A stretch of 64,000 bases of DNA, taken from assembly GCF_005080885.1 (NCBI RefSeq), contig NZ_CP034864.1, positions 535,245 to 599,244 of the forward strand, given 5' to 3'. The DNA comes from Buchnera aphidicola (Macrosiphoniella sanborni). Its GTDB lineage: Bacteria; Pseudomonadota; Gammaproteobacteria; Enterobacterales; Enterobacteriaceae. The position numbers and the translations under genes were made by a program. The notes beneath the pieces are model-generated. The model did not search any database and was not told where the DNA came from. It saw only the letters and a program-made list of their open reading frames with translations. Of the stretch, positions 1-64,000 are shown one piece after another. The stretch's first letter is position 1. The number at the start of each line of letters is the position of its first letter.

Positions 1-35
1 GCTCCATTTGCTGGTGCAAGAGTATTTAAATGCAT
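1..35 (-). CDS. rplO: 50S ribosomal protein L15, N-terminal fragment cut by the window edge
   Basis: Only the first codons are inside the window. They read M-H-L-N-T-L-A-P-A-N-G, which matches the start of E. coli L15 (MRLNTLSPAEG). The ATG is the complement of 33-35, five bases after the rpmD stop codon. The order rpsE-rpmD-rplO is that of the spc operon. L15 is a large-subunit assembly protein. The identification rests on 11 residues plus synteny. Confidence 0.85.
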   Translation of the reverse strand, partial: MHLNTLAPANG

Positions 36-40
36 CTTTT

Positions 41-220
41 CTATGCCTCTTGTATTTTTAAAATATAAGAAATTTTTTTAATCATACCTTGAATAGATGG
101 TTTATTTTCTCGTATAACAGTGTGTCCAATATGACGTAATCCCAATCCAATTAATGTTTTTTTATGCTTTGGTAATCTACCAATAGAACTTTTTATTTGA
201 GTAATTTTTATATTTTTCAT
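41..220 (-). CDS. rpmD: 50S ribosomal protein L30
   Basis: A 59-residue protein, the same length as E. coli L30. It starts [20 protein letters not shown] and contains the family core [11 protein letters not shown]. It ends at a TAG at 41-43. The ATG (218-220) lies 10 bases after the rpsE stop, so it is co-transcribed in the spc operon between rpsE and rplO. L30 is a small non-catalytic protein of the large subunit. Confidence 0.95.
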
Positions 221-230
221 GAAATATTCT

Positions 231-734
231 TTATCCTAATATATCTTCTATACATTTATTTCGCTTTGCAGCTATTATTTCTGGAGATTTCATGTTAATT
301 AAACCATTCATAGTTGCACGAACTACATTAATAGGATTAGTAGAACCATAAGTTTTAGCTAAAACATTATGTATCCCTGCAACTTCTAATACTGCACGCA
401 TAGCTCCACCTGCAATAATTCCAGTTCCATCAGAAGCAGGTTTCATAAACACATTAGATCCAGTATGAGAACCTTTTAATGCGTGTTGTAAAGTTTTATT
501 TACTAATGGTACCGTAATCATATTACGTCTAGCTTTTTCCATAGCCTTCTGAATTGCTGCAGGAACTTCACGAGCTTTACCATAACCAAAACCTACTCTT
601 CCATCTCCATTTCCTACTACAGTTAATGCAGTAAAGGAAAATACACGACCACCTTTAACGGTCTTTGAAACACGATTGACTGTAATTAACTTTTCTTGTA
701 AATCATTATTATTTTTTTTTTCAATATTAACCAT
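231..734 (-). CDS. rpsE: 30S ribosomal protein S5
   Basis: S5 helps maintain decoding accuracy and lines the mRNA entry side of the 30S subunit. The protein matches E. coli S5 almost throughout, including [20 protein letters not shown] and the [18 protein letters not shown] segment. The frame is open from a TTG at 740 through two consecutive ATGs (737, 734). I take the second ATG because M-V-N-I-E-K-K then aligns with E. coli M-A-H-I-E-K and gives 167 residues, as in E. coli. A GTGAG ribosome site lies 8 bases upstream. It is an spc operon member between rplR and rpmD. Confidence 0.96.
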
Positions 735-748
735 CATCAATTCTCACT

Positions 749-1117
749 TTAAAACTTTAAGCCCATTTCACGAGCAGATTCAGCTAATATTTTTATACGC
801 CCGTGATATTTAAAACCAGATCGATCAAAAGAAACAGAATATATTCCTTTCACAAAAGCACGTTCTGCAATAATTTTTCCTATTACAGAAGCAGCTTTTT
901 TATTACCTGTATATTCTAAATCAGTATTTATTTTTTTTTCAACTGTAGAAGCGTAAGCTAATACTTTTGATTGTTTAGAACAAATAATTTGAGCATACAT
1001 ATGACGTGAAGTGCGATGTATAACTAATCTTATCGCACCAAGTGTTTTTATTTTACATCTTGTTTTCATAGATCGACGCATACGAGAGATTATTTTTGTT
1101 TTATTTGATAGAATCAT
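749..1117 (-). CDS. rplR: 50S ribosomal protein L18
   Basis: L18 binds 5S rRNA and places it in the central protuberance. The protein has 122 residues (E. coli 117). Conserved stretches are [33 protein letters not shown] and the C-terminal [15 protein letters not shown]. It ends in MGLKF, like the E. coli ending AGLQF. The N-terminus is a few residues longer and basic, so the exact start is less certain than the frame. It sits one base from rplF and 14 bases before the rpsE start, inside the spc operon. Confidence 0.95.
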
Positions 1118-1118
1118 A

Positions 1119-1655
1119 TTATTTCTTTTTAGCCTCTTTTATACGAACGATTTCATCTGAATATCGAATACCTTTTCCTTTATATGGTTCTGGTGTACGG
1201 TAAGAACGTAAATTCGCGGCAATTTGACCTACTAATTGCTTATCTATACCTCGAATAATAATTTCTGTTGGAGATGGATTGTCTGCAAATACTCCTTTAG
1301 GTAAATTATACGTAATAATATGAGAATAACCTAATGACATATTGATTACATTACTTCCTGTAATAGAAACTCGATAACCTACTCCGGATAATTGTAATTT
1401 TTTTATAAATTGTTCAGAAACACCAACAATCATAGAATTTACAAGTGCTCTTGAAGTTCCTGCTTGGGCCCAACCGTCAGAAAAACCTGAACGTGGTGAA
1501 AAAAAGATTTTATCATTTAAATATTCTATTTTTACAGATTTATTAATCACACGTGAAAGATAACCATATTTTCCTTTAATGGAAATTAGTTGTAAATCTA
1601 ATTTAATATTAATATCAGAAGGAACAATAATTGGACATTTAGCAACACGAGACAT
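1119..1655 (-). CDS. rplF: 50S ribosomal protein L6
   Basis: L6 sits near the GTPase-associated centre of the large subunit. It has 178 residues (E. coli 177). The tandem L6 folds are recognisable: the first begins [18 protein letters not shown], and the second carries [27 protein letters not shown] and the C-terminal signature [14 protein letters not shown]. The start is ATG at 1655, eleven bases after rpsH ends. Part of the spc operon. Confidence 0.96.
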
Positions 1656-1665
1656 GCTTCCTCCA

Positions 1666-2058
1666 TTAAGCTACATAACAAATAACTTCACCACCCAGCC
1701 CTTTTTGACGAGCTATACGATCTGTCATAACACCTTGAGAAGTGGAAATTATTGCAATTCCCAAACCAGACATTACTTGAGGTAAATCTTTCTTATTTTT
1801 ATATATACGTAAACTTGGCCGACTAATACGTTCAATCATTTCTACTACTGATTTTCCTTTAAAATATTTTAAAAAAACTTTTAATTCAGGTTTTTTCATA
1901 CCAGTAATTTCATAATCTTGAATATAACCTTCTTCTTTTAATAATTTTATAATTGATTTTTTTAATTTAGATGATGGCATCGTAACAGAATATTTATTAG
2001 CTGACTGACCATTTCGAATACGAGTTAGCATATCTGCTATTGGATCTTGTATACTCAT
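1666..2058 (-). CDS. rpsH: 30S ribosomal protein S8
   Basis: S8 is a primary 16S rRNA binder. In E. coli it also represses the spc operon by binding the mRNA at the rplE start. It has 130 residues, full length, beginning [18 protein letters not shown]. The C-terminal signature is [17 protein letters not shown] followed by GGEVICYVA. Feedback repression by S8 at this locus is plausible from the family but was not verified in the sequence. Neighbours are rpsN upstream and rplF downstream. Confidence 0.96.
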
Positions 2059-2088
2059 TATTTAAACTCCAAAAACTAAAAATATATT

Positions 2089-2394
2089 TTACCAACTTGC
2101 TTTTTTTAAACCAGGTATTTCACCTTGCATCGCTGCTTCTCTTACTTTTATACGACTTAATCCAAATTTACGCAAAAAAGCATGTGGTCGACCTGTTTGA
2201 CGACATCTATTTCTTTGACGAGATGGACTAGAATCACGTGGAAAAGATTGCAATTTTAACATCGCATGCCAACGTTCTTCTTCTGAACATTTTATATTAG
2301 AAATAATTTTTTTTAATTCATTGCGTTGCGCATAAAATTTATTAGCTAATATTACACGTTTAATTTCACGTGCTTTTATAGATTGTTTAGCCAT
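2089..2394 (-). CDS. rpsN: 30S ribosomal protein S14
   Basis: S14 is in the head of the 30S subunit. It has 101 residues, as in E. coli (101). It starts [13 protein letters not shown] and ends with the family signature [19 protein letters not shown] then [11 protein letters not shown]. It lacks the C-x2-C zinc pairs of the short S14 type, so it is the zinc-independent form usual in enterobacteria. It is encoded 19 bases downstream of rplE. Confidence 0.96.
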
Positions 2395-2413
2395 TTATGA
2401 CATAACCTTATTT

Positions 2414-2953
2414 TTATCGACGAAAAGGAAAATTAAAAGCAGATAATAATAAAAAACCTTCATCATTAGATGTAGCAGTAGTAGTTATTGTAATGTCTAA
2501 TCCTCGAATACGATCAATTTTGTCATAATCAATTTCAGGAAAAATAATTTGTTCTCGTATACCTAAACTATAGTTTCCTTGACCATCAAAAGAATTTTTT
2601 GATAATCCGCGAAAATCACGAATACGGGGGATAGCAATCACAATTAAACGTTCAAAAAAATCCCATTTTTTTTGACCACGTAATGTTACTTTACATCCAA
2701 TAGGATAACCTTGACGAATTTTGAAGCTAGCAATAGACTTTCGAGCTTTAGTGATTATAGGTTTTTGACCAGAAATTAACGTTAAATCTGAAACTGCATT
2801 GTCTAAAATTTTTTTATCAGAAGCAGCTGCTCCTACACCCATATTTAAAGTTATTTTATCGATGTTAGGTACTTGCATAAAAGAACTATATTTTTTTTGT
2901 AACATTAATTGTTTTATAACTTTAGATTTATAATAACGATAAAATGTTGTCAT
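2414..2953 (-). CDS. rplE: 50S ribosomal protein L5
   Basis: L5 binds 5S rRNA with L18 and contacts P-site tRNA. It has 179 residues, as in E. coli. Recognisable blocks are [16 protein letters not shown], the [20 protein letters not shown] segment, and [20 protein letters not shown]. It ends SAFNFPFRR, like the E. coli ending. It lies between rplX and rpsN in the spc operon, with the ATG at 2953 preceded by GGAG-like sequence. Confidence 0.96.
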
Positions 2954-2970
2954 TATATTACTCCAAACTA

Positions 2971-3282
2971 TTAAATCGTTTTTTTATTAGACTTAAAAAA
3001 ACGTACTTTTCTTCCCTTTTCTAATCTAAAACCTACACGATCAGATTTATTAGATTCCGGATTTAAAATAGCGATATTTGATATATGAATAGGTGCTTCT
3101 TTTTCTATTATTCCACCACTTTGATTTTGAGATGGAACAGGTTTTTGATGCTTTTTAATTAAGTTTAATCCACTAACAATTGCTTTATTAGAAGATAAAA
3201 TTTTTTTAATCGTACTTTTTTTTCCTTTATCTTTTCCAGTTAATATAATCACTCTATCATTACTGCGTAACTTTGATGCCAT
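2971..3282 (-). CDS. rplX: 50S ribosomal protein L24
   Basis: L24 is an assembly initiator of the large subunit and lies near the tunnel exit. It has 103 residues (E. coli 104). The N-terminal KOW motif reads [20 protein letters not shown], and the middle carries [16 protein letters not shown]. The start is preceded by an AAAGGAATT ribosome site. It follows rplN by 34 bases. Confidence 0.95.
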
Positions 3283-3316
3283 TTTTTAATTCCTTTAACA
3301 TATTTTTATTAAAAAA

Positions 3317-3685
3317 TTAAAGAACTTCAGGAGCTAAAGAAATAATTTTCATAAATTTTTCAGTTCTTAGTTCACGAGTAACAGGTCCAAAAATTCGAGT
3401 TCCAATAGGTTGTTCATTATTATTTAACACAACACAAGCATTATTATCAAAACGAATAATTGAACCATCATTTCGTCTGACTCCTTTTTTTGTTCTTACA
3501 ACTACTGCTTTTAAAACTTCTCCTTTTTTTACTTTCCCTCGAGGTATTGCTTCTTTAACAGTAATTTTAATGATATCTCCAATAGCAGCATAACGACGAC
3601 GTGAACCACCTAGAACTTTAATGCACATTGCAGATCGTGCACCAGAATTATCAGCTACATGGAGAACAGTTTGTTCTTGAATCAT
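3317..3685 (-). CDS. rplN: 50S ribosomal protein L14
   Basis: L14 forms part of the intersubunit face. It has 122 residues (E. coli 123). Conserved: [17 protein letters not shown] at the start, [20 protein letters not shown] in the middle, and [11 protein letters not shown] with [12 protein letters not shown] at the end. It is the first gene of the classical spc operon. The 108-base spacer to rpsQ upstream is the longest inside this ribosomal cluster and holds an unusual hairpin. Confidence 0.96.
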
Positions 3686-3742
3686 ATATTTAAAATTCCT
3701 ATAATCTTAATTAAAAAAATAACAAAAATATTTTATATACTT

Positions 3743-3775
3743 ATTGTATTACAATTTGTATTACAATAATACAAA
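3743..3775. repeat. Tandem 12-mer and hairpin in the rpsQ-rplN spacer
   Basis: Two perfect tandem copies of TTGTATTACAAT occupy 3744-3755 and 3756-3767. The first forms a palindrome (ATTGTA-T-TACAAT, 3743-3755). The second extends into a nine-base-pair stem TTTGTATTA / TAATACAAA (3755-3763 with 3767-3775, loop CAA). In E. coli the spc promoter lies in this rpsQ-rplN interval. On the minus strand the repeat is followed by a TATAAA-rich stretch toward rplN. A promoter, processing or attenuation role is inference; the repeat itself is certain. Confidence 0.6.
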
Positions 3776-3793
3776 ATGCAATAAACTTTAACG

Positions 3794-4066
3794 TTATTTA
3801 TTTGTTATCTTATTGATAAGATTATTTTTTTCAATAATACGGACTAACACCCAAGATTTTTTTTTAGAAATTGGACGAGATTCTCGGATTTCTATGAAAT
3901 CTCCAACATTACATTCATTTTCTTCATCATGAATATGAATTTTTGTAGTACGTTTAATAAATTTTCCATAAACAACATGTTTGACAAAACGCTCAATTGC
4001 AACAACAGCAGATTTTTGCATTTTGTTACTCATCACTCGACCTTTGAGAGTTCGAATTTTTTCCAT
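3794..4066 (-). CDS. rpsQ: 30S ribosomal protein S17
   Basis: S17 is a primary 16S rRNA binder with an OB fold. It has 90 residues (E. coli 84). The signature blocks are [17 protein letters not shown] and [16 protein letters not shown], then [20 protein letters not shown]. The last ten residues ([10 protein letters not shown]) are a lineage-specific extension. Its start codon overlaps the rpmC stop by one base, indicating translational coupling. It is the last gene of the S10 operon proper. Confidence 0.96.
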
Positions 4067-4263
4067 TATTTTAATCGCTCTTTTTCAGCTAATAAAGTCT
4101 TAATTTTTGCAATATTACGTCTCACTTTACGTAATAAATGAGGTTGTTTTAATTTTCCAGAAACAGATTGCATTCGAAGATTAAATTGTTCTCTTAATAA
4201 TTGTAAAAGTTCTGTACTCAGATCTTTTTTAGTTTTATTTCTCCATTCTACTATTGCTTTCAT
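4066..4263 (-). CDS. rpmC: 50S ribosomal protein L29
   Basis: L29 is a two-helix protein next to the polypeptide exit. It has 65 residues (E. coli 63). Conserved: [18 protein letters not shown] and the [15 protein letters not shown] helix. It overlaps rplP upstream and rpsQ downstream by one base each, which is the expected tight S10 operon packing. Confidence 0.95.
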
Positions 4264-4673
4264 TACATCACCATCTTATTTACAAAAGTAGTTTTAATTG
4301 GTAATTTTGCTGCTGCTAATTTAAATGCTTCACGAGATTCTTCTTCAGTAACTCCATCTAATTCATATAAAATTCTACCAGGTTGTATTAAAGCTACCCA
4401 ATATTCAACATTTCCTTTACCTTTTCCCATTCTCACTTCTAATGGTTTTTGTGTAATAGGTTTATCAGGAAATATACGTATCCACATTTTACCTTGTCTT
4501 TTAATAAAGCGAGTAATCGCTCTTCTTGCTGATTCAATTTGACGAGCAGTTATACGTCCTCTATTAATTGCTTTCAAACCAAAAATTCCAAATTCAACAT
4601 GAGTACCAGAAGCTAAACCACGATTTCGACCCTTATGCATTTTTCGAAATTTAGTACGTTTGGGTTGTAACAT
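4263..4673 (-). CDS. rplP: 50S ribosomal protein L16
   Basis: L16 contacts the A-site tRNA elbow. It has 136 residues, as in E. coli. It starts [19 protein letters not shown] and carries [39 protein letters not shown] and [19 protein letters not shown]. The start is preceded by an AGAGAG ribosome site. It lies between rpsC and rpmC. Confidence 0.97.
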
Positions 4674-4690
4674 TATAGCTCTCTCTTTTT

Positions 4691-5392
4691 TTATTTTCTA
4701 TTTTTACGAAATTGCTTTTTTGTCTGAATAGTAGGTTTTTCTAGTTTTTCAATTGTTTCCATACCACCTAATATTTCACCTTTAAAAATCCATACTTTTA
4801 CACCTATTACACCATAAGTTGTATGGGCTTCTGAAACACTATAATCAATATTAGCACGCAAAGTATGAAGTGGAACTCTTCCTTCTCTATACCATTCTCT
4901 ACGAGCTATCTCTGCTCCCCCTAAACGTCCGCTAACTTCAACTTTAATACCTTTAGCTCCTTGTCTCATTGCATTTTGTACAGATCGTTTCATAGCACGA
5001 CGAAACATTATTCTTCGTTCTAACTGAGAAGTGATACTATCTGAAACAAGTTTAGCATCTAGTTCAGGTTTACGTACTTCAGAAATATTAATTTGAACTG
5101 GTACTCCAGTAATTTTAGCAATAGATACTCTTAATTTTTCTACATCTTCTCCCTTTTTACCAATAACAATACCTGGTCTAGCAGTATAAATAGTAACTCT
5201 TATACTTTTTGCTGGTCTTTCAATAACAATCCGTGAAATAGAAGCTTTTTCAAGCTCTTTCATTAAAAAACGACGAACTTTATAATCACTATCTAAATAA
5301 TCAGCAAAATTTTTTGTGTTAGAAAACCAAACAGAACTCCATTTTTTTATTATACCCAATCGCATACCATTAGGATGTACTTTCTGCCCCAT
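4691..5392 (-). CDS. rpsC: 30S ribosomal protein S3
   Basis: S3 is at the mRNA entry channel and has helicase-like activity with S4. It has 233 residues, as in E. coli. It starts [14 protein letters not shown]. The KH-domain GxxG reads [16 protein letters not shown] at about residues 72-88. The C-terminal domain carries [20 protein letters not shown] and [20 protein letters not shown]. It is an S10 operon member after rplV. Confidence 0.97.
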
Positions 5393-5410
5393 AACTACTT
5401 CTCCTTAAGG

Positions 5411-5743
5411 TTAACCATCAGATACAATCACAGTAATATGACTTGTACGTTTTAAAATACGATCCGCACGACCTTTAGCACGTGGCATCATTCTTTTCAT
5501 TGTTGAACCTTCATTAACAAATATTTGTTTGATTTTTAATTGATCTATATCTAAACCATCATTATGTTCTGCATTGGCTACTGCAGATTCAATGACTTTT
5601 TTTACGAGAATAGCTGCTTTTTTTTTATTATAAGTTAAAATATTCAACGCTTCTGGTACTTTTTTCCCACGAATTAAATCAACGATTAGACGTACTTTTT
5701 GAGCTGAGGAACGTGCTTGACGATGTTGCGCTAAAATTTCCAT
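5411..5743 (-). CDS. rplV: 50S ribosomal protein L22
   Basis: L22 has a loop that lines the nascent-chain tunnel. It has 110 residues, as in E. coli. Conserved: [39 protein letters not shown] and the loop tip region [20 protein letters not shown]. It ends ITVIVSDG. It is encoded between rpsS and rpsC. Confidence 0.97.
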
Positions 5744-5786
5744 TTACTTCTCTTTTTTTATATATTATGTATATTTATTTTTAAAA

Positions 5787-6065
5787 TTAACGTTTTTTTA
5801 CTTTTTTATCAGCAGTATGTCCTCTATAAGTACGAGTTAAAGAAAACTCTCCTAATTTATGTCCTACCATTTCTTCAGTAATAAAAACTGGAATATGAAC
5901 ACGACCATTATGAATGGATATCGTTAAACCTACCATATTCGGGAAAATTGTTGAACGTCTTGACCATGTTTTAATCGGTTTTTTATCATTTTTTTTAGCT
6001 GATTTTTCTACTTTTTTTAACAAACTTATATCAATAAAAGGACCTTTTTTAAGAGATCGTGGCAT
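5787..6065 (-). CDS. rpsS: 30S ribosomal protein S19
   Basis: S19 is in the 30S head and contacts the large subunit. It has 92 residues, as in E. coli. It starts [20 protein letters not shown]. The core is [20 protein letters not shown], followed by [17 protein letters not shown]. The AAGGATG ribosome site lies just before the ATG at 6065. It is encoded after rplB. Confidence 0.97.
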
Positions 6066-6084
6066 AAAATCATCCTTTCTATAA

Positions 6085-6906
6085 TTATTTTCTACGATGA
6101 CGCAAAATAAATTTTTCAGTACGTTTATTTTTACGAGTTTTTTTACCTTTAGTCTGAATGCCCCAGGGAGTTACTGGATGTTTACCAAAATTTCTTCCTT
6201 CACCACCTCCATGAGGATGATCTACAGGATTCATAGCAGTGCCTCGAACAGTAGGACGAACTCCAACCCATCGAGATGCTCCTGCTTTTCCTAAAACTTT
6301 TAACATATGTTCAGAATTACCTATTTCACCAATAGTAGCTCTACAGTTTGATTGTACTTTCCTCATTTCTCCTGAACGTAAACGTAATGTCGCATATTCT
6401 TGATCAAATGCAACCAATTGTACATAACTTCCTGCAGAACGAGCTATTTGACCACCTTTTCCTGGTTTCATTTCTACATTATGGATACACGTGCCGACTG
6501 GAATATTTTTAAGTGGTAAAGAATTACCTACTTTTATAGGAGATTGTGCACCAGAAATAATAGTATCTCCTATCTTAATATTTTTTGGAGCTAAAATATA
6601 TTTTCTATTACCATCTTTGTATAATACTAAAGCAATATGAGCAGAACGATTCGGATCATATTCAAATCTTTCTATATTTGCTTCTATACCATCTTTGTTT
6701 CTTTTAAAATCTATAATGCGATATGCTCTTTTATGCCCACCACCAATATGACGAGTCGTAATCCTACCATTATTATTACGTCCTCCACTTTTGCTTTTTT
6801 TTCTCAATAATGAAGAATATGGTTTTCCTTTATGAAGATTTCTATTCATAATTTTAATTACGTGACGACGACCCGGAGATGTCGGTTTGCATTTAACAAT
6901 TGTCAT
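6085..6906 (-). CDS. rplB: 50S ribosomal protein L2
   Basis: L2 is required for subunit association and supports the peptidyl-transferase centre. It has 273 residues, as in E. coli. It starts [16 protein letters not shown]. The strongly conserved C-terminal loop reads [19 protein letters not shown] and carries the functional histidine, followed by KHPVTPWG. It is an S10 operon member between rplW and rpsS. Confidence 0.97.
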
Positions 6907-6921
6907 TGTTGTTTCCTCCGA

Positions 6922-7224
6922 CTACTCTGTATTACCTATAAAATCTAAATTATACCCTTTTTTAATTTTAATATATGCTTTTTTCCAGTCACTTCTTTTT
7001 ATAATACGATTAGATTGACGTTTCTTTTTTCCTTTTATTTTTAACGTCTTTATTGTATCTACCTCGACATTAAATATTTTTTTTATTGCACATTTTATTT
7101 CATATTTTGTTGAGTTATTTAATACTTTTAAAACAATAGTATTATCTTTTTCTAAAGATAGAGATGATTTTTCAGATACGTGTGGAGAAAGTAGTATTTT
7201 TAATAAACGTTCTTCAGAAATCAT
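6922..7224 (-). CDS. rplW: 50S ribosomal protein L23
   Basis: L23 is at the tunnel exit and docks trigger factor and SRP. It has 100 residues, as in E. coli. Recognisable parts are [18 protein letters not shown] at the start, a middle reading [20 protein letters not shown], and [20 protein letters not shown] at the end. Its start overlaps the rplD stop by four bases (ATGA type), indicating translational coupling. Confidence 0.96.
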
Positions 7225-7826
7225 GAAAGTATTTCCTCTAATTTTTTTACTGCTCCCACAGTAATAATAACATTCTCAAAAGCAATTAAACTAATCGGAT
7301 CAAGAGAATGAACGTCTTTAACATCAACTGAATACAAATTCCTTGATGCAAGAAATAAATTATTATCTATTTTATTTGTAAGAATAAGGACATTTTTTAA
7401 ATTTATCTCTTGTAATTTTTTTACTAAAAGATTAGTTTTAGGCGAATTTAATGAAAAATTTTCAAAAACTATTAATCTTTTTTGACGGATTAATTCAGAA
7501 AAAATACTTTTTAATGCTCCACGATACATTTTTTTATTAACTTTTTGACTATGATCTTGAGTTTTTGCAGCAAATGTCACACCACCTGATCGCCAAATTG
7601 GACTTCTAAATGATCCTGCTCGTGCACGACCAGTACCTTTTTGACGCCAAGGTTTTCTGCCAGACCCAGAAACTTCAGAACGATTTTTTTGCGCTCTTGT
7701 ACCTTGTCGATTACCTGCTGAATAAGCAACAACCACTTGATGAATTAGCCCTTCATTAAAATCTCGACCAAAAATAATTCTAGATACACTAAGAACACTT
7801 TGTGTATCTTTAACTGCTAATTCCAT
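7221..7826 (-). CDS. rplD: 50S ribosomal protein L4
   Basis: L4 lines the exit tunnel. In E. coli it also represses the S10 operon through the leader RNA. It has 201 residues, as in E. coli. The tunnel loop signature [19 protein letters not shown] is at about residues 50-70, followed by [14 protein letters not shown]. Whether L4 autoregulation persists here is unknown; the leader before rpsJ shows only a small hairpin. Confidence 0.96.
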
Positions 7827-7843
7827 GTTTTAATCCTCACTAC

Positions 7844-8473
7844 TCATACCTTGATAGCTGGTTTCACAATAAGATTACTACCAGCAGCACCGGGAACAGC
7901 ACCTTTTACTAGAAGAAGATTTTTATTTTCATCAATATATACGATTTTTAAGCTTTGAACAGTAACACGATTATTCCCTAATTGTCCTGCCATTTTTTTT
8001 CCTTTAAAGACTCTACCAGGAGTTTGATTCTGACCGATAGAACCTGGTGCTCTATGAGATAAAGAGTTTCCATGTGTTGCATCTTGAGTATGAAAATTCC
8101 AACGCTTCACCGTACCAGAAAAACCTTTTCCTTTAGCTGTACCTGTAACATCAACTTTTTTAATATTATTAAAAATATTAATTTTAATACTTTCCCCTAT
8201 TTTAAAAATATCACTTTGTTTAGTTCTAAATTCCCATAAACCGCGACCAGGTACTACCCCAGATTTTAAAAAATGACCTGATTTTGGTTTATTAAGTCTA
8301 TTTGTTTTTTTTATTCCAGTAGTTACTTGAACGGCACAGTAACAATCAGCATTTATATTTTTTACTTGTGTAATTCGATTATCTTGTAATTCAATGACCG
8401 TAACAGGAATTGCAGTACCTTCTTTAGTAAAAATACGAGTCATCCCAAGTTTTTTACCAACTAAACCAATCAT
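7844..8473 (-). CDS. rplC: 50S ribosomal protein L3
   Basis: L3 is an early assembly protein reaching toward the peptidyl-transferase centre. It has 209 residues, as in E. coli. It starts [19 protein letters not shown]. The loop region reads [17 protein letters not shown], then [20 protein letters not shown], which contains the glutamine methylated by PrmB in E. coli. It is the second gene of the S10 operon. Confidence 0.97.
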
Positions 8474-8498
8474 GTATTAAACACCTTAATTGTATCTA

Positions 8499-8825
<327 letters not shown>

Positions 8826-8846
8826 TTATTTACACATTAAAAATTT

Positions 8847-8863
8847 AATCTTCTCTGAAGATT
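8847..8863 (-). promoter_or_regulatory. Small hairpin in the S10 operon leader
   Basis: A perfect seven-base-pair inverted repeat AATCTTC / GAAGATT with a three-base loop lies 37 bases upstream of the rpsJ start. In E. coli the S10 leader folds into a structure that mediates L4 control. This short stem is far simpler, and an attenuation role is only a guess. No convincing sigma-70 promoter could be fixed in the 8864-9050 spacer. Confidence 0.3.
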
Positions 8864-9050
8864 TATATTCTAGAGTAGATATAATTAAATAATATTTGTA
8901 ACCCCTGTATTAGGAGTATTGTTTATAAAATATATTTAATATATATCACATAATTTATTTTTAAACAATTTTCCATTTAAAATAAATTTTTAATTATATT
9001 ATAATTAATAAAAATTTAAAATTTTTTCTATAAAATTATGAAAATTAATC

Positions 9051-9080
9051 AAGAAAAGAGCATTTTTGTACTCTTTTCTT
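9051..9080 (-). terminator. Hairpin downstream of tuf, likely str operon terminator
   Basis: A perfect ten-base-pair stem AAGAAAAGAG / CTCTTTTCTT (9051-9060 with 9071-9080) has a ten-base loop. It lies 46 bases after the tuf stop on the minus strand. The downstream strand is T-rich but lacks a clean U-run, so it may be an inefficient terminator or a transcript-end stabiliser between the str and S10 operons. Confidence 0.6.
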
Positions 9081-9125
9081 AATATATTCAAATAAATATT
9101 AATATAAAATATTTTAATTTAATCA

Positions 9126-10340
<1,215 letters not shown>

Positions 10341-10368
10341 TTAAACAAAATAAATTATAAAAATCTTT

Positions 10369-12477
10369 CTACTTATCCTTTTTATCAATAATATCTTTTG
10401 ATATATTTAAAGGAGCTTCTATATATTTTAAAAATTCCATTGAATAAGAAGCTCTTCCTTGAGTTTGTGAACGTAAATCAGTAGCATAACCAAACATTTC
10501 AGATAAAGGAACAGATGCATTAATAATTTTATACATAGATACATCTTTCATACCTTCAATAACACCTCTTCTACGATTTAAATCACCTATAACATCTCCC
10601 ATATAATTATCTGGTGTTTCTACTTCTACTTTCATAATAGGTTCTAATAAAATTGGATGTGCTTTTTTAAAACCATCTTTAAACGCTATTGCTGCTGCTA
10701 ATTTAAAAGCTAATTCCGAAGAATCAACATCATGATAAGAACCAAAATAAAGACGAACACCAATATCAACTACGGGATAACCAGCTAGTGGTCCATACTT
10801 TAATTGTTCTTGAATTCCTTTATCAACTGCTGAAATATATTCATTAGGTATAACTCCTCCTTTTATATCATTTATAAATAAATATTCTTTCTCTCCAGGA
10901 GTTAATGGAAATAATTCTATAACAACATGTCCATACTGACCTCTCCCACCCGATTGTTTAATATGTTTACCTTCAACTTCTGTTACCTTTTTAAGAATAG
11001 TTTCGCGATATGCTACTTGCGGTTTTCCAATATTAGCATCAACACTGAATTCTCTTTTCATTCGATCAATTATAATTTCTAAATGCAATTCACCCATTCC
11101 GGAAATAATGGTTTGATTAGATTCTTGATCAGTTCGAACTCTAAAAGAAGGATCTTCTTTAGCTAATCGAGCTAATGCTAAACCCATTTTCTCTTGATCA
11201 ATTTTAGTTTTAGGTTCTACAGAAATAGATATTACTGGTTCAGGAAATTCCATACGTTCTAATATAATTGGTTGATTTAAATCACATAAAGTATCACCTG
11301 TTGTTACATCTTTTAAACCAATTGCTGCAGCTATATCACCTGCATATACTTCTTTTATTTCTTCTCTTTTGTTTGCATGCATTTGAACAATTCTACCAAA
11401 TCTTTCTCGTTGAGATTTAACAGAATTAAACACAGTATCTCCAGATTTTACTACTCCTGAATAAACACGGAAAAAAGTTAAATTACCTACAAATGGATCA
11501 TTTGCAATTTTAAAAGCTAAAGCAGAAAAAGGTTCTTGATCATCAGATCGTCTAATAGATGGAGTACTATTTCTATTATTTAAAACACCTTTAATATCTT
11601 GAACATCATTAGGAGCAGGTAAATATTCAATTATCGCATCTAGTAAAGATTGTACCCCTTTATTTTTAAAAGCAGATCCACAAGTAATTAACATAATTTC
11701 ATTATTTAAGGAACGTTTTCTCAAAGAAGATTTAATTTCAATTTCAGATAATTGAATTTCATTCAAATACTTTTCTAAAAGTTCTTCATTATTTTCTACT
11801 GCAGATTCAATTAATTTTTGATGCCATATTTTTGCTGATTCAATCATATTTTGAGGAATATTTTTGTATGTAAATGTTAATCCTTGATCAGAATCTGTCC
11901 AATATACAGCACGCATTTTAATTAAATCAATAATACCAATAAAACTATCTTCTGAACCAATTGCTAATTGTAAAGGAATAGGATTAGCTCCTAGACGAGT
12001 TTTAATCTGTTCAACTACTCTTAAAAAATTAGCTCCCATACGGTCCATTTTATTTATAAAAGCTATACGCGGTACATTGTATTTATTTGCTTGACGCCAT
12101 ACAGTTTCAGACTGTGGTTGAACACCTCCTACCGCACAATATACCATAACGGCACCATCTAATACACGCATTGAACGTTCAACTTCAATTGTAAAATCTA
12201 CATGTCCTGGTGTGTCAATAATATTAATTCTATGCGGTGCAAATTGTTTTGCCATTCCGCTCCAAAAAGTAGTAGTAGCTGCTGAAGTAATTGTAATACC
12301 TCTTTCTTGTTCTTGTTCCATCCAATCCATAGTAGCAGCACCATCATGTACTTCACCAATTTTATGATTAATTCCTGTATAAAATAAAATTCTCTCAGTT
12401 GTAGTTGTTTTACCTGCATCTATATGTGCGCTAATTCCAATGTTACGATATCGAGTAATAGGTGTTATACGAGACAT
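10369..12477 (-). CDS. fusA: Elongation factor G
   Basis: EF-G is the translocase GTPase. It has 702 residues (E. coli 704). The G domain begins [20 protein letters not shown], with [18 protein letters not shown] and the G4 NKMDRMG. Domain II includes [20 protein letters not shown], domain [22 protein letters not shown], domain [12 protein letters not shown], and domain [21 protein letters not shown]. It is encoded between rpsG and tuf in the str operon. Confidence 0.98.
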
Positions 12478-12577
12478 TATCTTTCTCTCATTTTTAAATG
12501 TTCAAATTCAGACTTGATAAAGTTCAATTAAGATAATTGTCTCAATTCATAGTATTAAATTTATCATTAAAATAATA

Positions 12578-13048
12578 TTACCAACGATAATGAGCAAAAG
12601 CTTTATTTGCTTCAGCCATTCGATGAACTTCTTCTTTTTTCTTAACTGCAGTACCTTTATTTTCTAAAGCATCATACAATTCATTAGATAAACGTAAAGA
12701 CATAGATTTATCTGCACGTTTACGAGCTGATTCTACAATCCAACGCATAGCTAAAGCATTTCGTCTAACTGGTCTCACTTCCACAGGAACTTGATATGTT
12801 GATCCACCAACACGACGAGATTTTACTTCTACTGTAGGACGAACATTTTCTAAAGCTATTTCAAATGCTTCCAATTCATTTTTCTCAGAACGTTTTGATA
12901 AGTTTTTTAATGCAGTATATACAATCACTTCAGCAATAGATTTTTTTCCATCTACCATTAAAATATTAATAAATTTAGCTAACAAATCTGAAGAAAACTT
13001 TGGATCTGGTAAAATTTTACGAGCATTAATAATACGACGACGTGGCAT
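12578..13048 (-). CDS. rpsG: 30S ribosomal protein S7
   Basis: S7 organises the 30S head and contacts E-site tRNA. It has 156 residues. The N-terminus is [18 protein letters not shown]. Conserved blocks are [39 protein letters not shown] and [20 protein letters not shown]. The frame continues 11 codons upstream, but the ATG at 13046-13048 has a GGAGTTTTT ribosome site and matches the family start. In E. coli S7 represses the str operon. Confidence 0.97.
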
Positions 13049-13110
13049 AAAAACTCCATTGATTTTTGAAATATATAACAAAATTATTACTATAATTTTT
13101 GATCGTATTT

Positions 13111-13485
13111 TTATACTTTTACTTTCTTGACTCCATATTTAGAACGTCCTTTTTTTCTCTCTTTAACACCTGCACAATCTAAAGATCCTCTAACAACATG
13201 ATACCTTACTCCAGGTAAATCTTTAACACGTCCACCTCTTATTAAAATCACAGAATGTTCTTGCAAATTATGGCCTTCCCCGCCAATATATGCAGTTACT
13301 TCAAAACCATTAGTTAATCTGACACGACATACTTTACGTAATGCTGAATTAGGTTTTTTAGGTGTAGTTGTATAAACTCTAGTACAAACACCTCTTTTTT
13401 GTGGACTTTTACTTAATGCTGGAACATTACTTTTAGTAATTTTTCGTACGCGAGGTTTACGGACCAATTGATTGACTGTGGCCAT
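13111..13485 (-). CDS. rpsL: 30S ribosomal protein S12
   Basis: S12 is at the decoding centre. It has 124 residues, as in E. coli, and begins [15 protein letters not shown]. The streptomycin-sensitivity regions keep the wild-type lysines: [18 protein letters not shown] and [13 protein letters not shown]. It is the first gene of the str operon, following the tus genes as in E. coli; 130 bases separate it from tusB. Confidence 0.97.
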
Positions 13486-13615
13486 AAAAAACTCCTATTT
13501 TTATCATTGATTTTCTGAAAATATTAAAATTTTATAAATAAAAAAATATTTACTATTATAATATGAAGAATTTGAGGATTGGATATATTAATTAAATAAA
13601 GATACAGAAAATTTA

Positions 13616-13903
13616 TTACCAGTTCATCTGTTTTTTATTGTTAAGTGTTAAAGATACGAAATGAATATAACTAATTAAACGAAAATTAGTAGAAATATTT
13701 TTATGAATACCTCTTGCATACACATCTTCTTTTATAAGATATAATCTTACCGAAGATCTAATCATTTTTGTTAAAAAAATATTATTTTTTAATCCAATTA
13801 GCACACCATCTTGAAGAGCTAAAAAATCATCTGATTTTTTTAACATACTTATAAGAAAATTAATATTAGTTTCAAAAGGAGATTTCATCAAAATATGTAA
13901 CAT
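13616..13903 (-). CDS. tusB: tRNA 2-thiouridine synthesis sulfur-relay protein TusB
   Basis: TusB forms the TusBCD complex that passes sulfur from TusA to TusE for 2-thiolation of the wobble uridine of Lys, Glu and Gln tRNAs. It has 95 residues. The start is [13 protein letters not shown], the middle [12 protein letters not shown]-like, and the end QMNW (E. coli QMAW). Two ATGs lie six bases apart (13909, 13903). I take the inner one, which matches E. coli MLHTL and puts the AAGG over the tusC stop at good spacing. Confidence 0.92.
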
Positions 13904-13914
13904 ATTCATAAACC

Positions 13915-14274
13915 TTAAAAATTTATTATTACATCATAACACTCTAATTTTGAGCGTAAAAAATATTCATCTAATATCGTTATATTTAATAAAAAATTTT
14001 TATGATTTTTTAATCCTCTTATTCTTAATGAAGATTTACAACAATAAAAATTTTTAATATCATACATAGATAAAATAGAAAAAGAAGGTGTATAATCACG
14101 ACATAAAATCTTTTCTGGTTGATAATTTTTAATGACTTGAAAAACACCATCACCAATAAAAAAAATACCTATTTCTTTAAAGATAGATGAAAAACTCAAA
14201 ATAGCGTCTAATCCTTCTCTACCAAAACTAGTTCCATGTGGAACATGAGAAAAAATAAATGCAATTTTTTTCAT
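13915..14274 (-). CDS. tusC: tRNA 2-thiouridine synthesis sulfur-relay protein TusC
   Basis: A structural subunit of TusBCD. It has 119 residues from the inner ATG, exactly the E. coli length. Conserved: [32 protein letters not shown] and SLRIRGL, with the terminal ECYDVIINF. Another ATG lies six bases upstream (14280). It lies between tusD and tusB. Retention of all three subunits implies that 2-thiouridine decoding is still used. Confidence 0.93.
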
Positions 14275-14292
14275 TATCATTTAAATACCAAA

Positions 14293-14679
14293 TTAAAATT
14301 GTATTACACGATCAGATATTTGAATAGCATAAGCTAATTCTACTAAACCACTTATCTGAAAATAAAGCGCTAAATTCCCTATAGCTAAATTAATCTTTGA
14401 AGATTGTTGATTATCTACAATTCCTCTTCTAAGAGCAGCACTGTTACAAATATGTAATTTAACTTGATATTTCTTATGCAAATTTTGCCATGCTTTGATT
14501 AAATTAAATTCATCACTTTCTGGCTGAGTCATTCCATTAGCATTCAATACTCCATCACCATAAAAAAATATACTAAATATTTTATGTTTTGTTTTTATTA
14601 AAGATTGACAAAATAGAAAAGCAGTTCTCGCATTTTGAGTACCATAAGCCGCACCCATTACTAATATTGTATAATTCAT
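14293..14679 (-). CDS. tusD: Sulfurtransferase TusD
   Basis: The catalytic subunit of TusBCD, which accepts persulfide sulfur from TusA. It has 128 residues, as in E. coli. It starts [20 protein letters not shown] and contains [20 protein letters not shown]. The acceptor cysteine is Cys78, in [15 protein letters not shown]. It ends SDRVIQF, like the E. coli CDRVVQF. First gene of the tusDCB group. Confidence 0.95.
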
Positions 14680-14744
14680 GAATTAATATTTTATACCAAT
14701 AAAATTATCAGAAGTTTTAAATATTATTTACAATTAATTATTCA

Positions 14745-15503
14745 CTACACTACATCTAGTAATTCTATATCAAAAACTAAAGTAGAATTACCGGGTATTC
14801 CATTAATTTCTTTTGATCCATATCCTAAATTTGGAGGTATTACTAACTTAATTTTACCACCCTTTTTGATGTATTTTAAACCTTCTTGCCAACCTAATAT
14901 AACATCTTTTAGTATTAAAGAAACAGGTTTACCTCGAATATAAGAATTATCAAATTCTACACCGTTAATTAATGTACCTTTGTAATGAACAGTAATTTTT
15001 GTATCATTTGTAACAATTTTTCCTTCTCCGGGTTCTTCTACAAGATATAAAAGACCACTAGGTGTTTTCTGTACACCTTTTTTTTTAGAAAAATTTTTCA
15101 TATATAATTCCCCTTGAAAAAAATTTTCTTTTAAATTTTTTTCTAGTTGAATATTAGTTTCTTTTTTTAATATTGTTTCAAATTTTTTTAATATTGATGA
15201 AATCTCTTCATAAGACAATTTTAAATTACCCGAAAGAGCATCTTTTAATCCTTCTATAAGACTATTTTTATCTATTTTGATACCTATTTTTTTTTGTTTT
15301 TCAAAAGATTGATTAACGTAACTTCCTAAGGAAACACCTAAAGAATAACCTAATTTTTCATCATTATTTTGAAGTTTATTTGTTATTTGTACATGAGATA
15401 TGGAATAAATATCAGATTCAGATTTTAACATTGCAAAAGATTTTGGAATAAAACATAATATCAAGAAGAACAGAATTATTTTTTTTAGAAGAAAAAAAAT
15501 CAT
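14745..15503 (-). CDS. fkpA: FKBP-type peptidyl-prolyl isomerase FkpA
   Basis: A periplasmic chaperone and prolyl isomerase. It has 252 residues (E. coli 270). An N-terminal signal sequence (KKIILFFLILCFIPKSFA) is followed by the helical dimerisation domain, with KLGYSLGVSLGSYVN. The FKBP domain starts around residue 145: GLLYLVEEPGEGKIV, then VHYKGTLINGVEFDNSYIRG and KLVIPPNLGYGSKEINGIPG. The gene lies 65 bases upstream of tusD. In E. coli slyX, slyD and other genes intervene between fkpA and tusD; they are absent. Confidence 0.95.
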   Translation of the reverse strand: MIFFLLKKIILFFLILCFIPKSFAMLKSESDIYSISHVQITNKLQNNDEKLGYSLGVSLGSYVNQSFEKQKKIGIKIDKNSLIEGLKDALSGNLKLSYEEISSILKKFETILKKETNIQLEKNLKENFFQGELYMKNFSKKKGVQKTPSGLLYLVEEPGEGKIVTNDTKITVHYKGTLINGVEFDNSYIRGKPVSLILKDVILGWQEGLKYIKKGGKIKLVIPPNLGYGSKEINGIPGNSTLVFDIELLDVV

Positions 15504-15736
15504 TTTATACCTCGATAAAACATAAAATGTTTAACATTTTTTCATTTTTTTATTATCATTTTTTATATAAACATTATATAATCCAATAATTCATTCAAAA
15601 TACTTGTCATTCAAAATATTGATTATTTATTTGTTTATTTATGATTTGTTAATATAAAATATAAATTATATAATTTTAAAATTTTTTTATTAAACTTATT
15701 TTTTAATAAATGTCTTTTTAAAAAAAGAAAAATCAA

Positions 15737-15757
15737 GAAATTGTTATTCTTGAAAAT
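15737..15757 (-). terminator. Orphan rho-independent terminator between fkpA and the dead argD region
   Basis: A perfect stem TCAAGAA / TTCTTGA with a seven-base loop is followed, on the minus strand, by TTTTTCTTTTTTT. It stands 234 bases upstream of fkpA, so it would stop transcripts coming from the now gene-free stretch to its right. This suggests that a minus-strand gene once lay between here and tsgA. Confidence 0.6.
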
Positions 15758-15759
15758 GC

Positions 15760-16815
15760 AATATTTGATATTTATATTAATATAATACGATTTAATTTAA
15801 TTAATGTAATACCAATTAATGTAATACTACATATTGATTACCTATTTATTTTCATTTTTTTTAATGATGTAAATTTTTTATTAATCTTATGTAATCTTAT
15901 CTATTTCAGTAGTATTAATTTATTTTTACTAGTATTCATTTAATTCTTTTATAGATAGTATTAGTCTTAATAAAATGATTAATATAAAAAATAAGAATAC
16001 ACGCTCTAATTAAACTAACTACACTAGATATTAATTCTCTTTTATATACATATATATTTTTTATACATGCATTGATTTTTTAGATATAATTTTATATTTT
16101 TTTAATAAGAAAAAATTTACTAATTAGAGATTCTTTAAGATTTCAAATATTTTAAGTAATTATATTACAATCTTTGACGAGAAAAGAATTTTCTAATTAT
16201 TTCTTTTTATTTAAAATCAGTTGATAATATTATTATTTTATACATTTAAATTTAACATATAATTATTAAAAATACTTTTATATGTTCTATATAAAATATT
16301 AATAAGTATATAACTTTAAACATAAAAAATTTAGAACATACTTTGATGTTTTTTAATTGCATTAAAATTATTATTTTATCAGATTGTAAAAAGATACAAG
16401 AACCTCTTAAAAATCTCTTGATTAATAATTTAAAAGAGCATCTAAATTTTTAAAAATGCTATTTTAATATACTACTTATTTTATTGCCTCTTAATTGTTT
16501 GGTTATATTATTATATCGATATTTTATAACAAATTTTTCTGATAATATAACTACAATTGAATTCTCTTTAATAATACTATACGAATTAATATCATATATT
16601 AATATCATATAATACTACTAATAATACTACTAATAATACTACTAATATAAGCAGAATAAGAATATTAAGTAAGAAGAATTAATATTTACCTCTATCTTGT
16701 AAATTAATCTAAAAAATAAAATTTTTTTTATTATTATTTATTCTTTTTTTTAATTAATGTTAAATGTTGTCAAAAATATTATAAAATTTATAATTTTAGA
16801 TAAAATATACATCAT
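15760..16815 (-). pseudogene. argD: Heavily eroded region, probable remains of argD
   Basis: No intact gene lies between fkpA and tsgA (15504-17016). In E. coli argD (acetylornithine aminotransferase) is on this strand between these same genes. Three minus-strand fragments appear in the right order. TTFN near 16757-16771 resembles the N-terminal ATFDE. R-I-x-x-Q-D-R-G-K-Y near 16680-16712 resembles RIWDQQGKEY. SIKELNE near 15935-15957 resembles the C-terminal region. Each match is short and could be chance. Position, strand, length (about 1.1 kb) and the orphan terminator agree. ArgD serves both arginine and lysine synthesis, so its loss would matter unless a copy lies elsewhere. Confidence 0.35.
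16609..16644. repeat. Three perfect tandem copies of a 12-mer
   Basis: ATAATACTACTA occurs three times head to tail at 16609-16620, 16621-16632 and 16633-16644, then breaks down. Just upstream AATATCATAT is itself duplicated. The repeat lies in noncoding DNA and looks like replication slippage. There are no spacers, so it is not CRISPR. Confidence 0.85.
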
Positions 16816-17016
16816 ATTTTATTAAAATTAAACTTATTTCGTTAATAATATTAAAAACATTTTGTTGTCTTCTTATTTAAAAAAATTCAACAAAAAAATA
16901 ATATAATTGAAGAATGAATTATTACATTTGAATATATTTTAATATATCATATATTTCATTTTATAAAAAAATATACTATATTCATAGTAGTTGTTATAAA
17001 AAAAACAGGTAAAAAT

Positions 17017-18183
17017 ATGAATAATATTAATCGAATAGGACTTACATGGATTAGTTTTTTGTCATATGCTTTTACAGGTGGATTAGTTGTAATTACTGGA
17101 ATGATTATAGGAAATATTTCTGATTATTTTAATTTATCTGTAGCCCAAATGAGTAATACATTTACTTTTTTAAACGCAGGAATATTAATATCAATTTTTT
17201 TAAATTCTTGGTTAATAGAAGTGATATCATTAAAAAAACAACTAATATTTGGATTTATACTGACTAACTTAGCTATAATTGGAATAGTCTTATCTAATAA
17301 TCTATTTTTATTTTCAATCAATCTTTTTATACTTGGATTAGTTAGTGGGATTACTATGTCTATAGGAACTTTTATAATTACTAATTTATATTTAGATTCT
17401 AAAAGAAGTCAAAAATTATTATTAACTGACTCTTTTTTTAGTATGTCTGGAATGATATTTCCAATTATTACAGCGTATCTTTTAGAAAAAAAAATTATAT
17501 GGTATTGGAATTACATATGTATAGGTATTATTTATATTTTAATTTTTCTTCTTACTATTAATTTAAATTTTGAAAAATTAAAAATAGATGTTCAAAACAT
17601 TAAAGAAACAAAAGAAAAGTGGAATCTAAATGTATTTTTATTATCTTTATCAGCATTACTTTATATTTTAGGACAATTAGGCTTTATCTCATGGGTACCA
17701 CAATATGCTACTAAAATAATGAATATTAATATAAACAAAACAGGTACCTTAGTAAGTAGTTTTTGGATGTCTTATATGATAGGAATGTGGTGTTTTAGTG
17801 TTTTAATTAAATTTTTTAATTTAAATCGTGTTTTTATTTTTCTAACAGGTACATCTACTGTAATCATGTATTTCTTTATTCACAGCGAAAATTTTATAAC
17901 ACAACAGTGCACAATTATTAGTTTAGGTTTTTTTTCAAGTGCAATTTATACTATTATTATTACGTTAGCTTCATTACAAACAAAAAACCCTTCTCCAAAA
18001 TTAATAAATTTAATTTTATTATTTGGTACCATTGGAACTTTACTAACATTTGTTATTACTGGACCAATAGTAAAATACAAAGGATTATATATAACTTTAA
18101 TCAGTGCTAATATATTATATGGTATAGTTTTTTTTCTTTCTCTTTTAATTTATAATAATAGAAAATATAATATAATTAAATAA
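17017..18183 (+). CDS. tsgA: Major facilitator superfamily transporter TsgA
   Basis: An inner-membrane MFS protein of 388 residues (E. coli 393) with about 12 hydrophobic segments. Its substrate is not established. The match to E. coli TsgA is strong: INRIGLTWISFLSYAFTGG at the start, MSNTFTFLNAGILISIFLN, SGITMSIGTFIITNLY, LYILGQLGFISWVPQYA and SPKLINLILLFGTIGTLLTF. The ribosome site is AGGT, seven bases upstream. Its right neighbour is convergent trpS; in E. coli nirBDC-cysG lie between them. Few transporters survive in this type of genome, so retention suggests use at the host interface. Confidence 0.93.
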   Translation: MNNINRIGLTWISFLSYAFTGGLVVITGMIIGNISDYFNLSVAQMSNTFTFLNAGILISIFLNSWLIEVISLKKQLIFGFILTNLAIIGIVLSNNLFLFSINLFILGLVSGITMSIGTFIITNLYLDSKRSQKLLLTDSFFSMSGMIFPIITAYLLEKKIIWYWNYICIGIIYILIFLLTINLNFEKLKIDVQNIKETKEKWNLNVFLLSLSALLYILGQLGFISWVPQYATKIMNININKTGTLVSSFWMSYMIGMWCFSVLIKFFNLNRVFIFLTGTSTVIMYFFIHSENFITQQCTIISLGFFSSAIYTIIITLASLQTKNPSPKLINLILLFGTIGTLLTFVITGPIVKYKGLYITLISANILYGIVFFLSLLIYNNRKYNIIK

Positions 18184-18289
18184 AAATTTTATATCTAATA
18201 CCTAAAATTCTAAAAAAATTATAATACTAAATACTACATAATAAACTAGACTAAACTAAAAGATAAAAATTTTGGTTTATATTATAAAA

Positions 18290-19312
18290 TTAGTTCAATG
18301 TCATTATACCCAAAATATCATATACACGTTTTAAAGTTTTTTTAGATTTGAATTGTGCTTTTATTGCACCTTCATAAGCAATTTTTTTTAAATAAGTTTC
18401 ATCACAACGATAATTATTATAAGATTTTTGTAAATTATATAAAAATTTAGATATAGAATCTATAACAATTTTTTTAAATTCAGAATACATAACTCCCTCT
18501 AATTCTTTTAATAATATAGTTATATCTTGATTAGTAATAGCAGAAAGAATTTCTAATAAATTTGAAATACCAGGTTTATTTTCTATATCATAATATATTT
18601 TAGAAGGTATTTCTGAATCAGTCACAGCATTATTTATTTTTTTTATAATAGAATGCATATCATCTAATAAATAAATAACATTTTTTTTATTAATATCAGA
18701 TTTAGACATTTTTTTCTTAGGTTCTAATAAAGACATAATTTTAGAACCGTATTCGCTAATTAATGATTCAGGTAATGTAAATATATCACCATATAAACTA
18801 TTAAAACGATGTGCTATATTTCGAGTTAACTCTATATGTTGTTTTTGATCTTTTCCTACTGGAACAATATTAGTTTGATACAATAAAATATCTGCTGCCA
18901 TTAAAATAGGATAATTAAATAAAGCAGTATTGATTTTTTGAATAGCATTCTTCGCTATTTTTCTTTTTTGTTTGAATTGTGTCATACGAAATAATTCTGA
19001 AAATTCACTGAAACAATTTAGGATCCAATTTAATTGACTGTGTTCGTGAACATGTGATTGAATGAAAATAATGCTTTTATTAGGATCTACTCCAGAAGCT
19101 AAATATAAAGATAATGTGTCTAATATCGATTTTTTCAAATTTAATCTATTTTTTTGTGCAGTAGTCAATGCATGCAAATCAGCAATACAATAAAGACAAT
19201 CATAATTTTCTTGCATACTAGACCAATAACGCATGGTTCCTATATAGTTTCCGATAGTCAAATTCCCAGAAGGTTGTATTGCACTGAACAAAATAGGTTT
19301 ATGAAGAATCAT
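18290..19312 (-). CDS. trpS: Tryptophanyl-tRNA synthetase
   Basis: A class I synthetase charging tRNA-Trp. It has 340 residues (E. coli 334). The HIGH-type signature is AIQPSGNLTIGNYIGTM near residue 12-28, and the KMSKS loop is EPKKKMSKSDINKKN near residue 198. Also conserved: ADILLYQTNIVPVGKDQKQH. The gene follows rpe by 23 bases. The intervening E. coli gene gph is gone. Confidence 0.96.
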   Translation of the reverse strand: MILHKPILFSAIQPSGNLTIGNYIGTMRYWSSMQENYDCLYCIADLHALTTAQKNRLNLKKSILDTLSLYLASGVDPNKSIIFIQSHVHEHSQLNWILNCFSEFSELFRMTQFKQKRKIAKNAIQKINTALFNYPILMAADILLYQTNIVPVGKDQKQHIELTRNIAHRFNSLYGDIFTLPESLISEYGSKIMSLLEPKKKMSKSDINKKNVIYLLDDMHSIIKKINNAVTDSEIPSKIYYDIENKPGISNLLEILSAITNQDITILLKELEGVMYSEFKKIVIDSISKFLYNLQKSYNNYRCDETYLKKIAYEGAIKAQFKSKKTLKRVYDILGIMTLN

Positions 19313-19335
19313 ATTATTTCCTAACGTTAAAATAC

Positions 19336-20022
19336 TTAATGAATAAATCTTGAATGCACGTATTCTAATTCTTTCCGAATTTTTTTAATAATCAATTCAT
19401 AGTTTGTATACTTAAATAATCCGGATCCGATTACAAAAACATTTGCTCCAGAAAATGCAATGTCACCAATATTTTCTAATTTTATTCCACCATCTACTTC
19501 TAAAAGAATATCAGAAAAATTAGAATCAATAATTTTTCTTACTTCACGTATTTTTTTGAAAGTAGATGATAAAAAAGATTGATTGCTAAAACCTGGATTT
19601 ACAGACATTAACAAAATTAAATCTAATTTTTCTAAAATATATTCTAACACATTAAGTGGTGTAGCCGGATTAATTGCTAATCCTGCCTTGCATCCATGAT
19701 CTTTAATTAAATGTAACGTTCGTTCAATATGTAGCGTAGCTTCTGGATGAAAAGTTATAAAAGTTGCTCCTGCTTTAGCAAATAAAGGAATCAAACTATC
19801 TACTGGTTTAACCATCAAATGAACATCAATAGGAGCTTGAATACGATAATTACGTAATGACTCTAAGATCATAGGCCCCATAGTTAGATTAGGAACATAA
19901 TGATTATCCATAACATCAAAATGTATTAAATCAGCTCCAGCATCTATTACTTTTTTTGTATCTTCTCCTAAACGTGCAAAATCAGCAGATAAAATAGATG
20001 GAGCTAAAAAAAACTTTTTCAT
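19336..20022 (-). CDS. rpe: Ribulose-phosphate 3-epimerase
   Basis: Interconverts ribulose-5-phosphate and xylulose-5-phosphate in the pentose-phosphate pathway. It has 228 residues (E. coli 225), a TIM barrel. Metal and catalytic motifs are present: [15 protein letters not shown] at the start, [19 protein letters not shown] with the catalytic Asp, DVHLMV, and the late [11 protein letters not shown]. The start is ATG at 20022. It belongs to the aroK-aroB-rpe-trpS cluster, from which dam, damX and gph have been lost. Confidence 0.96.
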
Positions 20023-20366
20023 CTTAATTTCCCTATCTTTGATATATATAAATTAATTTATTACATATATTTAAAATAAATAATTATGTTAGAGATATTA
20101 AAAATATTCATGATTTCATAATAATTTTATATTTAAGTTGAAAATATTTATATTTAATACGAATCAAAATAATTTTCATAAAATATGAAAAAAGAAAATA
20201 AATTTTTTATCTTGAGTAAAGACTATATTTTTAAAAAATATAAATTACTACAGAAAATAATAGATTATTACATTTATAATAATTTTTTTATATTCTATAA
20301 TATAAAATTATTTTTTTTAAACAGATTGATTATGAATAATATTTTTAAGAAAATATTTCATACTTC

Positions 20367-20402
20367 ACTAATTTAAGAATTCATACTAATTTAAGAATTC
20401 AT
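20367..20402. repeat. 18-bp perfect tandem duplication
   Basis: ACTAATTTAAGAATTCAT occupies 20367-20384 and is repeated directly at 20385-20402. It lies in noncoding DNA between aroB and rpe. This is a likely slippage product. Confidence 0.9.
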
Positions 20403-20560
20403 GTTAAAAAATATATAAAATAATTTATATAAAAATAGTTGATTTTTAAAAATATATAAAAAATTTTTTTTATAGTACTTTACTTAAATTCACAAAAAAA
20501 AATTCAGAATACCTACAACATATTATTTTTATTATTTATAATATCACTTTTATTATTTAT

Positions 20561-20588
20561 ATTTAATAGAATATATTTAATAGAATAT
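20561..20588. repeat. 14-bp perfect tandem duplication
   Basis: ATTTAATAGAATAT is present at 20561-20574 and again directly at 20575-20588, in the same aroB-rpe gap. Confidence 0.9.
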
Positions 20589-20695
20589 CATAGAAGATTT
20601 GATTAATATAATGAGTCTATAGTTTTGTAAGAACACAATATAACGTCTATTTTAAAAACTTATAAAAATATATAATTATTTTATATTTTAAAAAG

Positions 20696-21787
20696 TTATT
20701 GCGAATTTTTTATAGCGCTTAAAATAATATTTTTATCTACATTACTATAAATTTTTGCTTTTCCAATAGATATTGGTAAAACTAATCTAATTTCTCCTGA
20801 CATCACCTTCTTATCTCGCATCATATAAGGAATATATGAAGCAGCTGACATATTTTTTGGCCCTTTAATAGGTAAACCTGCTCTTTTCAACAATCCAATA
20901 ATTCTTTTAAAATCTTGTTTTTTTAGATATCCAAGTAATTCAGAAGTGCGCGTTGCCATAACTATTCCTACTGATATCGCTTCTCCATGCAGCCAATTTC
21001 CATAACCAGAATGAACTTCAATAGCATGTCCATATGTATGACCAAGATTTAATAATGCCCGCAGATTCTTTTCTCTTTCATCTAAAGAGATTAATTGTGA
21101 TTTTAGTTGACAACATTTTTTTATACAATAAGATATAGCTTTTTGATTTAAAGATAATATTTCTTTAATATTTTCTTCTAACCAAGAAAAAAAATGTTCA
21201 TCAAAAATAATTGCATATTTAATTACTTCAGCTATACCTGATATTAACTCATTATAAGGTAGACTTTTTAAACAATCAATATCGATAATAACAGAAGATG
21301 GTTGCCAAAAAGAACCAATCATATTTTTTCCAAGTAAGTGATTAACACCTGTTTTACCTCCAATAGATGCATCAACTTGAGATAAAAGCGTAGTTGGAAT
21401 TTGAATAAAACGTACACCTCTTTGATAAATAGAAGCTGCAAAACCAACTAAATCTCCTATCACACCACCACCTAATGCAATTAAGGTAGTATCACGAGCA
21501 TGTTTTTTTTCTAATAAAGCAGAAATAATTAATTCCATTTCATTTAATGTTTTATATTGTTCACCATCTGATAAAATGACTTGATCTATTTTTACTCCAG
21601 ATTTTCTCAGATGAAAAAGAACTTTGTCTTTTAAAAGATTAGCTAGTGTTTTATTTGTAACTAACATAGCTTGATTTCCAGGCTTTAAAGGCCAAAAAAT
21701 ATTATCTTCCTGAATAATATTTGAACCTATACTAATAGGATAACTCCGTTTTCCTAGAACAACTTCTAATCGTTCCACAATTTTCAT
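20696..21787 (-). CDS. aroB: 3-dehydroquinate synthase
   Basis: Second step of the shikimate pathway, converting DAHP to 3-dehydroquinate with NAD and a metal ion. It has 363 residues (E. coli 362). Visible motifs: [12 protein letters not shown], the nucleotide and metal region [38 protein letters not shown], and the metal-binding [12 protein letters not shown] with [10 protein letters not shown]. It is encoded 28 bases after aroK and probably co-transcribed with it. It serves aromatic amino acid supply to the aphid host. Confidence 0.97.
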
Positions 21788-21815
21788 ACTCCATAAGTTC
21801 TTAATACTGAGACTG

Positions 21816-22340
21816 TTAATGTATTTCTTTTAATAAGCGAATGATATTAAAAACTACAGATCTTGCTGTTTTCTCATCAGTGTTAACTTTTATATCTGAA
21901 ATTGATTCATATAAAGGGTTTCTTTCATTAGCCAACTTTTCTAATATAAAACGGTTAGAAGTAGAGACTTGTAACAATGGTCTTTTTGTATCTCTTTTAG
22001 TACGATCTAATTGTTTTTCAATAGTAGTTTCTAAATATATTACAATTCCACGAGCCGACAAAAAATTACGATTTTCTTTAAAGTTTACTGAACCTCCACC
22101 TGTAGCAAGAACAATACCTTTTTTAGAAGTTAGTTCATCAATAATTTTACTTTCTCTTAAACGAAATCCCTTTTCACCTTCTACATCAAAAACCCAACTT
22201 ATATCTGCTCCAGTACGTTTTTCAATTTCTTGATCAGAATCAAAAAATTCCATATTTAGTTGTTGAGATAATTGCCTACCAATAGTACTTTTTCCAGCAC
22301 CCATTGGTCCAATTAGAAAAATATTTTTTTTATCTGCCAT
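21816..22340 (-). CDS. aroK: Shikimate kinase I
   Basis: Phosphorylates shikimate with ATP. It has 174 residues (E. coli 173). The P-loop is [15 protein letters not shown] at residues 10-24. Shikimate-binding residues lie in [13 protein letters not shown] and in LATGGGSV. The lid contains KRDTKRPLL. It is the first gene of the aroK-aroB cluster. A compact hairpin lies about 40 bases before its start. Confidence 0.96.
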
Positions 22341-22380
22341 ATTTTTATTACTAAGATAATTCGTTAATAATACCTGTTCT

Positions 22381-22395
22381 CAGCATATTATGCTG
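22381..22395 (-). promoter_or_regulatory. GC-containing hairpin in the aroK leader
   Basis: CAGCAT-ATT-ATGCTG forms a perfect six-base-pair stem with a three-base loop. Flanking TGT.CT and AG.ACA can extend it imperfectly to about 22375-22401. It stands out because the surroundings are nearly all A and T. It is in the 5' leader of aroK on the minus strand. No U-run follows, so it is not an obvious terminator; its role is unknown. Confidence 0.4.
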
Positions 22396-22570
22396 GCAGG
22401 ACATAAATACATATTAAAATAGAAAAAATGAGAAATAAATTGTTTTTAAATAAAAAATTTAAAAAAAATAAAAATTAACATAATCCATTTTGGAATGATA
22501 TTCAATATTTTAATAATGTTGAGTTTAATAATATTATTAGAACATTTTTTTAAATACGCATTTAAATAAA

Positions 22571-22597
22571 TCTAATTAGAAAATACATCTAATTAGA
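22571..22597. repeat. Twin palindromes TCTAATTAGA
   Basis: The ten-base palindrome TCTAATTAGA occurs at 22571-22580 and again at 22588-22597, 17 bases apart centre to centre. It lies in the divergent interval between aroK and tRNA-Ser. The spacing is not quite two helical turns. It could be a duplicated segment or a protein-binding site; the evidence is only the pattern. Confidence 0.4.
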
Positions 22598-22732
22598 AAT
22601 TAAATAAAAAATAAAATACATTCTAACAGAATCAAGAGAATTTTTTCTAATTTTATTTAAAATAAATACTATTTCTATGAAAATATTAAAAATATTTTTT
22701 AAAATTACAAAAAAAAATTAATTAATTAAAAC

Positions 22733-22762
22733 TTGACGTAATTTATTCTTTTTGATTACAAT
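22733..22762 (+). promoter_or_regulatory. Sigma-70 promoter for tRNA-Ser
   Basis: TTGACG (22733-22738), an 18-base spacer, then TACAAT (22757-22762). The tRNA gene begins 20 bases after the -10 box, so transcription would begin a dozen bases upstream of the mature 5' end. One of the clearest promoter matches in the window. Confidence 0.7.
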
Positions 22763-22781
22763 AAATATGTAAAAATATATC

Positions 22782-22866
22782 GGTGAGGTGTCCGAGAGGC
22801 TTAAGGAGCACGCCTGGAAAGCGTGTATATGGAAACGTATCAAGGGTTCGAATCCCTTTCTCACCA
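22782..22866 (+). tRNA. tRNA-Ser(GGA)
   Basis: An 85-base type II tRNA with a long variable arm. The anticodon GGA sits in CCTGGAAAG. The T arm reads GGGTTCGAATCCC-like. The acceptor stem GGTGAGG pairs with TCTCACC (one G-U). It closely resembles E. coli serW/serX. No CCA is encoded after the discriminator A, so the CCA must be added by tRNA nucleotidyltransferase. Reads UCC and UCU codons. Confidence 0.96.
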
Positions 22867-22878
22867 AAAAAAATATTT

Positions 22879-23583
22879 TTATAAAGTAGATTCTAAAGCT
22901 ATTTCAATCATATCATTAAAACTTGATTCTCTATCTATAGAAGAAAGACTTTCTCTTTTTATAATATGATCAGATACTGTGCATATTGATAATGCTTTTG
23001 CGTGTAGTTCAGCTGCAACAGAATATATTCCTGCAGTTTCCATATCTATTCCAATAATATTATATTTTTTTAAAATATTAAGCATGTGTTTATCATCATT
23101 ATAAAAAGAATCTGTTGTAAAGAAATTTCCAACAGAGACAGTAATATTCATTTTTTTTGCAATATTAAACACGTGATAAAGCATTTCAAAATCTGAAATA
23201 GCAGAGAAATCATGATTATTAAATTTTATTCGATTTATTTTTGAATCAGTAGATGCACCCATACTAATGACTATATCACGTAAATTAATATCATCTCGTA
23301 TAGAACCACAAGTTCCTATTCGAATAATTTTTTTTACATTAAATGTAGAAATTAATTCATGAGTATAAAGAGCAGCAGATGGAATGCCTATTCCATGACT
23401 CATGATAGATATCTTTTTATTTTTATAAAATCCAGTATAAGCAAACATTAAACGTGTATTATTAATTTGAATACATTTACTTAAATATTTTTCAGCAATA
23501 TATTTTGCTCTCACTGGATCACCAGGCATTAATACTATATCTGAAAAATCATTATTTTTACTATTAATATGAGGTGTAGACAC
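22879..23583 (-). CDS. deoD: Purine nucleoside phosphorylase
   Basis: Splits purine (deoxy)nucleosides with phosphate to base and (deoxy)ribose-1-phosphate. It has 234 residues (E. coli 239). It starts MSTPHINSK. Conserved: VLMPGDPVRAKYIAE, the phosphate and base site MSHGIGIPSAALYTHEL with RIGTCGSI, GIDMETAGIYSVAA, and the SDH catalytic Asp region TVSDHI. It is encoded just downstream of deoB. deoC and deoA are absent, so only this purine salvage half of the deo operon survives here. Confidence 0.96.
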   Translation of the reverse strand: MSTPHINSKNNDFSDIVLMPGDPVRAKYIAEKYLSKCIQINNTRLMFAYTGFYKNKKISIMSHGIGIPSAALYTHELISTFNVKKIIRIGTCGSIRDDINLRDIVISMGASTDSKINRIKFNNHDFSAISDFEMLYHVFNIAKKMNITVSVGNFFTTDSFYNDDKHMLNILKKYNIIGIDMETAGIYSVAAELHAKALSICTVSDHIIKRESLSSIDRESSFNDMIEIALESTL

Positions 23584-23625
23584 TAATTAATTCCTTTTTA
23601 AAATAAAACAATAAAAATGTAATTT

Positions 23626-24849
23626 TTACAACATACTTTCTCCATATTGCATAGGAGATAAGAGGAAATATTTTGCAATAGTTTGTCCTATATCAGAAAA
23701 TGTTTTGCGATGACCTAAAAATTTTTTTTCAAGATTAGGTGAATAAATTAATATAGGAATATTTTCACGAGTGTGATCTGTTCCTTTCCATGTTGGATCA
23801 CATCCATGATCTGCAGTTAAAATTAATAAATCATTATCTTTAACTAAATCAATTATTTGAGATAATTTATTATCAAAAAACTCTAAACCTCTAGCATATC
23901 CCGAAATGTCACGACGATGACCCCAATTTGAATCAAAATCTACTAGATTAGTAAATATTATAGTATTAGTATCAGATTTTTTTATTTCATCAATAGTTAT
24001 ATTACATAATTCATCAAGACCTGTAGCTTTAATATACTTACTTATTCCTACTCCAGAATAAATATCAGACACTTTTCCAATTCCAATAACTTGACCCATT
24101 TTTTCATTTATTAGTTTCTGCATTACTGTAGTAGAAAATGGTTTAATTGAAAAATCACGTCTATTACCTGTACGTTGAAAATTAGATTTATTAATTCCAA
24201 TAAAAGGTCTGGCAATTACTCTTGCCACTTTATATTTTTCTTGATCTAAAAACAATCGAACTTTTTTACATAATGCATAAAGATTAGATAATCCAAAAAA
24301 AACTTCGTGACATGCTATTTGTAAAACAGAATCTGATGAAGTATAAATAATAGGTTTATTGGTTTTGATATGTTCTTCCCCTAAATTATTTATAATATCA
24401 GTACCTGATGCATGACAGTTACCAATAAAACCTGTTAATTTAGATACATTTATAATTTTTTTTAAAAAATTTTCAGGAAAACTATTATTTTTTTGGGAAA
24501 AATAAAACCAATCATCTAAAACTGGCACTCCCGCAATTTCCCAATGTCCTGAAGTAGTATCTTTTCCAGAAGAAATTTCACTAGCAAAACCATAACTTCC
24601 AATAATATGTGAATTATTATGACACCCTAAAAGATTTTTTTTTGTAGATTTTTGTAAAGCATGCATTATCCCTAATTTTACTAAATTAGGAATATATAAA
24701 GCACCTTTTCTTCCTATATTTACTTTACCTAAAAAACATTTTTCTACTATATGACCAAATGTATTTGCACCAACATCATTAAATTTATACGCATCTGGAC
24801 TAGAACCAATTCCTAAAGAATCTATAACAATTAAAAAAACCCGTTTCAT
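23626..24849 (-). CDS. deoB: Phosphopentomutase
   Basis: Converts (deoxy)ribose-1-phosphate to the 5-phosphate, linking DeoD products to PRPP and pentose metabolism. It has 407 residues, as in E. coli. Alkaline-phosphatase-superfamily metal motifs are visible: an N-terminal VFLIVIDSLGIGSSPDA, GKDTTSGHWE, FTNLVDFDSNWGHRRD and the C-terminal TADHGCDPTWKGTDHTRE. The internal cap is complete. It lies 42 bases upstream of deoD. Confidence 0.96.
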   Translation of the reverse strand: MKRVFLIVIDSLGIGSSPDAYKFNDVGANTFGHIVEKCFLGKVNIGRKGALYIPNLVKLGIMHALQKSTKKNLLGCHNNSHIIGSYGFASEISSGKDTTSGHWEIAGVPVLDDWFYFSQKNNSFPENFLKKIINVSKLTGFIGNCHASGTDIINNLGEEHIKTNKPIIYTSSDSVLQIACHEVFFGLSNLYALCKKVRLFLDQEKYKVARVIARPFIGINKSNFQRTGNRRDFSIKPFSTTVMQKLINEKMGQVIGIGKVSDIYSGVGISKYIKATGLDELCNITIDEIKKSDTNTIIFTNLVDFDSNWGHRRDISGYARGLEFFDNKLSQIIDLVKDNDLLILTADHGCDPTWKGTDHTRENIPILIYSPNLEKKFLGHRKTFSDIGQTIAKYFLLSPMQYGESML

Positions 24850-24903
24850 AATTACAATTCCAAAAATATATTAACAAATAAACACATTTGAAAATTTTTA
24901 AAA

Positions 24904-26511
24904 TTATTCCTGTTCTCGTGTTAAATCAAAAAAAATGTCAGAATGTTGAGTCATAACAATATTTAAATTAGCTATACTTGGAGATAAATATATTAAATTA
25001 TTGTTATTATCATAAGCTAAATAAGAACTATAATTTTTTTTAAAATTATTAATACTGTCATTATTTTTAGACCTAATCCAACGAGCAAGAATAATGTTAA
25101 CTTTTTCATATATTGCATCAATATTATATTCTATTTTTAAACGTTCAATAACAACATCAAATTGCAACATTCCAATAGCTCCTAAAATTAAATTATTATT
25201 AATAATAGGTCGAAATACTTGAACGGTTCCTTCTTCAGATAACTGCATCAAACCTTTTTTTAATTGTTTTTGTTTTAAAGGATTTTTCAAATAAATTTGA
25301 CGAAATATTTCTGGTGCAAAACTAGGTATGCCAATAAATTTAATATCTTCTCCTTCTGTAAATGTATCTCCAATTTTAATTGTTCCATGATTATGAAGTC
25401 CTATAACATCACCAGGATATGCATTTTTAATTAATATTCTCTCTCCAGCTAAAAAAGAGAAAGCATCAGAAACTATAATATATTTTTTAATTCTTACATG
25501 TTTCAATTTCATACCTTTTTTATATTTCCCTGAAACAATTCTTATAAAAGCTATTCTATCACGGTGTTTTAAATCCATATTAGCTTGAATTTTAAATACA
25601 AAACCCGTAAATTTTTTTTCTTGAGGATTAACTCGACGTTTATTACTTTGGCGATATAAAGGAGAAGGAGCCCATTGTATTATACTATTTAATAAATGGT
25701 CTACACCAAAATTACTAAGTGCGCTACCAAAAAAAATAGGGGTTATCATTGCTTCTAAAAATTTTTTATGATTAAATTTAAGATATATATTAATAATTAA
25801 TTCTAATTCTTTAGAAATATATTCAGATAAGTCTACTCCAATTGATTCTTTTACAAAAGAATCAGAAAAATTAGTAATATCTTGAATAACATAAGATTTT
25901 TTTTTTATAATTTTATGTTTATAAAAATGGATTGTTTTATCATATATATGATATACACCTTGAAAATTTTTTCCACAACTAATCGGCCAAGTAATAGGAA
26001 TACAATGCATTTTAAAATCTTTTTCAATTTCATCAAGAAGAGATATTGGATCACAACTATCACGATCTAATTTATTAATAAAAGTAATAATAGGAGTACT
26101 ATGAATACGTGTCACTTCTATTAATTTTCTTGTTCGTTCTTCTATACCTTTAGCTGCATCAATTATTACCACACAGCAATCGACTGCAGTAAGGATACGA
26201 TATGTATCCTCTGAAAAATCTTGATGACCCGGAGTATCTAATAAATTTATTAAAATATTTTTATATGTAAATTGCATAACAGATGTAGTAACTGAAATAC
26301 CACGTTCTTTTTCAATATTCATCCAATCTGATTTAGCATATTTTCCATTTTTTCTCCCTTTAATTGTTCCAGAAATATGAATTGCTTTACCAAATAATAA
26401 CATTTTTTCAGTAATAGTAGTTTTTCCAGCATCAGGATGCGAAATAATTGCAAATGTTCTTCTTTTAATTAATTCCTGTTCATGCTTGTTTTCAAACATA
26501 TATATACTCAT
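24904..26511 (-). CDS. prfC: Peptide chain release factor 3
   Basis: RF3 is the GTPase that removes RF1 and RF2 after termination. It has 535 residues (E. coli 529). G motifs: [14 protein letters not shown] (G1), the [11 protein letters not shown] switch, DTPGHQDF (G3) and NKLDRD (G4). Domain II and III blocks include [20 protein letters not shown] and [10 protein letters not shown]. An inner ATG at 26499 has a better-placed GAG ribosome site, so the first four residues are uncertain. It is upstream of deoB, as near the deo locus in E. coli. Confidence 0.96.
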
Positions 26512-26608
26512 TTAAAACATTTAATAAAAATATTTTGATATACTATTTTTTTTATAAATTTTTAAAAAAATTATCATCAATTGATGTAGTAAGATATATT
26601 ATATAATA

Positions 26609-27205
26609 TTAATAAAATGAATGTGTTCCATGTAAATGTTCTGTTTCATCACGTACTTTTTTTATTACAGAAAAAGTTGATAATAATTTTTTTTCTACTG
26701 TTTGTTTTAAAGTTAATCCAATCATTGAACATCCATTACAACCTCCGCTAAATCTAATTGTCACTGTACCAGTTTTATCGATTTTAGTTACATGTACTTG
26801 TCCTCCATGCATGGATAATTGAGGATTAATTTCTTCATTTAAGAAATTTTGTATTTTTTCTTCTAATGAAGATTCTTTTGAATAAAAAGAATTTTTCTCT
26901 AAAGAACAATTCTTTTTAACATAAGGAGCTTTTAATGTTAATTGTGAGCTAATGTGATCAGTAATTAAATCAATTTCTGCATTTTTTAAATAAGAAATAA
27001 TTTCTTGATTAACATAAATAAAAAAATTTTTATATTTTAATTTTATATCTAATTTTTCAATTTCATTTTCATGGCAAAATGCAAGACCACATTCTGCAAT
27101 TTGTGTACCTGGATGAATTACAAAAACTCGTATTTGAGTTCCAATAGGTTCATGAGATAACAGTGATGTAAGATGTTTTTGTGCATTTTTAGAAACAATA
27201 ATCAT
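26609..27205 (-). CDS. nfuA: Fe-S cluster carrier NfuA
   Basis: Carries and delivers [4Fe-4S] clusters to apoproteins. It has about 198 residues (E. coli 191). An N-terminal degenerate A-type domain ([20 protein letters not shown]) is followed by a C-terminal Nfu domain, starting about residue 110, with [13 protein letters not shown] and the cluster-binding C-x2-C in [10 protein letters not shown]. The outer ATG (27211) is also possible; the inner one matches E. coli MIRIS. It is divergent from bioH, as in E. coli except that gntX is lost. Confidence 0.95.
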
Positions 27206-27320
27206 AAGCATTACTTAAATTAAGTATTTTATAATAATTTTACTAATTTATTGACACAAAAACAAGAAGATTTATATTTAATATAAAACGAATATTTTTA
27301 AGATAGTTAAGAGAAAATAA

Positions 27321-28091
27321 ATGAAAAATTTTTCTTGGGAAATCATGGGAATCGGAAAAATTAATGTTATCATATTAAACGGATGGGGAATTAATTCAAA
27401 AATTTGGTTATTTATTATTCAAGAACTAAGATACTATTTTAAATTTCATTTAATCGATTTACCTGGATCAGGACAAAATAAAAATCTTATTCCAATAAAA
27501 ATAGATAAAATCGTTGAAATATTACGTCAAAAAATGCCTAAAGATGCGATATGGATAGGATGGTCACTCGGAGGTATCATTGTCAATTATTTTGGATTGC
27601 ATTATCCTGAATATATTTTAGCTATCATTAATGTTGCTTCATCTCCATGTTTTATCGAAAAAAAGAACTGGCCAGGAATTAAAAAAAAAATAATTAATAA
27701 TTTTTATTTTAATTTAAAAACAAAATATCATTATACAATAAGAAATTTTTTAGATTTAGAAAAAATAAATTCTGAAGAAAACTGTAAAGATATAATAATA
27801 CTAAAAAATATTTTATCTTTACAATCATCACCAAATATAAAATTATTAAAAAATAGTCTAGAAATAATCTTATTATTTGACTTACGTGTAGATTTAACAT
27901 TTCTTCAAACACCTTTATTAAGAATATATGGAGAACTAGATAACTTAGTACCTAAAAAAATAATATCCATATTAGATAAAAAATGGCCTAAAACAAAGTC
28001 TATTATTATAAAAAAATCTGCTCATGCTCCATTTATCACAAAAAAAAAAGAATTTTGTTATATTTTATCACATTTCAATCATTTTCTTTAA
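27321..28091 (+). CDS. bioH: Pimeloyl-ACP methyl ester esterase BioH
   Basis: Removes the methyl group from pimeloyl-ACP methyl ester, closing the BioC-BioH route to biotin. It has 256 residues, as in E. coli. This is an alpha/beta hydrolase: the nucleophile elbow is IWIGWSLGGIIVN (Ser near residue 84), the Asp lies in YGELDNLVPKK, and the His in SAHAPFI. VASSPCF and WPGIK are BioH hallmarks. The usual oxyanion H-G-W-G is N-G-W-G here. No other bio gene is in the window. Confidence 0.93.
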   Translation: MKNFSWEIMGIGKINVIILNGWGINSKIWLFIIQELRYYFKFHLIDLPGSGQNKNLIPIKIDKIVEILRQKMPKDAIWIGWSLGGIIVNYFGLHYPEYILAIINVASSPCFIEKKNWPGIKKKIINNFYFNLKTKYHYTIRNFLDLEKINSEENCKDIIILKNILSLQSSPNIKLLKNSLEIILLFDLRVDLTFLQTPLLRIYGELDNLVPKKIISILDKKWPKTKSIIIKKSAHAPFITKKKEFCYILSHFNHFL

Positions 28092-28098
28092 AAAAAAT

Positions 28099-28120
28099 AT
28101 AGCCCCAAAATCGGGGCTAT
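28099..28120 (-). terminator. Terminator between bioH and ssb
   Basis: ATAGCCCC / GGGGCTAT forms a perfect eight-base-pair GC-rich stem with a six-base loop. On the minus strand it is followed by ATTTTTTTT, a classic rho-independent terminator for ssb. On the plus strand the following bases are not U-rich, so it may only slow bioH transcription. Confidence 0.85.
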
Positions 28121-28146
28121 CTACAATAAAAATTTTTAATATTTTA

Positions 28147-28659
28147 TCAAAAAGGAATTTCATCATCAAAATCTATTTCTGATGTATGAATAACATCTTT
28201 ATTTGAATGATGTGATTCTAATGTTTTTTTAAAATCTCCTGGATCTGATTTTTTCATATTTGATTCAATGCTATTATTTTCATGAGTTGATGATGTTTGC
28301 AAATGAGTATTACGGCTCCCTAGCATTTGCATTGTTCCACCTATATTAACAATAATTTCTGTAGTATAACGTTCAATTCCATTTTGATCTTGCCATTTTC
28401 TAGTTTGTAATGATCCTTCAATGTATACTTGAGAACCTTTTCTAAGGTATTCACCCGCAATTTCTGCTAATTTTCCAAATAACACTATTCGATGCCATTC
28501 TGTTTTTTCTTTGTTTTCTCCAGTATTTTTATCTTTCCAATTTTCTGAAGTGGCTAATGTTATATTAACTACTGCGTTACCATTAGGCATATAACGAACT
28601 TCAGGATCTTGACCTAAATGCCCAATTAAAATAACTTTGTTTATACCTCTACTGGCCAT
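28147..28659 (-). CDS. ssb: Single-stranded DNA-binding protein
   Basis: Coats ssDNA and recruits repair and replication partners. It has 170 residues (E. coli 178). The N-terminal OB fold begins [20 protein letters not shown], with [16 protein letters not shown] and [12 protein letters not shown] low-complexity linker follows, then the acidic protein-interaction tip DFDDEIPF, which keeps the essential terminal IPF. The ribosome site is GGAG. It is convergent with bioH and divergent from dnaB. Confidence 0.97.
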
Positions 28660-29156
28660 AACATGAACTCCATTTTTTTAAGAAATATGATTAAAAAATA
28701 TATTTGTATATATTCATTTAAATTATACATCTTAAATATTTTATTTAATATGATCAAATCTATAAAAAATGCTATATTATTTTTTAGATATTTTGCAATT
28801 TAATAAATATAAAAACCTTATAAGTTTTGATTATTAATCTATGAATAATATTAAATATTTCACATAATTAATTTATAATTTAGATTTATTTTATAACAGA
28901 TTATTTTATGCTTAATAAATTATCGATGTAATTTATTAATAAATTCTTCATGAAAAAAATATCAAATAAAATAGTTAACGTGACACATATATTAAGTATA
29001 TTTTTATGTTTATTTTCATGATAAAAGAAATACAAAAAATGAAAAATATTTTTAAAAGGACTAAAATTAGATTAGTCTATACAGAGTGTGTTATTGCAAT
29101 ATTACGATATAATTTCATATAGATTCACTAAATAATAATGGTATATGCAATAAAAT
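28660..29156. other. 497-base divergent interval between ssb and dnaB
   Basis: No coding trace was recognised. It should hold the promoters of ssb (minus) and dnaB (plus). A TATAAT at 29108-29113 is a candidate -10 box for dnaB, but no convincing -35 lies 16-18 bases upstream. Confidence 0.5.
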
Positions 29157-30536
29157 ATGGCTAAAAATAAATTATATTTAAATCAAATTAATCGATTAAA
29201 AATTCCACCACATTCTTTAGAAGCAGAACAATCAGTATTAGGTGGTTTAATGTTAGATAATGAACAATGGGATAATGTTTCAGAGCATGTAGTAGCTGAT
29301 GATTTTTTTAGTAAACCTCATCGATTAATATTTCAAGAAATGCAAAAACTTCTTGATTTAGGCTATCCGATAGATTTAATTACTCTTTCTGAATCTTTAG
29401 AACAAAAGGGTAAATTAGAAAGTGTGGGTAGATTTTCTTATCTAGCTGAATTATCAAAGAATACACCAAGTACAGCTAATATTACTGCGTATGCTGATAT
29501 TGTTCGAGAACGTGCAATAGTCAGAGAAATGATATTAGTAGCTAATAAAATTGCTAATGCTGGATACGATACACAAGGAAGAAAAAGCGAAGAATTATTA
29601 GATTATGCTGAATCAAGCGTTTTTAAAATTGCAGAAAAACGTTTTAAAAAAGATTCAGGACCAAAAAATATCGAACAAATTCTTGATGAAACTGTTACAA
29701 GTATTGAAAAATTATTTTTATCACCAAATGATGGTGTAACAGGGATTAATACTGGATATCAAGATTTAAATAAAAAAATATCAGGTTTACAACGTTCTGA
29801 ACTTATTATCATTGCTGCTAGACCTTCTATGGGAAAAACAACATTTGCTATGAATTTATGTGAAAACGCTGCTATGCTTTATGATAAACCTGTATTAATA
29901 TTTAGTTTAGAAATGCCTGGAGAACAAATTATGATGCGTATATTAGCTTCTTTATCACGAGTAAATCAAGCCCGAATCAGAACTGGACAATTAAACGATG
30001 AAGATTGGGCTCGAATATCTGGAACTATTAATATATTACTTAAAAAAAAGAATATTTATATTGATGATTCTTCAGCATTAACTCCTAGTGAAGTACGTTC
30101 ACGCGCGCGGCGTATTTATCGTGAAAACGATGGATTAACTTTAATTATGGTAGATTATTTACAACTTATGAGAGTACCCTCTCTTTCTGAAAATCGTACA
30201 TTAGAAATTGCAGAAATATCTAGAACTTTAAAAGCATTAGCAAAAGAACTACAAGTTCCAGTAATAGCATTATCACAATTAAATCGTTCTTTAGAACAAA
30301 GAGCAGATAAAAGACCAGTAAATTCAGATTTACGTGAATCAGGATCTTTAGAACAAGATGCAGATTTAATTATGTTTATATATCGTGATGAAATTTATAA
30401 TGAAAACAGTGATTTTAAAGGAATAGCTGAAATTATAATAGGAAAACAAAGAAATGGTCCTATTGGTACCATTCGTTTAACTTTCAATGGACATTGGTCT
30501 AGATTTGATAACTATGCAGGTCCTAAATATGATTAA
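29157..30536 (+). CDS. dnaB: Replicative DNA helicase DnaB
   Basis: The hexameric helicase of the replication fork. It has 459 residues (E. coli 471, shorter at the N-terminus). N-domain: KIPPHSLEAEQSVLGGLMLD. RecA-like domain from about residue 195: Walker A IIAARPSMGKTTFAMN, Walker B IMVDYLQLM, the DR motif ALSQLNRSLEQRADKRPVNS and the arginine-finger region GKQRNGPIGT. It ends FDNYAGPKYD. Start ATG; no strong ribosome site. Confidence 0.98.
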   Translation: MAKNKLYLNQINRLKIPPHSLEAEQSVLGGLMLDNEQWDNVSEHVVADDFFSKPHRLIFQEMQKLLDLGYPIDLITLSESLEQKGKLESVGRFSYLAELSKNTPSTANITAYADIVRERAIVREMILVANKIANAGYDTQGRKSEELLDYAESSVFKIAEKRFKKDSGPKNIEQILDETVTSIEKLFLSPNDGVTGINTGYQDLNKKISGLQRSELIIIAARPSMGKTTFAMNLCENAAMLYDKPVLIFSLEMPGEQIMMRILASLSRVNQARIRTGQLNDEDWARISGTINILLKKKNIYIDDSSALTPSEVRSRARRIYRENDGLTLIMVDYLQLMRVPSLSENRTLEIAEISRTLKALAKELQVPVIALSQLNRSLEQRADKRPVNSDLRESGSLEQDADLIMFIYRDEIYNENSDFKGIAEIIIGKQRNGPIGTIRLTFNGHWSRFDNYAGPKYD

Positions 30537-30815
30537 ATATTAAGTTGTTTGTTTAAAAATTTGTTACTAATTTATTTTGAAAATATAATATCAATTATTG
30601 AATTACAAAAATATTTTTTTAATTATTTAATTTTTTAATTATTTAATAAATTAATTTTTTTTATAATAAATGATTCAATAAAAAAATACGATTTATAAAA
30701 ATATTTTTAGAAAATAAAATAATTAAAATAATATATTTTTCATTTTTATCCAGACATTATTATTAATATAACTCTTTTTTTTAATTTTTTAATTCATTAT
30801 AAGATAATCTAATCT

Positions 30816-31787
30816 ATGTATAAGAAAAAACATTTAAGTATTGGAATCATTATGGATTCTATTAAATCAATTAATATAAAAAAAGATTCAAGTTTCGCTA
30901 TGATGTTGGAAGCTCAAAAGAGAAATTATATTATACATTATATGCAAATGAATGATCTTTATTTATTAGAAGGCACACCATATGCAAGAACTCGTATAAT
31001 AAAATTAAAAAATAATATAGAAAAATGGTATGAATTTATTGCAGAAAAAAACATTTCTTTAAGTGAACTAGATGTTATCTTAATGCGAAAAGACCCACCA
31101 TTTAATATAGAATTTATTTATTCAACATATATTTTAGAACGTGCCGAAAAAATGGGTACACTTGTTATTAATAAACCTCAAAGTTTAAGAGATTGCAATG
31201 AAAAAATGTTTATATCATGGTTTCCTGAATTAACTACTAATACTTTAGTAACAAGAAATATTCATAAAATACGTCAATTTTGGGAAAAAAATCAAGATAT
31301 TATTATTAAGCCATTAGATAGTATGGGAGGAACTAATATTTTTCGTATTAAAAAAAATGATCCTAATTTTTCAGTGATTGCAGAAACAATGACTTCTTAC
31401 CAAACAAAATATTGTATGATTCAAAAATATTTACCAGAAATTAAATTTGGTGATAAAAGAATTTTAATAATTAACGGAAAAGCCATACCTTGGTGTTTAG
31501 CAAGACTTGCTAAAATTGGAGAAACTAGAGCTAATTTAGCAGCTGGTGGAACAGGAAAAGTACAAGCTCTCAGTAAAACTGATTGGAAAATAGCACATTA
31601 TTTATCTCCAATTTTAAAAGAAAAAGGTTTAATTTTTGTTGGTATAGATATAATAGGTGATAAACTTATCGAAATTAATGTTACAAGTCCAACCTGTATT
31701 CGTGAAATTGAATCTAAAAAAAATATTTCTATTACAAGCATATTATTTGATTATATAGAAAAAAAAATATTATATCAGAGATCATAA
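30816..31787 (+). CDS. gshB: Glutathione synthetase
   Basis: Joins gamma-glutamylcysteine and glycine using ATP. It has 323 residues (E. coli 316). ATP-grasp features: LRDCNEKMFISWFPEL, the ATP lysine and loop IIIKPLDSMGGTNIFRI, the metal and ATP segment GDKRILIINGKAIPWCLAR, GETRANLAAGGTG, and EINVTSPTCIRE. The 279-base upstream spacer shows only A/T repeats. ruvX follows with one base between them, as in E. coli minus yqgE. Confidence 0.96.
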   Translation: MYKKKHLSIGIIMDSIKSINIKKDSSFAMMLEAQKRNYIIHYMQMNDLYLLEGTPYARTRIIKLKNNIEKWYEFIAEKNISLSELDVILMRKDPPFNIEFIYSTYILERAEKMGTLVINKPQSLRDCNEKMFISWFPELTTNTLVTRNIHKIRQFWEKNQDIIIKPLDSMGGTNIFRIKKNDPNFSVIAETMTSYQTKYCMIQKYLPEIKFGDKRILIINGKAIPWCLARLAKIGETRANLAAGGTGKVQALSKTDWKIAHYLSPILKEKGLIFVGIDIIGDKLIEINVTSPTCIREIESKKNISITSILFDYIEKKILYQRS

Positions 31788-31788
31788 A

Positions 31789-32202
31789 ATGATAATACTT
31801 GCATTTGATTTTGGAATTAAAAAAATTGGAGTAGCTGTAGGAGAAAATATTACTAAAAGAGGGAGACCGTTAAAATTTTTACATGCTCAAAATGGACATC
31901 CTGATTGGAATTTAGTAAAATATTTAATACATTTTTGGAAACCTAAATTTATTATTGTAGGTTTGCCATTAAATATCAATGGCACTAAACAAACTATAAC
32001 AAAAAAATCTGAAGCATTTGCTCATATATTATATACTAAATTTAAGATTATTGTTAAAATGCATGATGAACGCTTGACAACTGTTGAAGCTAAATCAATT
32101 TTATTTAACAAAAGTGGTTTTAAATCATTAAAAAAAAGAGAAAGAATTCATTCTTATGCTGCTGTCATTATATTAGAAAGTTGGTTTAATGAATATGATT
32201 AA
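31789..32202 (+). CDS. ruvX: Putative pre-16S rRNA nuclease / Holliday junction resolvase-like protein RuvX (YqgF)
   Basis: A 137-residue RNase H-like protein (E. coli YqgF 138). It is implicated in maturing the 5' end of 16S rRNA. Acidic and core motifs: AFDFGIKKIGVAVG at the N-terminus (Asp of the active site), IVGLPLNINGTKQ, the HDERLTTVEA block, and the C-terminal HSYAAVIILESW. Encoded directly after gshB, probably in one transcript. Confidence 0.93.
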   Translation: MIILAFDFGIKKIGVAVGENITKRGRPLKFLHAQNGHPDWNLVKYLIHFWKPKFIIVGLPLNINGTKQTITKKSEAFAHILYTKFKIIVKMHDERLTTVEAKSILFNKSGFKSLKKRERIHSYAAVIILESWFNEYD

Positions 32203-32284
32203 TTAATAAATATTTTATAAACATTATTATACAAAAAAATAATATCAATAAAGTTTACTATAATTTCAAATAAAAATATATAAA

Positions 32285-32523
32285 AACACTCATCTCTTTC
32301 CAAGAAATCTGAACATCATAAAAATAAGTAAAAAAATTAACATGCTAATTGAACATCAATACCAGAAAAAATTAATCATTTTAAAGAAAACCATTTACAA
32401 TTACGTATTTTAAAAATAGAAAATTAAAGAAATATAAAAACATGAAATGATATTTTATTAATAAAATATCATCTATTAAAAATAAAAACATTTTTTAAAA
32501 CTGTTTTTGGTACTAAAAATTAA
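32285..32523 (+). pseudogene. yggS: Remnant of yggS (PLP homeostasis protein)
   Basis: In E. coli yggS follows yqgF. Two stretches in one reading frame match YggS. NHLQLRILKI (32389-32418) resembles PRLRLRGLMAI. Then N-D-I (32446-32454) through T-V-F-G-T-K-N to the stop at 32521 aligns residue for residue with DDM and TAIFGARD at the C-terminus. In-frame stops (32425, 32443) and a missing block of about 30 codons lie between. Upstream, NI and SK near 32312-32332 fit NISDENSK in another frame. YggS normally buffers pyridoxal phosphate; here it is dead. Confidence 0.75.
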
Positions 32524-32529
32524 TATCAC

Positions 32530-32680
32530 ATAATAGAATAAGAAAAAATTACTATTTTATTAAAAAAATTTAGACTTTTAGACATCTTATAACGCCTTAA
32601 TAAAAATCAAAACTATTCAAGAAGTAGAAATAAAAGCTATCTAAAACTAGAGAAAATAGTTTCTTTATTGTCCACAATGA
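32530..32680 (+). pseudogene. rdgB: Possible remnant of rdgB (dITP/XTP pyrophosphatase)
   Basis: In E. coli rdgB lies between yggS and hemW. Broken fragments agree in order: K-K-L-L-F (about 32543-32558) like the RdgB N-terminus, I-K-K-I with F-R-L-L-D-I-L next, and Q-E-V-E followed by A-I-(L)-K near 32617-32650 like SAEETGLTFIENAILKAR, needing a one-base frame correction. Stops and deletions are numerous. The matches are weaker than for yggS. Nothing recognisable was found in 32690-32912. Confidence 0.35.
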
Positions 32681-32912
32681 AAATTAAGAAAAATAATAGC
32701 TATTCCTAAAATAAAAGATAGAAATAAAGAGTATGTAATCATCAATAAAAACACAACGTTTTCCTGCTATAAATTCTTTATTATTAGACACTAATTTACC
32801 ATATTTAAGAATCATTATTTACTATTAGTGATATAATGAAAATCAGATACCATATTTTTTAAAATATGAATATTATTTTTCAAATTAATACTTAAAAGAT
32901 AAAAATATTATT

Positions 32913-34043
32913 ATGTTTGAATTTCCTCCTCTAAGTTTATATATTCATATTCCCTGGTGCTCAAAAAAATGTGGATACTGTGATTTCTATTCGTATGTCA
33001 GTCAGACTAGTATTCCTGAAGAAAAATATATTGAACACATTTTTAAAGATTTTGAAAAAGATTTGCTAATGATAAATAATAGAATAATTAATACGATTTT
33101 TATTGGTGGTGGAACACCTAGTTTATTAAAAAAAGACTCTATTCAAAAATTAATATTAGGTATAAAAAAAAGACACACCATTTTAAATAATGCAGAAATT
33201 AGTATAGAAGCAAATCCTAAAACATTAGAATATAAAAATTTTATTCATTATAAAAATGTTGGTATTAATCGTTTGTCATTAGGCATTCAAACATTCAATT
33301 CTTCTTTATTAAAGAATATAGAACGCACATACAAAAAAAAAGAAGCTCTAGATGCAATCATAGAAGCAAAAAAATATTATTCTAATTTAAACTTAGATTT
33401 AATGTATGGTTTACCTGATCAATTATTAGAAGATACATTAGAAGATTTAAAATTAGCTATTGAATATAATCCTTCTCATATCTCATGGTATCAATTTACT
33501 ATAGAACCAAACACTGTATTTTATAGAAAAAATATACATTTACCACATGAAGAATTAGTATTCCAGATGTTATTAGAAGGGGAAAAATTATTAAAAAAAT
33601 CAGGATATAAAAAATATGAAATATCTTCATATGCTAAGATCAATTATCAATGCAAACATAATCTTAATTATTGGAACTTTGGAGATTATATAGGAATAGG
33701 TTGTAGTGCTCATGGAAAAATTACTCAAAAAAATGGAACAATTATTAGAACTATTAAAAACAAAAATATGCATCATTTTTTAAATGGAAATTATCTTCAT
33801 TCAAAACATATAATTTCTAGAGAAGAAAAAATAATTGAATATTTTATGAATATGTTCAGGTTATATCAACCTGTTTTTAAAAAGCATTTTAGAAAGATGA
33901 CTTATATTAATGAAAATACTATAGTAGAAAAAATTAAAATAGCACAAAAAGAAGGTTTAATAATAAATTATCCAAATCATTGGTATGTTACAAAAAAAGG
34001 AAAATTTTTTTTAAATACATTACTAGAAATTTTTTTAAGTTAA
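32913..34043 (+). CDS. hemW: Heme chaperone / radical SAM protein HemW
   Basis: A HemN-like radical SAM protein that binds heme in other bacteria. It has 376 residues (E. coli 378). The [4Fe-4S] motif is C16-x3-C20-x2-C23 in IPWCSKKCGYCDF, which lacks the extra cysteine of true HemN. Conserved: FIGGGTPSLL, SLGIQTFNSSLL, LMYGLPDQ, SWYQFTIEPNT and NYWNFGDYIGIGCSAHGK. Its last nine bases overlap the end of convergent trmB. Confidence 0.95.
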   Translation: MFEFPPLSLYIHIPWCSKKCGYCDFYSYVSQTSIPEEKYIEHIFKDFEKDLLMINNRIINTIFIGGGTPSLLKKDSIQKLILGIKKRHTILNNAEISIEANPKTLEYKNFIHYKNVGINRLSLGIQTFNSSLLKNIERTYKKKEALDAIIEAKKYYSNLNLDLMYGLPDQLLEDTLEDLKLAIEYNPSHISWYQFTIEPNTVFYRKNIHLPHEELVFQMLLEGEKLLKKSGYKKYEISSYAKINYQCKHNLNYWNFGDYIGIGCSAHGKITQKNGTIIRTIKNKNMHHFLNGNYLHSKHIISREEKIIEYFMNMFRLYQPVFKKHFRKMTYINENTIVEKIKIAQKEGLIINYPNHWYVTKKGKFFLNTLLEIFLS

Positions 34044-34772
34044 ATCAGAAATATTATTTTTTAATTTAAACATTAAATCAAAAACACTATTGCCCTGAAT
34101 ACATGCTTTTATTTCAAATTTTGTCATTACACGAGATATAGGTCGGGGGATAAAATCATTTTTTTTAGATAAATTTTGATATTCATTAATATCTTTAATT
34201 TCATTTAATATATAACAAGCATATGATTTAGAATCAGTGGCAACATGTAATATACCATTAATTATTAATTTTTTTGCAATAATTTCTAAAAATTTTTTTT
34301 TTACAAGTCTTCTTTTATGATGACGTTTTTTGTTCCAAGGATCTGGAAAAAAAATTTGTACAATAGATAAAGTATTATCTGGAATCATATATTTCATAAC
34401 TTCTACCGCATCGTGATAAATAATTCTTAAATTTTTAACTTGATAAATATGTGCTAAATTTAAACAAGAACCGATTCCAGATTTATATACTTCAATTCCT
34501 AAAAAATTTTTTTTAGGAAAATTTATAGCATTTTGAATTAAAGTTTTTCCGCAACCAAAACCAATTTCTAATACAATTTGATAATTTGAATTAAATATAG
34601 ACGATAGATTTAATAATTGATCTTGAAAATTCACACCAATACAAGACCAATATTTTTGAATTGCATTTTTTTGTGAAGTAGTAAGACGCCTTTGACGAAA
34701 TATAAAACTATGAATTTGGCGTAAAAAAGTACCATCTTTTTTATATTTTGGTATAAAAATATTATTTCTCAT
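34035..34772 (-). CDS. trmB: tRNA (guanine-N7)-methyltransferase
   Basis: Makes m7G46 in tRNA variable loops using SAM. It has 245 residues (E. coli 239). The SAM-binding motif is LEIGFGCGKTLIQNA, followed by the acidic FLGIEVYKSGIGSCL. The catalytic and substrate block is IFFPDPWNKKRHHKRRLV. It is divergent from mutY, as in E. coli. Confidence 0.95.
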   Translation of the reverse strand: MRNNIFIPKYKKDGTFLRQIHSFIFRQRRLTTSQKNAIQKYWSCIGVNFQDQLLNLSSIFNSNYQIVLEIGFGCGKTLIQNAINFPKKNFLGIEVYKSGIGSCLNLAHIYQVKNLRIIYHDAVEVMKYMIPDNTLSIVQIFFPDPWNKKRHHKRRLVKKKFLEIIAKKLIINGILHVATDSKSYACYILNEIKDINEYQNLSKKNDFIPRPISRVMTKFEIKACIQGNSVFDLMFKLKNNISDLT

Positions 34773-34892
34773 ATTTTTTCATAAATCTTAATAAATTAAT
34801 AAAAAATTTCTAATTATGATTTTTTAAGAATATCATAATATTAATATTATTAAAATATACTAAAAAATTTTTATCACATGGTTTATATAATA

Positions 34893-35966
34893 ATGACAAC
34901 ATATTTTTTTTCACAATTAATAATAAATTGGTACCATAAATATGGCAGAAAAGATTTACCTTGGCAAAAAAATAAAACATTATATACAGTTTGGATATCT
35001 GAAATAATGTTACAACAGACTACGGTAAAATATGTCATTCCATATTTTAAAAGATTTATATTACATTTTCCAAATATACGTTCTCTTGATAAAAGTAAAT
35101 TAGATGACGTTTTATATTTATGGAGTGGTCTTGGTTATTATAATAGAGCAAAAAATATTTATAAATCAGTGAAAATTATACGAGAAAAATACAATGGAAA
35201 ATTTCCTGATCAATTTTTAAATGTCATAAAATTACCGGGAATTGGAAGATCTACAGCAGGAGCTATTTTATCTTTATCATTAAATTTTTTTTATCCTATA
35301 TTAGATGGTAATGTTAAAAGAATTTTAATTCGTTACTATGGTATTATGAGTACAGTTCAAGATAAGAAAATAGAAAAAAAATTATGGAAAATTATTGAAT
35401 CAATTACTCCAATATATAATACTGCTCAATTTAATCAAGGTATGATGGATTTGGGTGCATCTATTTGCACACGTATTAATCCTAAATGTCAATATTGTCC
35501 ATTAAATAAAAAATGTATTGCACAAATACAAAAAGCATGGGATAAATACCCCTTAAAAAATAAAAAGAAAATCTATCCTAATAAGTTATTTTGGTTCGTC
35601 GTAATTAAATATAAATATAATTTTTGGCTACAAAAAAATACTCAAAAAAATATTTGGAACAATCTTTTTTGTTTTCCACAATTTAATAATGAAAAAAAAG
35701 CTTTAAATTGGCTTCAAGAAAAAAAAATAAATATTAATACATATCAAAAAATGATATCATTTTCTCATAAATTTAGTCATTTAATTTTACATATTCAACC
35801 AATTATTATCGAATTAACTCATATTTCACAATTACATGAAGAAAATCAAAAAAATATTTGGTATAATTTAAAAAACCCGCAACATATAGGAATACCTAAA
35901 CCAGTACAAAGAATATTTGAAATATTTAAAAAAGATATTTTTAAAACAAGGATTATAAAATTATGA
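34893..35966 (+). CDS. mutY: Adenine DNA glycosylase
   Basis: Removes adenine mispaired with 8-oxoguanine. It has 357 residues (E. coli 350). The catalytic Glu lies in [19 protein letters not shown]. The HhH motif is [16 protein letters not shown], with the catalytic Asp in ILDGNVKR. The [4Fe-4S] cysteines are C-x6-C-x2-C-x5-C in [23 protein letters not shown]-like C-terminal domain follows. I prefer the inner ATG at 34893; an outer ATG at 34878 would add five residues. It overlaps yggX by four bases. Confidence 0.95.
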
Positions 35967-36196
35967 ATAGAATTATTTTTTGTACATTTTTAAAAAAAAA
36001 ATCTGAAGGACAAGATTTTCAATGTTATCCTGGTAAATTAGGAGAAAAAATATATAATCACATTTCAAAAGCAGCATGGGAACAATGGATTAAAAAACAA
36101 ACAGTTTTAATTAATGAAAATAAATTAAATATGTTTAACTATAAAGATCGTCAAATTATTGAACATCATATGAAATTATTTTTATTTAAAAAATAA
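35963..36196 (+). CDS. yggX: Fe(II)-trafficking / oxidative-damage protection protein YggX
   Basis: A small cytosolic protein that protects Fe-S enzymes in enterics. It has 77 residues (E. coli 91). It matches from [18 protein letters not shown] to KLFLF and then stops, so the C-terminal 14 residues are missing. The conserved Cys7 and the [19 protein letters not shown] block are intact. Its ATG overlaps the mutY stop (ATGA), so the two are translationally coupled. Confidence 0.93.
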
Positions 36197-36282
36197 AATA
36201 ATTTTATAAATTCTAAATTATTTTTTAACACTTAATATTATATTATTAATTAAAAAAAATCTTATAAAAAAAAACTCTTATA

Positions 36283-37074
36283 GTGCTTATATTTGATTCC
36301 GGTGTTGGTGGATTATCTGTATTAAAAACTATTAAAAAAATTTTACCGAATATTCATTATATTTATGTATTAGATAATGAAGTATTTCCGTATGGAAATA
36401 AAACAGAATGTTTTATAGTGCATAGAACTATAAAAATTATTCAAATTATTAAAAAATATTATCCTATTAATATAGTAGTTATTGCGTGTAATACAGCTAG
36501 CACTATAGCTTTATCTATTTTAAAAAAAAAATTTAATTTTCCTATTATTGGAATACTTCCTGCTATAAAAAATGCTGAAAAAATAACAAAAAATAAAATT
36601 ATTGGTTTGATAGCCACACAAGCAACAATCAATTCAATTTATACCAAAAAATTAATACATGAGACATCTTCTTTCAATACTATTAAAATTATTAGTACAA
36701 ATCAACTAGCATCAATATCTGAAAAAAAAGTTAGAGGAATGATATTTTCAAAAAAATATTTAAAAAATATTTTTACACCTTGGATAAATTTAAATATTAA
36801 ACCTGATACAATTATATTAGGATGTACTCATTTTTCATTTTTAAAAAAAGAAATTCAAGATACTATATATCATAAAAAATCATTAATTAATTTTGTTGAT
36901 TCTAGTGAAACTATTGCATTATCCATTCAAAGTTATTTTGATAAATTTAATATTCATCAAATTATTAAAGAAAATATTTTTTTATATTCAAAAAATGATT
37001 ATTTTTTACAACGTTTATTATTTTTTTTAAAAAAATACCAATTTAAAAAAATCAAATATATTAATTTAAATTAA
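36283..37074 (+). CDS. murI: Glutamate racemase
   Basis: Makes D-glutamate for peptidoglycan. It has 263 residues (E. coli 285). Both catalytic cysteines are present: IACNTASTIAL and ILGCTHFSFL. The substrate motif FDSGVGGLSV is at residues 4-13. No ATG is available: the in-frame sequence upstream reads K-K-T-L-I-V and hits a stop at 36265. The first usable start is GTG at 36283, with no ribosome site and a nine-A run just upstream. The end overlaps convergent sbcB by 14 bases. Confidence 0.92.
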   Translation: MLIFDSGVGGLSVLKTIKKILPNIHYIYVLDNEVFPYGNKTECFIVHRTIKIIQIIKKYYPINIVVIACNTASTIALSILKKKFNFPIIGILPAIKNAEKITKNKIIGLIATQATINSIYTKKLIHETSSFNTIKIISTNQLASISEKKVRGMIFSKKYLKNIFTPWINLNIKPDTIILGCTHFSFLKKEIQDTIYHKKSLINFVDSSETIALSIQSYFDKFNIHQIIKENIFLYSKNDYFLQRLLFFLKKYQFKKIKYINLN

Positions 37075-38506
37075 TACTATTAATTAAAATATTTTTATTT
37101 TTTTGAAAAGCATAATTTAATAATTTTTTTAATAAGATTACTTTCTTAAAATCATTATTATTTTTTTTTAATAATATTAAAATTTGGTTATTATATTTTT
37201 TAAAAAAAATTGGATTAAAAATTTCCATGCAATATTTTAGCCATATTTTTTTTTCATTTTTATCTAATGTATAAAAAAAGTTACGAGCGCGATAACGAAA
37301 TAATAACGTTTTTAAACGCATATCATAAAAACTATAATTAGTATTTTTTAAAAGTATTGGTAGAGTATTTCGAATAGATTTGATGATCTTTTTATCATGT
37401 AAATTAAAAAAAGAATCATATATTTTTAGATCAACATTTGACGATTGATTGATGTCAGGTTCTTTAAAAAATATATTTTCAATATGTATAATTAAAAAAT
37501 AATTTTTTTTTATTAAATTAATATTTTTCTTACATAAAGACAAATTAAAATTTAATCGATTATAATCATCTTTATTAATTACTGTCATTGGTGCTAAAAT
37601 AGGACAACGATTCAAATGTAATAACACTATTCCAAAATTAGAAAAATCTTTTATAGAAAGATTATCATTTAAAGATATTCTTTTAAACAAATTAATTAAT
37701 ATTTCAAAATCTTTTAATAAATCTATAGCAATTAATACATTGTTATTTTTTTTTAAATACATTATTGGCAGCACAATACTAGCATTATGACGCATCGCTG
37801 TAAAATAACTAGAAATATATATCATCGGGGTAAATTTTTTTATATTAATTAATTTTTGTAACTCATTTTTCTTTCTTATATTAAAGAAAAAATTAAATAA
37901 TTTAGGTTCTTTTTTTTGGATAATTTTTGCAATTTCAATAGTTGCATACACATCCGAAACAGCATCGTGTGCATTTTTATGTAAAATGTTATTTTCTTTT
38001 GTTATATCTGAGAGTTTAAAACTAGTAAATCCTAATTTATTTTTAGGCCATTTTATACTATTAGGCCTAAACACATAACATGCTCGTAATATATTTAATA
38101 AATCCCAACGAGAGTTACCATTCTTCCAACTCCATTCATAAGAATCAAAAAAATTTCTATAAAATATATTTCGTGTAATTTCATCATCAAATTGAATATT
38201 ATTATAACCAACAATACAAGTATTAGGATATATTAAAATATCATGTACTTTTTTAGAAAAATTATATTCATTAGTTCCGTTTTTATGTGTATATTGAGGA
38301 GTGATATGAGTAATTAGAACAGAATTTGGATCAGGTAAATAATCATCTGGTGGAATACAATAAAAATATTGCGGATCATCCACTATATTAAATTGCATAT
38401 CAGTTCTAATACATGCAAATTGAGCTGGCTTATCTAAAGATGTATGTTTTCCAAATGTTTCATAATCATAAAACAAATAAGTAGATATATTATTTTTAAA
38501 TAGCAT
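37061..38506 (-). CDS. sbcB: Exodeoxyribonuclease I
   Basis: A 3'-5' ssDNA exonuclease interacting with SSB. It has 481 residues (E. coli 475). DEDDh exonuclease motifs: FYDYETFGKHTSLDKPAQF (Exo I), ILIYPNTCIVGYNNIQFDDE with RNIFYRNFFD (Exo II), and NAHDAVSDVYATIEIA (Exo III). The C-terminal helical domain retains FRYRARNFFYTLD. Its SSB partner is encoded in this window with an intact IPF tip. Divergent from tmaR. Confidence 0.95.
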   Translation of the reverse strand: MLFKNNISTYLFYDYETFGKHTSLDKPAQFACIRTDMQFNIVDDPQYFYCIPPDDYLPDPNSVLITHITPQYTHKNGTNEYNFSKKVHDILIYPNTCIVGYNNIQFDDEITRNIFYRNFFDSYEWSWKNGNSRWDLLNILRACYVFRPNSIKWPKNKLGFTSFKLSDITKENNILHKNAHDAVSDVYATIEIAKIIQKKEPKLFNFFFNIRKKNELQKLINIKKFTPMIYISSYFTAMRHNASIVLPIMYLKKNNNVLIAIDLLKDFEILINLFKRISLNDNLSIKDFSNFGIVLLHLNRCPILAPMTVINKDDYNRLNFNLSLCKKNINLIKKNYFLIIHIENIFFKEPDINQSSNVDLKIYDSFFNLHDKKIIKSIRNTLPILLKNTNYSFYDMRLKTLLFRYRARNFFYTLDKNEKKIWLKYCMEIFNPIFFKKYNNQILILLKKNNNDFKKVILLKKLLNYAFQKNKNILINSINLN

Positions 38507-38560
38507 AATTGTAAATTTTAATAAAATAATTAACTATCAATATAAAAAAGGTTTATAAAA

Positions 38561-38869
38561 ATGTCTGAAATAAAGCAATCATTTAAGAATGTATTAGAAT
38601 TTGTGCATAAATCTAGAAGAAAAAATAAAATTAAAAGAGAAATTTGTGATATTGAAAAAAAAATAAGAGATAATAAAAAAAGAATATTACTTTTAGATAA
38701 TCTAAATCAGTATATTAGTAGAGATATGAGTTATGAAGAAATTAAAAAAATAATTTTTATGATGAAAAATGATTATGAAGATCGAGTAGATGATTATATT
38801 GTAAAAAGTGCAGAATTATATAAAGAAAAAAAAAGTTTATCACAAGAGTTAAAATTAATGATCAAGTAA
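38561..38869 (+). CDS. tmaR: PTS regulator TmaR (YeeX)
   Basis: In E. coli TmaR binds enzyme I of the sugar phosphotransferase system, recruits it to the pole and limits its activity. This 102-residue protein (E. coli 109) aligns throughout with Yee[37 protein letters not shown] and [20 protein letters not shown]. It is largely helical, likely a coiled coil. The ribosome site is AAGG. In E. coli it is also close to sbcB. The end abuts tRNA-Asn on the other strand. Confidence 0.93.
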
Positions 38870-38873
38870 TTTT

Positions 38874-38946
38874 CTCCTCCGACTGGATTCGAACCAGTGA
38901 CATACGGATTAACAGTCCGCCGTTCTACCAACTGAACTACAGAGGA
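38874..38946 (-). tRNA. tRNA-Asn(GTT)
   Basis: A 73-base tRNA. On the minus strand it reads TCCTCTGTAGTTCAG at the 5' side, the anticodon loop is ACTGTTAAT (GTT), and the T arm is CTGGTTCGAATCCAG. The acceptor ends GGAGGA plus discriminator G. It is close to E. coli asnT. CCA is not encoded. Its 3' end lies four bases from the tmaR stop codon. Confidence 0.97.
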
Positions 38947-39087
38947 ATATGAATATATATATCAAAAATTTTTATATCTGTCAAATGTATATATAAAAAA
39001 AACATCAAAAAAAAAAATATATAAAATATTTAAAAGATTTCTAGATTATTATAAAAAATTGCTCTATAGTAAGAATAGTAAAAATTT

Positions 39088-39160
39088 GGCCCTTTAGCTC
39101 AGTGGTAAGAGCAGGCGACTCATAATCGCTTGGTCGCTGGTTCAAATCCAGCAAGGGCCA
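39088..39160 (+). tRNA. tRNA-Ile2 (CAT anticodon, lysidine type)
   Basis: A 73-base tRNA with anticodon CAT in ACTCATAAT. Its body (acceptor GGCCCTT / AAGGGCC, GGCGACT anticodon arm, GCTGGTTCAAATCCAGC T arm) matches E. coli ileX rather than either methionine tRNA. After TilS changes C34 to lysidine it reads AUA, a very common codon in this AT-rich genome. CCA is not encoded. Confidence 0.92.
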
Positions 39161-39282
39161 TAAAAAACTAACTTCTTCTAAAATTTTTTATCTAAACATC
39201 ATACTAATTTTAATATCAATTCAAATGATTAATTTTCAAAATTCTATTCTAAATTTTTACGATTAATTAGGATCTAATTTTT

Positions 39283-39924
39283 ATGAACTGGAAAAAAGAA
39301 TTTATTGATTATTCTTTTAAAAAAAAAGCATTAAAATTTGGAAGATTTAAATTAAAATCAGGACGAACTAGTCCTTATTTTTTTAATTCGGGATTGTTAT
39401 CCACAGGAAAAGATATTATAAAAATTGGTTTATTTTATGCACATTCTATTATAAAATCAAAAATAAAATTTGATATATTATTCGGTCCTGCATATAAAGG
39501 CATTCCTATAGTTGCAGCAACTACAATAGCATTAAAAAATCACTATAACTTAAATGTTTCATATGCTTTTAATCGTAAAGAGAAAAAAAAATATGGAGAG
39601 AAAGGAGGTTTAATTGGAACAGAAATATATCAAAAAAGAGTTATTATTTTAGACGACGTAATTACATCGGGCACTGCAATACATCATTCTATTAAAATTA
39701 TAGAAGAACAAGAAGCAAAAATTTCTTCTATTTTTGTTCTTTTAGATAGACAAGAAAAAGGACAAAGAAATTTATCTACAATTAATCATATTTCAAAAAA
39801 TAATAGTTATAATATTATATCTATAATAACAATTGAAGATTTGATTTCTTATTTAATAGAAGATCCAAAATTAAATAAACATATTCCTGATTTAATAAAA
39901 TATCGTAAAAAATATGGAATATAA
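39283..39924 (+). CDS. pyrE: Orotate phosphoribosyltransferase
   Basis: Makes OMP from orotate and PRPP in pyrimidine synthesis. It has 213 residues, as in E. coli. Motifs: RFKLKSGRTSPYFFNSGL, LFGPAYKGIPIVAAT, the YAFNRKEKKKYGEKGGLIG flexible loop, and the PRPP site VIILDDVITSGTAI. It is convergent with dut, as in E. coli, with slmA lost from between them. Confidence 0.97.
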   Translation: MNWKKEFIDYSFKKKALKFGRFKLKSGRTSPYFFNSGLLSTGKDIIKIGLFYAHSIIKSKIKFDILFGPAYKGIPIVAATTIALKNHYNLNVSYAFNRKEKKKYGEKGGLIGTEIYQKRVIILDDVITSGTAIHHSIKIIEEQEAKISSIFVLLDRQEKGQRNLSTINHISKNNSYNIISIITIEDLISYLIEDPKLNKHIPDLIKYRKKYGI

Positions 39925-39946
39925 AATACTATCTTATTAATCTTTA

Positions 39947-40411
39947 TTAATCTAAACCAGAATGGCCAAAACCTTTTTTTGCACGTTCTGTACATTTAAA
40001 ATCTTTTACTAAAGAAAAAAAAGGTCTAATAATTGGAACAAATACTATTTGTGCTACTCTTGCATACGGATAAATATCAAAATTTCTTTTACTTCTATTC
40101 CACAGAGAAATCATTAATTCACCTTGATAATCAGAATCAATTAAACCAATTAAATTGCCTAAAACAATACCTTTTTTATGACCTAATCCAGATCTCGGCA
40201 AGATTAATGCAGTAATATTAGGATTAGAAATGTGTATTGCTATTCCAGTTGGAATCAATATTGTTTGTTGTGATTGTAATTGAATTTTTTTTGTTAAACA
40301 AGCTCTAAGATCTAAACCAGACGATCCTGGAGTTGCAAAATTTGGCAAAAAAAATTTTTTTTTTATATCATTATTTAAAATTTTTATTTTAATAGTATTA
40401 ATAGTATTCAT
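39947..40411 (-). CDS. dut: dUTP pyrophosphatase
   Basis: Hydrolyses dUTP, keeping uracil out of DNA. It has 154 residues (E. coli 151). Motif 1 GSSGLDLRA, motif 2 [11 protein letters not shown], motif 3 [15 protein letters not shown] and motif 4 RVAQIVFVP are intact. Motif 5 is unusual: [10 protein letters not shown] instead of R-G-E-G-G-F-G-H-S-G, so three residues of the phosphate-capping loop are changed while the Arg and GFGHSG stay. Probably active, but worth testing. Confidence 0.95.
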
Positions 40412-40459
40412 AGTAATATTATATATTTTTAAAAACTCATAACTGTTATTATAAAAGCT

Positions 40460-41209
40460 TTATAATACCGATGCATAAAAACCTGGATTAATAAAAGAAG
40501 AACGTGTAGACAATGAATAATTTAAATTATGATTTGTCCATGTTTTAACTATGCCTCCAGATGCAACAAGAATAGCATTACCGGCAGCGGTATCCCATAT
40601 ATTTGTATTTCCAAATCTTGGATAAATTTGAGCTTTTCCTTCAGCTATTAAACAAAATTTTAATGATGAACCTAATTTTTTAATTTTATAATTTTTGATA
40701 TTTTTTAAATATTGTTTTAATTTTTCATTAGGATGAGAGCGACTAATAACTAATAAAGGAATATTTGCTTTAGAAACATGAATTTTTCTTTTGCAACCTA
40801 TTTTTTTCTCTTTCCATGCATTATTTTTATATGAAGAATATAAAATGTCTAACACAGGAGCATATATGACACCTAATATAGGAATATTATTTTTAATTAA
40901 ACAAATATTTACAGTAAATTCACCGTTTTTTTTTAAAAACTCTTTTGTTCCATCTAATGGATCAATCAACCAATAATTATTCCAATTTTTACAAATATTC
41001 AAATCATAATTTTCTTCTTCTGAAACTATTGGAACATTAGGGGTTATTAATACGATACCTTTTTTAATAATATTACTAGCTTCACGATCTACATTAGTTA
41101 CAGGCGTATTATCAGATTTATAAGAAATATTTAAATATTCCTGAGAATTATAAAAATTCATAATAGAATGACCAGCACAACGTGCTAGTTGACAGATTTT
41201 ATCCAACAT
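40460..41209 (-). CDS. cysQ: 3'(2'),5'-bisphosphate nucleotidase CysQ
   Basis: Degrades 3'-phosphoadenosine 5'-phosphate made in sulfate assimilation. It has 249 residues (E. coli 246). Metal-binding motifs of the inositol-phosphatase family: VSEEEN, WLIDPLDGTKEF, and the late NTNIWDTAAGNAILVASGG. The start is MLDKICQLARCAGHSIM, as in E. coli. Between dut and rplI. Confidence 0.95.
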   Translation of the reverse strand: MLDKICQLARCAGHSIMNFYNSQEYLNISYKSDNTPVTNVDREASNIIKKGIVLITPNVPIVSEEENYDLNICKNWNNYWLIDPLDGTKEFLKKNGEFTVNICLIKNNIPILGVIYAPVLDILYSSYKNNAWKEKKIGCKRKIHVSKANIPLLVISRSHPNEKLKQYLKNIKNYKIKKLGSSLKFCLIAEGKAQIYPRFGNTNIWDTAAGNAILVASGGIVKTWTNHNLNYSLSTRSSFINPGFYASVL

Positions 41210-41267
41210 TTTATACCGCTTTTATGTATAATTTAGTATTTAAATAACATTTAAAAACATATAAAAA

Positions 41268-41720
41268 TTAATTTTTTGGAATAATATTAACTATAAATTC
41301 AACACATACTTTTTTATGTGGTTGGAAAATTACTTTATGTTCACCTATTTTACGTAATAAACCATTAGGTAATCGAATTTCTTTTTTATTTATTTTCAAA
41401 CCTAATAACATTATTGCTTTAACAATATTTCTAATACCTACAGAACCAAATATTTTTCCTTCTTTTCCGACTTTTGATACTATAGTTATTGCATTAATTT
41501 TTTTTATTTTTTCAGCTCGTGACTGTGCTGTAAGAATTCTACTAATTTTTTCTTGCTCTAACGCAATGCGTTGTGCTTCAAAAGATTCAATATTTTTTTT
41601 ATTAGCTAAAATTGCTTTTCCTTGTGGAATTAAAAAATTTCTAGCATAACCTGATTTAACATTTATTATTTTTCCTGGATCACCTAATTTATAAATTTTT
41701 GATAAAAGAATAATTTGCAT
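41268..41720 (-). CDS. rplI: 50S ribosomal protein L9
   Basis: L9 has two domains joined by a long helix and helps keep the reading frame. It has 150 residues (E. coli 149). The N domain reads MQIILLSKIYKLGDPGKIIN with VKSGYARNFLIPQGKAI. The long helix is Lys- and Glu-rich, and the C domain has GKEGKIFGSVG. It is last in the rpsF-rpsR-rplI operon. Confidence 0.96.
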   Translation of the reverse strand: MQIILLSKIYKLGDPGKIINVKSGYARNFLIPQGKAILANKKNIESFEAQRIALEQEKISRILTAQSRAEKIKKINAITIVSKVGKEGKIFGSVGIRNIVKAIMLLGLKINKKEIRLPNGLLRKIGEHKVIFQPHKKVCVEFIVNIIPKN

Positions 41721-41746
41721 AATAATTTTTCTCTTTCATGACGAAA

Positions 41747-41974
<228 letters not shown>

Positions 41975-42054
41975 TTAATTCTCCTAAAATTTTATATAAA
42001 TTAAAAATATTATATATTTTATTGAGAAACTAATTCTTAATAAAGAATCATTTT

Positions 42055-42396
42055 TTATTTTTTTTCTTTTTTATCATCTTTTAATTTTAAAATCGGTGAT
42101 AACTCAACTACAGCTTTTTTCATACATATAATCATATTTCTAAGAATGATTTTATTAAAACGAAAATCTGTTTCTAAAACACAAATAGTTTTTGGAAAAA
42201 CTTCTATATTCATTAAAATATAATGTGCTTTATGTAATTTATTAATAGAATAAGATAGTTGACGTCTGCCCCAATCTTCTAAACGATGTATGATTCCACC
42301 ATCTTTTTCAATAATTTTTTTATATTTCTCATTAAGCAATGGTATTTTTTCGCTTTGATCAGGGTGAATGATGAATATTATCTCATAATGACGCAT
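42055..42396 (-). CDS. rpsF: 30S ribosomal protein S6
   Basis: The S6 partner of S18. It has 113 residues, shorter than E. coli (131-135) because the acidic C-terminal tail modified by RimK is absent. It starts [19 protein letters not shown], and the core is [20 protein letters not shown]. The start is ATG at 42396 with an AAAGAG site. First gene of its operon. Confidence 0.95.
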
Positions 42397-42552
42397 GAAT
42401 ATTTGCTCTTTTTAATAATGAAGTATTTTATAAAATGTTTTTAATAAATTTCTAAAAAACAAGAAAAATTTTTAAAAATTTAAATTAATTATTTTATATA
42501 ATATTGTAATTTATAAGAAAAATCAATATAATTTGGTATAGTTTAAACAAAA

Positions 42553-44760
42553 TTAATAAGATTGATATAAAGATAACTCTATTTTTCGTTCTTGTAAATT
42601 TACTGACATTACTTTAACTTGTAAAGCATCTCCAAGACGATAAACATTCTTATTCACTTTTCCAATTAATTTTAAATTTAAGGTATCAAAATAATAATAA
42701 TCATCATTTAAAGAAGTTATATGTACTAAACCATCAATAAAAAATTGATTTAAACGAACAAAAAAACCAAAAGAAGTAATATTAGAAATAACACCATTTA
42801 ATATACAACCAATTTTTTTATGCATAAAATCACATTTTAACCAATCAATAACGTCTCTAGTAGCCTCATCTGCACGTCTTTCAGTCATTGAACAATATTT
42901 TCCTATATTTCTCATTTCATTCATATTATATAAATAATTATTATAAATATTATCTATTTGATTAATATTTCTTTTTTTATTCTGCAATAATAAATATTTA
43001 ATAATTCTATGTAATATTAAATCAGGATAACGTCTAATAGGTGAAGTAAAATGAACATAACTAGATAAAGATAAACCAAAATGACCATAATTATCAGGTG
43101 AATATATAGCTTGCTTCATAGAACGTAATAATACTGTTTGAACAATCTCATATTGAGAACTATTAGAAATTTTTTTTAATAAATTCGAATAATGAATAGA
43201 TTTCGGAGTGTCTCCTCCTAATAATTTTAGACCTATTTTCTTTAAAAATATACGCAAACTAACAATATTTTCTGTTTTAGGAGAATCATGATTCCGAAAT
43301 AAAACAGGATGTGTGTATTTTTTAATAAAACAAGCAGAAGCAATATTAGCTAAAATCATACATGATTCGATAAATTTATGAGCATCATTTCGAATTTTTT
43401 GATGTATTTTTTTAATACGAAGATTAGAATCTAAAACAAATTTCGGCTCAATTTTTTCAAAATCAATACCTTTTTTAGATACTCTATATTTATTAAAAAT
43501 TTTTTGCAAACATAACAAATTTTGAATATATTTTAAATTTTTTTTATATTTTTCTTGTAATAAAACATCACCATTCCAAATTTTATCTATTTCATCATAT
43601 GTAAATCGTCCATGAGAACAAATAACAGCTTCATAGTGTTTATAACTTATTAATTCCCCGCTATTTGATAAACTCATTTCACAAATCAAACATAAACGTT
43701 CAACATGAGGATTTAAAGAACATAAATCTGTAGACAGTTGCTCTGGTAACATAGGGACAACTAATGAAGGAAAATATATAGAGGTACCTCTTTCTAACGC
43801 TTCTTTATCTAAAGGAGTATTAGGTTCAACATAAAAACTTACATCTGCAATAGCAACCCATAAATTCCAACCTTCTTCTGCATTATTTTTTTTTTTACAA
43901 AAAATAGCATCATCAAAATCATAAGCATCTTCATCATCGATTGTAAAAAAAGAAAAATGTCTTAAATCAATACGATTTTCAAAATTATATTTTTTAATTT
44001 TTTTATTAATATCATATAATTGACTTTTTACTGCGTGTGACCATGAAGAGGGAATCGAATATGTACGTAATGCAATTTCTATTGCTAAATTTGTCTCCAT
44101 TTTTTTACCAAGAACTTCTGTAATTGATCCTATCATTTTAATATTTCGTATAGATTTTTTATTGATTTTCACAACTACAATAGATCCTATAGAGATATGT
44201 TCCTGAATAGATGATGCAACAATAAAAATTTTAAAATGAAAACGAGTATCGTTAGGTATAACAAAAGTAATATTTTTATTAATATAATATCTACCAACAA
44301 TGAATGTATTATTAGGTTCTAATAATTTTAAAAATCTTGCTGAACTTCTTTTTTTTACATTAGAATAAGTAATATAAGCAAGAATAATATCACCATGAAT
44401 ACAAAATTTCATTTCTTCTGATGATAAAAAAAGATCATCTTTTAATATTTCTGTTCTAAGAAAACCATAACCATCTTTATGTCCTATTACTTTTCCTTTA
44501 ACCACTTTATAATTTTCAGGAACAGTATAAAAATGATTTTTAGTATATATCACTTGACCGTCTTTTTCCATTTTCTGTAATCTGCAGCGTAATGCTTTCT
44601 TTTGTTCTTTATTATTAATGTAAAATTTTTTTTCTAAATTTCTTTGACTTATCAAGTTTTTACATGTTTTTAACCATAATAAAATACATTCACGACTTGG
44701 AATAGAATTTCTATATCTATTTAACAACTTCTTGTGGTAGAGATCTACTACCATATTCAC
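42553..44760 (-). CDS. rnr: Ribonuclease R
   Basis: A processive 3'-5' exoribonuclease for structured RNA. It has 735 residues (E. coli 813). Order of domains: an N-terminal helical region (SIPSRECILLWL), cold-shock domains with GHKDGYGFLR, the RNB catalytic domain with TIDDEDAYDFDDAIFC and HFTSPIRRYPDLILHR, and an S1 domain with GVISNITSFGFFVRL. It ends right after S1 at ELSLYQSY. The Lys-rich tail that recruits RNase R to tmRNA-SmpB in E. coli is missing. Confidence 0.96.
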   Translation of the reverse strand: MNMVVDLYHKKLLNRYRNSIPSRECILLWLKTCKNLISQRNLEKKFYINNKEQKKALRCRLQKMEKDGQVIYTKNHFYTVPENYKVVKGKVIGHKDGYGFLRTEILKDDLFLSSEEMKFCIHGDIILAYITYSNVKKRSSARFLKLLEPNNTFIVGRYYINKNITFVIPNDTRFHFKIFIVASSIQEHISIGSIVVVKINKKSIRNIKMIGSITEVLGKKMETNLAIEIALRTYSIPSSWSHAVKSQLYDINKKIKKYNFENRIDLRHFSFFTIDDEDAYDFDDAIFCKKKNNAEEGWNLWVAIADVSFYVEPNTPLDKEALERGTSIYFPSLVVPMLPEQLSTDLCSLNPHVERLCLICEMSLSNSGELISYKHYEAVICSHGRFTYDEIDKIWNGDVLLQEKYKKNLKYIQNLLCLQKIFNKYRVSKKGIDFEKIEPKFVLDSNLRIKKIHQKIRNDAHKFIESCMILANIASACFIKKYTHPVLFRNHDSPKTENIVSLRIFLKKIGLKLLGGDTPKSIHYSNLLKKISNSSQYEIVQTVLLRSMKQAIYSPDNYGHFGLSLSSYVHFTSPIRRYPDLILHRIIKYLLLQNKKRNINQIDNIYNNYLYNMNEMRNIGKYCSMTERRADEATRDVIDWLKCDFMHKKIGCILNGVISNITSFGFFVRLNQFFIDGLVHITSLNDDYYYFDTLNLKLIGKVNKNVYRLGDALQVKVMSVNLQERKIELSLYQSY

Positions 44761-44843
44761 TTCTCCACATATATTATTTAATCATTAATATAATGATATA
44801 CTATTGCTAATTATTTTATTTATTTAATTAAAATTATTCATTT

Positions 44844-46151
<1,308 letters not shown>

Positions 46152-46190
46152 CTATTGTCATTAAAATATTTTATATCTATTTTTGAACAA

Positions 46191-47126
46191 TTAATTTTTT
46201 AGTTCAATAATTTTATTGAGATACTTAAGAAAATGACTATTTGAATTAATTAACATAATATTGTCATTATTTTTAAAACTATTTTCATAAGCATGTAGAC
46301 CACGCATAAAAAAATAAAAATCTGGTTCTTTACTAAAATTTTTTGCAAATAATTTAGTGACTGTAGCTTCTCCTTCACCTTTAATAATTAGTGCTTTTTT
46401 TTGTGCTTGTGCTAATATAATAGATACTTTATAATCTGCCTCTGCACGTATTTTTTCAGCTGTTTCTTGACCTTGAGAACGTTGACTACGCGCTACTGCT
46501 TCTCTCTCAGCTCTCATTCGATTATATATAGCATCTGATACTTCAATAGGTAAATTAATTTGTTTAATACGAACATCTACTATTTGAATACCTAATGCAT
46601 TCATGCTATTTACATTAATTAAAGATGTTTTTCTTAAATTAATAGTTCCTTTATTCAAGTCATTTAAAACTTCTGCAGTTAATTTTCCTCGTGAATCTGT
46701 AACAATTTCTTTAACATTTAAACGACCAATTTTAGATCGTAATCGATCATTAAATTTTCTTTTTAATAATACTTCAGCTTGAAAAACATCTCCTCCACTA
46801 GTAGCAAGATAATATCTACTAAAATCATTAATACGCCACTTTATATAAGAATCAATAATAAGATCTTTTTTTTCCTTCGTTACAAAACGATCTTCTTGAT
46901 TTTCCATAGTATGAATACGAACATCTAACATTTTAACTGTCTCTAAGAATGGCAATTTAAAATGTAATCCTGGATTATATACTACAGTTTTTTGATTATT
47001 ATTACGTAAAACTTTTCCAAATTGTAAAATAATTCCACGTTCCCCTTCTTTTACAATAAAAACAGAAGAAGATAATAAAAAAAGAAAAATACTTAATAGA
47101 AAAATAAAAACTTTATTTATATTCAT
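46191..47126 (-). CDS. hflC: FtsH protease regulator HflC
   Basis: A membrane-anchored SPFH-domain protein that, with HflK, encloses and modulates FtsH. It has 311 residues (E. coli 334). One N-terminal membrane segment (KVFIFLLSIFLFLLSSSVFI) is followed by the SPFH domain with EGERGIILQFGKVL and NAIYNRMRAEREAVA-type helices. Its ATG overlaps the hflK stop by four bases. Confidence 0.95.
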   Translation of the reverse strand: MNINKVFIFLLSIFLFLLSSSVFIVKEGERGIILQFGKVLRNNNQKTVVYNPGLHFKLPFLETVKMLDVRIHTMENQEDRFVTKEKKDLIIDSYIKWRINDFSRYYLATSGGDVFQAEVLLKRKFNDRLRSKIGRLNVKEIVTDSRGKLTAEVLNDLNKGTINLRKTSLINVNSMNALGIQIVDVRIKQINLPIEVSDAIYNRMRAEREAVARSQRSQGQETAEKIRAEADYKVSIILAQAQKKALIIKGEGEATVTKLFAKNFSKEPDFYFFMRGLHAYENSFKNNDNIMLINSNSHFLKYLNKIIELKN

Positions 47127-48325
47127 TTTCTCTCCATATTTTTAAAATCGTTTCGAATAGAATTGATACGACGTTCTTCTAAAATATTCTTAGGAGATAA
47201 TGAAGAAAAATAATTTTTATCTTTTTTATTTTTAAAAGAATTATTTTTCTGTAAATTCATATTTTTTTTAAATGATTTGATATTAGAAAATAAATTATCT
47301 AAAGATAAAAAAAATATAGAATTGTCTTTGTTATCAAAAAATATTTTTTTATTATTTCTCAATAATCTTTCCATAGATTCTATATATAGACGTTTTAACG
47401 TCATTTTTTTTGATAATTGATATTCAGGCAAAATTTTATTAAATCGAGATATTTCACCTTGAGCTTCTAAAATTATACGTGAAGAATATGCTTTTGCTTC
47501 TTCTAAAATTCTTTGTGCTTTTCCATTAGCTTTTGGTTTCACTTCATTAGAGTATGCTTCAGCTTCACGTATATATTGTTCACGATTCTCACGAGCAGCA
47601 ATTGCATCATCAAAAGAAGCTTTTACTTCTTCAGGAGGTCTAGCTGTTTGAAAATTAACATCTAATATTGTTATACCCATATTATATGGTTTAATTATTT
47701 CTTCAATTTCTTTTTGAGTATCATTTCTAACTAACGTACGACCTTCTGTTAATACTCTATCCATAGTAGAACGTCCAATAACACCTCTTAATGCACTATC
47801 TGTTGCTTGTCGTAAACTGTCATCAGGGTATGAAATAGAAAAAAGATAATCTACAGGATTAGTGATTTTGTATTGTACATTCATTTCAACACGAACTACA
47901 TTTTCATCTGCAGTTAACATAGTACCTGAAGTTGCTAATTCACGAACAGTTTCAACATTAATAGCTTGTACTTCATGAAAAAAAACAGGTTTCCAATTTA
48001 ATCCAGGTTTAACTAAATAACTAAATTTCCCAAAACTAGTTACTACACCACGTTCAGCTTCTTTTATAGTATAAAAACCACTCACACACCAAACAAAAAA
48101 GATTATTAATATTATTATGAAAATAGGATGAACTATTTTTTTTGATGAATGTGAAGAATTATTATTTTGAGTAACAATATTTTTAAGATTACATAAAAAT
48201 TTTTTTATATCTAATATTGTTTTTTTTGTATCTTTTTTATTTTCTGAATAGTTTTTATTATAACCATCCTTCTTCCCCCATGGATCAAATTCAGGTTTAT
48301 TATCATGTGGTTTATTCCAAACCAT
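47123..48325 (-). CDS. hflK: FtsH protease regulator HflK
   Basis: The partner of HflC. It has 400 residues (E. coli 419). I start at the ATG 48323-48325 because MVWNKPHDNKPEFDPWG matches E. coli MAWNQPG...DPWG and a GAGG site lies just upstream; the frame runs 13 codons further. A membrane segment near residue 75-95 is followed by SGFYTIKEAERGVVTSFGKF. The E. coli genes hfq and hflX, normally between miaA and hflK, are gone; only 54 bases remain. Confidence 0.95.
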   Translation of the reverse strand: MVWNKPHDNKPEFDPWGKKDGYNKNYSENKKDTKKTILDIKKFLCNLKNIVTQNNNSSHSSKKIVHPIFIIILIIFFVWCVSGFYTIKEAERGVVTSFGKFSYLVKPGLNWKPVFFHEVQAINVETVRELATSGTMLTADENVVRVEMNVQYKITNPVDYLFSISYPDDSLRQATDSALRGVIGRSTMDRVLTEGRTLVRNDTQKEIEEIIKPYNMGITILDVNFQTARPPEEVKASFDDAIAARENREQYIREAEAYSNEVKPKANGKAQRILEEAKAYSSRIILEAQGEISRFNKILPEYQLSKKMTLKRLYIESMERLLRNNKKIFFDNKDNSIFFLSLDNLFSNIKSFKKNMNLQKNNSFKNKKDKNYFSSLSPKNILEERRINSIRNDFKNMERK

Positions 48326-48379
48326 TTTATACCTCATTTTTAAAAAAATAGTAAATTTATTCAAATAATTTTTCTGTTT

Positions 48380-49315
48380 TTAAAGAATGGTTAATATTTT
48401 TTTCAGTAAAATATCAGGATGTAAATTACATAATACTTCATCAATATTATTCCACTTTTTTAACCATGTTAATTGATTTTTAGCCAGTTTTCTTGTTGCA
48501 TAAATCATTTTATTAAACATTTCTTGATAACTATTTTTATATTCAAGATATTCCCATATTTGGCGATAGCCAATACACCTCATAGATGGCAAATTAATAT
48601 GTAAATCACCTCGTAAAAAAAGTAGTTCGACTTCTTTTTGAAAACCAGAAATCAACATTTTTCTTATGCGTATTTCAATCTTATTATTCAACCATTCTTT
48701 ATTTGGAGGCATTAATGCAAATTGGAAAATTTTATACGGTAATTGATAGTTGTTATTTTTTGTTAATTCTGTTAAATTTTTCCCTGAAATATAAAAAACT
48801 TCTAAAGCTCTAAGTAATCTTTGATAATCATTCTTATGAATTCTTTTTGCTGCAATAGGATCTATTAATTTTAATTTTTCATGCAAAAAATATTTTTTAG
48901 AGTTTTTTTGTAATAAATATTGTCGTAATTTAAGATTAGATGGTGGTAAAGTAGATAATCCATTCAATAAAACATGGTAATAAAACATGGTTCCACCAAC
49001 AAGAAAAGGTATTTTCCCTAATTTAATAATATTATTAATTTCATTTAAAACATCATGATGAAATTCTGCAGCTGAGTAATTTTCAATTGGGTCTCTAATA
49101 TTTAATAATCGACAAGGATGAATAGATAAATCAGTAATACTTGGTTTATCTGTTCCAATATCCATACCCCGATAAATTAATGCAGAATCTACACTAATTA
49201 ATTCTATTGGTAGATATTTTCTAAGATAAATAGAAACTTTACTTTTTCCACATGCTGTTGGACCCATCAAAAAAATAACAATAGGTTTAGTTTTATTTAT
49301 ATTTTTAACATACAT
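48380..49315 (-). CDS. miaA: tRNA dimethylallyltransferase
   Basis: Adds the isopentenyl group to A37 of tRNAs reading UNN codons. It has 311 residues (E. coli 316). The P-loop is LMGPTACGKSKVSIYLR. Other conserved blocks: ISVDSALIYRGMDIGTDKPS, PFLVGGTMFYYHVLLNGL, RLLRALEVFYISGKN and MRCIGYRQIWEYL, then ATRKLAKNQLTWLKKW. In E. coli it follows mutL, whose remains lie upstream here. Confidence 0.96.
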   Translation of the reverse strand: MYVKNINKTKPIVIFLMGPTACGKSKVSIYLRKYLPIELISVDSALIYRGMDIGTDKPSITDLSIHPCRLLNIRDPIENYSAAEFHHDVLNEINNIIKLGKIPFLVGGTMFYYHVLLNGLSTLPPSNLKLRQYLLQKNSKKYFLHEKLKLIDPIAAKRIHKNDYQRLLRALEVFYISGKNLTELTKNNNYQLPYKIFQFALMPPNKEWLNNKIEIRIRKMLISGFQKEVELLFLRGDLHINLPSMRCIGYRQIWEYLEYKNSYQEMFNKMIYATRKLAKNQLTWLKKWNNIDEVLCNLHPDILLKKILTIL

Positions 49316-50049
49316 AATGCTTTATCAATATTTATTTTTTGTAATAATTTTGGTGGAGGATTAAATTATAGGGCAATATTGTTCTAGTTATAAAATAACT
49401 GAAATTCTTTTGATACAAATCTAATGTTGTATTCTATAAAAATATTTTTATAAAACTAATTTACTAATTCTATAATTGATATTTTTTCCTGATAAATAAA
49501 AATTTGAAAAATTCTAATATTGTATATTCAATATTTTTTTAGAAAAAGAAGTAGAAATTTTAAAATAACATATTTTTTTTAAAATATTAAATTAAATACA
49601 ATTCTTGATAAAATCTTTTAATTTTGAAATAATATTATATATTCTTGAATTCTAAGAAATAATAAAAAATTAATTAAAATAATTAAATATTAATGAAAAA
49701 TTAATTAAAATATATAGAGGTAATGTTTTTTTTGTGAATATCATTGGCTAATTTTATTTTTTTAATTATTACATGTAGTATCCAGAAAAGAAATTTATGA
49801 AAAATTATCAGTATTTTCATTAAAAAATAATATACATTTATCATGTTTAACAATTTTCCAATAAAAAAATAATATTTTTTTAAGAAATTATCTAGTATAT
49901 ATCTAATATCAATTATGTATGTATCTAATATCATTAGATTCATCTTCTTTTTTAAATATTTTAAATATAAAGGGGCTTGTTTAAAAACAAAAAATTTCCA
50001 AGAACATGATCTGTTATTTTCATATAAATTTATTTATATATTTTTTCCT
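49316..50049. other. 734-base noncoding stretch, probably the decayed 3' part of mutL
   Basis: Immediately downstream of recognisable mutL debris on the minus strand. A full mutL of about 1.7 kb would fill the interval from 51067 to roughly here. N-K-P-L-Y-I near 49965-49990 could echo the QPLLIP of the MutL C-terminal domain. Otherwise nothing is recognisable. An 80-codon AT-rich frame at 49701-49943 has no known match. Confidence 0.4.
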
Positions 50050-51067
50050 TAATGAAGATCATGTCTTGAAGAAAATATTTTTTTGGATATTTTTTAAGTT
50101 ATATAAAATTGTTTCATAAATAAATTTATATATTTTATTAAGTTTATACAACTTAATCGTGTTTTTAGTAGGATGAATATCAATATTAAATAATTAGATG
50201 AAATATTTAAATATAAAAAAGAGATGTTTTTTATGTTTTGTTATTCTAAAATAACCCGTATATACTGTTCTGAATTAAATAAAAATATGATTTTCTGAGA
50301 ATAACGATCCTGAATATTTTTTAGATAATTAAAATAATTAGGATTTGCAATCGATTTAAATAAGAAAATATGATTTTTGTTTCTGAATTGTAATTAATGT
50401 ATTAACATCAATTTTATTCAAAATATCTTGAATTCTATCAATGTTTTTAGTTTTATTTTTTATAGCATTAAATTTTAAAATAAATTTTTTATTTTTGAGA
50501 GAAAAGTTAATATTAAATTCAAATAAAGCTATTTTTTTATTACTGTAACTATATTTAAAAATTTTATTTTTTTATTTCGTATAAAAAATAATTGATTAGG
50601 TATATTAAAAAAACAATTTTATAATAAGACTGGTACTTATAAGACAAGAAATATATTCTAAAATAATATCAAATCAAGAAATTTTTCTGATTTTTCAATC
50701 AATATTATAAAATGATATATTTGAAAAAATAATAGTTCATTGCGAAACAGTTCTAATACTAGCTAAAACTTTCTTCCTTCTCCCCTCAAACCAAAAGTAG
50801 TAATTGAATCTAAAAATCTGATAAAAAATGAATTTTACTAGTATTATTAGTATGATGAAAGATTGTAAGAAATAAATCTTTTTTTGGAATCCACTACCAT
50901 CATCTTGTATTACATTAAAATTCGCTTTTATTATAAAATTAATATTTTTTGTACCAGAATCTATAACTATTTTCTATCATTTCTTTTACTACAGAATCTG
51001 ATCTATCAATAATTTCTCTGGAAGAAATTTAACTCAATAAATCAGTTGAAAATACACGAATAGATAT
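50050..51067 (-). pseudogene. mutL: mutL, DNA mismatch repair protein, inactivated
   Basis: Clear MutL pieces in order. The start codon site (51065-51067) is now ATA, followed by SIRV. Then come an in-frame TAA and IDRSDSVVKEMIENS, which matches ERPASVVKELVENS, including the catalytic Glu region. Next are DDGSG (the ATP motif DNGCG), FGLRGE (FGFRGE), IALFEFNINFSLKNKKFI (IALARFDVTINLSHNGKI), and NIDIHPTKNTIKLYKLNK (VDVNVHPAKHEVRFHQSR) with FIYETILYNL. They fall in different frames with many stops and frameshifts. Position next to miaA equals E. coli. mutY and sbcB remain intact. Confidence 0.93.
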
Positions 51068-51116
51068 TTTTTGATATTCTAATTTTGAATTAAAAAAATA
51101 CATTCAATCAAAATTA

Positions 51117-52301
51117 TTATATAAAATTATATGATTCTATTTCTTTTAATTCTTTTACAATTGTATTGTATGATGAAATAATAGAATATATTCCTTCTTC
51201 ATTTAAACTAGCACTACAAATTTTTATTAATGTTTTTTTTATTCCTATTTTTTTTATTAAAGATGAAATTTTTATAGATTCTAAATCATTTGGATTACAG
51301 TAATGCAATGCTGCTGCTGCACCTTTAGATAAATGAGAATACGGTAATTTATATTGAATACTATCTAAAATAGGCTTAATTAAACGTTCTTCTTTTCCCA
51401 ATTTTTGAATGGGGTTACGTGCTATTCGTTCTAAACAATCTGATAAAATAGAATTTTCAAAACGAAAAAAAATTTTTTTAATATAATCTAAGTGATCATT
51501 TTGATTTAAATTATAACGTTTGATTAATATTGCACCACTTTCTTGCATAGCACTCTGAACAATAATACGTATTTTTGGATCTTTAATAGCTTCTTGTATC
51601 GTTCTGTATTTTTTTATTAATCCAAGATAAGCTGCAATAGCATGTCCAGTATTTAATGTAAATAGTTTTCGTTCTATAAAAAGATTTAAATTATCGCTGA
51701 ATTGCATATCAATAATTTTTGGTATTGTACCTTTAAATTGGTGAATATTAACAATCCATTCTTTAAATTCTTCTGCGATAACAAATAAATCACATTTATT
51801 ATAATTAACTAGCGGAATGATCGTATCAATACTACAATCTATAAATCCTACACATTCACTTAAATAATTATGATATCTTATAGGTAATATTTTCAAAACT
51901 TCTTTTTTTAAAAAAGAACTTGCTTTTATTTTATTTTCACAAGCAATAATATTTAAAGGTATTACTGATTCATTTTGCACTTTTAATATTATTCCTTTTG
52001 CTATAATATTAGCAAGGTTATTGAGTGCATTCACACCTACTGCTGTTGTAATTAAGTCAACTGAAGAGATTTTTTTAAAAATATCTAAATCATTTACATT
52101 AATAGCAGTTATATTTTTAATATTAGTGATTTTATATCTATTACAACTTACTGTTTTAACTGAATATTCTTTATTATTATTAATTGCATTTACTATATCT
52201 TGATTAAGATCTGCAAAAATAACTTCAAATCCAGATTCTGATAACGTTTTGCCAATAAAACCACGTCCAATATTACCTGCGCCAAAATGGAGTGCTTTCA
52301 T
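51117..52301 (-). CDS. mtlD: Mannitol-1-phosphate 5-dehydrogenase
   Basis: Oxidises mannitol-1-phosphate, imported by MtlA, to fructose-6-phosphate with NAD. It has 394 residues (E. coli 382). The NAD-binding start is MKALHFGAGNIGRGFIGKTL. Conserved: LITTAVGVNAL, NIIACENKIKAS, ERKLFTLNTGHAIAAYLG and ESGAILIKRY. The frame runs four codons upstream to a TTG; the ATG with a GGAT site fits E. coli. Encoded 48 bases after mtlA. Confidence 0.96.
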   Translation of the reverse strand: MKALHFGAGNIGRGFIGKTLSESGFEVIFADLNQDIVNAINNNKEYSVKTVSCNRYKITNIKNITAINVNDLDIFKKISSVDLITTAVGVNALNNLANIIAKGIILKVQNESVIPLNIIACENKIKASSFLKKEVLKILPIRYHNYLSECVGFIDCSIDTIIPLVNYNKCDLFVIAEEFKEWIVNIHQFKGTIPKIIDMQFSDNLNLFIERKLFTLNTGHAIAAYLGLIKKYRTIQEAIKDPKIRIIVQSAMQESGAILIKRYNLNQNDHLDYIKKIFFRFENSILSDCLERIARNPIQKLGKEERLIKPILDSIQYKLPYSHLSKGAAAALHYCNPNDLESIKISSLIKKIGIKKTLIKICSASLNEEGIYSIISSYNTIVKELKEIESYNFI

Positions 52302-52349
52302 AAATCGATCCAATAAAATATTATATTGAAAATTAAAATAAAATTAAAT

Positions 52350-54233
52350 TTATTTAATAGTTAATAATTCTAAAACTTCATTTATACTAGTAGTAGTAGA
52401 TAATTTTTGAATAGTTTTTTGATTATCTAAAGCATTAGTGATATTACTTACTACCATAATATGTTCGTTATTTTTTGCCGCAATACCAATAACAAGATAA
52501 GCAATTTCATCTATTTCTTCTCCAAATTGAACACCTTTAGGAAATTGACAAAAAATTATTCCTGTTTTTAAAACAGAATCTTTTGATTCAATTGTTCCGT
52601 GCGGTAATGCTATTGATTCTCCAAGCCAAGTAGAAGACATTTTTTCTCTTTCTAACATAGATTCAATATAATTCTCTTTAACATAACCTTGCGTAACAAG
52701 TTGTTTTCCAACAATTTTAATAGCTTCTTCTTTACTATCAGCATATTGATTGAGTAAAATATTTTTTTCAGTCAATTGGAATAAACTAAATGATTGTTTC
52801 TTATTATCATTATCTGTAATACGGACATGATCAATATTTTGATTAATATTGATAGTATTAGTATGTTTGATTAATTTTTCTATTAAATTATCATAAAAAT
52901 TATTATTAAGAAAGTTTTTTAAAGAGATATGCTGCGCATATGGTGCATATTTTTGAGCACGAGATGTTAAATTTTGATGTGTAATAACTAAATCTGTTTT
53001 TTTTGGTAATAAATTAATAGCTGTATTTAAAACAGAAATATAATTTAAATTAGCTTTTTTTATTTTTTTTCGTAGAATACTTGCACCTAATGCACTAGAT
53101 CCCATACCAGCATCACAAGCGACAATAATACTTTTAATTCCATTAAAATTAATATGATCTAAATTATTTTTCAAAGATAAGGGATTAAAATTATTTTTAT
53201 ACTCTACTTTATACAGATCAAAATTAAATTTTAAAAATAATGCAGAACTGATAAAAGAAACTAAAAAAGAACAAAAAATAGCTAGAATATTAGCTAAATA
53301 ACAACCTTTCGGAGTCATAGCTAAAATAGATAACACAGAACCTGGTGATGCTATAGAAATTAAACCACCTTTTAGAAAAACTAGCAAAAAAATACCACTC
53401 ATTCCACCTAAAATAAGAGAAATAATTAATTTTGGTTTAATTAAAATGTAAGGAAAATAAATTTCATGTACTCCTCCTAAAAATTCAATGATTGCAGCTC
53501 CTCCTGAAGATTTACGTAAATCGCCTTTTCCAAAAAAAAACCATGCTATTAATACACCTAATCCTGGACCAGGATTCGATTCGATTAAAAAAAATATAGA
53601 CATATGATTTTTAGATGCTTCTTGAATACCTAAAGGTGAAAAAATTCCATGATTCATCGCATTGTTTAAAAAGAATATTTTAGCTGGTTCTATAATAATA
53701 GAAGTAAAAGGTAATAAATGATAATACATTATAATTTTTATTAATCTTTCTAGCACATGAGATAACCATTGAATAAATGGTCCAATTGTAAAAAATGAAA
53801 TAATTGATAACAATATTCCTATTATTGCAATAGAAAAATTATTTACTAACATTTCAAAACCATTTTTAACTTTATTTTCTATTTTTTTGTCAAAATATTT
53901 TATAATCCAACCACTTAAAGGTCCTACAATCATTCCACCTAATAACATTGGCATATTAGTACTAGTAATAACTCCTATAGTGGCTATAGCACCAACTAAT
54001 CCTCCTCTAGAAGAAGAAATTAAATTTCCTCCAGTATATCCAATTAAAATAGGTAAAAGATAAAAAACCATTGGAAACAGTAATTGCTCTAAATTTTTGT
54101 TAGGTTGCCATCCCAATGGAACAAATAAAGCACTCATTATCCCCCATGCAATAAAAATACTGATATTAGGCATAATCATGCTACTTAAAAACTGACCGAA
54201 ATTCTGTATTTTTAATTTAATTGATATTAACAT
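52350..54233 (-). CDS. mtlA: PTS mannitol permease, EIICBA
   Basis: Imports and phosphorylates mannitol. It has about 627 residues (E. coli 637). Domains: EIIC, membrane, residues about 10-340, with [26 protein letters not shown] and [16 protein letters not shown], with the phosphorylated Cys in [23 protein letters not shown], with the His in [15 protein letters not shown]. All phosphotransfer residues are present. The frame reaches a GTG at 54242; I prefer the ATG at 54233. mtlR is absent, so control is likely simple. Confidence 0.96.
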
Positions 54234-54426
54234 AGTCAACACTCATATTCCTATCATAAATAATATAATAAATAAATAGAATATTAAAATATTTTTCAAA
54301 ATGTTATGTAAAAACAAATTAACTCATTTAATATTCTAAAAAAATATTTAACCAATTTTAATATAAAAAATTTTTTTTTGTATATTTCAAATAATAAAGT
54401 TTTTATATGATTGATAATAAATTCGG

Positions 54427-56076
54427 TTATATACTAAAAAATTTATAAAAATTAATAAGACCTTGAGTCGAAGAATCATAATTTTTATTATAAATATTAC
54501 TTTTTAAATCATTATAAATATTTTTAGATATTTTTTTTCCTATTTCCACACCCCATTGATCAAAACTAAAAATATTCAATATATAACCTTGAACAAAAAT
54601 TTTATGTTCGTATAAGGCAATTAATGCACCTAAATTATAAGGAGTAATTTTTCTTATTAAAATTGAATTTGTTGGTTGATTTCCTTTACATATTTTAAAA
54701 GGTAAAATATCATTAATTTCTTTTTGACTTTTTTGAGAAAATATTAAATCTTTTATTGCTTCATCTTTAGTTGTTCCAAATGCTAATGCTTGTGTTTGAG
54801 CTAAAAAATTAGATATTAATTTAATATGATGATCATCTAAATCATTATGTGATATAATCGGAGCGATAAAATCACAAGGAATTAATTTAGTACCTTGATG
54901 TATTAATTGATAAAATGCATGTTGACCATTTGTTCCTGGCTCACCCCAAATAATAGGACCTGTTTGATAAGATATTTTTTTTCCGTTTCTATTAACAGAT
55001 TTACCATTTGATTCCATATTAGATTGTTGAAAATATGCTGAAAAACGGTGCATATATTGATCATATGGAAGTATTGCTTCTGTTTCAGAGCCAAAAAAAT
55101 TACTATACCAAATACTGATTAAAGATAACAATACTGGAATATTTTTGCTGTAATCAGTATTATAAAAATGATTATCCATAGCACAAGCACCATCTAAAAA
55201 TTTTTCAAAATTATTAAATCCAATAGATAATACAATCGATAAACCAGCCGAAGACCATAATGAAAAACGTCCACCTACCCAATCCCAAAATTCAAAAATA
55301 TTATTTATATTAATTCCAAAATTTAAAGCATTTTTAATATTTGCTGACAAAGCAAAAAAATGTTTATCTAAAGTCGTTTCATTTTTTGAATAATTTAAAA
55401 ACCATTTTTTTGCACTATATGCATTAGTGATAGTTTCATCAGTTGTAAATGTTTTAGAAGCTATTAAAAAAATAGTTTTTTCAGGATTGACTTTTGTTAA
55501 AACTTTTAAAAGATGACTACTATCTATATTAGAAACAAAATGTATATTTAAATGATTTTTATAGGGATAAAGTGCTTCACTAACCATATACGGTCCTAAA
55601 TCAGATCCACCAATACCAATATTTACAACATCTGAAATAGATTTACCTGTATAACCCGTCCATTTTCCATCAATAACGTCTTGTGAAAAATTTTTCATCT
55701 TTTTTAATAAACGATTTATATCTAACATAATATTTTTATTATTAACTATTATAGGACGATTGGATCTATTACGTAATGCTACATGCAATACAGAGCGATC
55801 TTCTGTATGATTTATTTTCGCACCAGAAAACATTAATTTTATTGCAGATTTTACATCAGTTTCTTTAGCTAAATTTATTAAATACATTAATGTTTCATCA
55901 GTAATCCTATTTTTTGAAAAATCAACTAACATATCTTTTTGAAAAATAATTGAAAATTTTTTGAATCGATTAACATCATCAGCAAATAGTTCTTTTAAAT
56001 GAATATTTTTTATTTTTTCAAAATGATTTTGCAAATATTGATACGATTTAGTATTGTTAAAATTAATATTTTTCAT
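54427..56076 (-). CDS. pgi: Glucose-6-phosphate isomerase
   Basis: Interconverts glucose- and fructose-6-phosphate, joining MtlD output to glycolysis. It has 549 residues, as in E. coli (549). Signatures: [77 protein letters not shown] and [10 protein letters not shown]. The ATG at 56076 matches E. coli MKNIN, but the GGAG ribosome site is 14 bases away and better spaced for a TTG at 56082. Confidence 0.97.
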
Positions 56077-56276
56077 CAACAAATTTATATCTCCTTATAA
56101 TCTTGTTTATATTTTTTTTTAAAATATTTTTTAAATAAGTCAGTAATTTATCAATTTTTATATTATATTCTATTCGTAAAATTTTTAAACAAAATATATT
56201 TCTTATTAAAAAAAATTTATAAAAAAATTTATATATAATATAAAATAACTTATAAATAAAATATATGAAAAAATAT

Positions 56277-56822
56277 ATGAAAAAAAATAAAAATAATTTA
56301 ATTTGGATTGATTTAGAAATGACTGGTTTAAATCCTAATATACATCGTATTATTGAAATTGCTACGTTAATCACAGATAATCATTTAAATATTCTCGCAG
56401 AAGGACCTGTTATTTCAATAAGTCAAAAAAAAGAACATATTTTTCATATGGATCAATGGAATAAAAAAACACATACAAAAAATGGATTAATAGAATCCGT
56501 AAAAAATAGTACATATAATGAAAGAACAGCAGAACTTGAAACTATAATATTTTTAAAAAAGTGGGTACCCATACACTCATCTCCTATTTGTGGAAACAGT
56601 ATCGCTCAAGATCGTAAATTTTTACTTCATTATATGCCTGAATTAGAAAATTTTTTTCATTATAGAAACATAGATGTTAGTACAGTTAAAGAATTATTTT
56701 ATAGATGGAATACAACAATCTTAAAAAAATTTCAAAAAAAAAACATACATAGAGCATTAGCAGATACTTATGAATCCGTTGCAGAATTGAATTTCTACAA
56801 ACAATATTTTTTGAAATTTTAA
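56277..56822 (+). CDS. orn: Oligoribonuclease
   Basis: Degrades 2-5 nt RNA fragments left by larger exonucleases. It has 181 residues from the inner ATG, the E. coli length. DEDDh motifs: [13 protein letters not shown] (Exo I), [20 protein letters not shown] (Exo II), and [17 protein letters not shown] with the Exo III His and Asp. The Asp before the catalytic one is Ala here. An ATG at 56265 would add four residues. tRNA-Gly follows, as glyVXY follows orn in E. coli. Confidence 0.96.
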
Positions 56823-56847
56823 TAAAAAATATTTTTAAAAAGAAAGC

Positions 56848-56876
56848 TTGAAAAATATATTTTATAAATATAAAAT
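56848..56876 (+). promoter_or_regulatory. Sigma-70 promoter for tRNA-Gly
   Basis: TTGAAA (56848-56853), a 17-base spacer, then TAAAAT (56871-56876). The tRNA begins 13 bases after the -10 box. It lies in the short orn-tRNA-Gly interval. Confidence 0.6.
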
Positions 56877-56888
56877 AAAACTTACATT

Positions 56889-56964
56889 GCGGGAATAGCT
56901 CAGTTGGTAGAGTACAACCTTGCCAAGGTTGGGGTCGCGAGTTCGAATCTCGTTTCCCGCTCCA
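56889..56964 (+). tRNA. tRNA-Gly(GCC)
   Basis: A 76-base tRNA with the anticodon GCC in CTTGCCAAG. The acceptor GCGGGAA pairs with TTCCCGC. The T arm is GCGAGTTCGAATCTCGT-like. The 3' CCA is encoded (56962-56964), unlike the other three tRNA genes in this window. It is the single survivor of the E. coli glyVXY triplet after orn. Confidence 0.97.
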
Positions 56965-57598
56965 ATCAAACATAAAAATATACTTATAAGTTATATATAT
57001 TATAATAATATAAATAATATATATTAAAATAAATTAAAAATTAAATAATCTTATAAAATTATCAAAATATAAGATACCATTATTAAAAAAGAATCATTAA
57101 TTAGGTAATTGAGAATTTATATCTAAAATATTTAGAATAAATTAAATATTTTAATATAATTAAATTTGATATATTGATATAATTAATAAAAAAAATTTTT
57201 TAAAAATATAAAAATGTTTATAGATTCTAAACAAAAAAAAATATATTTTAAGAAAATCAAATGATTTAAGAAAATTAGATGAACTTATAAACACATCAAA
57301 AACAATCGATAATATTTTTTTCAAAACAAACTATTTAAATTAAGAGAAATAAAGTCACTTATATAATCCAATTGTAATGTAGTAATGTAATCTATAAAAA
57401 TTATTTTCAAAATATTTATAATTAATTATAAAAACATTAATTAAAAGAACTTATAGAAATAGTATATATAAAAAATTCTAAAATTATTTGAACTTATAAA
57501 CTTATTAAAATCTATTTTAATGACTTTAAATTAATCAAAAATAGTTATATCAAATAATCTATCAATAAAATCTGTCAATAAAATAATAATTATTTATT
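56965..57598. other. 634-base gap between tRNA-Gly and rpmE
   Basis: Almost pure A+T. I recognise no gene, pseudogene or RNA here on either strand. The right edge holds the rpmE hairpin. Synteny from orn (left) jumps to the rpmE-ftsN-hslVU neighbourhood (right), so this is a breakpoint relative to E. coli. Confidence 0.5.
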
Positions 57599-57629
57599 AA
57601 GCATCTTAATGTTAAGATATAAGATGCTT
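57599..57629 (-). terminator. Hairpin downstream of rpmE
   Basis: A perfect ten-base-pair stem AAGCATCTTA / TAAGATGCTT (57599-57608 with 57620-57629) with an 11-base loop, 35 bases after the rpmE stop. The following minus-strand sequence is A/T-rich without a pure U-run. Most likely the rpmE transcript end. Confidence 0.6.
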
Positions 57630-57663
57630 AAATCTTAAAGAATAAATTTATCTTAACTCTTTC

Positions 57664-57864
57664 TTACATTTTAAAACGTTTTTTAAATCTTTCAACACGA
57701 CCTCCTGTATCGACAACTCTTTGCTTTCCTGTGTAAAAAGGATGACATTTTGCACATATATCTAAATTTAGATTATGATTAATAGTAGAAAAAATTTCAA
57801 TGATATTTCCACAAGAACAAGTAGCTGTTACTTTAGTATAATCAGGATGAATTTTTTTTTTCAT
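57664..57864 (-). CDS. rpmE: 50S ribosomal protein L31
   Basis: L31 bridges the subunits at the head. It has 66 residues from the inner ATG (E. coli 70). It is the zinc-binding form, with cysteines in [10 protein letters not shown] and [29 protein letters not shown] is the family signature. An outer ATG at 57873 would add three residues; the inner one matches E. coli MKKDIHP. Divergent from ftsN. Confidence 0.95.
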
Positions 57865-58007
57865 ATGAAACATTCCTATAATTAATTATAAATATCTATC
57901 TTAATATTATTTATCATTTATAATATTAATCTCTATTATAATATCATTAATTTTGATGTTCAAAACTTAAAAATTTGTTATTTTAATCGATTATATAAAG
58001 AAAAATA

Positions 58008-58255
58008 ATGTATAAAAATAAAAAAAAAATACTTCTATAAATTTTAATAAAAAAAAAAATAAAAATAAAAAATTCTATTTATTATATTTTATTTTTATAT
58101 GCATGTTTATTTTTTTTGTTTTTTCTAATTTACATCTTTACTTTTCTTCTGAACAAAAAAATATAAAAATTATTCATGAAAATAAAAATGATGATTTTAA
58201 ACCTTCTCAAATAACAGAAAAATGGAAATATATTAAAAAATTAAAAAATTTATAG
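58008..58255 (+). CDS. ftsN: Minimal FtsN cell-division activator, start frameshifted at a poly(A) run
   Basis: In E. coli ftsN sits directly before hslVU. Here the frame ending at TAG 58253-58255 encodes a basic tail (KKKNKNKK), one membrane segment (residues YLLYFIFICMFIFFVFS) and a short periplasmic part, KPSQITEKWKYIKKLKNL. That part matches the essential FtsN segment KPEERWRYIKELE with W-x-Y-x3-L intact. The Gln-rich linker and SPOR domain are absent. The only suitable ATG (58008) is one base out of frame across a run of 10 A (58020-58029), so the product needs slippage of one A. A pseudogene is the alternative. Confidence 0.6.
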
Positions 58256-58450
58256 AATATTATTTTAATCTAACGATTTAAAATAATTTTACTAATTTAA
58301 CATTTTTTTAAAAATATTTGAAAGCATTCAAAAAAATATATCAAATAATCATATGCTATTTTATAAAATAGTTAATCACATCTTATAGTAAGATATTTTT
58401 TTGTACAAAAAATATAAGAAATAAAGATATTATTTAAAGAGGCTTTTCTT
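58256..58450. other. Spacer between the ftsN frame and hslV
   Basis: 195 bases with an AAAGAGG ribosome site at its end (58436-58442). A short TTTGAA / TTCAAA hairpin lies at about 58317-58332. A TTGAAA is present but no CCCCAT-like -10 box follows, so I could not assign a heat-shock promoter. Confidence 0.4.
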
Positions 58451-58981
58451 GTGACTACAATATTAAGCGTAAGGTTAAAAAATAAAGTAGTAATTGGAGG
58501 TGATGGACAAGCGACTTTAGGCAATACCATTATGAAAAGTAATGTAAAAAAAATTAGATCTTTATATCACGATAAAGTAATTGCTGGTTTTGCAGGAGGA
58601 ACTGCAGATGCTTTTACTTTATTTGAAATGTTTGAAAAAAAATTAGCTATATATCAAGGGCAATTACAACGTTCTGCTATTGAATTAGCAAAAGATTGGC
58701 GATCAGATAAAATGTTGCGAAAATTAGAAGCTTTATTAGCTGTAGCTGATAAAGAAACTTCATTAATTATTACAGGGAATGGAGACGTAATACAACCTGA
58801 AGATGATTTGATAGCCATAGGATCAGGTGGATCTTATGCTCAATCTTCTGCTAAAGCATTAATTGATAACACTAATTTAGATGCAAATGAGATTGTAAAA
58901 AAATCCTTACATATAGCTGCGAATATTTGTATTTATACAAATCATAAATTTACCATAAAAGAATTGTTTTCAGAAAAATAA
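58451..58981 (+). CDS. hslV: ATP-dependent protease subunit HslV
   Basis: The proteolytic core of HslUV, an N-terminal threonine protease. It has 176 residues, as in E. coli. It starts with GTG, giving M-T-T-I; after Met removal Thr is the nucleophile. Conserved: [51 protein letters not shown] and [17 protein letters not shown]. hslU begins 12 bases downstream. Confidence 0.97.
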
Positions 58982-58993
58982 GGAATAATCTCT

Positions 58994-60325
58994 ATGTCTG
59001 ATATGACTCCTCCTCAAATTGTTTCTGAACTTGATAAATTTATTATCGGTCAAGACAAAGCAAAGAGAGCTGTATCTATTGCATTAAGAAATCGTTGGCG
59101 TCGAATGCAATTAAATAATGAACTACGTCATGAAATTACTCCAAAAAATATTTTGATGATTGGCCCTACAGGAGTAGGTAAAACAGAAATTGCAAGACGT
59201 TTAGCTAAACTAGCAAATTCTCCTTTTATTAAAGTTGAAGCTACTAAATTTACTGAAGTTGGATATGTTGGGAAGGAAGTAGATTCAATTATCCGAGATT
59301 TAACTGATGCAGCTATTAAAATGATTCGAATTAAAAACATTGAAAAAAATAAAATTCGAGTAGAAGAAATAGTAGAAGAAAAAATATTAGATGTTCTAGT
59401 CCCAAGACCGAATAAAAATTGGACAGATAATGAAAAAAATGAAAGTCTTTTAAAAACTATTCAAATATTTCGGAAAAAATTAAGAGAAGGTTTATTAGAT
59501 AATAAAGAAATAGAAATTAATTTACTATCAACAACTATGGGTATTGAAATTATGGCTCCTCCAGGTATGGAAGAACTAACTAGTCAATTGCAATCTTTAT
59601 TCCAGAATTTAGGAGGACATAAAAAAAACAGAAGACGTCTCAAAATTAAAGATGCTGTAACATTATTAACAGAAGAAGAAGCAACTAAATTAATAAATCA
59701 AGAGGAAATTAAAAAAGAAGCAATTCATGCAGTTGAACAAAATGGTATAGTGTTTATTGATGAAATTGATAAAATATGTAAAAGAGGTGATTCATCTGGT
59801 CCAGATATTTCACGAGAAGGAGTTCAAAGAGATTTATTACCTTTGGTTGAAGGATGCACTGTATCAACTAAACATGGAATGGTTAAAACAGACCATATTT
59901 TATTTATTGCTTCTGGTGCTTTTCAAACATCTACTCCTTCTGACTTGATCCCAGAATTACAAGGACGTCTTCCTATTAAAGTAGAATTACAAGCTCTCAC
60001 TGTAGATGATTTTGAAAAAATTTTAACAGAACCTAGAGCGTCTATTACAACACAATATAAAGCACTGATGGAAACCGAGGGTGTAAATATTCTTTTTACA
60101 AAAGAAGGGATACGAAATATTGCAGAAGCCGCTTGGAAAGTGAATGAATCTATGGAAAATATTGGCGCTCGTAGATTACATACTATATTAGAAAAATTAA
60201 TGGAAGATATATCATTTAATGCAACTAAACATAAAGGTAATAAAATTGAAATTGATGCAAAATATGTAGGAGAGCATTTAGATCAATTAGTATCTAATGA
60301 AGATTTAAGCCGTTTTATCTTATAA
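58994..60325 (+). CDS. hslU: ATPase subunit HslU of the HslUV protease
   Basis: The AAA+ unfoldase feeding HslV. It has 443 residues, as in E. coli. The N-terminus is [20 protein letters not shown]. Walker A is [17 protein letters not shown], and the pore loop region is [11 protein letters not shown]. The intermediate domain spans about residues 110-245, Walker B is [10 protein letters not shown], and sensor 2 is [13 protein letters not shown]. It ends DLSRFIL, the tail that docks into HslV. Confidence 0.98.
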
Positions 60326-60425
60326 TCTTTTATATAAAATATTTATCCATTGCATATATTTTAAAAATAGATGAGTGTTTTTATTATATACGATATATTT
60401 ATTTAAATTAATTTTTCAAATACTA

Positions 60426-60453
60426 TTGAAAAAAAAAAATAAAACCTTACTAT
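60426..60453 (+). promoter_or_regulatory. Putative sigma-32 promoter of ibpA with an 11-A run
   Basis: TTGAAA (60426-60431), a 13-base spacer, then CCTTACTAT (60445-60453), against the heat-shock consensus CTTGAAA - 13 to 15 - CCCCATNT. Eleven consecutive A bases (60429-60439) span the end of the -35 box and the spacer. In pea aphid Buchnera a one-A deletion in the ibpA promoter poly(A) run changes heat response. The -10 match is weak; the position is apt. Confidence 0.55.
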
Positions 60454-60564
60454 TATAAAGTAAAAGATATTTTAATTTTCTTATAAGTAAATATTTTAGA
60501 AAATATTAATATTTTAATTAATATTGACCATTTATCTAATACAAAATATTTTAAGGAGCTTATT

Positions 60565-61047
60565 ATGTCTTATCGTTCTCTTTCATTTATTCCTAATTTT
60601 AATGATAATAATATTTTTTCAAATAGATTTAATCAAATTGATAAAATGTTTAGCACTTTAACAGGAGAAAAACCTATTTCTGATACACCAAAATATAATC
60701 TATTTCAAATAAATGAAACAGAGTATCAGTTAATATTAAGTATTCCTGGATTTAAAGAAGAAGAATTAGACATATCTGTACATAATAATCAATTATCTAT
60801 TCAAGGAAAAAAACAAGAATCAAAAGAAAATCATGATAAAAAAATAAGTAGTTGGTTACATCAAGGTATAATATTTAATGATTTTTCTGTAAGTTTTAAT
60901 TTAGATCATAAAATTAAAGTAAAAAAAGCAGAATTATCTTTAGGTTTATTAAAATTAGATTTTGAATGTAATATTCCTGAAGAAGAAAAACCAAAAAAAA
61001 TTGCTATTAATATTCCAAAAGATACAAAAAAAATTGATCAAAAATAA
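60565..61047 (+). CDS. ibpA: Small heat-shock protein IbpA
   Basis: Binds unfolding proteins and keeps them ready for refolding. It has 160 residues (E. coli IbpA 137), with an extended C-terminus. The alpha-crystallin domain runs from about residue 40 to 140: YQLILSIPGFKEEELDISV, NQLSIQGKKQ and LGLLKLDFECNIPEEEKPKK. Ribosome site AAGGAGCTT, among the strongest in the window. Only one ibp gene is present. Confidence 0.96.
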   Translation: MSYRSLSFIPNFNDNNIFSNRFNQIDKMFSTLTGEKPISDTPKYNLFQINETEYQLILSIPGFKEEELDISVHNNQLSIQGKKQESKENHDKKISSWLHQGIIFNDFSVSFNLDHKIKVKKAELSLGLLKLDFECNIPEEEKPKKIAINIPKDTKKIDQK

Positions 61048-61092
61048 CATTCAAAAAAATATAAAAAAATCTTCATGTATTTTTTAAATATA

Positions 61093-61127
61093 AAAATCAT
61101 TGTACTAAAAAAAAGTACAATGATTTT
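61093..61127 (+). terminator. Terminator after ibpA
   Basis: A 13-base-pair perfect stem AAAATCATTGTAC / GTACAATGATTTT (61093-61105 with 61115-61127) with a nine-base A-rich loop, 45 bases after the ibpA stop and 27 bases before fpr. The U residues lie within the 3' arm. It probably separates ibpA heat-shock transcription from fpr. Confidence 0.7.
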
Positions 61128-61154
61128 ATGTCTAATAAAAATTGAGAATAAATA

Positions 61155-61913
61155 ATGAATCCATGGATTATTGCAAATGTTTTAGAAATTAAAAAATGGA
61201 CAAATAATTTATTTAGTCTTATTTTAAGAGCTGATATTGAACCATTTCATGCTGGACAATTTACTAAACTATCTTTATATGATATTAACAATAATAACAA
61301 AAAAATTCAAAGAGCATATTCCTATGTTAATTCTCCTAGTGAAAAAAATATAGAAATTTACATTGTTCGTGTTAAAAATGGAAAAATGAGTAATTTGTTA
61401 TATAATTTAAAATGTGGTGATAAAATCTTTATTAAGAAAAAATCATTTGGTTTTTTTATTATTAATGAAATACCAGATTGTAAAAATTTATGGATGTTTG
61501 CTACAGGAACTGCTATTGGTCCGTATTGTTCAATTTTAAAAGAAGGGAAAAATATTGATAGATTTAATAATATTATATTAGTTCATGCAGTTCGATATTA
61601 TAATGAATTAACTTATTTACCTTTAATGAAAGAATTATATAAAAAATATAATGGCAAACTTAAAATTCAAACAATTACTAGTCGAGATAAAAGCAACAAA
61701 GATTCGTTAACTGGAAGAATACCTATTTTATTACAAAATAATTCTTTAGAAAAAAAAATTGGGATACCAATAGAATCTCATACTTCACATATCATGTTAT
61801 GTGGTAATCCTGCTATGATACAAGATACATATTTGTTTTTAAAGAATTATAGAAATATGAAAAAACACTTACGTCGTTCACCAGGTAACATTACAATAGA
61901 ACATTATTGGTAA
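61155..61913 (+). CDS. fpr: Ferredoxin/flavodoxin NADP+ reductase
   Basis: Moves electrons between NADPH and flavodoxin or ferredoxin through FAD. It has 252 residues (E. coli 248). FAD motif: [16 protein letters not shown] domain: [36 protein letters not shown] and [18 protein letters not shown]. The C-terminus TIEHYW matches E. coli TAEHYW with its terminal aromatic. Encoded after hslVU-ibpA; in E. coli fpr is also close to hslVU. Confidence 0.96.
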
Positions 61914-62732
61914 AAAATTTTATAATAACTTGATAGAACTAATATTATTTAGTTAATTGTTTTATAATTAAAATAATGAATTCAAGTAGTATAATATTTT
62001 AAAAAAGTTAACTTATTTAAAAAAAATTCAAAATTAAATCAAATATTAAAAATGATAATCATTTATGTTCAAGATTAATAATATCATATTTGTTGTTTTT
62101 AAATAGAAAAAATATTCATTTATGCATACAAATCGTTTCCTAACTTGATCTCTTTTAAAAAAATCAAATTCTTGTAATATATAAAAATATTTTAAATAAA
62201 TTAAAAAGCAGTTTTTTATTTTAAAAAATAATAAATAAATCTATATTTATTTTTTAAGTGAAGTCTTATATATATTAAGTTATATATAAAATAACGTTAA
62301 ATAATAATATTAATTAATTTATATTTTTTCACAAAAAATAAGATAGTTTAATAAATATACTGAGATATCTTATGAGTCTTTACAATTGACTTATAAAATA
62401 TATATCTAAAAAAATTTTATCAATATGTCTTAATATAAAAAAATTTTTTTATATCAATGCAATTTAATATTATTAAATATTCATCTATTTTCATCAAGAT
62501 TTTTTATAAAATATAAAAAATTAATACTATTACACATAGTAAATTATTTATGAAAATATTAAGTTTATTTTTTTAAATACTATAACATTAGTATTTCGAT
62601 CTTTAATTCTTTTGTTAATATAACACAATATTAGAAATAATTTTTAACATGATCATAAAATACTGAATATGGTTATTGTAGTTATTAGATTTATAAATAT
62701 TTTTTTATATATATTTTTTTTTAGAATTTATT
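61914..62732. other. 819-base gap between fpr and coaD
   Basis: Mostly featureless A+T. The only stretch with protein-like composition is a 55-codon minus-strand frame without a start codon (62046-62213). No promoter could be fixed for coaD. Confidence 0.5.
62046..62213 (-). pseudogene. Possible C-terminal relic of an unidentified gene
   Basis: A stop-free minus-strand stretch of 55 codons ends at TAA (62046-62048) and is closed by a stop just upstream. It includes LQEFDFFKRDQVRKRFVCIN then EYFFYLKTTNM, with more Arg, Asp, Gln and Val than the surrounding noise. There is no plausible start codon. I cannot match it to a family. It may be the tail of a lost gene or chance. Confidence 0.25.
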
Positions 62733-62756
62733 ATGAAGCAACAAAAACAAAAAAAT

Positions 62757-63242
62757 ATGAATACAATTGCAATATATCCAGGTACATTTGATCCTATTAC
62801 ATATGGACATTTAGATATTATAGTAAGAGCAACAAAAATGTTTAATAATATAATAATTGCTATTGCTAATAATACAAAAAAAAAACCTATTTTTAGTTTA
62901 AAAGAAAGAATAGAATTAACTAGAAAGGTAACATTACATCTTAAATATGTTAGAAAAGTACTTGGTTTTAATGATTTGCTTGCTAATTTAGCAAAAAAAG
63001 AGCGATCTAAAATCTTAATTAGAGGTGTTCGTACAATACTTGATTTTGATTATGAAGTAAAATTAGCAACAATAAATAAAAAAATTTATCCAGAATTAGA
63101 TAGTGTATTTTTACTTTCATCTCAGGAAGTTTCTTTTATATCTTCATCTTTTGTTAAAGAAATGGCATTATATAAAGGTAATATAAAACCATATCTTCCA
63201 AAGGAAGTACATGCTGCATTAATAAAAAAACTTCGTCAATAA
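62757..63242 (+). CDS. coaD: Phosphopantetheine adenylyltransferase
   Basis: The penultimate step of coenzyme A synthesis. It has 161 residues (E. coli 159). The nucleotidyl-transferase signature is IYPGTFDPITYGHLDII, with the T-x-G-H motif. Also ILIRGVRTILDFDYE and SFISSSFVKEMALYKGNI. I use the ATG at 62757 because MNTIAIYPG matches E. coli MQKRAIYPG; an upstream ATG at 62733 adds eight Lys- and Gln-rich residues. Confidence 0.96.
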   Translation: MNTIAIYPGTFDPITYGHLDIIVRATKMFNNIIIAIANNTKKKPIFSLKERIELTRKVTLHLKYVRKVLGFNDLLANLAKKERSKILIRGVRTILDFDYEVKLATINKKIYPELDSVFLLSSQEVSFISSSFVKEMALYKGNIKPYLPKEVHAALIKKLRQ

Positions 63243-63270
63243 ATTAATTATGAATAATATGCAATTCTAA

Positions 63271-63303
63271 TTAGTAGGATAAATGTTTTATTTATCCTAC
63301 TAA
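63271..63303. terminator. Bidirectional terminator between coaD and the orphan gene
   Basis: A 14-base-pair perfect stem TTAGTAGGATAAAT / ATTTATCCTACTAA (63271-63284 with 63290-63303) with a five-base loop. It lies 28 bases after the coaD stop and 27 bases beyond the stop of the minus-strand gene, so it can serve both convergent transcripts. Confidence 0.75.
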
Positions 63304-63330
63304 TTTAATAATAAGCAATAAGTTTATATT

Positions 63331-64000
63331 TTATTTTAAAAAATATGAATATTTCATAATTGGTAAATTATTTGCAGTGAATATTATAGTTGCACGTATT
63401 CCATAAGATTTATATTGTTTAATAGTATTACTGTTTTTAATATCTAAATCAGATATATGAGTAGCTACTAATTTAATAGAACCATCATTTAAATAATTAA
63501 TTTTATAGGTGCTTTTAATATTTTTTAATTGGTATTCACTAATTTCTGGATGTTCAGAAAAAAATTGTAAATATGATTGACGTAAAAATTTTTTATTTGC
63601 ATAAGTAGAAATTAATCGACGCACTTCAACATTTGGAATAATCTTTTCAAAAGATTCTATCATTTTTTTATGAGTATCAATTGGAATAATATGGTCATTA
63701 ATAATGAAAAGAAATGGATCAGAATCAACCATAAAGCTTTCTTCTAATTTATCAGATAATTTTAAATACTCATATTTTTCTTGGAATTTTTTAATTGTAA
63801 AATTAATATTATTTAGTGAATTTAATTGACTTGAAACTTGCCATTCATTTTCACTAATAAAATCTTTGTAATAAGATTTTTCAATATTTGAATCCATTCT
63901 TCTTTTAAAATTTTTATCCATATTTAAAATTTGTTTTCTGCCTTCCATATCAAATTTTTCATCAAATCTATTATAAGGAAGATAATCATCTTGAGTACTT
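63331..64000 (-). CDS. Unidentified protein, C-terminal part; 5' end beyond the window
   Basis: The frame is open from the stop at 63331 to the window edge (at least 222 residues), reading S-T-Q-D-D-Y-L-P-Y-N-R-F before the first internal Met, so the gene starts outside. It is hydrophilic, Lys-, Ser- and Asn-rich, with no membrane segment, no cysteines and no motif I recognise. It contains DPFLFIINDHIIPIDTHKKM, a helix-like RRLISTYANKKFLRQSYLQF and a beta-rich end, GSIKLVATHISDLD and ATIIFTANNLPIMKYSYFLK. Buchnera carries a few lineage orphans (yba genes); this may be one. The length and normal codon content argue that it is real. Confidence 0.7.
   Translation of the reverse strand, partial: STQDDYLPYNRFDEKFDMEGRKQILNMDKNFKRRMDSNIEKSYYKDFISENEWQVSSQLNSLNNINFTIKKFQEKYEYLKLSDKLEESFMVDSDPFLFIINDHIIPIDTHKKMIESFEKIIPNVEVRRLISTYANKKFLRQSYLQFFSEHPEISEYQLKNIKSTYKINYLNDGSIKLVATHISDLDIKNSNTIKQYKSYGIRATIIFTANNLPIMKYSYFLK

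Follow-up and report, generated by a model that had tools for sequence, protein, structure and literature searches.

The closest described system is the ibpA promoter of pea aphid Buchnera, for which published accounts give a wild-type length of 13 bp and a length of 12 bp in the heat-sensitive mutant (PMC8466206), the mutation being a one-base deletion in the promoter homopolymer that is rare in nature (PMC4357604). One survey of field pea aphids recorded the 13-bp form in 129 of 129 insects (PMC8466206). The ibpA gene is heat-induced in the Buchnera of both S. graminum and A. pisum, and in both symbionts transcription from ibpA continues through fpr (PMC1440324). Degnan et al. (2011, PMC3164680) reported near-perfect conservation of the sigma-32 site of ibpA among four Buchnera, and the -35 element of this site corresponds to the E. 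coli sigma-32 -35 consensus, TTGAAA (PMC6687850). The E. coli K-12 ibpAB promoter (TTGAAA-13-ACCCATTT) shares TTGAAA, the 13-nt spacer and a C-rich -10 box with the promoter described here, but it has no homopolymer and leads into a ROSE_2 RNA thermometer (100 bits), an element that is not detectable in the Buchnera scanned.

The DNA analysed here (the window) is a 64-kb stretch of a 622-kb Buchnera chromosome that is accompanied by two plasmids. The leucine plasmid most resembles the one carried by the Uroleucon ambrosiae symbiont (85.7%), and the nearest relatives of the genome in a 35-taxon tree are G016 and G019. The promoter is contained in the 239-nt gap between hslU and ibpA, and fpr comes after ibpA (Table 1). 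Direct reading of the block at 60426–60453, TTGAAAAAAAAAAATAAAACCTTACTAT, gives TTG, 11 A, TAAAA and CCTTACTAT, with the TTG of the -35 box at 60426–60428 and exactly 11 A after it. This reading confirms the 11-A tract that had been described as abutting TTGAAA, with a -10 box 13 nt further on. The ibpA start codon, ATG, lies at 60565 and is preceded by the Shine-Dalgarno sequence AAGGAG (60553–60558). The encoded protein matched the IbpB and IbpA models at 1.9e-25 and 1.1e-21, respectively, both under the curated cut-off, and the gene pairs one-to-one with a counterpart at this locus in each of 32 Buchnera. Compared with the pea aphid promoter of Dunbar et al. 2007 and Burke et al. 2010, as described in PMC8466206 and PMC4357604, the gene, its place, the A-run inside the spacer and the 13-nt wild-type length are all alike in the window, whereas the aphid host is a different one, no 12-nt allele was seen and the two promoters were compared by published length. 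Downstream, sequence similar to the hairpin of the ibpA–fpr gap was also seen in other Buchnera loci, despite the reported read-through into fpr.

Table 1 Coordinates of the ibpA promoter and its surroundings, as positions within the window.
Feature	Position	Strand	Remarks
hslU, upstream neighbour	58994..60325	+	TIGR00390, 706 bits
-35 box TTGAAA of the ibpA sigma-32 promoter	60426..60431	+	identical in 32/32 Buchnera with intact ibpA
11-A homopolymer	60429..60439	+	first three As double as the AAA of TTGAAA
13-nt spacer AAAAAAAATAAAA, TTGAAA to CC	60432..60444	+	direct reading; equals the wild-type pea aphid length
-10 box CCTTACTAT	60445..60453	+	C at 60450 extra, common to 10/32 genomes
Predicted 5' leader	60459..60564	+	putative start site near 60459
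ibpA, Hsp20-family small heat-shock chaperone, 160 aa	60565..61047	+	profile matches and locus
14-bp hairpin, ibpA–fpr gap	61093..61127		AAAATCATTGTAC...GTACAATGATTTT
fpr, downstream gene	61155..61913	+	reported read-through from the ibpA promoter (PMC1440324)

Taken alone, the motif is no more than chance would supply; a relaxed pattern, TTGAA-N13..16-CCYYAY, occurs 8 times in the genome versus 5 times in the reversed control. The ibpA promoter motif exceeds chance because of its position and its conservation. TTGAAA is found at the same spot between hslU and ibpA, 81–139 nt ahead of the start codon, in every one of the 32 Buchnera with an intact ibpA, and the frequency of the majority base is 0.84–0.93 in the 30 columns that span -5 to +24 relative to the TTG, compared with 0.53–0.72 in the flanking blocks. 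The element is the same as that of Degnan et al. (2011, PMC3164680), whose four taxa are here extended to 32 genomes together with a comparison of length against sequence. The gene for sigma-32 itself, rpoH, is present (TIGR02392, 409.6 bits against a cut-off of 323.1). The original prediction of a heat-shock promoter of ibpA is supported by the -35 box, spacing, place and conservation and by the presence of rpoH. Its further claim, that the spacer holds an A-run like that of pea aphid Buchnera and that the spacing partly depends on this run, holds up as well. The promoter is of an ordinary, well-known kind, here in another host lineage, and we infer that in this species it is recognised by sigma-32 and its A-run is subject to slippage.

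Other heat-shock promoters of the genome were consistent with this assignment. The ibpA promoter carries the TTGAAA -35 box typical of sigma-32 promoters, and the 13–14 nt spacer of such promoters was found for ibpA (13), dnaK (TTGATG-13-CCCCATCT), groES (TTGAAA-14-CCTTATAT) and one of the two grpE copies (TTGAAA-13-CCTTATAA), the last three having ordinary spacers without an A-run. A separate oddity was noticed in one of the two grpE genes (L109, G000:C1, near 271200), which displays tandem GAACACAAT near its start; the repeat encodes EHN-type repeats and is in part masked as N. Among the ibpA homologues of 12 other genera of the family, TTGAAA is followed by a 13-nt spacer in 9 and a 14-nt spacer in 2, and one (G125) showed no such ibpA promoter. 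Their -10 boxes contain C (CCCCATAT, CCTTATAT, CCCTATAT, CCATATAT and others), and their spacers are mostly not homopolymers, as in CGTCACTAAGTGA. We infer from these sequences that the ibpA spacing is old and that the A-run is a later product of AT-rich drift.

Within Buchnera, 29 of 32 genomes have a distance of 13 nt from TTGAAA to CC (or the aligned base), and the remaining three (G007, G008 and G030) have 14 nt. A 12-nt spacing was found in none of the 32 Buchnera with an intact ibpA, a count based on one assembly per species, and such species-level constancy is compatible with variation inside species. The run itself is less uniform: it is exactly A11 in 17 of the 29 genomes with 13-nt spacing, and across all 32 it forms an unbroken stretch of 11–14 As in 20 and is interrupted by G, T or C in 12. 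The fewest changes needed on the tree were three for spacing, always to 14, versus nine for the intact or broken state of the A-run. Since spacing has changed only three times against nine for the run, and never to 12 nt, this pattern argues that purifying selection acts on length, which is contrary to what a reversible switch would show. On this sequence comparison, then, the length of the promoter spacer is under purifying selection. The A-run appears dispensable because it is broken in 12 of the 32 Buchnera and because the related genera keep the spacing mostly without a long A-run.

As a control, the length of each A/T run within 40 kb around ibpA was compared at its orthologous place in 29 genomes; these comparisons share ancestry and hence are not independent. 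Non-coding A/T runs of at least 11 nt are rare in this region (0–3 per 40 kb, the ibpA run counted). For runs of at least 11 nt, the median share of comparisons in which length was kept was 21% for non-coding runs and 46% for coding runs, compared with 86% for ibpA. None of 19 non-coding runs of at least 11 nt, and one of 52 of at least 10 nt, was as constant as that of ibpA. At 80–85% identity, length differed in 72% of non-coding runs versus 20% for ibpA, and some of the ibpA differences are alignment noise, because direct reading gives 13 nt in 29 of 32 genomes. The next best kept run of the same genome, an 11-A tract at 58049 (62%), lies inside a decaying small gene. A phase-variable promoter keeps its repeat while the length of the repeat readily changes; between the species compared here, conservation applies to the length rather than to the repeat.

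These results suggest that the element is very probably a sigma-32 promoter of ibpA whose length is held by selection, with the A-run as a tolerated weak point rather than an evolved switch, and three other readings were weighed against it. The A-run could be conserved for itself, as a stiff, bent A-tract that aids polymerase binding beyond its role as spacer. All 29 genomes with 13-nt spacing have A at block positions 4–7, 13 and 14, and substitutions fall in the middle of the run (positions 8–12), but the spacing is held by unrelated spacers such as CGTCACTAAGTGA in related genera and 12 of the 32 Buchnera have an interrupted run, so that we consider this reading unlikely. The element might instead serve vegetative transcription as a weak sigma-70 promoter (TTGAAA-16-TACTAT), either alone or as part of a dual promoter, with the heat-shock role secondary. 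This arrangement matches at 9 of 12 positions; however, the region yields such scores by chance, a sigma-70 scan of it having found 10 matches against 10.1 expected. The conserved bases moreover take in the CC of the sigma-32 -10 box, the 13-nt CC distance is kept across genera with differing spacers, and ibpA is heat-induced in two Buchnera (PMC1440324), all of which renders a sigma-70 reading quite improbable. The thermal-tolerance switch of the original prediction, an A-run retained for useful slippage between heat-tolerant and heat-sensitive (cool-favoured) states, is highly improbable and unsupported by the comparison between species: the run sits in the spacer as in the pea aphid polymorphism (PMC8466206, PMC4357604), is a pure 11–14 A run in 20 of 32 genomes and has no counterpart in the other sigma-32 promoters of this genome, but the window has the 13-nt wild-type length, spacing is 13 (29 genomes) or 14 (3 genomes) and never 12 and has changed less often than the run (3 versus 9), the promoter is kept in 12 genomes despite a broken run, other non-coding runs are far more variable, and all 129 field pea aphids of one survey had 13 bp (PMC8466206).

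An extra C within the -10 box is, as read from the aligned genomes, a new detail. The form CCTTACTAT (or CCCTACTAT) is present in 10 of 32 genomes, including that of the window, and CCTTATAT in most others. Alignment on the downstream TATGAAA (CCTTA-C-TATGAAA versus CCTTA-TATGAAA) identifies the difference as an inserted C, which requires a minimum of three changes on the tree. The window sequence CCTTACTA agrees with the E. coli -10 consensus CCCCATAT (CCCCATWT) at only 3 of 8 positions, a point against the sigma-32 reading; agreement is 3–4 of 8 in genomes with the extra C versus 5–7 of 8 in those without it, other Buchnera ranging overall from 3 to 7. The insertion shifts TAT by one base relative to TTGAAA, whereas the CC distance stays at 13. 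The group with the extra C takes in Uroleucon and Acyrthosiphon symbionts, the A. kondoi Buchnera (G002) among them, and pea aphid Buchnera may share it. Published ibpA primers did not single out a pea aphid symbiont in the genome set, the best fit having 7 mismatches in total. If pea aphid Buchnera does share the extra C, the harmful 13-to-12 deletion would restore the ancestral TAT distance and not the CC distance, and CC would be the position that counts. It is thus conceivable, though rather doubtful, that the CC distance is what sigma-32 measures and that the weakened -10 box makes the extra-C group sensitive to slippage.

The predicted leader folds better than shuffled sequences (z -2.3), with AAGGAG (60553–60558) paired with UUUUCUU (60476–60482). 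No ROSE or other Rfam element was found in the window or in the leaders of 20 relatives, and the Rfam scan of these relatives returned nothing beyond sub-threshold noise from a microRNA model, elsewhere in the loci. In several Buchnera clades the 5' end of the leader is complementary to the Shine-Dalgarno sequence (AGAAACUUUUUU with AAAAAGGAGUUUUUU; AUAAAGUUUCUU with AAGGAGCUUUAU; window, L002–L030). The duplex between the two exceeded shuffles in 10 of 32 genomes (p < 0.05), with a mean z of -1.05 versus -0.08 for other genes. An RNA thermometer in the ibpA leader is nevertheless not claimed: the pairing of leader and Shine-Dalgarno sequence in the window itself was no better than in shuffles (z 0.25), and a test of cognate against swapped leaders between clades was not significant (p 0.22). 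A hairpin masking the ribosome site of ibpA, or a simple RNA thermometer, is possible as a weaker lead from the sequence.

Some lineages have lost the gene. In G017, ibpA is wrecked by nine stops and the promoter block is lost, while in G018 and G024 ibpA is deleted between hslU and fpr and the promoter block is lost too; the three losses are separate events on the tree. In the G017 pseudogene (L035, L038), promoter and Shine-Dalgarno sequence were both seen to be decayed. A fourth genome without ibpA, G029, has no full-length HslU match either. The hosts of the ibpA-less Buchnera (L035 and L038 for G017, L039 for G018, L040 for G024) are possibly heat-sensitive.

Two decayed regions were observed near the locus. 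Upstream of hslV, at 58005–58255, a small reading frame running from MYKNKKK... to ...EKWKYIKKLKNL is broken by a frameshift around two A-runs, at 58020 (10 A) and 58049 (11 A), and an intact-looking version is present in G014; going by E. coli gene order, we presume it to be perhaps an ftsN remnant. Roughly 820 bp of non-coding, very AT-rich DNA separates fpr from coaD (61914–62732), at a place where other Buchnera have yjeA. This stretch is probably an eroded yjeA, which is a pseudogene in S. graminum Buchnera (PMC1440324).

The following mechanism may be proposed for the ibpA promoter. Polymerase carrying sigma-32 would bind TTGAAA together with the 5' half of the -10 box, which is rich in C, and would require a distance of 13, or at most 14, nt between them. 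AT-biased mutation would have made much of the Buchnera spacer an A-run and thereby prone to slippage. Shortening to 12 nt would weaken heat induction, as shown by others in the pea aphid, and selection would hold the spacer length fixed, the run being tolerated as a weak point. Because spacing is conserved across species, the A-run is better read as such a weak point than as an evolved switch.

The pea aphid ibpA promoter is the textbook case of one symbiont base altering host heat tolerance. Across the group, the comparison points to selection that keeps the spacing and lets the spacer sequence drift. Slippage is then probably no adaptation but a hazard to which AT-rich genomes are repeatedly exposed, and aphids whose symbionts carry an interrupted run, for example A. 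kondoi (AAAAAAAGAAA), would be predicted to yield 12-nt mutants less often.
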